DNA of 64,000 nt from Citrus sinensis. Lineage: Eukaryota > Streptophyta > Magnoliopsida > Sapindales > Rutaceae. Positions 1 through 64,000 of the stretch are shown in pieces. Position 1 is the first letter of the stretch; each line of letters opens with the position of its first letter. A program made the position numbers and the translations under genes. Below the pieces are notes generated by a model that made no database searches, had not been told where the DNA came from, and saw only the letters and a program-made list of their open reading frames with translations. Location: NCBI RefSeq assembly GCF_022201045.2, contig NC_068561.1:24744501-24808500 (forward strand), written 5' to 3'.

Positions 1-821
1 AACCTGAAATATAATTGAAAATACAAAAATAAAAATACAACGAAAAAATTATAGTGGAATGAAAGCAGTGACGATCTTTTTCTCTTTGGTGAAAGATAAT
101 TTGAAGGTAAGATTCCCATAAAGGTATTGTTTTACCTTAAGTCAGTTCCACTTTCACGTAAAAGCAAATTTTCACATCTACAAAATTTAAACTCTGAAAT
201 AAAACTCAATAATCTAAAGGACATCATCATGAATCGGTTATTATAGTTAAATATCGCCAGTTAAAAAAATTAAGCAGTTAAACATTTTCAGAGCATTATA
301 TCATAAATATATCTCAACCACATGCTAGCCTGCATATGGTAACTTTGGAGCACGCTATAAGTTTTCAGATAGGATATCCTTGCTTAATTTGTGAAGCACT
401 CAGATTTGTCAATAACAAACACCATTAACTGTAGTTGAAATAGAAAAAAAAAATGTACAGTGATCAAAAAAAGGGGAAAATAATCACATACGGATTAAAA
501 AAAAAAAAAAACAACCTTTGTATAACTAATTGGTGCTTTAAAATGTAGACACCAGCACCATTCATATAACAAGATTAATTATTGATAACAAAAAGTTTTG
601 CATAATTATTTTGTAAATTTCAATACATAATACATTCATATATAACAATGAAGACATTATTACTGTACGTTATTCCAAGCTGGAAAACAAAATTACTATC
701 TTCTTGGTCACCTCTACACCAATGATTTATTCTTAACTCATTATAACTAGCTAGGTGAAATCTCCAAATAATTTAACTTAATTAGTTAATATATATGAAT
801 GATTCAGGGCCAATTCAAATG
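1..821. other. Intergenic DNA; degenerate duplicated segment
   Basis: No gene is visible. The stretch from about 270 to 480 (CAGAGCATTATATCA..., TCTCAACCACATGCTAG..., then CTGTAGTTGAAATAGAAAAA) is a diverged copy of about 2235-2440, where the same landmarks recur in the same order. The two copies flank the broken metalloproteinase, so the locus looks like an old local duplication. The rest is AT-rich with A-tracts. Confidence 0.45.
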
Positions 822-1602
822 TTATAATTTATTAAGATCCCTAATTCCTTGAATATCAACTCCATGCAAACACTTTGTGACTCCAGCAGCAATTGAAGCA
901 TGAGCCAGGACTCCACCACGGCCGTCGAAAGGGCTCCCGCTCCATGATCACCACTTTTAAAACTAATTTTGATATCGGCGTTTCTGTAGTCCTGCGATTC
1001 TGTGAATTGGAACTGAGTGTTTGGAGCCCAAGTTTGAAATGCTTGAGCAACGGGATTTATGGCATCGCCTCGGGTTCCTGGAAGAAAGGCGTAAGTGAGA
1101 CTGAACTTGGAAGCTGGCCACCTAGGGCTTCCTCTAAAAAATGCATAGTGAGATACTGTGTGAAAACGATTATGATGATTGTGGTGTTGCCTTTTCTTGC
1201 CGGAACGCATCCGAGTTGTGCCATTCACAGTATCTGCAACTCCGCATCGTGCGTTCTCATTTTCCCCACTGTATTGGCGTCCAAGACTTCAGTGGATTTT
1301 AAGTGGTAATTGAGCTGGTAATTTTTTATGGCAGACTCTAAAAGCTCATCAAAATCATCGTCGTTAGCATGTGTTTGATTGTTGGAATTGTCATAGTTCA
1401 AGTAACCAAACTTTTCCATGTATTTTTTGAGCTCGTAGATTCCTTTAACCTTTTTGACAACTTTCAAGTGCTCGATGAACTTAAAGGATGATGACTCTTT
1501 TTCGCCGTCGTCGTTTGCTGAAACTGATTAATGACAGAGAACGGAAAGGAGAATGACAATTAGGAGACTAAATGAAAAGATAGGTAAAGCTTTAGATGCC
1601 TT
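822..1602 (-). pseudogene. Matrix metalloproteinase (matrixin, M10A) pseudogene
   Basis: This is a relic of a plant extracellular zinc endopeptidase. Seen on the minus strand: a signal-peptide-like stretch (KASKALPIFSFSLLIVILL) whose expected ATG reads AAG at 1600-1602; an in-frame TAA at 1528-1530 straight after it; a propeptide (KGIYELKKYMEKFGYLNY..., DDDFDELLESAIKNYQLNYH); a frameshift near 1250 exactly at the cysteine switch, because PRCGV is readable only in the next frame; then the catalytic-domain start (PRWPASKFSLTYAFLPGT, NADIKISFKSGDHG); and a second frameshift near 927-933. The reading then jumps from GGVLAHA directly to GVTKCLHGVDIQGIRDLN. The roughly 50 residues that carry the zinc-binding HExxHxxGLxHS helix in this family are therefore missing. 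With a lost start, a stop, two frameshifts and loss of the catalytic site, it cannot encode an active protease. Confidence 0.88.
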
Positions 1603-3085
1603 TGTCGGTGAAATAGGACTGAAAGCTGTTGTTGTGTGCAGCGAAATGCTTTGATATGTCTCTGTTGATAGATTAGTTCAGTATTCACCAACTCAACGTT
1701 GCTTGTGCTACTAATATTTTACACTCAGTCACATTTGTCCTCGATATATACGTTATGTTTGGTAAAGATAGAGGATATTATGAATACTCTTGGGGTCTTG
1801 GATGGGTGCTTCTAAGTTGTCTGAGCCAGGAATAAATGGCAGTAGTGTGAAAAATTATCCAAATCCAGGAATAGGCTTCTAAGTTGTCTCACCTCATAAG
1901 TTTTCCATTGTTGTTCTCAGTTTTTAAGAAAATCATTTTGATTCTGGGTTCAAGTAAGTTGCTTACATTTTCTTATGGCTTGTTGCCTCCGGTGACATTT
2001 ATATGAAACAGTCATCATTGCACATATTCTGCAGACTGCAGCTCTTTAAGCATAAATTGCTTCATTTATTGGTTTGAAAAGACCAAAAAGAATCCCAATG
2101 AAAAAGAAAATATAGGGTACACATACTGCTTCCATGAGTTAACCAAAAATCCCAACAAAGTTACAAAACTCACATTCCCCACTGGAATAATCTAATGCAA
2201 CCTAGAACAAAATCAATTACCAGCTCAACATTTCCAGAGCAAGTATTCAAGCAAAATAACAAGAATATGTCTCAACCACGCTCTAGTCCAAATGAAAATA
2301 ATGTTCTATAATCTACGAGTTCCTATAAATTTCAGAGGATACCATTACTTAAATAATGGCCTAATGCATGCAACTGGATTGATCAATAATATAGGCAATT
2401 GTAGTTGAATAGAAAAAATGAAAGTGACTGAAAACAGAGAAAAATATTTAAATACGACAACAATGGCTGAGAAGCAGGTTTCAGGGCATAAAAATTGAAA
2501 AGCTGCTTGCTCAACAACAATCCTTTATTGACAATCAAGCTATCAATGTCCATGCCAGTTGAAAGCCTGTAACAACAAACCCGTGGGGTCGTCAGGTGGC
2601 ATGAAATCATTCTCATTCAATTCTAGACTGCTCCTACGATGTTTACTCAAAGATTCACTGGTTTCCAGTTAATGGAAAATTTGATCAAATAAAAAGCAAA
2701 TTTAAACAAAATCCTCAAAACAAACAGACGATAATATAAGCAGCACCGCTCTTCACAAAATAATCCCTTCAGAATTTGGTTTCATTTCAGACACGTTTGA
2801 TGTATTATTTTCAGATGACACAATAATCAACAGCTTAGTATCGTAATCAAATTGAAGGGATTGATTTAATAAGGCACCAATTCCACAATCTCAATAAAAA
2901 TGGCATCACAACACAATGTTTACTCTTACAAATGGAAACAAATTAACAAAATGGCAATGCATTATCTCAATTTAATTACACAAAATCAACCTCCTCATTC
3001 TACATTAACAACATCATAAAAGAATAAACTAAACTAAAACGCTTAATTCATTAGTCTAAACAACCAATAGATCTGATAATTTACC
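1603..3085. other. Intergenic DNA, no supported gene
   Basis: This lies between the metalloproteinase relic and the 3' end of the DUF716 gene. A short minus-strand stretch near 2530-2660 reads through as SLSKHRRSSLELNENDFM and ends at QAFNWHGH before a stop. It has some coding flavour, but I recognise no family and see no exon structure around it. About 2235-2440 is the second copy of the 270-480 segment. The last few hundred bases probably include the DUF716 3' UTR. Confidence 0.35.
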
Positions 3086-4069
3086 TCATTCATGAGAACC
3101 ATAACCATTGCCATTAATACTAACTTCTACTTTCGGCTTTGCCATATTATCCTCTTCTTTAATCTCATCCTCATCAGAATCCAAAGTGAAATTACTCACA
3201 ATCTCAATTGGCTGCATTTCAGCTCCAAGAGGCTTATACTGCAAAAAGTCACCACGAACCCTGTTTCCTTTAGCCACCATTGAGTACAACCCCACAGAAA
3301 AAACCACAAGCAGTGCAAGATGGAGATTAAACTGAAGCGTTGCAATAGCTCTTGCCCTGTGATATTCTGGATGTCCCTTACACCTAATAGTATAATTCCC
3401 TCTACTCTTTTCATGTAAAGCACAGCCATGAGCCATGAAACCAGTGAAAAAAGACAAACCCATTTGCAAAAACCACAACCCTTGCAAAATCAACCCCATG
3501 CCACGAACAAGTGTAGCACAATTCGATCTTGATTTCGATGGCTCCAATGCAAGAACCGTCGAAACCACACATATTAAAATCGGCACAAGCAAAAGATCAA
3601 AATATCTATTCTCAATCCCACTTGTATCTTTCTTCTGCAGATAAAACAGGAAAAATTCCTCCACGAATCCAAAGAGAGCAATCAAATCAAGAACCACTTT
3701 TGGCAAAGAGAATGAATTCTTCACATTCATAAACAACCCGAGAACTGAATAGAGAAAAAACAGAGAGGCAATAGGAAGAACTTGTAACTGAAGAACAGAA
3801 CCGACTTTATCGTTCAAACCAACCGCCTTGAACACAGAAACCAGAGAGTTCAATATAACCAATAATGAAAGAACCAAAACAAACCCAAAACTCAAGGAAG
3901 AAGAAGACTTGCTTTTGCTTCCTTTGGCTGTAGACGCAGGTGATGCTTCTGTGAGAGGTGAAGATGGGTCTGAAATTTGGTCTTGCGTTGACTTTGATGA
4001 ACAAATTAATTCCCAGATACCGATCAGAATGAAGCCACCGCCAGCTGTGATGAAACTGAGGAGGCCCAT
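3086..4069 (-). CDS. DUF716 / TMEM45-like multi-pass membrane protein
   Basis: Intronless 327-residue protein. Several hydrophobic segments are visible: about 3-24 (GLLSFITAGGGFILIGIWEL), 55-75, 92-112, 122-143, 155-175, 190-215 and 245-265. The segment LQGLWFLQMGLSFFTGFMAHG followed by CALHE and an HPEYHRARAIATLQFNLHLA stretch is the recognisable DUF716 (TMEM45) core, with conserved His/Glu residues between helices. The C-terminal 60 residues are hydrophilic and acidic (DSDEDEIKEEDN), probably cytosolic. The N-terminal loop after the first helix is Ser-rich (about residues 28-55). Plant DUF716 proteins are mostly uncharacterised, and some are induced by virus infection. The molecular function is unknown. 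The start ATG is the first in frame, and the length is typical for plant members. Confidence 0.85.
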   Translation of the reverse strand: MGLLSFITAGGGFILIGIWELICSSKSTQDQISDPSSPLTEASPASTAKGSKSKSSSSLSFGFVLVLSLLVILNSLVSVFKAVGLNDKVGSVLQLQVLPIASLFFLYSVLGLFMNVKNSFSLPKVVLDLIALFGFVEEFFLFYLQKKDTSGIENRYFDLLLVPILICVVSTVLALEPSKSRSNCATLVRGMGLILQGLWFLQMGLSFFTGFMAHGCALHEKSRGNYTIRCKGHPEYHRARAIATLQFNLHLALLVVFSVGLYSMVAKGNRVRGDFLQYKPLGAEMQPIEIVSNFTLDSDEDEIKEEDNMAKPKVEVSINGNGYGSHE

Positions 4070-4921
4070 TTTTTATTGGTTTTTTTTTTTCTGCTAAAGG
4101 AGGGAAATTTGATTATGGGGAGATTAGTTTGGAGATGGGTTGTGAGGAAACAATGTTTCTGTTCTTGGTATTGTTGTTTTTTGTGATTACATTGCAAATC
4201 GTCATGTTCCAAAGGTCAAAGATTGAAGTTCATTTTTTTTTTTTTTGGGTCCTTTTCCAAGACTTTTCTTGGTATTGTACGATTGTTTTTATTCTGATCG
4301 CAGGGACAAAATTGTTGTTTACTGTTACTGTAACTCGGTGACGGCATATGCTACGCAAATCTTTTTATTTTCACAAATGGGGATAAAGTTTCTACATTTG
4401 ATTATGTAAGTCTATAACAAATTGTCAACTAATATAAGGACTGTAGGATTTTTTAAACTTATTTTTGCCTATTTTAACATCCAAAAATTAACTAGTGTAA
4501 GATTAGAATTTTTATTTTTTTCTTAAGATTAGAATTTTCACCTTTTTTTAAATTCAAATTAGTAATTTCTTATTAGTTCATTGATTTATTTTGATTGGAT
4601 TAATATTAAACTTATTTCTATATCCTAAAAGTTAATCAAGTTCGGTTTATTTATAAACTTTTGAAAATGAAAGTCTCCAGAGCTTTGCCAATTTGCCATG
4701 TTACAATTTTACTAGGCATGTAGCACAACGTTGCGAGGTATTTCAATCATTCCTAATTACGATTATGGATCCATTTGATACAAAAGTAAAAAATAGTACA
4801 TTTTCATGAAATTGTAAAATGGTAAGGACTTTAACGTTATTATCTCTCTTTGTGGGCTGGGCTGACAGCTAAACCTTGGGACAAATGTGTTGCGAAAACA
4901 ATAACCCAAACGACTTTTCAA
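4070..4921. other. Intergenic DNA, DUF716 promoter side
   Basis: Upstream of the DUF716 start, AT-rich with T-tracts. A short motif GGATCCATTTGATAC near 4767 recurs as GGATCCATTTGATAT near 7728 with about 15 more similar bases, perhaps fragments of one dispersed repeat. No gene seen. Confidence 0.3.
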
Positions 4922-4935
4922 TGCAGTGAAATTTT

Positions 4936-5235
4936 AGCGGGCTGCTGCCCTCACAAGGCCTGTGAGAGCAGCGGTTCTAGCCCCCACAAAAGCATTGTGG
5001 GGGCTAAATATTCTTAATATGTAAAAAATTTTCTCCGCAAGTGGAGTATGGACATCTCTTCTCTGTAAGAAATTATTTGTCTGGGCATGTACTTCACAGA
5101 ATTCAATGTAATAATGTAAGTCCTAATCATGTATATTTGATTGTAATTATCAGTATAATATATCTGCTATTTAGCAGTTGTTGTAAATATCTATGTAATG
5201 CAGTAATATGATGTTTAATCAGTATTAAAAAAAAA
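4936..5235 (+). mobile_element. Diverged tRNA-derived SINE
   Basis: About 300 bp. A pol III B-box-like GGTTCTAGCCCCC near the 5' end sits beside a GTGAGAGCAGC segment, and the element ends in CAGTATT followed by an A-run. It is bracketed by an imperfect direct repeat (TGCAGTGAAATTTT at 4922-4935 and TGCTGTGAAATTTT at 5236-5249). The 3' end (TGTAAATAT...CAGTATT-An) matches the end of the better preserved SINE at 35019-35335, so both belong to one family. The A box is decayed. Confidence 0.7.
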
Positions 5236-5249
5236 TGCTGTGAAATTTT

Positions 5250-5897
5250 TATTTTTATTTTTATTTTTCTTAGAAGGAAATATGATCTCATCTTGCAAAT
5301 TGTTTATCCTTTATCTAATCTTATTAGGGATGGATGCAAATATTTTAGTTTTTTGTTTCCACCGAATTATAAGATTAGATCATGAATCTCGACTTGGCAT
5401 GGTGTTATTGACCAAAGAATTACATTGCAAAATTGTTGACCAAAAGTTGCCAATTAGGCACATAAATTTTGACTAATTAAAGAAATGTTGAGGTTGAACT
5501 GACCATTTTAAGGCACGCAAAGAAACATACGAAAATCCTAAAATTAATATCGGGCACGATAAAATTTTATTGTAATAAAGTTTCTTAATAGCCCTTCATA
5601 GGATTATCATACGGAACATAAAAAGTCAACATATAGATTATAGTCCTAAAAGTACAGCTATATTCTGGTCAAAATCATGGCAACCCAGAAGTAAAATAAT
5701 ACCAGAATCCACGTCAGTAAATCACTTCCTTTCCCATGCGTATTACTCTAAGGTTGATTTTCTTTTAAATATATGTCCACCAAAATTTAAATTCGCCATC
5801 ATAAAATTGATATATTTGTAATGTTTTATGATATTGTTCAACAAATGGAATGATAATATGTTTTTTAAATTTGTCATGTTTCACGTAATTGTAATAA
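5250..5897. other. Intergenic DNA, no supported gene
   Basis: AT-rich sequence without a recognisable gene, RNA or repeat. Short open frames here have no coding signature. Confidence 0.3.
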
Positions 5898-6374
5898 GAA
5901 AAATTATCTACCGTCCACTCGTTTTTTTAATCTTTTTAAAAATACACAATTCTTTTTTTTTTTTTTTTGCTGGAATCCACTTGAAGTTAAATTTCTTTTC
6001 ACTCGTCCACTTTTGTTTGGAGACCGTTAAGAAAACTAACGGAATATTATGTAAATAATTTTTTTACCCTCAAATATAAAAGATAAATTATTCACTGACC
6101 ACCTTTTTTTTTGTATTGTTTCAAAAATACACAATTCTTAAAATTTTTTTACTGAACTCCACTTGAAGTTATATTATTTTGTACTTGTCCACCACTGTAT
6201 CGTTGTGAAATGATAATTTTATCCTTATGATGTCAGTAAAGTTCTAACGATGTTATAACGAGAGTGAACCAATGAAAAAAATGTTAATTTCAGGTGGAGC
6301 ACTACCAAAAAAAAAAAAGATTTGTGCATTTTTAAAAAACGATGAAAAAACGGGTGGATGATGGATAATTTCCG
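5898..6374. mobile_element. Mutator-type MITE, copy 1
   Basis: A 477-bp non-coding element with long terminal inverted repeats of about 55 bp. The left end starts GAAAAATTATCTACCGTCC. The right end, read in reverse, starts CGGAAATTATCCATCATCC, and both continue into a T-run and an AAAAATACACAA-type stretch. A perfect 9-bp direct repeat TTGTAATAA flanks it (5889-5897 and 6375-6383). A 9-bp TSD with long TIRs is typical of Mutator-like elements. A second copy lies at 46827-47288, and shared internal blocks include GACCGTTAAGAAAACTAACG and GATGTCAGTAAAGTTCTAA. No transposase is present. Confidence 0.82.
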
Positions 6375-7911
6375 TTGTAATAATAATTCGGCTCATGCAC
6401 TAACTAAGTTAGTTCCTTCAAATTCTAATTCTATTGTTTGCCTAAATGATTTTTCCGCATAACAATTTTGTGTTATTTGATTATAACGAAGTTATTGGTT
6501 TTAGGGGGGGAAAATGTTATATTAACAGAAAAAAATAATAATTATACCAGAAGCTGGATTTTCCATGTGAATCTGATAAGATTATAAAGCTACCAACTAC
6601 CAAGCTAAAGTGATAACAAGAAGTTCAAAGCCCATCGTGTGGTGCCGCCAAATCCAGATTCTGCTGCAACCCATTGTACCAATCCTACCAGCAAGTTCGT
6701 TCTCTCAGCTTGTACTTCTCTTTGTCCAAAAGACCAAAACTCATCAAAACTCAGAACTTCAGACTCAAAGTACAACCGTTTATAGCATATGAAAGCCTGC
6801 TTCTGCTGTAATTGATTGCAGACAATCAGACCTCTGCTTTGAACACGACGTTGTCTTATCCTTTTCAGCCATCGGGGGAGCCGTGAAATTGACACCAACC
6901 GATTGCTTCGCAGTAGAGCATTTAATCATAGACATGGTACAATAACATCTAGGTCTCTACTCTTTATGATTTTAAAGTAAATATACACTCTGTCTATTTA
7001 TATCAAATAAGCCACTAACGAACTCTATTTAAATTTCAATGATACTACATAGTGTGTCCCATAACAAATGATATGAAACATGTCATTAATTCTTATATGT
7101 TAAAGTATTGGTTAACCGCTTTACTAGAGGCGAGACCAGGAATGTTACGTACACTAGGCTAAATTATTATTATTTTTTAAATTAGAAAATTTATCTCAAA
7201 TACAAATAAATATTTAAAAAATTTAAAGTAATTAAAGTATCATTAGACACTATTTTAAAAAATTACGATACTTCACAATCTTAAATTTCTTATCTTCACA
7301 ACTTTGTTAGAAAGAGAAAAAGAAATTTCTTAAATAAGATGGAGTAGAGAAGAAGAATTTTAGAAAAAATAATGTCACAGTATGTTTTTAAAAATTTAAA
7401 ATAATATTGGATAGCAGTTTTATAACTACAATGGTAATTTTATGAAATTGAAATAGTGGCAATTTTGTAAATAGAACAAAAAAATTTCTTAAAATTTGTT
7501 TATGCTAAAACAAATAATTTGTTTTATTATTCATGATGATTATAATAATTTTATAACACATATCATTAAATAATATTTATTTAGATGGTATAATACTATA
7601 ACATATCATAATTTAAGCTCAATATTATAACGTATTTTAGATGACTTTATGAAATTACTAAATACCAAGGTGATGTATCGCTATATTCTAAGATGACTTT
7701 TCAATACGGTCATTGAGGATCCATTTGATATAAATGTAAAAAACTATTTCATTATTTGAGAAACATAAGAAATTAGGGATCCCGATATCAGTATTACTCC
7801 TTATTGATACCCGCAAGCTTGTCGATAAATAGAGTTCGAGAGACAGTACTTTACCGTTCATCTGCAACTTCTCATTGACTTGTAATCAGTAAAAGAAATA
7901 GAAACAAAAAC
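6375..7911. other. Intergenic DNA upstream of the CREG-like gene
   Basis: A minus-strand open stretch from about 6935 down to 6780 begins MSMIKCSTAKQSVGVNF and ends after about 50 residues. I recognise no family and would not call it a gene. The remainder is AT-rich. A possible TATA-like GATAAATA lies near 7823, about 90 bases before the CREG start. Confidence 0.3.
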
Positions 7912-9635
7912 ATGAATAACAAAAGCCTGGTTCATTTTTTACAAGTTTTGTCTTTGGTCTTGTTTTTTGTTGTGGGCACTCAAGATTCTGTTGAGGGTCG
8001 CTTGATATCAACAATCTCAAAAAAACCTCACCCAAATGATGCTGCTGCTTTTGCTCGTTGGTTGGTCTCTCAGAATTATTGGGGGGTCTTAAAGTATAAT
8101 CTCTTTACTTTTTAACATTTATACCCTCAATTAGCCCATGCTAGTAGTATATTCTGTTATGTGTTGTTATTGCAAGTTCAGTATTTGTTACTTCTGCACT
8201 GGTAGTGTTGAGCGGAGATCTCAATAGAAGGTTATGTTGAATTATTCAACTTGAATTATGCTATTGTTGAATCCGTATTAATCTGATGAGCCATAGCTGT
8301 ATTGAATTGTCTTGTTTTTATGGCCTCACTGTAGACCTTGTGGATTGATATTTAGAGTCGATATAAGAAATTTTGTGGGAATGGTTCCTGAATGTGTTTG
8401 TTTCTTTGGATTTTTCATCTTTTGTAATGAATATTGTAACATTAAAGTGTAGTGACCGTTTTTGTTGCTATTCTTGTTGATTGTATTGCTGAGAGCTTGT
8501 AATTAAATATGTTGAGAAGCTGAGATAAGCTTTCTTTGTTGTTTTGAATTTGCAGTACGATTTCAAGTGACTTGGGAGGAGCACCATTCGGGTAATTTAT
8601 TTATCTTAATTTTTCGATAAAATCATCATATTCTTTCTTTTTGTCCAATCTGTATATATTCTGACTGTTAACATTAGAACTAGTTAAGATATTAATCTCT
8701 TGTATTTTGTATTTACTTGGCAAGTATGGGAATGCTACGGCTTATTATAAGAGAACTCATTGGTGGATGAAAACTGTTTCTTTGCAATTTCAACCTTTCT
8801 AAAAAATTATCTATTTGCCGTGCAGGAATGTTGTTTCATTCAGTGATGGACTGCCTAATGAGGGTAGTGGTGTCCCGTACTTCTATTTGACAACTCTTGA
8901 TCCAACTGCAAGGAATGCATTAAGGGACAAGAGGTCTTCGCTGGCAATTAGTGAGTACCCTCTCGGAACTTGTGGTGAAAGAGACCCTGAGAACCCCGCT
9001 TGTGCCAAAATTACACTCACTGGAAAGGTGCGCTGCAAGCTGAAATGAATCATTTTTTGTTTAAATATTGGCCTCACAATTTGTTGGTTATTTATGTCTT
9101 CTGTAAGATCAGTTTACATTTTTAAAATTGATCTGTGTCTGTACAGTTCAATTATGTTGCCCGTTTTACTTATTTACCAATTACACCAATATAAGAGAAA
9201 GGAAGATTAGACCGGCATCTGCCTTAGCCTGAAGAAGAAAAATAGGAATAATATTCATTTTCTTATTTCATTTCATGTACATGTTTTTACAGGCCTTTTT
9301 TATTTTGACTAATTCATCCTGTTGTTTTTTAGTTGGTGCTTGTTGATGTAAGTACTAAAGAAGCAGAATTTGCTGAACATGCCCTGTTCACAAAGCACCC
9401 TGAGATGATGGGTAATTACATATAAACTTTTGTATTAGTAGCACAGAACCTGCTGTCCATCCCTTCTTTTGGTAACCATATATTTATTTGTTCTCTACTT
9501 GCTTCGTTGACAGACTGGCCTGAGGATCACAACTTCCAGATCTTCAAATTGGAGATTGAAGATATATTTTTGATTAATTGGTTTGGTGGGCGTAAACCTC
9601 TCACGGTGGATCAGTACCTACACACGAAAATGTGA
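7912..9635 (+). CDS. CREG-like secreted FMN-binding split-barrel protein
   Basis: Plant homologue of cellular repressor of E1A-stimulated genes (PNPOx-like split barrel). I place exons at 7912-8093, 8556-8591, 8826-9027, 9333-9411 and 9514-9635; they total 621 bp in frame, giving 206 residues. An N-terminal hydrophobic signal peptide (LVHFLQVLSLVLFFVVG) indicates entry to the secretory pathway. The family signature runs throughout: WLVSQNYWGVLNTIS, GGAPFGNVVSFSDG, GVPYFYLTTLDPTARNAL, SEYPLGTCGERDPENPACAK, LTGKLVLVDV, AEFAEHALFTKHPEM, DWPEDHNFQIFKLEIEDIFL and NWFGGRKPLTVDQYL. Animal CREG is a lysosomal/secreted glycoprotein that keeps the barrel fold but lacks classical oxidase activity. The plant role is not established, with vacuole or apoplast a reasonable inference. 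The stop lies two codons after the donor-like AAAATGTGAGT, so an extra downstream exon is possible but not needed. Confidence 0.9.
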
Positions 9636-10736
9636 GTAACAAAAATCAGTTATACCACGTCCGCATTAGTGGTGACATGGAAGAAAACCTGTAAAAATAA
9701 ATAAACAATACTTTTGTACCACAAATTATCAGTTGGAAACGAATACATTTTACCCTTTTTTCTGTCAAGTGATAATTATATTTTCTTTGCTGATGCATTG
9801 TGTTTTCTACAACATGGGGTCTCTTTCATCTGCAGGAACAAATTTGCCTTCATTCTTTCAAAATTCATCTGATGTCTCTGCCTCTTACGCGATCATGTTG
9901 GATGCAAATGCAAACTATGTACGTGTACGATCTGTAAATAAATTCAAATCAATTGTGTATATCACATTGATGTTGTGTCATATATGTTTAATATGCTCCA
10001 GCGTATGCTCAAGAAACAGTCGGAGAAATAAATTGGTTTTTCTTATTAAAAGGATTGTTATTGTTGATATTGTGTATCTTACTCCGAACTCTTGACTATG
10101 TACATAATCAAATGCTCTTAAACATCAATTGTTTGGAGTTTATGCAGTCTTTTCTTTGTAAATGAAAAAGCTATTTATGCTCATATTCGGCCAAGAATGA
10201 TAATTTACCTTTTCTAGGGATGGAAATGCAGTTACAAGAGTTCTCATAATAGGATGCCCTTCAGATTAACTTTAAATTCTGCAATGAAGATATATTTGAA
10301 GGCCGCAGAATTGCTGGGTTTCCAGAATATTATGATTTGTGCATGCACACTAATGCTGTATAGCCAGTATTCAGTAGACCATATATCTTGCGTAACTCAG
10401 TTTGCAAATGTTTGATCTTACTTCAGCTGTTCTGATTTCAAAATTTATTCACAAAACAGGGCAAGAAACAACTGTTCATGCTTGATTAAAAGCCAACGAT
10501 CCCATTAGACTTGAAAATGATTCACATTCTCCATTTCTTGAATGTACTTGCTTATACGAACCCAATTCTGAACTGGACTGAACATTCAAGTTGCATTGAA
10601 ATAGAGCTATCTAAATAGATTTAAAGAGATTTTTTTTTTTATAAGAAGTATGTTAAGCATTATCTTCCCAAGTTTCTGCTAGTAATGTAGGATTATATTG
10701 GTAATATTGAAAAATAATTGTGAAAGCAAAATTCAA
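9636..10736. other. CREG 3' region and CFM2 upstream region
   Basis: This holds the presumed CREG 3' UTR. Its reading frame after the stop (near 9733-10095) includes a short open stretch without coding character. I see no further gene. The two G-boxes and TATA box of the next gene begin at the right end. Confidence 0.35.
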
Positions 10737-10774
10737 CACGTGTGAATCACGTGACACAAAGATAGCTATATAAA
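10737..10774 (+). promoter_or_regulatory. Twin G-boxes and TATA box of the CFM2-like gene
   Basis: Two CACGTG G-boxes (10737-10742 and 10748-10753) start 11 bp apart, about one helical turn. A TATATAAA box at 10767-10774 follows 13 bp later. The coding start is about 95 bases downstream of the TATA. G-boxes bind bZIP and bHLH/PIF factors, and light or abscisic-acid control would fit a chloroplast-biogenesis gene, but that is inference. Confidence 0.6.
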
Positions 10775-10863
10775 TGGCCTTTAACGTGTATCATCATCCA
10801 AAAGAAGTAACTGAAGCCTACACCGAAGTGTTCTCCTCTTCAACCCCTACACTAATCTCACCC

Positions 10864-10920
10864 ATGAAATGTTGCTTTCTCACTACTACCACAACCCAAT
10901 ACTCTTACCAAAGACACTAA
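10864..10920 (+). promoter_or_regulatory. uORF overlapping the CFM2 start codon
   Basis: An ATG five bases upstream of the main start opens an 18-codon frame ([18 protein letters not shown], then TAA) that overlaps the main coding sequence out of frame. Both ATGs lie in CCCATGAAATGTT. Ribosomes taking the first ATG would miss the CFM2 start, so leaky scanning would be needed. Function is inferred only. Confidence 0.45.
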
Positions 10921-13900
10921 CAAATTCTTCATCTCCATTCTTCACTTTCCACAAAACCCTATCCCTGCAAAACCCTGAAAAGCCCTCCATTTTCGTCATC
11001 AGTTGCTCCAAAACACAAAACCCACTAACTCAATCCGAAACCCGCGTTCAAAATGACACCACATCGGCAATTCAACGTATAGCTGACAAGCTCCGGAGTC
11101 TAGGCATTGTTGAACAAACAACAAGCAAAGACGACACCCTGAACCCAGAACCCGAAACTCGAGCAACCGATAACGCGGGGGAGATATTTATCCCCCTTCC
11201 CCATAGGATTCCGAAGTATCGAGTGGGCCACACTATTGATGACAGCTGGAGCACCCCCGAGAACCCAATACCGGTGCCGGGTACAGGGGCTGCTATTGTT
11301 AGGTACAATCAGTTGAATAAAGAGGTGGGAAGACAGAAATGGTTGGCGAAGAATTCGAAGATGAATGAGAAGGAGAAAGAGGTGCCTACATTGGCTGAGT
11401 TGAAATTGTCAGGAAAAGAGTTGAGGAGGCTGAGGACTCTTGGGATTGGATTGAGGAAGAAGCTGAAAATTGGGAAAGCGGGAATCACGGAGGGGATTGT
11501 GAATGGAATACATGAGAGGTGGAGGCACGCCGAGGTCGTGAAGATTGTGTGTGAGGATTTGTGTAGGTTAAATATGAAGAGGACCCATGATTCGTTGGAG
11601 GTATAATCTTTGCAACTTCTTAAAAATAATTTGATAGCCTAATCTGGACTAATTGATTTATAAATATTTGAAGGGTTTTGAATTTGATGAGCTAGAAATA
11701 GTTGGACTATGTAACTAAAGTGGAATGATCTGGAGGGAAAATGTCATAATCTTTTTCTTTTCTTTTCTTTTTTTTGTTAAAATAATGCTGATGTGTTATA
11801 GTAATAGTAGAAGTTGAAATTTTTAGTGAAATTATATTATTTTTTAAATTTTAAAGTTGCTTTAGGATGCTTATGTTTCATATAACCAATGAATTAACCT
11901 AAAAAAATTGAGGATGTTTAATTCCTGCCAAATTTTGATTTTTTTTTTCAATATTACTTTGGCTGATTTGATTTTGCATTAAACTCTCTATCTTTCCCGC
12001 ACACTTGTATATTTCAATATATGTCCTTAATTCCAGTTGAAATACCTGATTGGATGTTGCTTCATATTCTCATGATTTTGCATTAAACTCTGTATCTTTC
12101 CCATGCACTTGTATACCTCAATGTATGCCCTTAATTCCAACTGAAATACCTTATTGGATGTTGTTTCAGATTCTCTTATGGTGCTTTGAACAAATTCTCA
12201 ATTTGCTTTTTGTTAAGTACATTGTGTTAAGTTGCTTGAAATAGAATCCTCTTATATATGTGCACTCGTTGAAATATCATGTTTGGCATGTGGTTGTTCC
12301 AAGTTCCCAAAATATTGCACTCTGATGTTACTTTTATTTCTAACACTTACACAGAGAAAAACTGGAGGTTTGGTTGTTTGGAGATCTGGAAGTAAAATAA
12401 TATTGTACAGAGGAGCCGATTATAAGTATCCATACTTCTTGGCTGATGAAAGTTCAACTGATGGTGCTTCCTCTGATGATTTACCTAATCAACTTGTGGA
12501 TGATGAAGGTCTTGATGAAACAAAGACTCACTCTTCTGGTGCGGATAGTGCAAAACCTTCCGGACAAAGTCCAACCAACAAAAAAGTTCAACAAACCTTG
12601 ATACACAGTGTGGGTTCTCCAGATAAACTAAGATATCAGCTTCCTGGCGAAGCAGAACTTGTTGAAGAAGCTGACCGTTTGTTGGATGGACTGGGGCCTC
12701 GATTTACTGATTGGTGGGGATATGACCCACAGCCTGTTGATGCTGATCTACTGTCTGCCACCGTTCCCGGATACAGGAGACCTTTCCGTCTTCTTCCCTA
12801 TGGTGTGCAGCCGAAATTGACAAATGATGAAATGACCACATTAAGGAGACTTGGCCGACCCTTACCCTGCCACTTTGCATTGGGTGAGTTGAATTATGTT
12901 TCTGCGTTATTTTGTGATTCTTTTAACCTCCATTTCACCTGCTTTCCTCTGCATAACAGGTAGAAATAGAAATCTTCAGGGATTGGCAGCTGCTATTGTT
13001 AAGCTCTGGGAAAAATGTGAGATTGCCAAGATTGCTGTTAAGAGAGGTGCCCAAAACACTAACAGTGAGATGATGGCTCAAGAGTTAAAAGTTAGTGTTG
13101 ATCTGGCAATTTATGTTTTCCTTTCTTACCTTTAACTGTTAAAAATTTCTGGCTGTTAAAATCCTGTCAAGATATCGTGATTTATTGTAGAAATCCACCC
13201 CTTTTATTTTGAACTTTTAATCATAGCCTAGGATGCTAAGATTGTGCTTTTTTTTATCACATGTATGATTAGGCAGGAGGTAATCGTGATGTTAGAATGT
13301 TACGAGGAATTACAATATTCTTGCTTTGCAGTATAAAGATAGTGTTAGATGTTGTAACTTGCACATTCTTCTGCACTATACCTGGGTGGCAATGAAATAT
13401 CTTAGTCTTCAATTTAACTTGTGCAGAGAACAACCATCAAAGCCTATTCATTTCTTTTCTATAGATTAATTTCAGGTCTGGGATAACTCTTGCATCATCA
13501 ATTTTCTACCTTCTTTGGGTTTAATTTTTTATTAGTACATGATGTCTTAAACAAGCACGTTTGTTAGCTCATTGTAGTACTTAACTGTTGATTTCCTTTA
13601 TTAAATTATAATAAAGATATCTTCACAGAAAGTATTAATCACAAATACTTTATTACAGAGGCTGACTGGAGGAACACTGCTTTCCCGGGATAGGGAATTT
13701 ATTGTCTTTTATAGGGGAAAGGATTTCCTACCACCCGCTGCTTCCTGTGCAATAGAAGAACGCAGAAAGCATGAATTCAGCACATCAAATGACTCTAAAG
13801 AAGAGCCTGAACTTGGGAATAGACATGATAATTCTGGTGATAATACTCAAGATGAATTTGGTTGTACCAATGACCAGAAAAGCACTATGCATTCTGAACA

Positions 13901-16656
13901 AAAAGAACGAAGGTCCGCCGAGGTGGCTATTAGAAGGACCAACATCAGGTTGTCTAGGGTATGACTCCAAAATTAGTTGCTACGGGTCACTTGAATAGTT
14001 GTGGCAGTATTAATTGTATTACACATGGCTATATATATGTATTTTAAAACTTTACAGGCGTTAGAAAAGAAAGCTGAGGCTGAGAAACTTTTAGCTGAGC
14101 TGGAGGAGGAGACACCGGAGCAATATGAAGTAGATAAAGAAGGTATAACTGAAGAAGAGAGATATATGCTAAGGAAAGTTGGCTTGAGAATGAAGGCTTT
14201 CCTACTAATGGGTGAGTCATTGCATCTAGCTTGAGATCTTTGAAGCTGAAAGAGCTGGTTCACTAGCTTTCATTCTTTGTAATAAAGGAATAAAACGAAT
14301 TTTGAAGATTTACACACACATATATCATATCAAAGGCATGGCTTCTGTAAAAGTGGGCAATGATGACCAATGTTTCTTTTGTGCTCAGGTAGACGGGGGG
14401 TATTTGATGGAACAGTTGAAAACATGCATCTTCACTGGAAACATAGGGAACTTGTGAAGATAATATCTAAGCAGAGAAAGATTGAAGCTGCTCTTCAAGA
14501 AGCACGGACCTTAGAGGTAGAAAGTGGTGGTATTTTAGTAGCTGTTGAGAGGGTGAATAAGGGTTATGCAATTATTTTGTATCGGGGTAAGAATTATGAA
14601 AGGCCTGCATGTTTGAGGCCTAAGACACTCTTGACTAAAAGAGAAGCAATGAAGCGCTCTTTGGAAGCTCAACGTCGCCAGGTAAATTGAAAAACTAGCA
14701 TGGGCATGCACAAGTTCATACACCCTGTGGGACAATTTGTTTCTTGACCCTAATTCAAAGCAAGAAAACAGATAAAGAGAAAATATCCACAATTCTCATA
14801 TTCTGGGAACTTTTGTTTAGTTTCGCATTTTTTCCCTTTTTTAAGGTGGTTAACTCAACAATATTTACTCAACATATTCACTTTTGCACTTCATGATGCA
14901 GTCTTTGAAACTACATGTTCTGGAACTTACCAGAAACATAGAGAAACTGAAACTTCAGCTGGTGAGCTTTTTATTTTTTTATTTTTTATTGTTTCGAATT
15001 GGATTTGCAAGTTCATGGTTATATTAAACAACCAAATTGAGTTAACTATTGCAGTGCTGCCTTGACCCAGGTTAAAGACAAGGAAGCAAACAGTTTGGAA
15101 ACAATTGATGAATCCATATTGCCATTGGTGGGCAGCATCATATTTTTGATGATTTGGTTCCTTTTCGCGGAAGTAGATCTATGACTTGAGGAATCACAGA
15201 GTGTTTGTAATTATGTAGGTCAAAGAGGAAATTGGTGATATGCAACCAGCCGAATGTATGAGATCAGATACTTCTCATGAAGTGAATGTACAGGTAGGGC
15301 ATATGTGGTTAGACTTCATAAAGTGAGCATGTGCATAATAAATTAGTTCTGATTATTTTGATTTTTTCCATTGAACATGGATGCATATTATAATGAGGAA
15401 ATCTTCAAATATACCTGAAATTGTGTTTGGCATATTTTTTAAGGCTAGAGGAGAATGTGGAGCTGATTTAACTTCCACAGAATCAAATGATACTGGGGAT
15501 GCTACAATAGATGGTCCACCAGCCATTCAACAGGATAAGCAGACTGAATCCTTGACACATAATGGTATTAGCATTAATGAAATTGAATCCAAGTCATCAC
15601 TTAAATCTGTAAGCAAAGAATCCCAGTTAAATATGATTGCAGATTTCTTTGCTGAAGGTGTGGCTAGTGGCACTTCATCTTGCCCTGATAATTCTATGGT
15701 AATATCTGGAACTCCTTCCCTGTTTGTTTCATGTGTATATTCTTGGTTTTCTGATCTCACCTCTCTTTGGACTTCAGCAAGAAGTGATGGAATATAATAC
15801 TATTGTTGATGCGGAGCAGTGTTCATCTGATAATGAGCCAAGAGAGTCCTCAATTGAATCAGCTAAAAGTAGATCATCTGAAAATGAGCCAATAGAGCAA
15901 TCTTTTGAATTAGCTAAAGGTAGATCAGGATTATCAACTCCAATTGGGACAGGAAATGTATGGAATGAGAATAATTCCAGAGCCATACAACTTTCCAACA
16001 GAGACAGGCTTCTCTTGCGAAAACAAGCTCTAAGAATGAAGAAGCGCCCGGTGCTTGCAGTAGGTGATTTCAATTTTCTCTTTCATACTTCCTGTTTACA
16101 CCTCTTGCCTGTATTGTAGCATTGGCTTTTCCTGATTTGTTTCCTGGCAATTGATTGTAGTCCTGGGAACTTATCATTTCTAATATGTCTGTACTATAAC
16201 TTACTAGGGAGGAGCAACATTGTCACTGGAGTTGCAAAAGCAATTAAAGCACACTTTGAGAAGTATCCTCTTGCTATAGTGAATGTCAAAGGCAGAGCCA
16301 AAGGGACATCCGTCCAGGAAGTGGTTGCAAAGCTGGAGGTCTGCATGACTAAATACAACTTTGTTTTCCCTCCATAAAGACCTTAAGAGTAACACGAAAT
16401 TATTTCCCATTGATGATTACTCATGCAGGAAGCGACTGGTGCAGTTCTAGTCTCTCAAGAGCCTAGTAAAGTCATTCTGTACAGGGGCTGGGGTGCAGAA
16501 GATGAATCTAGCCCCAGGGGTAGGCAGAATTCGAGAGCCAAACCATCAATTGTCAGAGATGTTCGTCCTTGGCCAGCTGTGTCCAGGGAGCTACTTGCAG
16601 CAATCAAACTTGAATGCGGGTTGCAAGGACAACAAGAGCAGGAAGCTCCTTCATAG
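10869..16656 (+). CDS. CFM2: CFM2-like chloroplast intron-splicing factor, four CRM domains
   Basis: RNA-binding protein of the CRS1/CFM family. Exons: 10869-11600, 12355-12883, 12960-13090, 13659-13958, 14058-14211, 14389-14681, 14902-14961, 15071-15127, 15219-15293, 15444-15698, 15778-16063, 16208-16338 and 16429-16656. They total 3231 bp in frame, giving 1076 residues. The N-terminus is Ser/Thr/Lys-rich with few acids, like a plastid transit peptide. Four CRM domains are seen: about 172-270 ([33 protein letters not shown]), 398-500 ([32 protein letters not shown]), 593-690 ([31 protein letters not shown]) and 933-1030 ([29 protein letters not shown]). Each contains the basic helix plus a YRG or FYRG strand. 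Four CRM copies and the end [19 protein letters not shown] point to CFM2 rather than CFM3 or CRS1. In Arabidopsis CFM2 helps splice plastid group II introns and the trnL group I intron. Exons 7-9 encode a coiled-coil and acidic linker between CRM3 and CRM4. Confidence 0.92.
11970..12177 (+). repeat. 104-bp tandem duplication inside CFM2 intron 1
   Basis: Two adjacent copies of 104 bp (11970-12073 and 12074-12177), each starting GATTTTGCATTAAACTCT and containing CTTAATTCCA, TTGAAATACCT or the matching CTGAAATACCT, and ATTGGATGTTG. They differ at a small number of sites. The repeat lies within intron 1 and does not alter the coding sequence. Confidence 0.85.
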
Positions 16657-18237
16657 GCAAAATAGGAGCTTGTGCCAAAGGTATTGCTGCAATCATCTAC
16701 ATTGTGGTTACTAGTTATTTTGCTAATTGTTTGATTAGAGTGAAAATCTTTCGATCAATTTTATTGTGCATGAAAGTTTTTTGAATATATATGGTTCAGG
16801 GTCATGACTGATACCAAATTCATTGCATATGGCAACTTTCAGCATGATGGTCATAAGGGTGTGGTGACCATGCCTAACATATTCTTCAAAACACACAACT
16901 ACGGTTCATCGTAGGGGCTTGGTGCAATCTCTGAAACTTGCTCTGCTTGCTCTTCGGTTGTGCTTCTATCAAAGAACAAGCTGGGTCAGGTGACATTAAT
17001 TTATGGATTAGGTGACATTAATTTATGGATTATGTTTTTAAGTACAAGAAAAAGGAAAATCCTGGGGACTGCTTTCCCTCGTCTTTGTTTAACCTAAGCG
17101 CTGGCTAGGTTCCTTTTGTACCAAAAAAAAAAAAAAAAGAAGAAAAAGAAAAAGGAAAATCCTAACATGTACATGTGAGAACATCGACCTATTTTGGGAA
17201 TTTCTGCAATGGCCCATAATCATCAGTAGATCTGATAAGGGTATGTTGAATTTACAGTTAGTTTCAGCCGAAAATCTTCTACCTTTGTAGCATCCAAGGT
17301 CTGTGCATACATACATTCAAAAGACATAATTGAGAGGCTTCAAATACTTCCATCAAGAAACTTGTACTTAAGTTTTTACATGTATAATTTACTCCATCCA
17401 CTTGACATCACTTGGATTAACTTATTGGTTGGTTTGGTTTGTTGGTTGGTTGGACATCTACTCCGAGCTAGGGACAAAGGACAGTTAAATAATGACTCGC
17501 CCTTGGATTTGCCATGATGAATTCTTTGACCGACAACAGCTGCTTTGCTCTAAATAGGCCGGGCCGCCGGGTAAAAGTGGGTGACCAACAATTTCCCCGA
17601 TTATATTTCGTAGTTTCTTGAAGGGGCTTCTCAATCATGTATTATTATTATTCACGGTAGTTCGTACCAGAGAGAATAAAGCTCATTGACCGTGGGACCG
17701 GATTCCCTCGTGTGATTCGGCACTGAATGAGGGAGAAATTTTGCTTGAAATGATGAGATGAGCGGATAGGGATTCTTGCAGTAATTACCATGTGATTCAT
17801 CATAAAAATGCAGCGTGAAGTCATGAATCAGTGTAATATTTTTTTATTCATTTATTCATTTTTTATAGTTAAAAATCTACAAATCCCTCTTACATCAATG
17901 TTTTGCTACTACCTACTTAAATTCTATTAAAATAATCAATTATTTTCCTCTTTTTACCTGCTTTTCCAATTACTTATATCAGGTAAATGATTTTAAGTTA
18001 ACTTACATAATCTATATGTCAAAAGAAAAACAAAAGGTTAACATAATCTATCATAATTAAAACAGAAAAAATAACTCTATGATTAAGCATCCTCGAACTG
18101 AGCTGAATCAAAATTTTCTGCACGCGCTCTCAGATGTAGCAGGTGAAGCAAAGCATGCACGTGCACTCTTTTCAAACATATACAATTACATTATTAAACT
18201 AATTAAAAAAAAAAAAAAGACTCTAGTCTAGGGCTTT
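16657..18237. other. CFM2 3' region and intergenic DNA
   Basis: The first few hundred bases are presumably 3' UTR. A 22-bp unit (AGGTGACATTAATTTATGGAT...) is repeated in tandem near 16988-17031. Beyond about 17400 there is AT-rich sequence and an ACGTGC-containing stretch near 18155, with no gene that I can support. Confidence 0.35.
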
Positions 18238-18870
18238 CATCTTTCAACTTGAACTCTTTCTCTTTCTATTCTCTCTTGATGTCAGAAAAGAATGAAAGAG
18301 ACAGATAAGGGCACAAAAAGCCCTGAAATGAATCATCACACATCACCTAACCTTTCTTTCTTTCTTTCTTTGAAGCACAAACCCTACCAACAGCTAGCAA
18401 TGATGTTGTCTTCATCTCTTTCTCTCACCACCACCGACACCAACACCGCTACCACTACCACTACCACGCCTTCTTCTTCTCCATTGCCATCATTGTTCCC
18501 ACGAACCCCGAAGTCTGGTCCTCATCATTATCATCACTTGAGCAACAAAAAGGAGCAAAAAAGATCAGGAACATTATTCAATTCAACCAACATGTACACA
18601 CGCATATATATGTACCAGACTCAACCCCTTTTACATGTCTGCACGTATGAGCTTTGTTATTGGTTTTGAGTGAAGGGTTTACTAGCTAGCTCAGAAAGAC
18701 TTTCAAAAGTCACTTTTTCATTTGGGGAATCAAGCATCTTGGTCCGATGAAGGTTTAATTCGCTAGATCAAGCAAATCTTAGTTTTTGCCTGTTCAAGTA
18801 TTTTAGATCTACCAGCAAATCTTACTCTTCTTGTTTTAATTACTTTTAGGCTTTAGCTAAGAAGGAAGGA
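18238..18870 (+). ncRNA. Putative lncRNA, miR165/166 target mimic, locus A
   Basis: A pyrimidine-rich leader (TCTTTCTCTTTCTATTCTCTC) is followed by a 125-codon open frame of Thr/Ser/His-rich low-complexity sequence and then the bulged miR166 site at 18724-18747. The open frame is not conserved in the paralogue at 21590-22110, while the miR166 site and GAGTGAAGGG exactly 56 bp upstream of it are. That suggests the RNA rather than a peptide is the product. Paralogous landmarks in order: AAACCCTA, a CTTC/CTCT-rich block, CCATC..TTG(T/C)TCCCAC, GGTTTTGAGTGAAGGG, the site, then TTTAATTCGCTAGATCAAGC. Transcript ends are not determinable here. Confidence 0.55.
18724..18747 (+). other. Bulged miR165/166-complementary site A
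   Basis: Reads GGGGAATCAAG, then CAT, then CTTGGTCCGA. Against miR166 the first block pairs with positions 21-11 with one mismatch (position 14). The last block pairs with positions 10-1, with a single G:U at position 9. CAT is left as a 3-nt bulge opposite the cleavage position. That is the geometry of IPS1-type endogenous target mimics: strong pairing at both ends, no cleavage. Confidence 0.78.
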
Positions 18871-21589
18871 ATCTTGTTATAATAAGATTTAATGTTCTGT
18901 AACTTTTGTTTCTTTATGAAGAGAACTTATGAATGTTCGATAATTTTCTATCGACAACTTTGTGTTGTTTAATTTTGCATTTTCATTTTGAGTGGTTTGT
19001 GTGTGGAGAAATTAATGGATCAAATTAGATTTTCTTGAGAAACATATACAAATATACTTGAAGTTGCTTTGTATACCTTCAATCACATATTTCAGTGCTT
19101 ATTTTCACTGAATATTTTCGGAAAATACATAGCTCTTCCCCATCAAATGCAACTATATATATATATATATATATATATTGTCACTCATTTTTATTTTTTC
19201 TTTATTAGTTTGTCATTAAATGGGTACTCTCGCAAGCTATTGCCTTCTCGAAAGCCATGGATATATATTTGTTGGACGATCAAGAGGTTTGTGATTTCCT
19301 TGCTTGGGTTTCTCTTTCTCGTATAATTAATTTCTTCAATTTTTTTTTTCTCTCCATTCTCGAGCACTTTAGCCTATGGAGTATAGAGTTTATCATATAA
19401 AGATTGAGGCAATGTTTTGTTTGCTAAGTTAATTAATTGTGAGGAATTTTTCACCTTTACAAATTAATGGCCCCTTGTCGCATGAAATTTATAGAGCTCA
19501 GTTTCTATATCAATTGATCGAGAAGCACATAAGCTTTCTTGAATTGATGTTTCTATCGACTGCTCCTGCCGATTACAAATTGATGATAGCTTTCACAGGA
19601 TTGATTATCTCTCAAGGACAGCCTGCTGCTGCATGTAAGCATGAACAATGTATTCCAAGAACGGCCAGTCTAAGCCATAATATATAAGTGGCTTCATTTT
19701 GTAACTTTCTTGTACACTCTTTTCCAAATTAAAGAGAGTTCCAACTTCAACGTTTTCATAATTAAATTTCTATAGCTCTTACGGAACCAATTGAATTCAA
19801 ATACAAATTAAGTTAAGAAGAGCTCAAATGAAGAAAAATGTCCCTGTACATCAATTATTGCTTTTATGTTGAGCAATGAATTTAATGTTGCAAATCCCCC
19901 GCCACGTATATATAATCAACACAAATTTATTGTGTCCTCTAGATATATAGTACAAAATTTTCCACATTTGAAAATCTTGTTTTTCCACTAATGGAGTAGA
20001 AATTTCTTATGATCACATGTGTAAATAAATTTCCTTACGTGCCGTGTTTCGAGTACACATGCTTTGACTCTAAGCAAGCCGCCGTCGGCTGGCCTTGAAA
20101 TTAAAGGCTAGGTTGGGATTTTATTAGTAGGTTCAAAAGTGATTTTTTAAAAAATAAAGAATAATACAGCATTACTCTTAACTAAAAGTTAATTTCAATA
20201 TTTGATAAATTTTTTGAGAAATTATTTTTGTAAAATCACTCTATCATACATCAAATTTTGAAAAGTTTGGAAAAGTAATTTTTTAAAATTTTTTGAAAAT
20301 TAATTTTACAATTATTATAATTTCATATATATTTTTATATATATCATAAAAATTCAAAATTATTTCTTATTCAATTAGGAAATAAAATTAAGAAATTTAA
20401 AGTATTAGTATCATCACTAATAATGATGAAATAGCAAAATAAAATTAATAAAATAATAATATTTATTTAGTTATCAATTATTATATATATATATATATAT
20501 ATAATAAAAAGAATATCATATATATATATTTTTTATGAATGTGTAAATAAATTTATGTCTATTTCAATTTTTTTTATATTTTACAACAATTTAATAGTAA
20601 GATTATTGCTTTTAAAATTTATAATACTTTTGAAAATAATTTTTATTAAATATTTAACTGATTCTCTTTATATTAATTATTTTTACAGCACAACTAACAA
20701 TAATCATCTTAAAAAAAGAAAAAAAAAAGAGAGAGTTAAAACTGACTATAATCTTCAGTGGGTTGAAAATTGCATGACAAGCGAGCTACTTATGGATGTT
20801 CGCAAATCGCAATCGCAATTTGTATGTTTTGCACGCATTTGAGAAAATATGAAAAGTGAGGGACTTTTCAGATGAAAATTCTTATCAAGATGATAAAAAA
20901 AAATTAATTAATTAATAAAAAAAACCCGTCAATGCAATTGCACCAGAGAGAGAGAGAGAGAATATTATCGACAGAGATGGTCCGAGGACCACAATTAAGG
21001 TCTGGTTTTTGTTCAAAAGAGATTTGAAAAAAAAACAGGAATTGATGAATTATTGATTTAGGTTAATTTTGTCGCTTTTCTGAAAGAATGCATGGAAAGG
21101 ATAATCAATCTTTGTCTAAGATCTTGTATGAAACGTTAAGGACCAACTAAGTTCGGCACAACAAGAAACAATTTTGGACTCTTAAAGCTTAAAAGTGATA
21201 AAACATTAATGATATTGGAAATTTGAAATATTCGGATTTGATTTTAACTGACATGCTTAATCGAAGAACAATTAATTGGATATGTGAATCTGTCGGTAGC
21301 TTAACAAGGCGTGAACAGAGAATGACAATCTGAATTGCAACCACTATGTATAACATCATACCGCAAGCTAGTTTGATCCCATTGACTCTTGTTAATGTTG
21401 AAATAATAGCCCTTTTATACCGATATCTCTTATTCAAATAAATTGGGTAAAAAGTAAGAGATAATGTGCACCATTAATTAGTACTATCTTGATTTCAACA
21501 TTCTTTCGAAAGCATAGCTTTATGCCACTTTCATCACATATACACTATTATATTTACTTCCCTTTTTATTAGTGTTGGGTGTAATGAAT
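18871..21589. other. AT-rich DNA between the two mimic loci
   Basis: No gene recognised. There are (AT)n tracts at 19155-19178 and about 20484-20503 and a very AT-rich block from 20120 to 20700. A GA tract lies at about 20946-20962. Short open frames in this interval are low complexity or chance. Confidence 0.35.
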
Positions 21590-22110
21590 GATCCCTCTCC
21601 CTCTCTTTCTCTCCTCTGACACGATGAGAGAGAGAGAGAGAGGAGCACAGAAACCCTAGAATGAATTTTCTATTTTTTCATCATCTCTCTCTCTCGTTTC
21701 TTTCAACTTTCAACGCCAGCAGAATTAAACCCATCATCAACAATCATGTCCTCTTACCATTATTCTCTCCATCATCATCATTGCTCCCACTTCATTCCCA
21801 CACAACTCAAAACGCCATCATTAAGAGAGAGATTATTGGAAAAGCAAATTAGCCCCCGTAATGTCTTTCATGTGTACCGGATGGCTATCTTAATCAATCT
21901 AGCTCTTGGTTTCGAGTGAAGGGTTGTGTTTTCCTTTCAGGTTTCAACACTTTGAAGTCTTTGACTTTTGGGGAATCAAGCGTCTTGGTCCGATCATTTA
22001 ATTTGCTACGTCAAGCAAGTTTAGGTTTCTCCATCTTCTCAACCGGTTTAATTTCTTTGTTCTGTTAACCTATATGAATGTTTAGATCTTGTTACCTTGT
22101 GATATGAGGG
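21590..22110 (+). ncRNA. Putative lncRNA, miR165/166 target mimic, locus B
   Basis: A paralogue of locus A about 3.2 kb away in the same orientation. It opens with CT/GA-rich tracts and AAACCCTAG and has a 63-codon open frame unrelated in sequence to that of locus A. It keeps CATCATTGCTCCCAC, GGTTTCGAGTGAAGGG and, exactly 56 bp beyond GAGTGAAGGG, the bulged miR166 site at 21970-21993, then TTTAATTTGCTACGTCAAGC. Conservation centred on the site with loss of the ORF argues for a non-coding function. A donor/acceptor-like TTTCAGGTTTC just before the site hints at possible splicing. Confidence 0.55.
21970..21993 (+). other. Bulged miR165/166-complementary site B
   Basis: Reads GGGGAATCAAG, then CGT, then CTTGGTCCGA. 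Pairing with miR166 is identical to site A (one mismatch at position 14, one G:U at position 9). Only the middle base of the unpaired 3-nt bulge differs (CGT against CAT). Confidence 0.78.
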
Positions 22111-24440
22111 TGTATAATAATTATTATTTTTTTGTTTCCATTTGGTTTTTGAGTATGAGATTATGATATTATGCTTTCAGGATGAGGGGAAAAAAAAAAA
22201 AAAGGTGATTTTGTAATTTCTGTTAGAAGATCGCTCCACGATCTCTCTCTTGCTACCATAATTTTCTTTTCCTTTCTGTCTACTCAAACTGAGTGTGTTG
22301 AAGTTGTTATGTTAAGCAGATCTACTTTGTTTGCTGAAGGCATGCAGTGGATCTCCAATTAGGGTTTGTGGCTCTTGCTTCCGATTTGACAAATATATGG
22401 TCTCGTAGTCCGTTATAAATCGAAATCCATGATATCATCAGAGATTTATAAAGCATATATATAATATGAAATCTCAACTGTGTTCTAAAACATATTACAT
22501 AGCATATTATTTCTTGCTCATAAAGTTGTTACTTACTTACTTACTGCATAAAAAACAGGCATCACATGAGCAAGGCTTATATGAAATTACTACGATTAAA
22601 TACTCCACATATTTCATCATATACTTCCTATCACATCGCTAGTATTTTAATTGGTTTGTAACTTGTATTCATCTTCTTCTTCTTCTTCCAAGTGTGATAT
22701 AGGTAATTAAACATCAGGTGCATATATACAATAAATTATTAAGAAACAATAATATAACTTAAAACATTCATCCAATATTGAATGAACTAGCACAAGGATT
22801 GGTATGTTGAATATCTTAGTTATGCTTGGCAGGGCTTGAAAATTGCTATCAGAACATGAGATAAATCATGCAAAAACTGGGTTTCATTCATGCACGTGTA
22901 AACATACGGTGACACACTAGCTTAAAATTTAGGGTCTCAGTAGGGCCCTGAACAAATGTATGTGTTCCAATTCCTATGCTTGTGTTTCTTTTTGGAAGGG
23001 ACTACAAATTAATTATGCATTTGTAATTTCATTGTGATCGTTAAAGCTTCATCAATTATACCTCACATTTATGTCAAAATAACATTCTTTTCAGCGCTTC
23101 CAAAATTTTTGAATTCAAGTTCTGTTTTGTGATTTATGAGGATTAATTAAGATCCTAACTTCTCCTCACTAAAAATTCATATGTTGATTGGTAATTAATA
23201 AATTAAAAATAAAAAATAAATTCTATCTATATACTATTACTACATAACATATGACAATAGATCGTTAAAAGTTTATAAGTGTTCAGATTAAAAAAAGAAT
23301 CTTAATTCAATTTATGATAGGTAAGGGGGTATGTATTATTTTAGACACGGGTTATTATGACATTATAAATCATTAAAAATATTGTTCCAACTATATTCTA
23401 TGTGGGAAGTTTTTACACTTCATATTTCAATTTTTGTATACTTCATTGCAAAAATTATTTGCCTCATAATATGTTTCATTTAATAATTTCGAACACATTT
23501 GGAATCTCTAAAAAGATCCATGAAATAAGAGAAAGTTTGTAAAAGTATTTGACACCGATCGATGTGAAACTTTAAATTCATATTTTTAGAAAATGCAGGC
23601 GCCCGTACTAGATAAGGATTCTCAATGTAATGAGATATATCTGTAACTGATTCTGTCAGTTGTTGCACTATAAAATATAATTTAGTTATTTTTATTTTTA
23701 AGTTTTTTTGTTTTCAAATATTGCATGAATACAAATCAATCTTCTTCCTAATTCTTGACGCGAGAACAAGCCGAAAGTTCGAATTGAATAATGATGTATG
23801 TACAATAACTATTACATTAGTACAATATTTATAAGAAATTAAAAAAAAAATGTCTTATAGTAAATTCTTTTATCTTGTAGTGAATTTTTTTCCTTATCTT
23901 ACGATAATGGTATTAATCCTAGTACTAACTCTAGTAAGCAAAATCATTACTGCTTCGAGTTAACCTCTTCTTTTGAGAATAAATGACACATTTTGCTAAA
24001 ATTAAAAAAAGGGGGGGAGGGGGGGGGTGGACTTTAGCTTTACAAGAAAACAGAATTTAATAAAATAAATATAACAAAAAAGGGGATTTTTATAAGGAAA
24101 TCGGAGGGGTGCTAATAGTCCAACTCAACAGATAAAATAACCCAACTCCAAAATGCACACACATTTTGAATAGGATTTTGGGTTCATGAAACCCAGAACA
24201 GGCCCAGCCCAATAAGAAATGAAGAAAGCGGGCGACTGGCTTCTGTAAAATCTACACAGATATTTCCCAATGTGTGGCAGCAGTTATTTACGTGCCCCAT
24301 TAAAAGAAGACAAAATAAAATCATAATATTAAATCAGAAATAAAACACTTTCAATTCACTCACCAATCGTTTATGTAGCAAGACGCCCTATACAAACATC
24401 TTCTTCTTGTTAGAGCCTATAGTCAATCATCCATTCAAAC
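22111..24440. other. Intergenic DNA, no supported gene
   Basis: AT-rich sequence. A G-rich run at 24010-24029 (G7-A-G9 type) could fold into a quadruplex. The segment directly before 24441 is the FTR promoter and leader; I see no clear TATA box. Confidence 0.3.
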
Positions 24441-26701
24441 ATGACTCTTCAATCCTCTTTGTGCGGCTCCGGCGTTTCGACTTTCATCTGCACACCCCGT
24501 CCCATAATTGCCCGTCCTCGCCCGGTGACTCAAATTCGTGCCCAAGGTGAAAACTTTGACTTAAAAGTTTTGATTTTTTATTGGGAATTTGATATTAATG
24601 TTCTTATTCGTATTTTTTGTTATGGAATTTTTAGTGGAGCCATCCGAGAAGTCAGTTGAGATAATGAGGAAATTCTCAGAGCAATATGCTAGAAGATCTG
24701 ACACTTTCTTTTGTGTTGACAAAAGTGTCACTTCTGTTGTTATTAAGGTAGCTTTTTTTTTCCCTCTCTTAATCCTGTTTTTGAAATTTATGCAAGGGGT
24801 TTGTTGTTTTTTGAGATTGTGAATATGGGTTATCTTTTTTGTTCGGAATGATTTTAGTAATAAGAAATTTAGATTATGCATATGGGGATTGTTTCTAGTA
24901 TTTTGCGTTTAGTTAGAGAATTCGGTTTAAGGCCACGTTTGGATTGAAGTAAGGAGGCTTAGAGAGTTTTGGTTTCTTGCAAAGTTCTATAATTTTTTTT
25001 ACTAGTTTTATAATTGAGTTAGGAGGTTTTAACTGCTTGCTGCTTTTAGTTGCATTTGTTTTCCTTATGTCTTGTTATTAACTTTGCGTGTTCTATATCT
25101 GCATCTGAGCAAAATACCTCTAAATATTTGTTAAAGTATGGGGTTTGTAACTTATTGTCCATGAAGTAACTATCTAAATCGAAGAACATTTTGCATTAGC
25201 TGGTTTGGATGCTTTACATTGGTATAAATGTTATATGCTTCCTAGTGATGTATGCTTCTGCATTATTTGTTATGAATCATCTATGCTTTAGCTTAATTGA
25301 TCACCTTGAGTTGTGTACATTAATACATTGGTTTCCATTATATTTCTAAACGGTGAAAAATCTTGATGGAGGTTTTGATTTCTGTTGGACGAGAATGGTA
25401 AGAGACTCATTACAGAATATGATATTACCATATGAGATCATTCTTTGGAATTTAATTTGTTTATCTATATTTATATTTCCAAAACCTGAATTTACCATGA
25501 TTTTTATTCATTGAATTGAATAAAGAGGATTTTATATTTGGTGAAAAAGAATAGAACTGATGTTAGAAAATTTTGAACAGGGATTGGCAGATCATAAAGA
25601 TTCATTGGGTGCACCTCTTTGTCCATGTAGGTTAGTATCTCCTCTGTAATCTTGCTTTTGTCCAAAGATATGCACATTTGTTGGATATCTTTATAAAATC
25701 TTGTTGGTACACAAAAAATTTAAGTTCATATTTAAATCTCATGGTATAGCTTTCAAGCTTGATCCGTTTTATTTTACAGGCATTATGACGACAAAGCTGC
25801 TGAAGCTCAGCAGGGCTTCTGGAATTGTCCATGTGTTCCCATGAGAGAGAGGTATAATATCTTTACAATTGTGAGCGGTGCACTTTTTAGATAATACATT
25901 GTGAATTTATTTGAATGCTTTTGTGTTGCATTTTACTGATTATATTGAAATCTATAATATGGAATTATTTTGTTGATGGTGCAGTAGGACTCACTGTTAT
26001 ATGACTGCTTATTTGAGAATTTTGCAACCAAAGTTTCGAGCATCTTTTCCTCGAATAAAATCTTGTTTTAAGAAAGAATAGGTTTTCTTATTGTCCCAAA
26101 ATTTGCCAATGATTATGAAGTGCAAACAGTTTTGAGATCAATTCTGCTTGCATCACATGTCAAATTAACGGTTACTTGAATTTTTGCATTGGCATATTTG
26201 AACAACCACTTACCGAAATCTTCTGATGTTGAACACAATGTTATAGTAAAATATTGTGCCAATACTAGACATCTTTGTTAAAGAGTCAACTAGTGAAAAT
26301 AGTAGCATGAAGCCAAAATTTCATTCTCGAAGGACTTTTCAAAGATGGTTTAGTGGCCAGGCCAGGTCTATGGGGAAAGATTTCAAGTGTCTGAGGAAAG
26401 AACTTATGTATTCTATATCCACAAATAATCATATTTGCTTGATCTGAAAGCATCTGCTATATGTTTGAATTGGCAGGAAGGAATGCCACTGCATGCTCTT
26501 TCTCACTCCAGAGAACGATTTTGCTGGCCAGGATCAGGTAATGCTATCAACCTATGGGTTATAATTCATATTATCAAATGTGTATACAGCATAAACTCAA
26601 AACCTTAATAAATATGTGTTGTTGCTTTAATGCAACTGCATTTTCTTCCTGTGCAGTCCATCTCCTTGGATGAAATCAAGGAATCAACAGCAAATCTGTG
26701 A
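24441..26701 (+). CDS. FTRC: Ferredoxin:thioredoxin reductase catalytic (beta) subunit, chloroplast
   Basis: Exons: 24441-24546, 24635-24747, 25581-25630, 25780-25851, 26477-26537 and 26657-26701. They total 447 bp in frame, giving 148 residues, the usual size for the precursor. Residues 1-35 are an Arg/Ser/Pro-rich plastid transit peptide (TPRPIIARPRPVTQIRAQ). The mature part begins VEPSEKSVEIMRKFSEQY. The catalytic cysteines are all present: FFCVDKSV, LCPCRHYDD, FWNCPCVPM and ECHCMLFL. These build the 4Fe-4S cluster and the adjacent redox-active disulfide that passes electrons from photosystem I ferredoxin to thioredoxins f and m. It works with a variable subunit that is not in this window. 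The gene is intact. Confidence 0.95.
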
Positions 26702-26972
26702 TGTAACTGACTATAATAGGCAAGTTTTACTTGTTTAATCAGTGATCTTTTGTATTTGGCCAAAAAGAAGAGAAGAGTTATAATGAAGATCATCTCCTGT
26801 GATGATGAACTCATAACATAGCAGCAACAGCGAAGATGTAAAGCTTAGTGTTGAGCATATTGTTATCTTGTAGTTGGCCCAAAAAAGATAACCAACACTG
26901 AATCATTTGATGTATATTATTTGTATGCCAATTGGCAGTCATCTTTTCTCCTTTCTTCTGCCCCTTCTTTAT
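26702..26972. other. FTR 3' flank
   Basis: Presumed 3' UTR, no separate feature seen. Confidence 0.3.
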
Positions 26973-27778
26973 TAGGGATGGCAATAGTGGAGAGCAGAGG
27001 GGACTGATCTCCCCACGCTCATCTTCAATTTTTTGCATATGCTCTCATGCCCTTCCCGTCCCTGTCATAATTTACTTGAGGGAAGAGGATGGGAATCTTT
27101 GAATAATATCGGGGGATCCCCTAGAGTCTCCGATCATGAAATAAATAATACATTTTTAATTTCTAAACTTGATTTAATAATATTGAAAATAAAAAATTCA
27201 AATAAATTTTGACAATATATTTTACATTAAAATTTTATTTATTACAAAAATTACACTATAAAATATAAATCATTAGATTAATTATTTTCGCCAATTTTCA
27301 TAATCTTATAACAAAAGGAAGAATAAATTATTTTTATATCAATAACAAAATAAATGAAATGGACATAGATATTTAAATTAATAAGATGAGGACGCGATGT
27401 GCTATTAGGTTGTGATGAGATGAGGATGAGCTAGCCACTAGTGGCGCGAATAATTTGTAAAGAATGAGTGAGATAGTGAAAGAGTAGCTTAGAGTTTGAT
27501 TTGTGGATTGTTGACTTGTAGGGTTGTAGGCTTTGGGTTATGGTTAAGTTTAAATTACATTAAAGTCTTTATATTAACTAATATTTGATATTATTTATAA
27601 ATATTTGATATTTATTATTTACACCAATACTAAATATTTTAAAATTTAAAATTTATTATTTATTCACTAATAATTTTAGAAAAATGAAAATAAAAATGAG
27701 AAAATGTGGAGGGGATAAGGATTCTATCTTATCTATGTCCCTTTTTTGAATAAAAAATTAAGTATAAAATCATCCCTA
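26973..27778. mobile_element. Candidate hAT-like non-autonomous element
   Basis: Starts TAGGGATGGCAA and ends CATCCCTA, the short inverted termini of Ac-like hAT elements. Near both ends are G/C-rich subterminal blocks (GGGGGATCCCCTAGAG; GAGGGGATAAGGATTC) around an AT-rich core. No convincing 8-bp target duplication is visible and there is no transposase. It resembles the better preserved element at 41478-42363. Confidence 0.5.
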
Positions 27779-28426
27779 ACCCTTACTAAATAGGGAAAAT
27801 CTCCCGGGATCCCTGTCTTAGGTAGAATTTCAGGTATCCCTATTCCTTATACCAATCAATCTCTCTTTATTAAGTGTTAGTAAATATTTACATGTCAAAT
27901 TTGCAAGCTAAAAGCTCTTCTCTAGCCTTGCTAAAAATTAAAGGACAACTTCCAACTCCAATAAATGAATTAAATTCGATAATGCCACAAATGCATATCC
28001 CATTGAATCCATGCATGATGTTATACTGATTAATACTACGAAATCTCTCGAGTCAATTGGTTTCATGTGGCTCTCATTGGATATTGATTATGAGCGTGAA
28101 ATGCGAACTGTTTTACATCAGATCAAGGATCAAGGGCAGGCTGGGCTTCTCAATTCAATTAAAAAAAAAAAAAAAAAAGGATATACTGGGCTTCGGCCAA
28201 AGGAAATAGGCCCAGCCCAAAGCTAACAAGTAATAAAATAATTTTCATCTAGCATAAACTTAAAAAAGCTATTCCTTTCCTTGTTCCTTCGGAGCAATGT
28301 AATGTTGTCATATAAAAAGAAGACCTTAGCTTTTGTTCAAATTAAAGACTCAATATTTTTTTTTTTAAATTTTTCCTTCATGATGATGAGAGAAGAGTGT
28401 TAGCTTTTTGCAACAGGTGATCACTT
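27779..28426. other. Upstream region of the SAM-domain gene
   Basis: No gene. GGGCTTCGGCCAAAGGAAATAGGCCCAGCCCAA near 28189-28220 contains GGGCTT and GGCCCA (site II/TCP-like) motifs typical of promoters of housekeeping plant genes; that reading is an inference. Confidence 0.4.
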
Positions 28427-30899
28427 ATGTCTGAGCCCCGGGTCACCATCACCTTAGGCCGCTCTGGCCAGGTACTCCATTTACCATCTCTTCAACTATT
28501 TCTCTTTTAGTGGCTAAATTATTGGAACTTGAAACTTGAATTACCATTGATGTCATTTTGTTGTATTTTTTTTTTTTTCTTCCTGTTTTTTCAGGTGGTG
28601 AAGAGAGGTAGAAGCAAACGATTCATAGGTTCTGATGGCTTTCCATCTGACAACAAACGGTGCGTTTTAAATTTATTTATCGTTTTCAATTATTTCTTTT
28701 GCACTATGTGCTCTCCTTATAATTTCCTTTTCTGGGTTTATTTTAACTGGTTTATCTAAAAGTTCTATACTAAGTGCTTTAATTGTTATGGATGATCTTT
28801 TGATTTATCAGAGATTTTCTTGAATTGAAGTTAAAAAAAAAGAAAAAGAAAAAAAAAAGGTATAAAGAAATGGGATATTTGTCAATAGAGAGAAAACAAG
28901 TTCAACAAAGTGCAGTTCCGCATTTCTTTTAAAAAAAATTTTTTTACCCTTGTCTTTGGAAACAATCAAACCAATTTTAGCTTGGATGGCCATATTTTTC
29001 TGTTCTCAGTGTAGAGCTTTATATTGGTAATGTCATTTTCCAGTCTGCGAGAAGATGATATTAAGTGGAGACATGGTGACCAGAGATTTGATGGTAATGA
29101 ATACTATTATTTATGTCTTAATGCTTGCTTATATTATCACCCGGGATGGATTTATATCTTTTTGTTGTTACATTTTTCTCATGACTCGGGGGCTTTCTGG
29201 TGAGTTAAGAACCTGGGATTGCTCAAAAAGATCTCCGATTAAAACTATTGCGGAAAAGGCGTGCTAAGGAGCAGAGGAAGATGGAGCAACATGTAAAGCT
29301 CTCTAAAGCTGTTCAGCTTCCAGCCAGAGCAAATATGCTGCAGCGAGAGCCTCAACCAGAAGGGAGTAGCCTTTTGAGGCAGCATCCTTCCAAAGAAATA
29401 TTGGGTGACATTCACCCAGAGGAATCATCGAGGAAATATTACTCTTCTCCAAATATGAATGGATTGAGGTTTAGATCTCCCCACAGAGTTTGGACAACTT
29501 CGAGGGGGCTCTCACCACCAAGAACTTTTAGTGATCCACGACAAGTACCATCGACATGGACAGCCAATGTCTCTAGAACTGGACCCTTTTTGAGCAAAGA
29601 AGCTGTTGATTCTTCTAGGCAGACAACACTTATACCTCTGAAAGCCACTGCTGAAACTGTCAGGCCAGCTGTACCAATTGGTGGAGTCATGCTGAAAAGT
29701 TCTCACATGGTATTTTGCTTATTCTTGGTCCACATTTTGGTTTGTTTTCGTGGAGTTGGCTTATGTGGACATATCTCTAAGTCCTGTGCTTGGTACTTAG
29801 GTTAGAGTTCAGCATTTTCGTAGTGTTCTTGTCATGCTCTTTTGTCTTTTCTATAGGTTGTGGAACCTCTCAATGTTGCTAGCTTACTGCATTCACTTGG
29901 TTTGGGGAAATACGCAATTACTTTTCAGGCTGAAGAAGTAAGTAACCTACTTCTACCTAATGTTTGTATTTTCTTGCACAGAAATGACCTTTCACTGGCT
30001 TAATGAGGATATTTTACATAATTGCATGTTGATAAAAACAACCTTTGTGGTGATTCCTCTTCTGAGTGAAACAATGATAAAAACTAAAAGTTGAATGATA
30101 TCACGATGATCATTAGTGCAGATGCACAAGTAGCTATTAGATCCTAGTGTGGAACCTTGACAATGTATTGCATTAAATTAAGCAGTTTAAAGTTGCATTC
30201 TAGGCCACAGTGAATTGATAGACTCTGTTCTTTTTCAAGACTGTTTCAATTCTTCTGAAAATTATGTCCAATATTTTTATAAAAAATCCGTAGTTGGACA
30301 TTTATTTGTCAAGCCATGGAGTTCTGTTTCACTGGTCCAACCTATTTGAAATATTGCAGTGCATTGACTGATTTACAGATTAAGTTTGTAACACTTGGTT
30401 TTTAGTGGTTAACATTCATCACTTGAACGCTTTGATATATCCGATTTACAGGTGGACATGACTGCATTAAAACAGATGAGTGATAAGGACCTTAAAGAAC
30501 TGGGAATACCAATGGTATTTTCCTTTTGGCCTCTTCCATTTTCTTTCATCCATTGTTTATTTACTAGACGAGGAGTTCCTAATATGCTGTAACCTTTTAC
30601 GTAACAGCCTATTGGCTATGCAATAAGTCTTTTGTAGTTGCCATATACGGTGCATCCTACGGCCTATAATATTATGTGATAGGCAACTAACATGGGTCAC
30701 TGGGTGTTTATTGGACTACGGTGAACTGACTTGAATATGATCATTATTATATATTGCTATGCCTGCAATAATTGCTGTCGCAGGCAACAAACATAAGTCA
30801 TCTGTTTTCTCACAAAAGCTGCTTAATATGCAGGGGCCGAGGAAGAAGATTCTGCTTGCACTTCAGCCCCGTCCAAAACGTCAACCACCACAACCGTAG
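28427..30899 (+). CDS. Sterile alpha motif (SAM) domain-containing protein
   Basis: Exons: 28427-28471, 28595-28659, 29044-29093, 29210-29709, 29857-29937, 30452-30514 and 30834-30899. They total 870 bp in frame, giving 289 residues. The N-terminus (MSEPRVTITLGRSGQVVKRG) and the basic region LRLKLLRKRRAKEQRKMEQH look like an RNA-binding or nuclear segment. The middle, about 75-220, is Pro/Ser/Arg-rich and probably disordered. The C-terminal SAM domain spans about 222-285: VASLLHSLGLGKYAITFQAEEVDMTALKQMSDKDLKELGIPMGPRKKILLAL. It ends in the basic tail QPRPKRQPPQP. SAM domains of this type (Bicaudal-C-like) mediate oligomerisation or RNA binding. Plant homologues are uncharacterised. The third intron uses acceptor GTTAAG just before AACCTGGG, chosen because it closes the frame. 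Confidence 0.85.
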
Positions 30900-31344
30900 A
30901 GTATTGTATTTTAAAGGAATTTCTTATGTTTGTATTTATGAGAACATATGTGAAGGATACAATAGGCATAGTTAACTAACTAGGTGTAACCTCTTGGAAT
31001 TGAGTTCTCATATGCTATTGTGTCTTCTCTCTATTAGATTTTTTTTAATAAGTGTAACTAGGCTTAAAAAGTGTTGGTCGACTGCTTTGTTGTGGAACAA
31101 GATTTGGACAAATGGATTAGTGAAATATATAAACCCTACAATCTCATTTGTCATTGATAATTTCTGATATTTTGCATTAATTTTAATTTTCTCATTGCTT
31201 GAATGTTAAATGGAATTTGTATTGAGAAATAACAAGTCACAGGTGAAATCATGTGTGGGCTTCCGGAAGCCTTATAACATCATTAGCTTGAAGGTGAACA
31301 GAGTACATATAAACCAAAACTAAATTCTGCACTGCTTTCTGGGT
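30900..31344. other. Convergent 3' ends of the SAM-domain and SAP genes
   Basis: The two genes point toward each other and leave 445 bp for both 3' UTRs. No other feature is seen. Confidence 0.4.
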
Positions 31345-32178
31345 TCAATAAGCTTTAACAGAGGGTGAACTGGAACTTGAACCTCGGTCACACTTGCTAC
31401 ATTCTTTCCCATTTCTTGAAGCCAAAGCAAACAAAAACTTGTCATTCCATCTCCCCTTACCCACCGCAGCATCAGCAGCAGCATTCTTTCCCAGTAATGA
31501 ATCTTTCTTGCAGGAATGGTCAGCCGGAAACCGGTGCTTCAAACAAACCTTCAGATTGCAAGTCTTGCATGTAGCAGTGTTGGAGAATGTCAGTTTCTCC
31601 TTGCAACGCTTAACAGGGCAACTGGGTTTCTTCTGCTTTCTGGGATCGCAATCTCCAGACTTCTTGTGCTTCTCTAGCATCGTCTTCTCGCCCTCTCCAA
31701 ACTCTCCTGTTGTCTCAATCGAAACCGAACATACTTCACAAACAATCACTTTCCTGCTCTTAATGTCTGACTTCGGACATTCATGAGACTTGAATGACCG
31801 ATGCTCGAAACAAAACACCTGCATAATTATTCAATAAATATCCAGTGAAAACCAATCCAACAAACAATACAAAAAAAAAAAAAAAAAAAAAAAACACTTG
31901 AAAAGAATGACGATCTTTCATAGAAAGTACTTCTACCGAAAAGTGCTTTATCTAGAAGTTGACTTTTCAAGAATAAATTGCATCCCGCCTAAGATTCTCA
32001 ATTCACAACTGTTATCCATGTGAGCGGGTTCAAATCCTGAATGATTTTGTTGTAACCTCCAGAAAAAAATTACCTTGTGACAGCCGTCGCATTTGAAAGG
32101 GAGAAAATCGAGTTGATGGCAATCTTGGTGTTGGCAATGGCTTCCTAAATCTGGGAAAGCTTCTGTTCCTCCACCCAT
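31345..32178 (-). CDS. SAP12: AN1-type zinc-finger stress-associated protein (SAP12-like)
   Basis: Two exons, 32074-32178 and 31345-31818, giving 192 residues. It begins [15 protein letters not shown], as in the Arabidopsis SAP12/PMZ group. The first AN1 finger spans about 14-50 ([20 protein letters not shown], then [14 protein letters not shown]). A linker carries [20 protein letters not shown] and [12 protein letters not shown] second AN1 finger covers about 112-150 ([32 protein letters not shown]). The tail is Ser-rich ([15 protein letters not shown]) with no C2H2 fingers, which separates it from the SAP11/13 type. SAPs of this kind are induced by cold, salt, oxidative and arsenite stress and are thought to bind ubiquitin or act as redox sensors. 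All zinc ligands appear intact. Confidence 0.93.
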
Positions 32179-33149
32179 AATTGATATTTTATTTTCTTCT
32201 TGTTGATTTTGATTTCTTGTGTTTTGATAAATTTTTGTTGAAATTGGCAGAATCAGCCAGCGTTGTTGTGGTCATATAAAGAGTTCGGTGTTGGCTTGGA
32301 GCGTAAGCCAAAGAAAGACCCAACGCACGTCTTGAATCCGCGTCGGTTTCGGACAAAAGACATTATTAACCAGATGATTCCAGAGCCACGCGTATGAGTT
32401 CTGGTTCCACGTTGGATTTTGATTAAGAAGGCGGCTGGCTCTCTTTTACCTCCTCCTCATCTTTCGCAGGATTCGTCCTCAAAATCCCTTAAGACAAGGC
32501 CGTCAGGTTGTCGTTTGGCTTTCAGTTGCATTTAGCCGATCCATTTGGAAAATGATAGTTTCAAATAGAATAATGGCACGTTATTTTTAAGTATATATAT
32601 TTTTGGAAAATACTATTCAAAACTCGGTGATAAAATTGAGAAATGGTAAGTCTGATTGATAATAATAATAATTTTTTTTTTTTTAGTATTCTATATATAT
32701 TTCACAGATTTCTTCTATTTCCAGTTTTCTTTATTTAGTAAATATCTTTGATCTCAATTCTGAGTGTCTGTCTGATGGCACAAACATTTGGACCTCATTC
32801 CTAGACACTGAGGAGGATATATATATATATATATATATTTTTTTTTTTTGAACATTTTTGGCCCATATAAAAAGGTTGCTTGAAAAAATCTGATTCCCTC
32901 CGCGGCTCCACCACAAAGTTGTATACCGCATTAAAAGAGCTAGAAGCCAAGAATAAAGTCGTAGCATATGATCAGTTTATACACGCAAAATGCGAAACAG
33001 TAAATATAAAAGTCGAAACCAGGTTTGCTATTTTTATGTCAAATATCTTGGCACATTTCGTTCTGTTCGTGTATGTTGCAATTATCAGCTGTTGAATGGA
33101 CAAAAAATCTTTTTCAAATTTAATTAGTTAGAAATATAAATTACATACT

Positions 33150-33219
<70 letters not shown>

Positions 33220-35018
33220 AATCTAAAATCTATTAAATGAAAAAGGTTCCCAAGATTTCATCATTAGCATACTACACGGAGACTGTGTCTTAGCGTTTAA
33301 GTTTCAAGCATGCATTAATTCCAAGGAATCATTGACTGTGTATGTAACAAACAAAAAAGGTGCTAATAAGTCAATTTGTAAAAGCACAAACAATGCTCCC
33401 TCCCAGTTTGTAAAGTTTAATGCATGCATGATTATAATACAAAAATCTTTGAAGACGCCAATATATTTACGTACGTATAGGCTTAGGCAAAATAATCTTA
33501 AACGGTTTAGCTAGCATATATATAAAATAAACAATTACCAACACCAAAAGTGACCCACCATTTATATGATGATTTGATGACTTCTTTGCTCAAAGGGAAC
33601 ATTTTTTTTTTTTAAAAAAAGAAAAATTATTGATTAATTGTGAGATTTTTGTTACATGTTAGACTTTGATGAGTCTATCATTTTAAAGCCTAAGTTTGAA
33701 TTTATATATTAATTTATTTTGAGACATAAAAAGAATTCAACAAATGACTTGACTCGCATTGTGACGAGTAGTCCTAGCTATCACATTATATATATATTGG
33801 TGTATATACATGCCATGGCTTAAACATTTGCTGACAAGATGTTATTATATCTCCAAAATACAAACATACTCCATAATATATGAGTTAATTTGCATACATG
33901 TGAAACGTTATATTGTAAAGATTAATTGATAAGTGTATGATTATCGTTTGTTACCTAATCTGTTTTGTGATTCATTTACACTCCTCTCCATTTTATACGT
34001 ACGTGCATCCTACAAGAATCTTGGTTTTAGTTTTAAAGGAGAAGAAAAAAGAAAAAACAAAGCCATGGGAAAATTCAGGGGAAATAACATGATGTGTTTC
34101 GAAAAAGGAACTTTGGGGTGGGTCCTTATTCCTTTGTTGAACAAGTTAAAAGGGGGGAATCAATCACACTGGTAGTAAAGGAAAGGAAAAAGGGGGGCCA
34201 AAAGAAAAGGAGCGCTAAGCAACAATCCTTCAATCAATCCAGCCTAGCTAGAACACCCAATAATAAAGTCAAATTTAATCACCACATAACACCTACTGCA
34301 TCATGCAGAAACTTAGCTTAGCTATTAAGCATATCTGCAATCATGCGGTTCTTAGTGACTTAATTAGTTGCGTGTGACGACAAAATCAATTTGTTAACAT
34401 GACGAGAGACAATAAATAAAGAAGAGAAAAGTGCTGAATAGATTAAATACTGTCACAACATTGATAAAATAAATAAATTATCGAGTAAGGATAGACATTG
34501 ATTGATTGGTAAAATAACGATCATTGATAAAATAAATTTTTTATCCCAAATTCCATCTCAGATGATGTGTTATTCATTGATTGATTAGTAAATGTTTACA
34601 AGATTTAAGTGAATTAATTGTATTACTCTCACCAAAATATCATATATTTGGAATAATTTTTTGACATAAAAAATTTAGGATATGAAGCACTATTTTAAAT
34701 TATGATATCAAGTGGTGATACATTAATTGTTAATTGGCTATTTATCTTTTTTCTTTTTTCTAATCACCACACAATATTACAGTTCATTTTAATAACATTT
34801 TTATCAATTTTTTTCCAAATATTAAATCAAAAAAGAGAAATATTTTAAATTATCTCCGATGTACTACACTTACTACATATACGACATGTTTATATTTATT
34901 TTAAAAAGTCATCATGTAATTAATAATTATATTTCATTCATAATCTAGATTAAATAAATACAGTAAGTAAAGAAGAAAAAAGAGCCATGCTTTTTTATTT
35001 TAACTTTTGGAATTAACG
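32179..35018. other. Long intergenic region, no supported gene
   Basis: Contains the SAP12 promoter (minus strand), T- and AT-tracts (32817-32850; (TA)n plus T-run at 33154-33219) and AT-rich unique-looking DNA. Around 34440-34620 are repeated GATTGATTGRT and GATAAAATAAAT words. Short open frames (for example 33933-34175) lack coding features. Confidence 0.35.
33154..33219. repeat. (TA)n microsatellite with T-run
   Basis: About 25 TA units followed by 16-17 T. Likely length-polymorphic. Confidence 0.9.
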
Positions 35019-35335
35019 ACCAATGGGCTTTTGGTCCAGTGGGAGAGCCCTTGCACTTAGAATAATGAGTGCAAGGGTTCGAGCCTCCATAAAAGTATTT
35101 ATGGGGTTTATTTACAATCATTCCTCAATTATCACATAATTAAGTGGAGTCGGTCTATTCCTCACGAAATATGAGTAGAGTGGACAACCCTCGAATATTT
35201 GAGAGGGTTTGAAGAATTTGGACAGCGCTTCAGAGGAGTACATGCCACGATGAAGGTCCCAATTATAGAATCTGTGTGTAAATATTAATTGTAATATCTA
35301 CAGTCCTGTATAAACAGTATTCAAAAAAAAAAAAA
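35019..35335 (+). mobile_element. tRNA-derived SINE with intact target duplication
   Basis: 317 bp. The internal pol III promoter is clear: A box TGGTCCAGTGG and B box GGTTCGAGCCT, in a tRNA-like head (GGGCTTTTGGTCCAGTGGGA, GTGCAAGGGTTCGAGCC). The body ends CAGTATTC followed by 15 A. A perfect 17-bp direct repeat AACTTTTGGAATTAACG flanks it (35002-35018 and 35336-35352), showing L1-type retroposition that is fairly recent compared with the other copies here. Confidence 0.93.
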
Positions 35336-35352
35336 AACTTTTGGAATTAACG

Positions 35353-36177
35353 GAGAACTAAAGCAACCAAGATTAATTCACGAGGCATTGTCTGCATGCG
35401 CAGGCAAGCCAACTTTAAGAGGATTTCTTTCTGGTCTTTTTTGCTATCAATGGTAGTAGGTAAATCAATCCCAATTGACTTGAGCATTTCAAAATTAAAA
35501 AAAAAAACAAAAAAAAAGTTCTGTTGTGTCACGGAAGAAAATTATGTCTATGTATTTGGTATCAAAATTAAAAAAAAAAAAAAAGCGTCAAAACTCTACT
35601 CTCATTTACAAGTCTCCTCATAACCTTAAAAATAATAAGACAAAATGCTGGTAAAAATTTAATGTATACATCCCATTGATTAAAGTCACCGCGGTAGCAT
35701 TAAAGTGCATGCGTAACCCCACTCACTCAGCCAGTGACCGGTGAGGGACCCATCTATGTTTATGATGCTCTCAGGTCCAAACAAAAACTGCATTTCTACT
35801 GTGATTTTTTGACCGCATTTCTCAACCAGCCGCTTGAAAAAAAAAAAAAAAGAAAAAGAAAAGAAAAGGGGTCCAAAAAAGTTAATGCCAGGGGGCGTCC
35901 TTGATGACGTCACATTCATCAATTAATAATAATTGAGTTACACTATAGTTAATTGGCATCGTTTCCCATGGTAAGATTAGACATTGTGTGTGTTGGCCCA
36001 TCAATCAGCCGATTGATTTACGCGGCATCTAATAGTAATAAGTTAAAGGATAATAACAAAACGAAACCACTTTTGGCATTAATTAATTTATCATGGTTTA
36101 TAGCTAACTTGAAAAGGCACGACTCATGTAGCGGGGCTGTCTAGCTCTAGCAGGTGCCTTTTGTTCCCGTAGAGAAT

Positions 36178-36212
<35 letters not shown>

Positions 36213-36483
36213 CTTAAGTTCAATTTTTCACGACATCGATTTGAGCTAGCAAATGAAATTTCCTTAAACAAAAAGGAATCGAATCCTACCAAAGAATCCA
36301 CAATCTCACGATACAACACGCCCTAGCAATACCATCGTCCTGTCATCGCAATAAAGCTCCAAACAGGCAAAAACAACTAAGCATGCACTTTATTCGCCCT
36401 TTGCCTCTGTATCATCTTTCTTCATTTGCCTGCTTTTGAATCCGCGTTGATTCATTTGAAGGTTTTATTTTTTGACAAGCCTT
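35353..36483. other. Intergenic DNA upstream of the U-box gene
   Basis: A-tracts, a (TA)n run at 36179-36210 and no gene. The last 150 bases form the leader of the U-box gene. An in-frame TTG precedes its ATG and is not used as the start here. Confidence 0.35.
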
Positions 36484-38124
36484 ATGGAGATTCAAGCAGT
36501 TGGTACGAGCAGTCCGAAGAGGCAGAAATGGAAGATCTCCTTCTACAGATCATCTTCCTCAATTTCTACAAAAGCCCACCAGCTGCAGAAGCCACAAACA
36601 GCAGAACCGCCCGGAGAGTTTCTGTGTCCCGTTTCGGGCTCTTTAATGGCCGACCCAGTGGTGGTTTCCTCCGGTCACACCTTTGAACGAGCCTGCGCCC
36701 ACGTCTGCAAAACCCTCGGGTTCACGCCAACTCTCGTGGATGGAACAACACCAGATTTCTCCACCGTCATCCCTAACCTCGCCCTCAAGTCCACCATTCT
36801 CAACTGGTGCCACAAACAGTCTTTGAACCCACCCAAACCTCTGGAATTTTCGTCTGCAGAGAAGCTTGTCCGTGCGTCAATGGAGTCATCACAAAGCAAA
36901 GGAAAGGCTATGGCGGTTTCGGAGAAAGAGTTGATTCGAGGAGTCAAAGAGAAGCCATCAGTGAGTTTCAATCACGCCGTCAGTGAGTTAACTCGGAGGC
37001 CAGCTTACTTCTACGCGAGCTCATCAGATGAGTCCATGGGAGAGAGCAGTAAAGTGTCAACTCCTCCTCTGCAACTCACAACACGGCCCAGTTGCTACTC
37101 TTCTTCTTCATCCTCTTCCTCAGAGCTCGAACCGCAAACCCTAAACCACCCTAACTCCAACGAACAAGAAGATTACTTTGTTCAGAAACTCAAGAGCCCA
37201 CAGGTGCATGAAGTCGAAGAAGCTTTGATATCCCTTCGAAAGCTCACAAGGAGCAGAGAAGAAACTAGGGTTTCACTCTGCACTCCCCGCTTACTCTTAG
37301 CCCTACGATCTTTGATCATCTCAAGATACACCAACGTTCAAGTTAATGCAGTTGCTGCATTAGTGAACTTATCTTTAGAGAAAATCAACAAGATGCTGAT
37401 CGTTCGATCAGGACTCGTTCCTCCGATCGTTGACGTGTTAATGGCCGGATCAGCTGAAGCTCAAGAGCACGCTTGCGGCGCGATCTTCAGCTTGGCTCTT
37501 GATGATCAAAACAAGACCGCCATTGGCGTGCTGGGCGCTTTGCCGCCACTTTTGCACTTGCTCAAATCTGATAGTGAGCGGACTCAGCATGACTCGGCAT
37601 TGGCTTTGTATCATCTTTCCCTCGTTAAAAGTAACCGAACAAAGTTAGTTAAGCTCGGGTCTGTTAATGCACTATTGGGCATGGTCAATTCGGGTCACAT
37701 GACGGGTCGGGTTCTGCTAATATTGGGTAATTTGGCCTCTTGTTCGGACGGGCGGGTAGCGGTATTGGATTCGGGTGGAGTGGAGTGTTTGGTGGGTATG
37801 TTGAGGAAGGGGACTGAGTTGAGTGAGTCGACTCAGGAGAGTTGTGTGTCAGTCCTGTATGCACTGAGTCATGGAGGTTTGAGGTTTAAGGGCTTGGCCG
37901 CAGCGGCTGGCATGGCGGAGGTGTTGATGAGGATGGAGAGGGTGGGGAGTGAGCACGTGAAGGAGAAGGCAAAGAGAATGCTGGAATTGATGAAAGGGAG
38001 GGCTGAGGAAGAAGAGGAGGGTGTTGATTGGGACGAGTTGCTTGACTCGGGGTTAGTGAGTCGGAGTCGGTTTCGACTCGGGTATGGAAGGGGTGAGTCT
38101 ACTGGAAACTCGTCCGAGTTTTGA
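36484..38124 (+). CDS. U-box E3 ubiquitin ligase with ARM repeats (PUB40/41-like)
   Basis: Intronless, 546 residues. The start is the ATG of MEIQAVGTSSPKRQKWKISF. A basic/Ser-rich N-terminus (PKRQKWKISFYRSSSS) is typical of the PUB38-41 group. The U-box spans about 45-120: PGEFLCPVSGSLMADPVVVSSGHTFERACAH, TPDFSTVIPNLALKSTILNWC. A Ser-rich linker of about 100 residues follows. Armadillo repeats cover about 225-500 (VQVNAVAALVNLSLEKINKM, AQEHACGAIFSLALDDQNK, TQHDSALALYHLSLVKSNRT, GRVLLILGNLASCSDGR, STQESCVSVLYALSHGGLRF). The U-box recruits an E2 and the ARM repeats bind substrate. Relatives act in brassinosteroid and abscisic-acid responses, but the substrate of this one cannot be told from sequence. 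The U-box spacing looks intact. Confidence 0.92.
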   Translation: MEIQAVGTSSPKRQKWKISFYRSSSSISTKAHQLQKPQTAEPPGEFLCPVSGSLMADPVVVSSGHTFERACAHVCKTLGFTPTLVDGTTPDFSTVIPNLALKSTILNWCHKQSLNPPKPLEFSSAEKLVRASMESSQSKGKAMAVSEKELIRGVKEKPSVSFNHAVSELTRRPAYFYASSSDESMGESSKVSTPPLQLTTRPSCYSSSSSSSSELEPQTLNHPNSNEQEDYFVQKLKSPQVHEVEEALISLRKLTRSREETRVSLCTPRLLLALRSLIISRYTNVQVNAVAALVNLSLEKINKMLIVRSGLVPPIVDVLMAGSAEAQEHACGAIFSLALDDQNKTAIGVLGALPPLLHLLKSDSERTQHDSALALYHLSLVKSNRTKLVKLGSVNALLGMVNSGHMTGRVLLILGNLASCSDGRVAVLDSGGVECLVGMLRKGTELSESTQESCVSVLYALSHGGLRFKGLAAAAGMAEVLMRMERVGSEHVKEKAKRMLELMKGRAEEEEEGVDWDELLDSGLVSRSRFRLGYGRGESTGNSSEF

Positions 38125-40075
38125 GTACAGTTAAATTTATGCTTTTTATTCTTTAAGTTGGGCTTTTTTTGGGCCATGTGCTTTGTAATTATTGGTTAAT
38201 TTTTTTTTTTTTCTTTCTTTTCTGTAAGAAAGAGAGAACAAGAATAATGAAGTTTGTAAGTGGGGCTTTGGGGCGCTTTTTTTTTTTTCTCTCCTCTGAA
38301 AAAGTGTAAACAAGTGCTTTTAGAGAGCGATTGTGAAGTATTTGGAAGGAAAAAAGAAAAAAGGAAAAAAAAAAGTGATTCTGAGAATTTATTTTATTCC
38401 GTCCCATATGTCTATTTAGCAAAAGGTATTATTATTGTGCAGCGGCATACATGGTGGTAGTCATAATAATCATACGGTTTGAACAGTTCACATTATGTTT
38501 CATTGGAAATGCAGCAGGTAATTTGGGCTAAGTCCACTTGATAGCCTTTTCTTTGAAATCCATTAGGCCCAAGGAATGGTAAAGAAAGCCCTTACCATCA
38601 TCATCAATCCACACTGAAAGCCTTGGGCTCAAAGTAGAGCACATTTTGCTTCTCAAATTGTCCGACAATGTAGCCACGTTGGACACTCAACACAACATGA
38701 AGTAGCGTAGAAAATTTAAGCTATTAGGTGTAGAATCTAACAGTTAAGACTCAAGAATGAATCCAGAAGCTTAAATATTCAAGAAGTCCAACATGAATAC
38801 AAAGCTGCCAGTGGGCACTGGCCCAATGCCAACCTCAAAGCCAAGGTCAAGGAGAGTATTAGGTCAATAATCATCATCGAAACACCGAGAGTATGTAATA
38901 GAGCTTTACTTTATGATCATATTGAGGATAATAATACGAAACTGCTTTTTTTGGTTATCACATATGAACTCTGTTGACTGTTGTTAATGTAATCACATTC
39001 TCTAACTTGCTGATACAATGCCAGGGAAAATTAAAAAAAAAAATGTAGATATTCTACTTCTATGTGTTAGCCCTCTGAAGTAACTAAGGTCGGTGAAGTT
39101 AAATGAGAGAAAAAAAATTAATGTCTTCACAACAAGATTCATGATGGCAGAGGTGGGTTGTGCCTGACATGAGAGGCCAAGCATGCATTGATAAAGAAAC
39201 ATTTCCTAGACATGAAAATATGAAGTTACCCATTTTAAGAAGCACAACTAATTTTAGTTCAATCATTCAAAAGCCACGCACATGCAAGGAAAAATTCTGC
39301 ACAACAATCACCACTTACGGTCCTTTTGAATGAATAAAGTTTTAGCTCCTAAATAGGTCTCATATTATATGGTCAATCCCCATCTAAAGATAATCAAACC
39401 CACATGACTGGCAGGGTCCATTGAATGATTGAACATTTCCCCAGAGATGCACAAAACTATTAAACATTAAATATGTATTAAGCTATCCAATAAAATACAG
39501 ATCTATGTTTAAAAGAATCGATTAGAGGACAGAAAGAAGAGCCGAAACTCAACACAAACAATTGAGCTACTCAGCGCAACCAATATTCATAATTAAAAAA
39601 CAAAGCATCCTTCCTTCATTTTCATCAATATTATACTCCTAATTTAAACCAATTAATATATAGTCTCTTGTTTCCACAAACACAATCTCCAAAAACAAAT
39701 CTGTAATTACCCTTTAATCAATTAACAGAAAATGGGAATCTTCAATCCATTACTCCCACTAAGCCAACACAATCACCAGGGCACCAAAATAAGATGAGGC
39801 ACAGAACCCAGATGAGAACAATTAACAAAAACAAAAATGGCCATTGCTAAAGAACAAGAAGAAGATTATCGAACCAAGAAACATAGAATAAATGAACATG
39901 TATAATTATCCTCGACATGATAAATGGTACAAACATGTATACATAATTATCAGATCCTCACAGCCAAAAGAACAAAGAATTTAAACCAAAATCATTTTCT
40001 ATTCCTCAATGCAACTTTACCACAAATCACAACAATGAAAAACAACTCCACAAGCTCGAATATTTTTTAATGCTT
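38125..40075. other. Intergenic DNA between U-box and peroxidase genes
   Basis: Convergent 3' ends. T- and A-rich tracts lie near 38199 and 38280. No gene, RNA or clear repeat seen. Confidence 0.35.
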
Positions 40076-41059
40076 TCAGTTAAAAGCATCACACCTGCGC
40101 CTAACCTCTCCTCTTCTTCCGGTCTTAATACCATAAAGACTAAGCTTCTCCATAGCTCTAGCAAACGCCTTAAAGAACTCATTTTGATCTCTCGCATAAA
40201 GCTCCACATAAGGCTTTGTTCTTGGATCATTAAACAACCCATGATCTGACTCCAAAAGCCCCAACCCTTTAGGCAGATTCTGATAGTACAAGTTATCAAA
40301 CTTGTTGGGACTCATAATATCATTGAACACAGACAAAGTAGGGTTCTTTTGATAATCAGCGCAAGCCTTCTGCAAAGCCTCGGCAAATCTTGGATTATAA
40401 TGAGCATCATAATAAGGTATCCTGCTGTAATTATAAATATTACCACTAAATTCGTTACAATGAGAGAATCCAATAGTGTGAGCACCACTCAGAGCCACCA
40501 TTTCTTGAACTGAAAATTTTCTTTTTGCAAATACATCAATAATCTGTGACATGGGCATGGTTGGCTTTGGAAGGTTCCCTTCAACATCAGCGGCTTTTGA
40601 GACCCTCACATCTTTACGGCCCAAATAGACATTGTAATACGGGCCACCCACCATTGTGACCAGATCACGAGTGGCAACGGCGAGGATGTCGGAGCAGGAG
40701 ACAGTGTTGGGACACTGAAGCTCAAGGGCTGTCTTCGCACGGGTGATGACGTCAAATGCGTCGCCGGGGAGGGAGAGATTGATGTCAGCATCACGCTCGG
40801 CCTTGTTGAAGGGGGTTGAGGTTATGAGGATGGAGGAGTCGCAGCCGTTGAGGAGACAGTCGTGGAAGAAGAGGCGGAGGGTGGCGGCGGCGGTGGTGGG
40901 GCTTGTGATTTGCTTGTTGGTGATTGTATCTTGCATGATTTGGCTGAATCTTGGGCATGATTTTGAGTAGTAGTCGATGCTGAGTCTAGATTCTGTGAGG
41001 TTTGCAAGAAATGAGAATGAGAAGATGAGAATGCAGAGAGCTTGCTGAGGTTTTGTCAT
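40076..41059 (-). CDS. Class III secretory peroxidase
   Basis: Intronless, 327 residues. It uses hydrogen peroxide to oxidise phenolics (lignin, suberin or wall cross-links) in the apoplast. Signal peptide about 1-24 (ALCILIFSFSFLANLTESR). The mature start LSIDYYSKSCPRF is typical. The distal haem site is RLFFHDC (Arg and His present), followed by LLNGCDSSIL where most members have FVxGCDAS. Next come AERDADINLSLPGDAFDV, TVSCSDILAVATRDLV, and the proximal haem site MVALSGAHTIGFSHC. The late part is FDNLYYQNLPKGLGLLESDHGL and the C-terminal RRRCDAFN. The eight conserved cysteines appear to be present. Loss of the usual three introns and the FHDCLLNGCDSS variant recall the Arabidopsis PER41/PER63/PER65 subgroup, a comparison made from memory. 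Confidence 0.94.
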   Translation of the reverse strand: MTKPQQALCILIFSFSFLANLTESRLSIDYYSKSCPRFSQIMQDTITNKQITSPTTAAATLRLFFHDCLLNGCDSSILITSTPFNKAERDADINLSLPGDAFDVITRAKTALELQCPNTVSCSDILAVATRDLVTMVGGPYYNVYLGRKDVRVSKAADVEGNLPKPTMPMSQIIDVFAKRKFSVQEMVALSGAHTIGFSHCNEFSGNIYNYSRIPYYDAHYNPRFAEALQKACADYQKNPTLSVFNDIMSPNKFDNLYYQNLPKGLGLLESDHGLFNDPRTKPYVELYARDQNEFFKAFARAMEKLSLYGIKTGRRGEVRRRCDAFN

Positions 41060-41477
41060 TTCTGGTGTTGAGAGGGGTGCTGGCTGCTTGCTGAAGCTCG
41101 CTCAAAGGAGAGCTAAAGAAGTGCTTTTGGGGCTTAAAAATAAGCACTTTGAGAAGAGCGGCAGTAGTGTGGAGGGTTTAAGTTTCACCAAGGAAGAAAC
41201 CCAAAAAAAAAAAAGCACTTATTTTACTAGTGCTTTCTTAGTGTAAGACAGTGAGAAAGAGGAGAGACGTTTATCAATCAACACCAATCACGGGGTCGTC
41301 GGCTCTATTACTGTAAGAATAGGGGCCCACGTTAATGTGGGTTGTTTGAATAAAGATTAAGGCTACGTTTGGTGGGTTAGGAATAAAATGAGTAATTATC
41401 AAATTCGTCATTGTGGTTTATAAAAGTAACAAATAGGTCCCAGATATATCGAATTTGTCTCAAATTCGTCCCTGCTG
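41060..41477. other. Peroxidase promoter region
   Basis: AAGTGCTT and its inverse AAGCACTT occur repeatedly between about 41118 and 41235, including one short hairpin-like pair (GAAGTGCTTTTGGGGC / AAATAAGCACTTTGAG) within 100 bases of the start codon. No transposon or gene seen, though GGCTACGTTTGGTGGG near 41362 resembles a MITE end. Confidence 0.35.
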
Positions 41478-42363
41478 CAGGGATGGCAAAATATGGGTAT
41501 GGGTCCAGGTTTGGCCTTCCTGGTTCCAGACCCGGATACCAAAATATTGTACCGGATCCAGATTTAAACCCAGTTTTTATGACACTGAGTTCAATACAGG
41601 TTAAACCCGGAATAATATGAGTTTTCGGATTTCGGGTTTTCAACCCGGATCACATACAAATAAAAAAATAAAAAAATCAAATACACTTTATAAATTTACA
41701 AAACCAGATTCTACACAAATCTATTACAAATGCATATTTTAAATTTCAAAGCAATAAACCATTTACAAATATAGATCCATGACATAACATTCACAAAATA
41801 CAAATTCATGTCTACAATTCAAAATCGCAATTCACGGATTTAGTTCACAAACTTCAACGATCGGTGTCAGTTGAAACAATGAACAATGACTGTTGATGAT
41901 ATGATGATGATGAACACGTCGCAACCGCGAGTGCGATTCACAAAAGGTGGATGAACGGCAGCCACAATCGAGATTACGATGGACAAATGGAGGCCGATGA
42001 TGATGATGAACATGAACACAGCGATGCGAAACGATGGCGAGTAACAACAATGATTTGATGAAGAGAAGAGAAGAGAAGAGGTGAAGAGATGGGAGAAGAA
42101 CGACATAGGCGATTATGGAAGTGGGAACTAGGAATTAGGGCATCAGTTTTTTTCCCCCTTTTTATATTAAAAAAAAAATAAACATAATGCTAAAATAAGA
42201 ATATCCGGGACCAGATTCTGCATATTTGTGTTTATGCGAACCCGGAAACATTCGGGTTGGCAAAATCGTACCCGGATGTCGGATTTATTTTAATTTGGTA
42301 CGGGTTAAACCCGGCTTAGATTATCCAGGTTCGTCTGGGTCCAATGTTAAATTGCCGTCCCTA
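41478..42363. mobile_element. Non-autonomous hAT-like element
   Basis: An 886-bp segment starting CAGGGATGGCAA and ending TTGCCGTCCCTA. The 12-bp termini are inverted repeats with one interior mismatch and the C/T asymmetry at the outermost base that the maize Ac element also shows. Subterminal zones carry many GGGT/ACCC and CCGGAT/ATCCGG words in opposite orientation (GACCCGGATACC and ACCGGATCC on the left; CCCGGATGTCGG and GGTACGGGTTAAACCC on the right), which is the usual layout of transposase-binding sites. The core has an ATGATGATG and GAAGA-repeat stretch and no transposase. An exact 8-bp target duplication is not evident, although CTGCTG / CTGTTG flank the ends. Confidence 0.65.
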
Positions 42364-43387
42364 CTGTTGCTACTGTTGGGACTACCGAGTAGGAACTAAT
42401 TCTATAGCAAGAGATAAGTCATTTGAGAGGAAATTTTGTTATAATAGAAAAAATTTGGAACTTATTCTATTTATAAATCCTTTGCATCAAATTAAGGAAA
42501 AATAATAAAATTGTGTAAGTATTATTTGTGTTAACAAAGTTAGATGATAGTAATTAATATGACTAGCAATGGAAAAAAAATGTTTAACTCGAATCGGAAG
42601 GATTTGTTGTTTCAAGTGTTGGTTTTTAGTTCAGTTTGAGATTTTAAAAGTGGCAAAAAAATAAAAATAAAGAGAAAAATATTGATTTGATTTTTTTGAA
42701 AAAAAAAACAACATTTATCCACTCCTAATTATATTTGAGAGAAAAAATACCATCGACTGAAATAAACTTAATTTTGTTTTTAAAAAAAAACTAAATCAAA
42801 AGTCTAAAAGATTTTGATTTTTCTTATTATTTCTTTGGTGTTGAATATTCAAATGAAATGAAAATAAAATTAAATTGAAACGGATATTGCCCACCCATGG
42901 TAGACGGCAAAAATGGATATCAGAAGTGGTAAAACCTATGAACTTATCTATTACGTAGACAAATTATGGGGACTAATTTGATAATTTCACAAGATAAATT
43001 GCATATTCAATTTCCGCGTGGAGTTCAAAATGTAATTCAATAATCTTGAAAAAAAAATGTTAAAAAAAAAATACAGTGTATGTGGTTGGAGCAAACTGGA
43101 AATGGAGGCGATGAAGGTAACGTGGGCCCCTAAAGTCATCAGCAGACGGTTATATTATTTAGGACGTTTTATAATTGGATTTTTTAATGAAAATAATTAA
43201 CAATAGTAATAACAAGAATTGAAAAAAGGGTCTGCCTAATGTGCATCTCGTGTATGCATGCTTCGTTACATGCAGCCAACACAACCGTTACATGTGTGCA
43301 ATAATGATCGTAAAGTAACCGATTATTCTGGTTGAATTCACAACCATCCTTGTTTGTGTGTAAGTGTTCCAAGTCGTTTACTCTTGT

Positions 43388-43540
43388 CACAAGTTTTGTG
43401 GTTAGTGTCTCTTATTGTCTCAACCGCTGCTCGTTAATAGTCCAACTAATTTACCCCATGTCACAAGTATTGTAGCTGCTCTCTTGTTGTCTCAACTACT
43501 TGACATTAAGCCACAAGTTTAGTAAGAAACTCTCCCAATA
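43388..43540. repeat. Imperfect ~74-bp direct repeat
   Basis: CACAAGTTTTGTGGTTAGT...TTGTCTCAAC recurs 74 bp on as CACAAGTATTGTAGCTGCT...TTGTCTCAAC, and a third partial copy CACAAGTTTAGTAAG starts at 43512. Confidence 0.6.
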
Positions 43541-44269
43541 CTTGTATTTTTAGTATGTTTAATTCAAGATAAATATAATACCATGACATGATTTTCTTAA
43601 ATACAATGTTAATTAGAATTAACTATTATAATATTATATATCCAAGTAGGATTAAATTTAGTTCTCTAATTATTAAATTATTTAATGATTAAATTCCACA
43701 AATTTGTTTTCATATCTTCTAAGTAATATTTTTCAAGTCACAACTTACACTAATACAATCCTAATTCAAATTAAATTTTTTCCAAGTGATTTTTTTCTTT
43801 TTAAGTGGATGATAGCTGAATTGAAATGAATAGAAAAATATAATTTGGACCATGAGAATGCAGAGTGGGATAAAGGAGAAATTTTAGAATCGGCCATACT
43901 ACAAGCAAATTATGTTATGTCATTTGTGTATGTGTTTTGAAGAATCAACATACAATTCATGGTTATATAAAATTAAAACAGACATGTCATGTATGTATTA
44001 AATGATCATATTACATGTGATATAGTATTGAAATCAAAGTGGTGTTAATGAGGATGCCTTAAAGGTGATATAAAATCTTTACGCTCTAAATTAATATTAG
44101 CGTGAATATTATTTCTTAATTTATATAACAATTGAATTGTTGAACCTTACTTAGCATTGTTTTATATATATATGATTTTTTTTCTATAATACTTTTTTTA
44201 CAAATTAAAATAAGAAAAAAGAGTTATACTCCCATTATATAAAAAACCATATAGTATTCTAGAAAAAAT

Positions 44270-44835
44270 CCGTGATTGCAATTGTAATTATTATTTTAAT
44301 ACAAATTGTCAATAGTTATAATTGCCACTGAACTGAAATGGTAAATGTCGTTGACATTGTGATTGGAAATTTAGAATTGTAATTGTAATTATAATTGTAA
44401 TTGGAATTGTAATTGTGATAGGAACTGTAATTGCTATTAGAATTATAATTATCGATGTCGTGGAAGTTGTAATTGTAATTGTTATCGCTGTTGTAATTAT
44501 TTTTGTAGAATTACAACTGTATTTGTAGTGTTAATTATAAATAATAATACAATTATAATTGTGATTGTAATTGCAATTGTAATTACAACTGCTATTCTAT
44601 TTATTGTTACAACTTCAATTCTGATATTGATGTTGCTATTGTAATTGTTATTAAATAAATTGTAAGTATTGTGATTGGAATTACAATTGAAATTAAAGTT
44701 GTAATGGTTGTTTTAAAACTGAATTCGGAATTAATAATAAAAATTTATATGTAGTTATTGTAATTTTAATTTTAATGGTAAGAAATTGCAAGTGAAATTA
44801 TAAATTGTAAATATAATTAAAATTGTAATTAGAAT
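44270..44835. repeat. Degenerate (AATTGT)n / (AATTGTAATTGC)n field
   Basis: For over 500 bp the hexamer AATTGT (also AATTAT, AATTGC, AATTGG) is repeated with frequent substitutions and indels, for example GTAATTATAATTGTAATTGG. It looks like an old decayed simple-sequence expansion. Confidence 0.75.
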
Positions 44836-46826
44836 TTTACTCGAAAGATTGTCCATGACATGCTTTTCAATTTTGAATGAGAAAGAGAAGCAACAGTAAC
44901 TAATTTCTTAAGAGCAGTACATTGACTTTCTCGTTCCAACTGGGTCACCACATACCGTTGCTGCCAGTCACCCACACACTCTCAATTGTATTTTAAGATA
45001 ACTTCCAGCCGCTGATTGTATGAAGCATCAAATCCAGTGGTCTATATTTTTTAAAATATCTTAATTACATGCGATCTATAATAAATCTAGTGCATGATAG
45101 TCTTAGCCTTAAAATTATTTAAATATAAAAAGCTTGAAAGAAACGGTTTCTTTGGCGCATATTTCGACACTCACATGAGGTATCATGTTGTGGTTTCCTA
45201 CTTCCCTCCTATTTCTTCAACGCGTTACATTCATGGGTCCCATCATTCTTCTCGGTGATTTAATAAATATTTGTTTAGTATTAATATCTTGATTTGATTG
45301 CCCATTTTATCTTTGTTTTAAAAAAATATTTCAAAATATTTTCATAATTAAATATATTACACTGTCACTTTTAATTTTTTTTAATAATACTCATGCAACA
45401 ATATTCTTCAGATATTAATGAAAAAGAAAAATATTAATTTATCAAATTAATCTTTAAAAGTAATTTTTTTAATAATACATGAATTTTTATGTTATTATTT
45501 TAATTTTAAGATTAATTTGGTAAATTAATTTTGTTTATAGAATAATCATTAGTAAGATTGTTATAATGATATTAATAAACATTACTTTAAGTTGGCTGGT
45601 GTTTATTTTATTTATGAATAATTATTAGTGAGATTATCTCACAAGTTTAAAAAGTACTAGTTATTTTATATTGATATTTATTAGTTAATTGCTGATAAAT
45701 AATTATTGATTAATTTACTAATTAATGTCAAGAATATTATCTAATTAGTATTATTGTAAAAGTCAAGAAAAAGTAAGGGCCACAATGTAACATATTTATC
45801 CATAGGAATGTCTTAATGTGTGTTTTAAAATATAAGAATTAAATGGACATTTAAATCAAAATATAGAAACTAAATGATCATTGATCTTAAAAAAAATACA
45901 AAAGATTTATCTTTTATTTTTATTTTTATTTTTTTGGAATACAATTTGATAATTAAGGTTGGAAGTTGAAACTATGTTGAGATTTGGGTGGCTTTCTGCC
46001 CCTCGGAAAAAAAAAATACATTTTTGAGATTTTAATCTCATATATTTTATGATTGGAAAAGGTTTGGTTTTGATTTATGTAATATTTAAAAGTGATTTGA
46101 AAAAAAAAAAAAAAGAAATTCAAACAAAAGGATTGCATGAAAGAAACAAATTATAGGAGCGGTCTTCAAAGATTCATAGCCACGAACGAACTGCTGCCAG
46201 TCAAAAATAAAAAAAAAAAGTTAAAAGAAGGAACTTTTGAAAAGAGTGGAAGGTGGGAAACTTTCTTTTCAAGTAGAATCATATCACCCTTCAGAAACTC
46301 AACAGCGTCGATAGATAATTGATGTTCTTCTTCAAGTTTTGATTAGTAAACTAAAATCCCATCTATTAAATCAAAAACATGCATTAATTGCATGCACTCT
46401 TGAAATGATTGCTTCAAAAGCAATCAATATTGTGGATTATATTATCTTACTGGTTAATATTCTTTCCTGGAAATGTGTAATCTTATTGGAAAAAAATGTT
46501 TCGGTGAAAGATCATTTAAATGTAATTGTGCATATAAACAAAAAGACCGGGTTTTAGCCAAGTGATGACTGACAGCAATATTGAAGTGCCTAAATTCCAC
46601 AAAAACAAAAACAATCCAATATCTATCAGTAAACAGCTAAAATGACCAAAATAAGCACAAGATTATTAGGTGTTAGGAGGCTGTGTGTTTTAATTGCACA
46701 TGCAAGATGGTCCCATTCCAAGATGAAGTCCAGCTGTTGGCTCTTGGGTTCAAGTCTATTTCAATATCAACAGCTCATTATTCCTATTCTGTCTATACAC
46801 TCACAGCTTGAATTTACAATCAAAAT

Positions 46827-47288
46827 GGGAAAATTATTCACCGTCTATCTATTTTTTTTTATTTTTTTAAAAATACATAATTTTTTTTTTGGTTGAAATC
46901 TATCTGAAGTTACATTTTTTTTTTTACTTTTTTACTTCCGTTTGGAGACCGTTAAGAAAACTAACGGAATATTGTGTAAATGATTTTTTTTACTCTCAAA
47001 TATATAAGATAAATTATTCACTGACCTTTTTTTTGTATTTTTTTAAAAATACAAAATTTTTTATTTTTGCCAAACTCCACTTGAAGTTATATTGTTTTGC
47101 ACATTTCCACTAATGTGTCGTTGTGAAATGATAATTTTACCTTTATGATGTCAGTAAAGTTCTAATGGTGTTATAACGAGAGTGAATCAATGAAAAAAAT
47201 GTTAACTTCAGATGGATTCCAGTAAAAAAAAAGATTTGTGTATTTTTTAAAAAAGGTGAAAAAATAGGTAGACGGTAGATAATTTTCC
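46827..47288. mobile_element. Mutator-type MITE, copy 2
   Basis: Second copy of the element at 5898-6374, in the same orientation. It has the same internal blocks (GACCGTTAAGAAAACTAACG, GATGATGTCAGTAAAGTTCTAA-like, TAACGAGAGTGAA, ATGAAAAAAATGTTAA) and the same inverted ends (GGGAAAATTATTCACCGTC and, in reverse, GGAAAATTATCTACCGTC). Target duplication is degraded (AATCAAAAT / CAGTAAAAT), so this copy is probably older or mutated at the flank. Confidence 0.78.
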
Positions 47289-47299
47289 AGTAAAATATT

Positions 47300-48015
47300 C
47301 GAACACAAGCAACCTTGGGAACATTAATTTGAACATAATGCGGTGTTTTCTTGAATGACATATTTACAGTAGTGTTGATATTTACGAGTAATGATTTTTT
47401 TTTTTTGAATTACATGAGACTAATGTTCAAATTACAACTCATATTTAATGATATTAGTATACTGATATTTACAATCTGACAAATTATTGTGACTAATTTA
47501 CAAATCTTATATAATACAACCTAAATTTCAACTCTCTCTAATATTCGAGGAACGTTCACTCCACTCATATTTAAAAAAGGATAGGATTACCTTCACTCAA
47601 ATTAAAAAAAGAAATTAACACTACAATACGTTGTGGAGGTTCGAACCCAAGAACTCACAATTGCGAGACTTGGGTTCTAAAGCCTAGTGGCTATACGAGT
47701 AATGATTTAGAAGGCATGGAGAGCAACTTCTGCATAGTACTTAATTTTAGCATCATTTATGAGCGTTACAGAATTGCACTATCTGCACAACAGCTCAGCA
47801 TATAGGGGGCGAAATTATGGCCAGTCCATTTCTGGTATGTATACCACAATCAAATGGACCAAATGATATGCAATTCTTATTTCATTCATATGTGAATGCC
47901 GCTGGAAGTCTATGCAATCTTGAGACTGAAATACATACTATACATCGATATGTTCCGTCTGATGCTTAAATCATATTAACAACAATCAAATTTAAGCTGA
48001 GGACCAAGGATCCAC
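47300..48015. repeat. Diverged copy of the SAG101 3' flank, split by a SINE
   Basis: Excluding the SINE at 47398-47693, this segment aligns in order with 51050-51400, directly downstream of the SAG101 stop. Shared landmarks: ACATAATG(C/T)(G/A)GTGTTTT, GA(C/T)ATATTTAC, AATTTTAxCAxxATTxxxGAGC(G/A)TTACA(G/A)AATTG, ACAATCAAAT, and AACAACAATCAAATTT against AACAACAAATCAAGTTT. Only this copy has the SINE. Confidence 0.6.
47398..47693 (-). mobile_element. tRNA-derived SINE, minus strand
   Basis: On the minus strand it starts with a tRNA-like head: A box TAGCCACTAGGC, then B box GGTTCGAACCT. It ends in an A-run (T-run at 47397-47405 on the plus strand). A 15-bp direct repeat TACGAGTAATGATTT flanks it (47383-47397 and 47694-47708). 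The body shares the ATATT-rich 3' half and the GAGTGGAGTGAAC / GAGTAGAGTGGAC block with the SINE at 35019-35335, so it is probably the same or a sister family. Confidence 0.85.
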
Positions 48016-48360
48016 GTCCACATATCAACAAAGTGACATACTCTCTCTTGTTCAACCCTATGGAAAATAATATCTTTCCATATAGAAGAGTACATTTGAT
48101 GAGCCTGACGAAATATGGAGAAACAAATATTTCTTAATTAAATTAAACGAAGTGCCGAGCCATAACGACAAGATGCCACTAAATTTAATACGGAACTTCA
48201 AGGAGAAAACAAAATACAGCTATTTCATTGGGGAAAACATGTCCAAAACTTAAATTCATCTACTTCGACAAAAAGTATACGAGTCACGGTTTGATGATAG
48301 GAACCAATGATTTCAACTTGACAAGTCTCGGAACCTCTTTCAAACTTTAAAATTTTCTGA

Positions 48361-49250
48361 CTAAAGATCACCGTTCTTCAGCAGGTACTTGACCATTTCT
48401 TGTTTATTCTCACCATCAAATCCGCTAATTTTGAATCTCCTGACATGTAACAATAAAGAATGGGGCACAGAATGTGATCCAATCCATTCAATATCATGAC
48501 CAGTAGTATCAAGATTGATGTCCTGAAAACAGAGCCAAATACACACACACACACATATATATATATAATAAAAACAACAGATTAAATACCCTTTGGTTCA
48601 AGAATTCATTAAATCCTTACCAGCACTTCTAAATTAGGTAAACTATCAAATGTGGTGGGAAACATTTGCACTTTCACCTTCTCCAATCTCTATTCGCAAA
48701 CAAGTCAAATTGGTAAGTGTAGGGAATAAATTCTCATAAACAATTAATGCCAAGACCCTTTCAAGGAGAAAAAGAAACAATCAAACGATGTAGTAACACT
48801 ATAACTTCCCTCAACTCAATTACATTGATAAACAAAAATTTTCATAACGTTCTCACGTAAAAATCCAGAGATATGCAACATTTGGAGCCCTGATCATAAT
48901 TTTGTGCAAATCACTAAAACCACGAGGATCCCAATTCACAAGATGAAAGGTTAACCTCTTCAGAGTTGGGGACGAAAGAGTGAAGTGGATTGCCGGATCG
49001 ATGTTAACAGCATATACCTTTGTCGACAAATCTTCAATCACAGGACACAAAGAAAAAAGATTCTTAGTCATAGGTCTATGGAACAAAAACACTTCAAGAT
49101 TAAGAATCTTGACATTTGGGAAGCCCTTTCCAGAGGGATGAACACCGAAAAAAAAAAAATCAACACTCAGCTTGATAGCTTCAAGTGTTTTCGATGATCG
49201 CCAGATGAAGACGAATGGTGAAGTTCAATAGCATGAGAAACCCAGAATTT
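48361..49250 (-). pseudogene. F-box/LRR/FBD protein relic
   Basis: Pieces of a plant F-box/FBD/LRR protein in order on the minus strand: NIRDLSLLKFWVSHAIELHH (frame-disrupted, about 49285-49195); SSKTLEAIKLSVDFFFFGVHP and FPNVKILNLEVFLFHRP (leucine-rich part); LCPVIEDLSTKVYAVN through SSPTLKRLTFHLVNWDP to 48853; RLEKVKVQMFPTTFDSLPNL near 48690-48620; then, across an intron, the FBD part DINLDTTGHDIEWIGSHSVP and HVRRFKISGFDGENKQEMVKYLLKNGDL, which stops at 48361. There is no F-box N-terminus, frames change between pieces, and the FBD end is cut short compared with the family. I read it as a decayed gene. A spliced but truncated transcript cannot be excluded. Confidence 0.7.
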
Positions 49251-49951
49251 CAAAAGAGATAAATCTCTGATGTTCAGAAAACTCGGATAAAACTTGTCGA
49301 CGTCACCCTACTCAGAAAATTCTGAAACCAAGTCAGAGTGTCTTCAGGCAAATTATGAGCTATTCGATACTTTTTCATTTACGCACGAGGTTGAGGTATG
49401 TCTGTCACTGAAGCGAAGATTTGTCAGTCAAGTCCAAAGGAGTTTCCATCTTGAAAGACAGATGCAAATTGCCACTGCATGTCTTTTGGACAGAAATGAA
49501 AATGGCTGATTTTGTCTTCTTGAACTCTATCTGAATGTTTTCATCTGCTCATTTCTTTTCATCTGCAAACCTAAGACTTAAGAGATTTAAAAACAAGGTT
49601 ACAATTAATTTATCATAATGAAAATTTAAAAAAAAAATGAAGAGTGGAGAGAGGATTATGTTGTTTGATTTCTGCGATGAACTTCAAGGAATCAACTCAG
49701 AGCCCTGCATGGCTGGAGATCTTAGTTGAAGAATGGGTTTTCAAGAGTCTCTGGAAATGGTTCAGTTAGGTTTTTGGTTGTTTAGTATAAAGTTCCGGGT
49801 GGGGTTATCCAAGAGGTCCACAAATTCTGGATTTTAGAACACTAGTTATTTAATAAAAAGAAAATGTATGCGTACGGTTCCGACTTTTACAGATATTTTA
49901 CTTTTTTTAATTAAATATATTTATGTTATCAATAGTTAAACTAAGATTAAT
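49251..49951. other. Remains upstream of the F-box relic
   Basis: No intact gene. Weak traces of the F-box gene's 5' half may continue to about 49300. The rest is AT-rich. Confidence 0.3.
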
Positions 49952-50709
49952 GAGTTCTGATATTTGCCCCGGGTCAAACCCCGAAACTAAATAAAACGGC
50001 GTCGTTTTGTTTTGTTTTTTTTTTCTTTTTTACTTCTTCCAAACGTTGCCGTTTCACTTGCCATTTGCAAGTGACTCCATTGATTCTTAGTTGAAACAGA
50101 GTTGCACCGTAAATCTCTTCCTCCTCGTTTCTTCGTTTTACCAGGGAACGAGACAGATAAAATCCAGCCATTGTTCGACATAACAAGATATCGATTAGAA
50201 TCCAACGACATAACTATAAACCATGACACTGCACTTGATTTTGCGAAATACCGATTAAGAACCAGTAACTTTGAATCCAATGACCGTTAAGAGTTTGAAA
50301 TTGGTTTCAAATGACTAATGAGTTATCAGATTTCTTTGCGTCTACATTTTCCTTGAAGGTTTCTCGGCAGCCAAACAAATACAAAGCAAATTGCAGAAGA
50401 AACACATTTTGTTCCAATGAAAAATGTACGGAAACATTTTAAATATGGAAAATTACTTCAAAATGAAGGCTCGCAAGAGATTCGAGCAACGAATTAGATC
50501 AAAGGAACCGGCGCTAAGCAAGAAAGTGAGCTCAAAGATTCCGAAACACAAACGTAAATTCACAAAAATGCAAATCTATGATGAACGCCAAGATCAAAAT
50601 TTTCGAACAAACGGAGCTGCAAAAATAAACGAAACGTGAAACTAGATGACAATGGATTTGCTTCTTCAAAGGAGACAATGAAATTGTTACTAGAGACAGC
50701 TAGAGAAAT

Positions 50710-50740
<31 letters not shown>

Positions 50741-50981
50741 TTGAATTGGCTGTACCCCCACCAGAAAGTGGGTAGTGCCTTTCCCACTCGGTCTTGATAT
50801 GCGAATCTGAAATCTGAACGAAGGACTGACTCATCCCAGCTCGAAAGCAAACCAAGCTAGGACTGACTCAAAACGTTGCCGTTTGGAGAAGTAAAAAAAA
50901 AAAAAAACCCCCGAAACGACGCCGTTTTGTTTAGCTTCGGGGTTTGACCCGAGATTTGACCCGGGGCAAACATCATTTTCC
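49952..50981. mobile_element. Mutator-like TIR element (possible Pack-MULE)
   Basis: A 1030-bp element with inverted ends of about 100 bp. The left begins GAGTTCTGATATTTGCCCC, and the right in reverse begins GGAAAATGATGTTTGCCCC. Both continue GGGTCAAA, CCCCGAA, AAAACGGCGTCGTTT, a T-run and TACTTCT.CCAAACG. A perfect 9-bp target duplication AAGATTAAT flanks it (49943-49951 and 50982-50990). The about 800-bp interior has no transposase. It does contain a (GA)n tract and stretches of non-repetitive, moderately GC sequence with short open frames on both strands, so capture of host gene fragments is possible, but I cannot name a donor. Confidence 0.85.
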
Positions 50982-51049
50982 AAGATTAATAGTTCAACTT
51001 ATGCTATGAAGTTGTCAAAATGTTAAAAACCAATCATATTTAGAACATT

Positions 51050-51406
51050 GATATGAAAACCAATCATTGGACATAATGTAGTGTTTTTTTTTTTTTCAAA
51101 TGATATATTTACTAGTACTAGTAAACTAGTTTATATGAGTCATCCAGCCGTGGCATGGCGAAAGGCGTCTACAGTGGGCAAATTCATAATTTTAATAACA
51201 TTGAGCATTACAAAATTGTGCCATGTTCGCCGTTGCTCATTATATCATACACACAGGACGAAGTTGTTCGCTAGATCATTTTTAGAATACACATATAACA
51301 CAATCAAATAGTTCATTTCTAGACAGAAATGCATTCTGTATATGGGCCACCTGATACATCAATCATAACAACAACAAATCAAGTTTCAAGGTAGAATTAA
51401 GGATAC
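51050..51406. other. SAG101 3' flank
   Basis: Presumed 3' UTR and downstream DNA of SAG101. It is the partner copy of 47300-48015. Confidence 0.5.
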
Positions 51407-54036
51407 CTAATGATACTGCTGGTAAAGGAGGCTCTTCATGAAGTCGGTGAGTTGTGACTTATAGGAGGTTCCTACAATTTGTTCATAATCTTTCCACCAT
51501 TGCATGAAGCTGCTTCCTCCCAAGAAAATCTCTGGAGATACTGCATACTCCTTGATCTGCTCCATTACATACTCTTCAAACCTAATCAGCTTCTTTCTTG
51601 TTGATTCTTCCTCCTGACCATTCCTAAGCAACTCGCATTGGATTAAAGCCTCTTCAACATGTGCCCAAAAGCAAGAATCCTCCGTTAGGCTGGCGGACAC
51701 ATTGTGTTTCCTCGTGATAACTTGACTGCTCAATGGTTTTCCTGCTTCTTCTAGCCATTTCTCCAACTTTATGTAATGCTGAGATCTTCCATTAGCTTTG
51801 TAGTCCTCACCATTCTCTTTGTAGTAGTCAGCAATGTCAAGAGGTTCAACCATCCTTCGATAATTTGTGCCAGCATATAGCCACCGGGTTCTGAAGGATG
51901 CCTCTTCTTTCTGGGGCATTCTCTCCACTTCAGCAACCATTTCTTTCCAGTAATTGGTCAGGGATTTCTTAAATGTAACAACGTGCATATCCTTTTTTAA
52001 TCCTCTGTTCTTGTAACTGTCATAGTAGCCCTTGTCTTCAGACTTGGAAACCTTCTTGTACCATTCAAGCTTGGCCATATCTTCCTTCCTTTTGTTCAGT
52101 TTCTTGAAGGGATTAAACACCATCTTCCTTTTTAAAACAAGAGCCTTTTCACATTTTTCCAGTTTTGCAATCAGTAGATTGCTGGCACCGCTTTGCTGCC
52201 ACCAAGAAGGCAGCCATAAATTAGACATGTGGAGAACTTCAAAACACATGCCAAACCACAATAAAAGGAAGGTTCCATCACTAACAAAACAGTTTCACAT
52301 GTATTTTTTTCTTTTTCTTTTTCTTTTTTTAAATTTTGTTCACAGGTTTTTCCACTCCCCTCTCTTTTTTCAAAATCTGATTATGATTGGCATGAAAGAA
52401 AAGTAATTTTCATTAGAAACTAAATTCAGAGGTTTGAAACTAAATTGGGCTACCTGTCTTCTGTTAAGTCCAATGGCTTGCAGTTGCAAAACTATCCCCG
52501 CCTGAAGTGGACACTCAATCATTTCACTGAGCTGTGAGATTCCCTTGAAGCGTACAGTAGACATGAGACGCTTCACAACAGCCCCATAATCAATCATGTG
52601 CCATTGTTCATTAGGGGGTTTGTTTCTAGCTATTTCTAAATCCATTGCCACCAATACTTCAGACACTGCTTCAGGGTCCTCAAGAGAAGAGCACCCATAT
52701 TCAGAACATAAGAGAAATATACCAAAAGGCTTGTAAATGCCAGTTTGGGAATCAATTTCCATGGCATTAGGATTGTAGGGTGAAATGAAAAGTCTTGGTA
52801 CCAAGTCTTGGCTTGCAGCAACATGGAGAAAGTCAGAATTCCACATCAAGTTCTGTGATATGGCTTGTTGTAAGCCTTTGTCACCAATAAGGGGTGCACC
52901 AAAAGTAATGCAGAGAGGGCGTTTGGTGCCTGGTCGATTGATGCTTTCTAGCAGCCATAAAGTGAAGAGAGAAGCAACAGATCCTCCCAGACAGTGTCCA
53001 GTAACAATCATCGAAATTGAATTGCCTAGCTGCAGTAAGACAGATTTTCACGAAACTTCATCCAAGGTACTTTTCTGTGCCGCAATATGATCCTTCACTA
53101 CTATCACTAAAATTTTTCTCTTTCTAAAGGTCAGTTTGGGAATAAGATATTGTGGCTTTTAATCTACGACTATTATAGAATGAAATTAACAATTGTCTTG
53201 TATAAGTGAGTGAGTAGTTGGTAAGAATTAGCCGCCAAGTAAAAGCAGGTGTTTATCAAACACTTCAACTTCAAGCAAAACACAACACAAAAAATTCTCT
53301 CTAAGCCTTTTAGTTCGAGTTCAACTGCAGTATCCAAATTCGGTATAAAGATAATAGTATCTTTTGTTAGAACAAGAATGAGCAAAATGCTTGTTCAAAT
53401 ACAGCCTAATGTCAACATTAGCCATTTCCAGTCATTCAATCTAATTTTTTTCCCAGGAATTAAGTTCTATCCCATTTTGGAAAAGTAAAAGAATGGTAAA
53501 AAACTTAAGCGTTCAAGAAAAAGACAGAGAGGTACCCGATCTTTGAAGCTAGAAAGCTGATCAAGGATAGAGTCAAAAAGGGTCACCGCAGCTTTGCTAA
53601 TGGAGAAAGATGAATTAATTTCGGTGCGTAAGAAGTGGAAGAAAGGAAGAGATGATGATGGAACCAACTCTTCCTCTTCAAGAAGCTGTTTTGTGCAGTT
53701 GGGTGAAACGACAAAAGCTACGATGATACAATTGGATTGTGGCTGTTGATAAACTTTCCATCTGATTTCCTCACTCTGGTTCAATTCTGTATAAAGCTCT
53801 GAAATTTTATCCCATGAAAGTTTCAAAAGACCAGAACTCACCACCAAATTTGCTAACTCTATTCCACTGCTGAATCTGCAACCAAGAACAAAATAAACAA
53901 ACAAAAGAAAGATTAAACAAATGATTTTTTTTCCCTCTTCCGAGTAGTCCAGGTTGGGTTTTCGTATCAAGTATTTGCTAAAGTGACAAAACAAGAAGAG
54001 AATGTAAGTTTCTACTTACAGCGAAAATTGGTTCAT
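51407..54036 (-). CDS. SAG101: SAG101, EDS1-family lipase-like immune regulator
   Basis: Four exons: 54020-54036 (17 nt, MNQFS plus two bases), 53536-53875, 52454-53029 and 51407-52195. They total 1722 bp in frame, giving 573 residues. The N-terminal half is an alpha/beta-hydrolase fold. Its elbow reads MIVTGHCLGGSVASLFTLWL, followed by LCITFGAPLIGDKGLQQAI, FLHVAASQDLVPRLFI and YKPFGIFLLCSEYGC. The C-terminal half is the EP domain: KKGYYDSYK-like SEDKGYYDSYKNRG, WLYAGTNYRRMVEPLDIADYY, SQHYIKLEKWLEE, FWAHVEEALIQCELL. In known biology SAG101 forms a heterodimer with EDS1 and, with helper NRG1-type NLRs, drives cell death after TIR-NLR activation. The lipase nucleophile position is Cys132, not Ser, in GHCLG, so classical lipase activity is not expected. 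The tiny first exon is the weakest part of the model. It was chosen because its donor and the next acceptor close the frame. Confidence 0.88.
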
Positions 54037-54089
54037 CTTCTCCGATATTTTTCCACTTTGCTTTGAAACGCAGCAACGAGATGTTAGAA

Positions 54090-54400
54090 TACGTAAAGAA
54101 TCAACCTTCCATTTGTAGAAAGAATGGTGACAATTTCACAGCAAAGTCAATGGGCCAATAGACTTCTTTCGTTGGATTGTCAAGGAAACTTCTCAGTGAT
54201 TGCCCTGCGGGTACCATTCCTGGAGTAAAATAAAAATCTTATAATTTATAAAAATAATCTGGACCTTGATGTTGATGGGTCTGTGCGATGAATGAGAATG
54301 ACTAGAAGTGGAAGGAAATACAAGACTCGGCAAATTCATTTTTGCCTTCTTGCCCAATCATTCTCGTAAGGGCATTTTAACTACGGATCAATTAATGTTA
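54090..54400. repeat. SAG101 5' flank, first copy of a direct duplication
   Basis: Aligned in order with 54690-54990: AAxAATCAA.C(T)TTCC, GACAATTTCA, CAATGGG(C/G)(C/T)AATAGACTTCT, AAGGAAA.TTCT, TTGAT(G/A)TTGATGGGT, ATGA, CTAG(A/T), GA(A/G)ACTxCGAGACTTG-like and GCAA(A/T)TTC. It carries the promoter side of SAG101. Confidence 0.65.
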
Positions 54401-54423
54401 TTTTATTTCCTTTCACAAAAAGT

Positions 54424-54424
54424 A

Positions 54425-54489
<65 letters not shown>
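54424..54489. repeat. A-run plus (TA)n microsatellite
   Basis: About 18 A followed by about 23 TA units, located between the two copies of the SAG101 upstream segment. Confidence 0.9.
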
Positions 54490-54493
<4 letters not shown>

Positions 54494-54689
54494 GATGCTA
54501 TTTTATTCATTTTGAAGTAACTGGACTGTGCTAGCACTAGCACGCAGGTTGAGTAAATAGACCTCACCAAAATCTAAATTACTGATGGTAAAATTTTATA
54601 CCGTGTTCTAATAGATTTGATTTAAGTGAATTTCTATAAAATTCTGATAGTAAATATATCAATCAAATTACAAAAAAACCAGATGCAAG

Positions 54690-54990
54690 ATTTTAGATTA
54701 TGTAAAAAATCAAGCTTTCCTCCTCTTGAAGAAGAAAAATGGGACAATTTCATGGTCAGTCAATGGGGTAATAGACTTCTCTCTTTGTATTATACTGTGA
54801 AGGAAAATTCTGAGTTATCATCTTCCTCCTAGACAGTAATTAATAACAAACCAAACCCTTGATATTGATGGGTAGATTGTTATAAATGATACTCCAATTT
54901 GTTACAAATATTCCTAGTGGTAGGTGAAAGAAAACTACGAGACTTGCAATTCGTTCGTGTCATTCTGGTAAGATCCTCTTTCCCAAGTGT
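54690..54990. repeat. SAG101 5' flank, second copy
   Basis: Paralogous to 54090-54400 about 600 bp away in the same orientation. No SAG101 coding sequence adjoins it, so it looks like the remnant of a tandem duplication. Confidence 0.65.
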
Positions 54991-55460
54991 CAATGGTGTT
55001 ATTTTCTTCATTTTTAAGCAGCAGGACAGTCCCAAGTGGGACGCAGATAAGAGAATCCAAATGCTAATTAATAGCAGGTTAGTCAATTTCGTTTTGACTG
55101 GGTTAATGGAACTGAAGGCCAAAATTGGTTACCTCTTCTGTTTTTCCCCTTTTTTTTTTGTGGGAGTTCCTTTTTGCTTCAGGAGTACTTTATTATAAAA
55201 CATTGAATCAAATTAATCACAATGAAAAGGGATCTGTGAAAAATATTGGCAAAATTTCACTTATCTAAGAGAGTCCTTACAGATGACAAGCCAAAATTCG
55301 GCTGTTCTTCTACGATGAAAGTTTGGAGAATCCCAAAAAGAATCAAAATAAAAAGTATAAAGCTGATCTTAATTCGTGAAAGACAATGGCTATATGAATG
55401 CAAATGCTCATCAGAATCTCAATAATTGATTTAACCGTTTAAACTTCTGATGTTAGCTTA
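54991..55460. other. Spacer between SAG101 and PIG-N genes
   Basis: PIG-N 3' flank. No gene supported; the minus-strand frame at 54880-55122 has a hydrophobic patch but overlaps the duplicated SAG101 flank and has no recognisable family. Confidence 0.35.
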
Positions 55461-58400
55461 TTACATTACTTTCCGGGAGGAAGTGCTGGCAGATCTAAAA
55501 ATTTGGATGTCTTTCGTGTAAATGTTTGTCAAGGCAAAAAGTAATAGCACAAATACAACTTGGGCACTCATGATACCAAAATGGCTGATGCTATTGCCAA
55601 TTTCCATCCAGCTTCCTTTGTTTCGAACCTGTCTCCCATCAGAACATACAGTAAGTTTCCGAGGGAAAGGAAGTAATAGTTTCATTTTGTATATCAATAA
55701 ATGAATCAGAGTTAGAAAGTGGATACTGCATAATAATTAGGCAGTGATCGTACCAGGAAGAAGAAGTGGATGGTCATTACATCAGAAAGTAGTATAACAA
55801 GAAAATAGCATCCCAACCGTGGGACTCGGAGTAGTTTGGTTATAGCACTGAAAGTGCATCTGCATTGAAGTTTGGAAAAGACAATATGAACTTGTCATCA
55901 TCTCTAACAGCAGAAGCTAATAAAGGATTGTAAGTTACTTCCTATATCAGAAGATTTTACAAACTTTCTAATATCATGACTTCTAGTTGAATAAACAAAT
56001 TGATAAATTCCCAAGTTGTGGTAGGTAAGAATGCCACTCAAATAAAAGGTTTTCAAAGTAGTACTATACTTACATAACAAGCAGAAATGGTATGAATAAC
56101 TTGAAGATAAGCAGAGCTGCCATCAGAAATGGCTGTAATTGAAAGTACATTATGTCAGCTGAATTACAGGTTCAAACAGGAAGCAAAAAAGGATCTTTGT
56201 AATGATTCTTTACTTACACTGAAGACAGTGATGAACCGATAGACTGATGAGATCTCAAAACTTGCAATACTTGCAAAATTCCCCGTTCCGAAGAATGCAA
56301 CATTAAATAAAACCAGCTGAAAAGCGCAAGACACGAGAACAATAAAATTTAGCAGTGTATTCATTCATATAGTAACTTTCTGGGCTCTCATCAGCTTGTA
56401 GAAATTGTTGGGTAAAAGTTAATAATCTTTAGTCAAAGTTCATGGAATGGTGAGGACTACATTAGCCGCTGAACACGAAAAAATATGAAGAGAAAAAGCC
56501 AAAGCTTATTTTATTTCAACCATCTAAATCTACTACAAATCATATATACCAAAATATGCTACTTCATGCACTTGTCATGGTAGCCTAAAGGAAACCATGC
56601 ATGGGAAAAGTTCATGATTTGTAGTGAAATAGAAAGAGAAGGGAATAAAAATGGAAAAAAAAGGAATAAAAACTTACAAAAATCAATGGAATTCTCACAT
56701 CAGACAGCTGCAAATATCTATTGTCATTTTCAAGAATAATGAGTCCCTCCATATTTGTCGAGTATGTTGACAATCTTTTCCCTGTACTCAAGTGCAGAAG
56801 TGCATTTTCAAATAGTATCCATGACATAAGTACAAGAGCAAGTGCACTATAGAACACAGCTTCATATCTGCAAAGGTTCAATGGAAAGGGGAAAACCCAC
56901 AATGTTTATATTAGTACTGCATTCAACTTCAACAGAGAAAAGCACTATGACAACAAGTAGCTTGAACATTTGGTATACCCAATAGATAGAAGAAGGAATG
57001 GTGGTGCAAAACCGAGAAATATAGAAGTTAGTCGTGACAAGAGTCCATTTTCGGAAAGTAACGGCATAACCATTGAGAAACCTATCACAAAATAAATACA
57101 GTAGGTTTAATATTGAAAAAAATATAGCGTGCCATTGTTAAGTGCTTCAAGGAAGCGGCAATAACAGCATTGAGAATTACAAGATACTAAATTCATATCC
57201 AATAAGCCTGTAGAAATAAGAACATCAAAAGCTTTACTCTCAGCAGTATGAGAGAGTAAAACTTATGATAAAATGTACTAGTCCAAAAATATACCAGCAA
57301 TTGACCAATTTATCAACTGGTGTACGAGAAGCAGTTCTTGCTTCTCCGTTCTGTGAGAGGTCGATAGCCATACCATCACCGATGCTAACCCAACCAACAG
57401 AGCCTAGTTTCATGGAGAAAATACAATAATTATAATTTTTTATTTTTGAATTTCTAATAGCAATGATATACTCATGTTGTGCACCTGTATGTGAAAGAGC
57501 ATGGGAAACCTGGCTTTCCCCATTCCAAGATTACAGATACTTAGCCAATACTTATTACCAGCAGCATGCATATCTAGCCATCTTGCAACTGCTCCAATTA
57601 TGATAATCATTGCCCCACTTGCAACTCTGCACAGTTTTTAACCATAATCATGAGCCAACCAAACATGACTGTGAAACAGAGGTAATCAATATCATAGTTT
57701 GAATTTTCTTAAGAATTTTTGGATTTCAGTAAATCACAATAAATTCTCTAGAAAGGTAAGGAAGAAATCAGACCTCAACTGTACATTATTATATACAATA
57801 CCCAACATGACCATGTCATGTCTAAATCACTAAGACTTGAAACTCTACAAAAGAAAATATTCAAGGGCAAGAAATTTACACTAATTGATTATTGTCAGGA
57901 ATCTCTGCTGGCATCAGAGTGAATACAGACAAAAACCAGCAAGCAATCAAAACAAAAATTGGTATCCCAGATCTCCATGGAACAGTTTTAAATAGAAATA
58001 AAGAAGCTATGACCCCCGCACTTAGAAAACACCAAGTGTACAGCTCTCTCTTAGTGAAGCTATTCACCTGCAGAAAGGTAAAATAACATCATTCAATAAG
58101 CTAAACAGCCACTTTAACATGGGTAATGGTAGGAAAATTAGTGAGGTGTGTTTGATGTCCATACCAGGAGTTCAAGAATCAATATTGACACAGCAGAAAT
58201 GATGAGAAGTTTGACAATATAACTAAATTTTCTCGAACAAATGTGTCTCCACAATGCTAGTACAAATTGATATTCACTTAGTATTTGCGTCCAGAGAAAC
58301 ACGGTCATTGCAATGTAGGCATGGTAAAGTGGAGGAGAGTGCTCCAGAATAAATTTTATAGAAACTACTCCCATCAACAGACATCCGGATAGGTATACCT

Positions 58401-61400
58401 GCCACAGAGAACGACATACAAGAGATATATATAACGTAATTGAAATATAGAGTGATTAACAGTGCTGAAATTTAAACGCTAATCCACAAAAAACATTCTC
58501 ACTGCTTCACAACTTCAAGATTCAATTCATCATTATTATTGCTTGACAACTTCTGAAATTTATTTAGGGCTCAGACCTTACGTATTTACCCAGAACTTCT
58601 TTATACTTTTTGTTCCCTTTCATTTCTATTGAATAATTGAAAGTAAAACTTAGAAGAGGTCAGGATGATTTAGGTGTTACTTTTCTGGTATTGTTTCCCT
58701 GGTGGAATGCTGGCCCCTGTAATATATCTCTCGATAATGAAGTATAAGATCGCAGCACATGGAGAAGAAGACTGATCATCCAACCAATATACCCAAGAGT
58801 AATAACTGACATCAGCATCAACCAGTCGTATGTTTGAAAATAATGAAGTCCTTGCAGTGCCAGGCTTCTCAAATTTTTTGAAAGCTTCATTGCCATTTCA
58901 TAGTCTCTAAGAGATATTAGACCCTCAATCCGGTCCAATATAGAAGAGTAATGAACTAGCGGCTTAAAAGGCTTGAAATAAAATGAGTTTGTCTGCTTTA
59001 TATCTGAGTTTGTCAAGAAAATCATTAGCAATAGCCAATTGAATTAACTCTGTCTATTCCCTATCACATATCTCCACAAATATCAAAGGAGATATCATTG
59101 AAAAACTTTGCAAAAGCTAGATAAATCAAAGTTAAAAGTGAATAAGAAATAAAACAAGAAAAATATGACATATTGATCAAAATAAGAAAGCACAAGCAGC
59201 AGCTCATTATGGCTCAATTTAAAATTGAATCTTTGTAAAATCTGTGCATGTTTCAGTCCATATAACAGAAAAGTACACTGATATAAGAAAAGGATACGTG
59301 ATTTCCGAAGAAACTGATTGAGAATTTGCTTTGTATTGGCTAGCAAAGCTTCAGCATTTTCTGCCTGGGCATTGAAGTAGAAAATGAAATCTGTCACTTC
59401 TCTATTGGGTGATATGATCCTCCACATTACAAAATTATAATTTTAGGAAGAAAAATACATTTCCCCGCTGAAAACACTTGCTTATGACAGTTGTGCAATA
59501 GTCTTATTTATGGAACTGACCTCATTCATGTTAATGTATTCAAGTGGAAGATTTCCAACAGAGTTCACAGGACATGGCAGACCAAGAAGAGTTGACTGCC
59601 ACAAAAGTCAATCAGCAGATCAGATCAACAAAAACTGTGGGTACATCAAACTAAGTAATTAGGATAAGATCCAGAACATCAAAGACAAAAGTTAAGTACA
59701 ACCATGAGTGGTGCGATATCAGCTTGATTGACATCTACCCTTTCAATGCCATTAAGGCCCCATTCACTAGGGGTTGGCATGTCATGTGCATGTTCATCAA
59801 TGAAAAGAAAACCACAATCAGAATGATTCGTTTCAGAGATTGGCTTAGGATGTTGAACGCCAGCTCCCCAAACAACAAGGGGGGTGTCAGTGTTTGTAGG
59901 ATGCCCATCTCCATGACTACCTGTCAGTGAAAAAGTAATTATATCAGCAGCATTTTTATTTATTTTTTTAATATATTGGGGGCTCGAAGGGGAAACAGAA
60001 AGATATGTTATTACCATTAAATTAACCAATTTTACAGTTGAGATGAGCAAGCTACACTCCAACAACCCAAAGAAACAATAAATCAGGTAGCAACTCATGA
60101 GACAACCTTTAATTTCTAAATCAACGAAATCGCAATTTTTATTGGTGAAAATTGCATATCTTGAGATCAACTTGAAACCAAAGCCCACCGAAGAAAAAAA
60201 GAAAAAAGAAAAGAAAAACATGACCATGTGTTATATGCATCAATCAGTCAAATATCCACTCAGCAAATGTGTCTAACAGATTAAATCGGCTACAGAACCT
60301 AACATAAAGAAAAGACATGAAATGTTAGTGTTAAACCTATTGCTATATAAGACATGATTCACATCAAATTTATAATAATCAGAGATGCAACTAAATGGGA
60401 GGCAAAGAGTCTTTGGCCAGCTATTAGAGTTACTATCATCTGGGCTTTGCCCAGAGAGAAAAGCAATCATAGGTTTAACTGGAATGAAATAAGCAATAAA
60501 GTCCTAAGGAAATTAATTAAATATAAAAGTATTCTGACCTTTGTCACTCATCCCATGATCAGCTGTGAAAATGTATGCTGTGCGATTGTCCTTGAAATAA
60601 TCTTCCAGGAGAAAATACATACGCTTGGCAATATGGTCGACAACCTTCACATTATTGAGATAGATGGATGAGAAGGGCCGATGTGCATGTCCATTTGAAT
60701 CACAACCAAGTAGATGTAGAAATATAACAAGCTTATCCTGCAGCAGTAACTTCCTCAATTTTGGATCTTCATTGGACCTATTAAGAAGGCTCTGAAATTG
60801 ATCAAAAGACCACTCATCCAAAAATGACGCATCTGCAGTAACACTATCAAGTTCATAAAGCATTGAACAGAGGTGAGAACTATAGAAGCTAATATATTAC
60901 TAGATGAAAAATTTCGACCTATAATTTCATTGGTAGTCGGTTTTCTCACACAATTCAGTTTCCAACAAGATTATTATAGACCGCCACTTGACTGGCAATG
61001 TGAACCAAAATAAAATTCACATTTTCAAGTTGACTTGCAACATGCAATGTTATTGGACAATTTTACCATCAAGACCACCAAGAAAGCATAATTTAGAAGA
61101 AAAGAGAAGTTTAATGCAAAGGAAGTTCAATAGAGCCAAACATGAATGAAGGTAAATCTTCCATAGTTAGCACTTAGGAGTTACTAGGTAGTGTAAGTAT
61201 ATATAAAACATATGCATTGACACACCAAGAAAAACAAAGGGAAAACTGGGAAAACTGAAACAGCACATGTAGTTGCGATATTCTAGTTCATAAAATATTC
61301 CTAAGTTCTTTCTGCTTCGACTTTTCAATTAATAACTTTTAAGTACACCAACAAAATATATGTTTCTAAAACAAAACAATTTTTGCTAATAGATTGTGAT

Positions 61401-62818
61401 CAAACGAACCGGTTGCAAAATCTTCAAAGTCATGAGGATAACTGTTCCAGGTGCTGTGTGGCAAGGCTCCACAAAATATTGGTACTATATCTGGGCTACC
61501 AAAAGATATTGTATGTCGGCTTTGGTTGAAAACTGAATCAAATTCAACTGGATTAGCTTTCCATCCTGCAAAATGCAATAAAACATCTTTAGCAGACATA
61601 GGAAATGATTGCAACTAACAAACTTTACAGGCAATACAATTGGCTAAAAAGAAACATGAGATCCTGACCCTTTGTAACTGCACTAGGATCCTCATAAAAA
61701 CCAGCAATTATTGCAACATGTCCTGGCCTTGACTCAGTTGGAGGCCGAGCATGAGACACTCCCCAACAACCTTGGTTTTGAATCACACTTCTTAAAAACG
61801 GTGCTCTATAATTTCCTTCTGAGTCCGGCTCATAAAATTTATCAGCTCGTAAACCATCCGCTGCATTAACATTTTCAACAAAAATTTAAAAAAATATAAA
61901 AGAATACAAATTGAGTCATTAAAAGTGATAACAAAAACAAATTTTGAACAAGATCCTGCAGTAATTTCTTCATTCTGTAATAACGGAAATTTTCTAAATG
62001 AACACCAACCATAAAGTCTAACTAAGAATTTGGTTCAGTATCAATTTCATCCCATGGACCAAAAGCAAAAACTATATTTGTAAACAATCTCAACACTCAT
62101 CACTACTTTCTCAAGCTTAATATGGAAATATAAGAGAAACAAGTCAAAACAACCTCTTTTTAACCCTACAAACCAAAAACTAGAATGAGTCCATTCCTCT
62201 TGAAATGATAATAACCAACCCCAAAACCTCAAATTATGAATTAAGAACTTATATGATGCATCTCATGCAAGCTTAACTCGAATGGTTGATCACAAACAGA
62301 GAAAAATAACCAGCTCATTTGAGTTTAAAGTCATTCAGGTATCCGATTTCTGAAAGCACCACAGCTAGAGGTTCAAGAAACGCCCACTTTTACTCGGCAG
62401 CTGATATTTAACTAACCACCCACCTGGATTACTTGAAAGCTAGTGATTCCATTTCAAAACGGCTGCACCGCATACACTATTTGACACACATTCAACTTTT
62501 GCATTGAGACATTTTAACAAACTGTTATTTATTTATTTATTTATTATTATTTTTTTTTTTGGGGTTTTGCGTTTCAAAGATTGAGGCAGTACCCACGAAA
62601 AGGACAAGGCGTTTGGCGGGAGCATCGAAGCGAGGGGTGACCGGATCCATGCCGTGAACGATAGGAGTCTTGAAATAAATATCGAATATGCTTAGCATGT
62701 ACACTGCATGAAGGATCACCCCAAGAACCACCAGCCACATCTCCTGCGTCTTCAGCCATTTTTTTCCACGGCTCGTTGCTTTTTCTCTTCTCTTTCCCAA
62801 GATCCCGTCGATGCCCAT
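55461..62818 (-). CDS. PIGN: GPI ethanolamine phosphate transferase 1 (PIG-N / Mcd4)
   Basis: Adds ethanolamine phosphate to the first mannose of the GPI anchor in the ER. Eighteen exons, from the 5' end: 62593-62818, 61669-61860, 61410-61565, 60539-60832, 59703-59920, 59521-59595, 59298-59364, 58681-59003, 58165-58398, 57880-58067, 57485-57626, 57295-57403, 56979-57081, 56678-56867, 56218-56316, 56074-56132, 55754-55859 and 55461-55628. They total 2949 bp in frame, giving 982 residues. After one membrane anchor ([20 protein letters not shown]) comes the lumenal alkaline-phosphatase-like domain with metal and nucleophile motifs [64 protein letters not shown] and [18 protein letters not shown]. 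The C-terminal half (from about residue 430) is the multi-pass PigN domain. ETNEHRLK-type ER signals were not looked for in detail; the protein ends [10 protein letters not shown]. The intron 10 donor GTAAAT was preferred over a GTGTAA two bases upstream because only it keeps the frame. Confidence 0.94.
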
Positions 62819-63362
62819 TTGTTTTCTTCCCCTTTTTGTTTTTGATCTCGAGCTACAACTACCCTGTTTGTTTTGTTTTTGTTTTTGTTGAACTTGAGCC
62901 CAGTCGAGTACTTTTCTGAGTTTTGAGTGCGGGCAAAAAATGCACTACACAGAAATTTCTAAATGCACCCCTTATATTTTCAATATTTACTTTTCAAGAC
63001 AATTTTCTTGGAGACAAGTAGTCATGCAGGTTTTTTTTTTTTTTAAATAATTTTGCTCATTGCTTAATGCTTATAGCTTATGAAATTAATAAGAAGTTCA
63101 CTACAGAACAGAACCAGTTTATTTATCAAACTTATTGCATTCTTACGGCTAGCATATAGTTTTCAATTGATCATTTCAAGGACACACTTCAGTAATGTCA
63201 TGTTTGTTTAAACTGTAAACATTGTCAATGCTTTACGACTCTGGAGTCTGGAGTTGGTTGTGTTTCTGCTTCTGCGTTTTCGTCTGCTTTCTAGTCTGGT
63301 TCTAACAGATTTTGTTAGCTTGACTTTCCTAGGAGTTAGGAGCAGATCATGATCTCTTAACA
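62819..63362. other. PIG-N upstream region
   Basis: Leader and promoter side of PIG-N, with a T-run near 63030. No clear TATA box and no other gene. Confidence 0.35.
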
Positions 63363-63703
63363 AGACGAAGCGTCGTTTATAAGAACGACATGACATTGGA
63401 CACCATAACCAAAATCCGACGTGGCGTTTACTGGTTTCGAACAAGCGACCAGTGTTAAGTTTTCAATCGGGAGTAAGAGCTCGTCGAGGTGTCAATCATA
63501 AACTATTCAAACAACGACATGACATCCTTATCCGTAACAAACATCCGACATCAAGTTTACTAGATTTGAACAAACGACAGCTAGCACAAAACCGAGGAGG
63601 CGTCGCCGCGTCGCTAATAACTTTTTAAGACAATGACATGACAGCTACTTATTTCGCATACAACCGACATAACGTTTATAATTTTTGGACAATCGACCAG
63701 GGT
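63363..63703. repeat. Three degenerate ~125-bp tandem repeats
   Basis: Three successive units each contain GCGTCG or CGTCGAGG, then ATAA.., then A(A/C)(C/A)GACATGAC (anchors at 63387, 63516, 63635), then ATCCGACxTxxxGTTTA or ACCGACATAACGTTTA, then GAACAAxCGAC or GGACAATCGACCAG. Spacing between anchors is 129 and 119 bp. Confidence 0.65.
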
Positions 63704-64000
63704 ATGTTTAAGAAAGCTTAAAAGCTAGCAGTATGCCGCAAGCAGAAGCAGCTGCTGTTGTACATAAGCTGACAGCTAAATTGAAAAATACATCTACATA
63801 GAAGCTGATCTTGGTTCTATTTATTTACTGTTGTAGCTTCACTAAATCACTTATAAAAGCACTTGCAAGTGGCAGAAAATCTTAACTTAACCAACAAGCC
63901 ACTGCGGGCTGTACTTGCAAAATTAGTATGTCTTTATATTCATGACTCCTTTGCATGTTACAACCATTGGTTAACCACGGGCTATTCTATCGTGCAAAAC
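63704..64000. other. Window end, no gene
   Basis: GCAAGCAGAAGCAGCTGCTG and AGCTGACAGC-type words resemble the end of a MITE, but the partner end is not visible within the window. Confidence 0.25.

Follow-up and report, generated by a model that had tools for sequence, protein, structure and literature searches.

Two neighbouring candidate lncRNA decoys of miR166 in Citrus sinensis, one of which recurs in a dispersed repeat

When the 64,000-nt stretch of Citrus sinensis DNA analyzed here (the window) is compared with miR166, two sites on one strand stand out, and the loci that carry them, A and B, are best read as paralogous intergenic lncRNA genes in which conservation is highest at an endogenous target mimic (eTM) of miR166, a sequence-based reading to which we give a probability of roughly 80%. 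miR166 sets the levels of HD-ZIP III transcripts and thereby leaf polarity and vascular pattern. The transcripts of A and B would bind AGO1-miR166 through near-full pairing, a 3-nt bulge opposite positions 10/11 of the miRNA would block slicing, and miR166 would be held or turned over, leaving HD-ZIP III mRNAs spared; transcription of the two loci, AGO1 binding and the effect on HD-ZIP III are what we infer from the sequence. The features concerned, in window coordinates, are these:

10869 to 16656, + strand: upstream neighbour, gene with a CRM (CRS1/YhbY) domain, its exons after 12960 assigned by eye
18177 to 18900, + strand: putative lncRNA of locus A, approximate extent with assumed ends, TATA-like CATATACA at 18177
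18668 to 18677, + strand: GAGTGAAGGG box of locus A, 56 nt ahead of the site; a shared 12-mer, GAGTGAAGGGTT
18724 to 18747, + strand: site A, predicted miR166 target-mimic site GGGGAATCAAGCATCTTGGTCCGA, bulge CAT (pairing, pattern search, RNAduplex)
18757 to 18778, + strand: shared element downstream of site A, TTCGCT...AGCAAA, its stem broken by a single mismatch
21537 to 22130, + strand: putative lncRNA of locus B, approximate extent with assumed ends, TATA-like CATATACA at 21537
21594 to 22059, + strand: segment of locus B that recurs whole or in part in a dispersed repeat, with copies on contigs C2, C3, C4 and C5
21914 to 21923, + strand: GAGTGAAGGG box of locus B, 56 nt ahead of the site
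21970 to 21993, + strand: site B, predicted miR166 target-mimic site GGGGAATCAAGCGTCTTGGTCCGA, bulge CGT (pairing, pattern search, RNAduplex)
22000 to 22021, + strand: shared element downstream of site B, TTTGCT...AGCAAG, predicted to form a small hairpin that includes one G:U
24577 to 24819, + strand: neighbour on the downstream side, containing an exon of ferredoxin-thioredoxin reductase catalytic chain

An initial annotation of this DNA had placed a second mimic site at 21970 to 21993, about 3.2 kb from the first and on the same strand, differing from it by one unpaired base and preceded at the same distance by a common motif. All of this can be read directly from the letters: the sites lie 3246 bp apart and are identical at 23 of 24 positions, the sole change falling within the bulge (CAT versus CGT), and the only two occurrences of GAGTGAAGGG in the window start at 18668 and 21914, in both cases 56 nt ahead of the site (of 100 shuffled windows, 2 contained at least two matches, wherever they lay and whatever their spacing). 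The bulge-only difference is by itself weak evidence, because a single chance change would hit a 3-nt bulge one time in eight. With up to three mismatches allowed, the site pattern matches the window twice, at A and B, against a mean of 0.00 in 100 shuffles, and when both strands of the window are scanned under eTM rules (positions 2-8 Watson-Crick, a 3-nt bulge after miRNA position 9, 10 or 11, and at most three further mismatches) only A and B qualify. Across the genome (299.7 Mb, 11 contigs) the exact site pattern likewise finds these two on the forward strand and none on the reverse, with 0 and 0 for the pattern written backwards. The exact site patterns had no match in viral and prokaryotic collections, which do not include plants as such and therefore have no bearing on conservation in plants; among the matches listed for the exact site strings in print, none concerned target mimicry, judged by title.

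Against miR166 (TCGGACCAGGCTTCATTCCCC), both sites pair at positions 1-8 by Watson-Crick bonds, at position 9 by G:U and at position 10 by G:C; the 3-nt bulge follows between positions 10 and 11, and positions 11-21 are then paired except for a C:C mismatch at position 14. The pairing rules for eTMs (Wu 2013, as quoted in PMC4274897) place a 3-nt bulge opposite miRNA positions 9-12, where A has CAT and B has CGT, and tolerate up to three mismatches and G/U pairs outside it, of which A and B have two each, one mismatch and one G:U. A cleavable miR166 target of the HD-ZIP III type was considered and rejected, as the uninterrupted pairing across 9-12 is absent and the 3-nt bulge sits after position 10. 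A MIR166 precursor in the window was likewise rejected: no Rfam family, RF00075 included, reaches its gathering score there.

Further members of the family were sought with a relaxed mimic pattern, which at up to two mismatches matches the genome eight times on the forward strand and never on the reverse, compared with 0 and 4 for the backwards control, so that at two mismatches the matches are close to what chance gives. The eight matches comprise A, B, two loci that we call C (C3:2743978, one mismatch to the relaxed pattern) and D (C3:3643747, no mismatches, bulge CCT), three repeat-borne copies of B (L026, L027, L028) and L029, a two-mismatch site that is probably a chance match. Locus C is a clear relative that has lost one pairing position; it shares the box, which there reads GAGTGAAAGGG and lies 44 nt upstream of the site, and the downstream element, where TTTGCT...AGCAAA forms a perfect stem. 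Locus D is possibly a relative too, less surely than C, with little in common beyond the site. The C:C mismatch at position 14 is common to all four loci. Perfect pairing at positions 2-8, a further eTM rule, is present in A, B and D and broken at position 8 in C; D satisfies the pairing rules with its bulge set after position 10 (RNAduplex puts it after position 8), and C does not. RNAduplex energies are -29.2 kcal/mol for A and for B, -27.9 for C and -31.9 for D, and -44.1 for a perfect site. When frames from the 10 kb around C and around D were compared with the window as a test for paralogous blocks, no match was found at E 1e-3.

The initial annotation had named a conservation peak at the site as the test of its proposal, and such a peak is found among these same-genome loci: the 24 positions agree at 23 for A-B, 22 for A-C, 23 for B-C and 21 for both A-D and B-D. 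In this comparison, which covers five of the six pairs (C-D left out) and hence three to four loci of one species, the site aligns at z 8.0 to 11.3 against shuffles. Outside the site, A and B are not wholly unrelated. The 60 nt before the site (z 4.8) and the 50 nt after it (z 5.9) still align better than shuffles, and the farther A-B flanks give z 2.9 and 2.0 upstream and 0.6 downstream. Over the five pairs, flanks beyond 50-60 nt stay below z 3, near the shuffled level, in 14 of 15 comparisons; the exception, A-C at 201-370 nt upstream of the site (z 4.6), means that conservation is not confined to the site. The pair A-B presumably arose by tandem duplication, and the nearest flanks are what would be expected if A and B were neutral or decaying duplicates whose sites are alike through slow divergence and not through selection, as is the pair that C has lost in the seed-like part. 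Set against this are the contrast between 23 of 24 identical positions at the site and z 2.0 to 0.6 in the more distant A-B flanks, and the behaviour of the repeat-borne copies described below; we hold slow divergence to be unlikely.

Could the 24-nt stretch be kept because it encodes part of a small peptide? A frame reading LGNQASWSD is present in both A and B, and the one base by which they differ leaves its amino acid unchanged (GCA/GCG); upstream of the site there are also stop-to-stop frames, 129 aa long in A and 84 aa long in B. Yet the LGNQASWSD frame is just 19 codons long in B, C replaces its W with R and D its S with F, and among unspliced frames that run through the site none has an ATG ahead of it in A, B or C and one, of 25 aa, does in D. 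For unspliced frames, the only ones considered, A, B and C are in line with the decay of reading frames that the initial annotation expected of a non-coding mimic. At E up to 1, Pfam has no match for the frames upstream of the site in A and B, and six weak ones, all below the cut-offs, for that in C. A peptide is accordingly a very improbable explanation. Small S/T/H-rich frames were also seen upstream of the sites, at 18400-18669 in A and 21746-21919 in B; they start similarly and both stop at the GAGTGAAGGG box, in different frames, with no Pfam match. GAGTGA as the shared stop of an upstream small frame was rejected as a candidate, being true in B, belonging to another frame in A and not applying in C, where the frame stops about 87 nt before the site.

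Conservation alone cannot tell DNA function from RNA function, and the site might in principle be a DNA element, bound by a transcription factor or acting as an enhancer, that resembles a miR166 partner by chance. Predicted RNA accessibility, which is not raised, would fit such an element: with assumed transcript ends, the mean unpaired probability of the site is 0.27 in A against a transcript mean of 0.49 and 0.37 in B against 0.47, while C lies slightly below and D slightly above its transcript mean. Local folds at the sites differ from shuffles by z -0.4 to -1.2, within about one standard deviation, and the predicted folding does not favour an open site in A or B. A chance resemblance is nevertheless hard to reconcile with the numbers, as base composition predicts about 0.0005 exact matches to the relaxed full-length mimic pattern in this genome and A, B and D match it exactly, C with one mismatch; because A and B were known when the pattern was written, the fair test is provided by C and D. 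Among A to D, moreover, three of the four types of substitution respect miR166 pairing, lying in the bulge or keeping the pair (G:U to G:C at position 9, G:C to G:U at position 10), and one, at position 8 of C, breaks it. A DNA element therefore seems extremely unlikely to us.

The eTM reading of A and B can be weighed further because the genome holds copies of B elsewhere. Locus B DNA matches the genome 12 times: once at B, once at the core of A and, in 10 pieces, at 8 further places; locus A DNA finds, beyond itself, only the cores of B and of three repeat copies. Six of the eight places (L046-L050 and L053) have a common sequence directly upstream of the B-like part, with a left edge common to five of them (the match of L047 starts inside that sequence), and several kb downstream are common to some of the copies. 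At the other two, L051 (C9) and L052 (C1), what matches locus B is a 172-bp piece (93-94% identity), and the context that these two have in common, about 770 bp, differs from that of the six. The site is covered at five of the eight places, and the remaining three have fragments that lack it; of the five copies, three start at 21594-21601 and four end at 22058-22059. Identity to B in these copies is 105/120 at the site and 1676/1892 over the remaining aligned bases (Fisher p 0.66). Four of them have TCCAA at the end, with pairing at position 2 lost, and in the fifth there is one more G:U, at position 3; since the shared TCCAA change means that the copies are not independent, this test of drift is indicative only. 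With that proviso, the site appears to be unprotected in the repeat copies, unlike in A and B, which also speaks against slow divergence, and the lack of extra conservation there makes base composition or a low local mutation rate no easy explanation for what is seen at A and B. Copies of one decoy carried by a repeat thus allow selection on the native site to be judged within a single genome. Taken together, the peak at the site, the lack of an unspliced ATG frame across it in A, B and C and the drift in the repeat copies support the original suggestion that the A/B pattern is what selection on miRNA pairing would produce.

The repeat itself is probably a transposon. A frame of L050 (8040-8489) has no Pfam match at E up to 5, of two frames of L047 one matches a 2OG-Fe(II) oxygenase and the other PetM, weakly, and the left end of L050 has three short weak inverted matches only. 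Long tandem arrays, their period about 155 bp, follow the copies at L048 and L053. When 19500-25000 is compared with the repeat loci, matches fall in 21594-22059 and in AT-rich sequence around 20.3-20.5 kb; neither the left nor the right part of copy L050 matches the window at E 1e-5. Because the flanks of the repeat are absent around B, B looks like the source of the segment in the repeat. A native locus that is itself transposon-derived, as in MIKKI, was rejected, as, AT-rich sequence apart, only the B segment matches these repeat loci, this repeat family alone having been compared.

A more far-reaching proposal would be that a three-part RNA module, consisting of the GAGTGAAGGG box, the mimic and the TTTGCT...AGCAAA hairpin, is kept by selection in a small family, with the tandem pair serving dosage, and that a transposon took up the whole module and spread it; the copy on C5 (L048/L027), whose pairing is that of B with one more G:U at position 3, may then be active as a transposon-borne decoy. 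We think this rather unlikely as a whole; if the module was spread in this way, miR166 buffering could in principle be multiplied.

The eTM rules also ask for more than 200 nt to neighbouring genes. Counted to recognized coding stretches, and not to gene models or UTRs, the nearest neighbours of A and B stop near 16656 on one side and start near 24.4 kb on the other, much farther off than 200 nt. Elsewhere in the window, on the - strand at 51410-53011, lies an EDS1-family gene whose EP and lipase class 3 domains sit in adjacent frames. The other parts of the proposed circuit are present in the genome. The mature miR166 19-mer matches it 11 times with up to one mismatch, 8 of these exactly, and at least 11 loci, all outside the window, score above the Rfam RF00075 cut-off as MIR166 precursors (45 first-look candidates were scored, and the 23 resulting rows comprise the 11 loci, their opposite strands and one weaker place). 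MIR166 loci lie close together in two pairs, at C7:16021049-16021381 and C7:16101015-16101345; in three of these four loci the mature sequence is a variant, TTGGACCAGGCTTCATTCC, whose RNAduplex pairing with the decoys is weaker. The miR166 site in HD-ZIP III genes is interrupted by an intron, and the HD-ZIP III target pattern gave no match in the genome with up to one mismatch; for this reason the MEKHLA domain was used to count these loci, and its 8 matches fall at four places, which we take as HD-ZIP III genes.

Decoys of miR166 have been reported as functional in Arabidopsis, rice and tomato (PMC6162444, PMC8005961, PMC4683531, PMC10226578), and according to one review overexpressed eTM166 RNAs altered development in Arabidopsis and rice (PMC8005961). 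Named examples are ath-eTM166-1, osa-eTM166-2, csi-eTM166, tomato slylnc0195 and lncRNA39896 (PMC8005961, PMC8215657, PMC8861278, PMC4683531, PMC10226578), a central bulge being reported in ath-eTM-166-1 (PMC4683531). By description, and not by sequence, these RNAs and the predicted A and B are alike as lncRNA decoys of miR166; unlike them, A and B lie 3.2 kb apart on one strand and B has been copied into a dispersed repeat. Mimic sites are described as conserved and most of their flanks as not (PMC4274897, PMC4608266), the same pattern of kept site and diverged flank that A and B display. Neighbouring decoys that keep their pairing amid a diverged locus point to a maintained function, for which evidence is often thin at lncRNA mimics. 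The mechanism proposed here resembles that of IPS1/At4 (TPSI1/Mt4), mimics that sequester miR399 and escape cleavage because their complementarity to it is incomplete (PMC10226578); the miRNA differs, miR399 there and miR166 here, and we claim no relation in sequence. Among the matches listed in a literature search that left most subscription literature outside, none was by its title about tandem or transposon-captured mimics beyond reviews of transposon-derived mimics such as MIKKI. MIKKI, a rice mimic of miR171 whose site arose by integration of two retrotransposons (PMC12085086), shares with B the link between transposons and miRNA target mimics; unlike in MIKKI, native B is without repeat flanks, and the repeat appears to have copied an existing mimic, most copies of which have lost the pairing. 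Decoys of miR166 are thus already known, and it is the neighbouring arrangement of A and B, together with the capture of B by a repeat, that is unusual.
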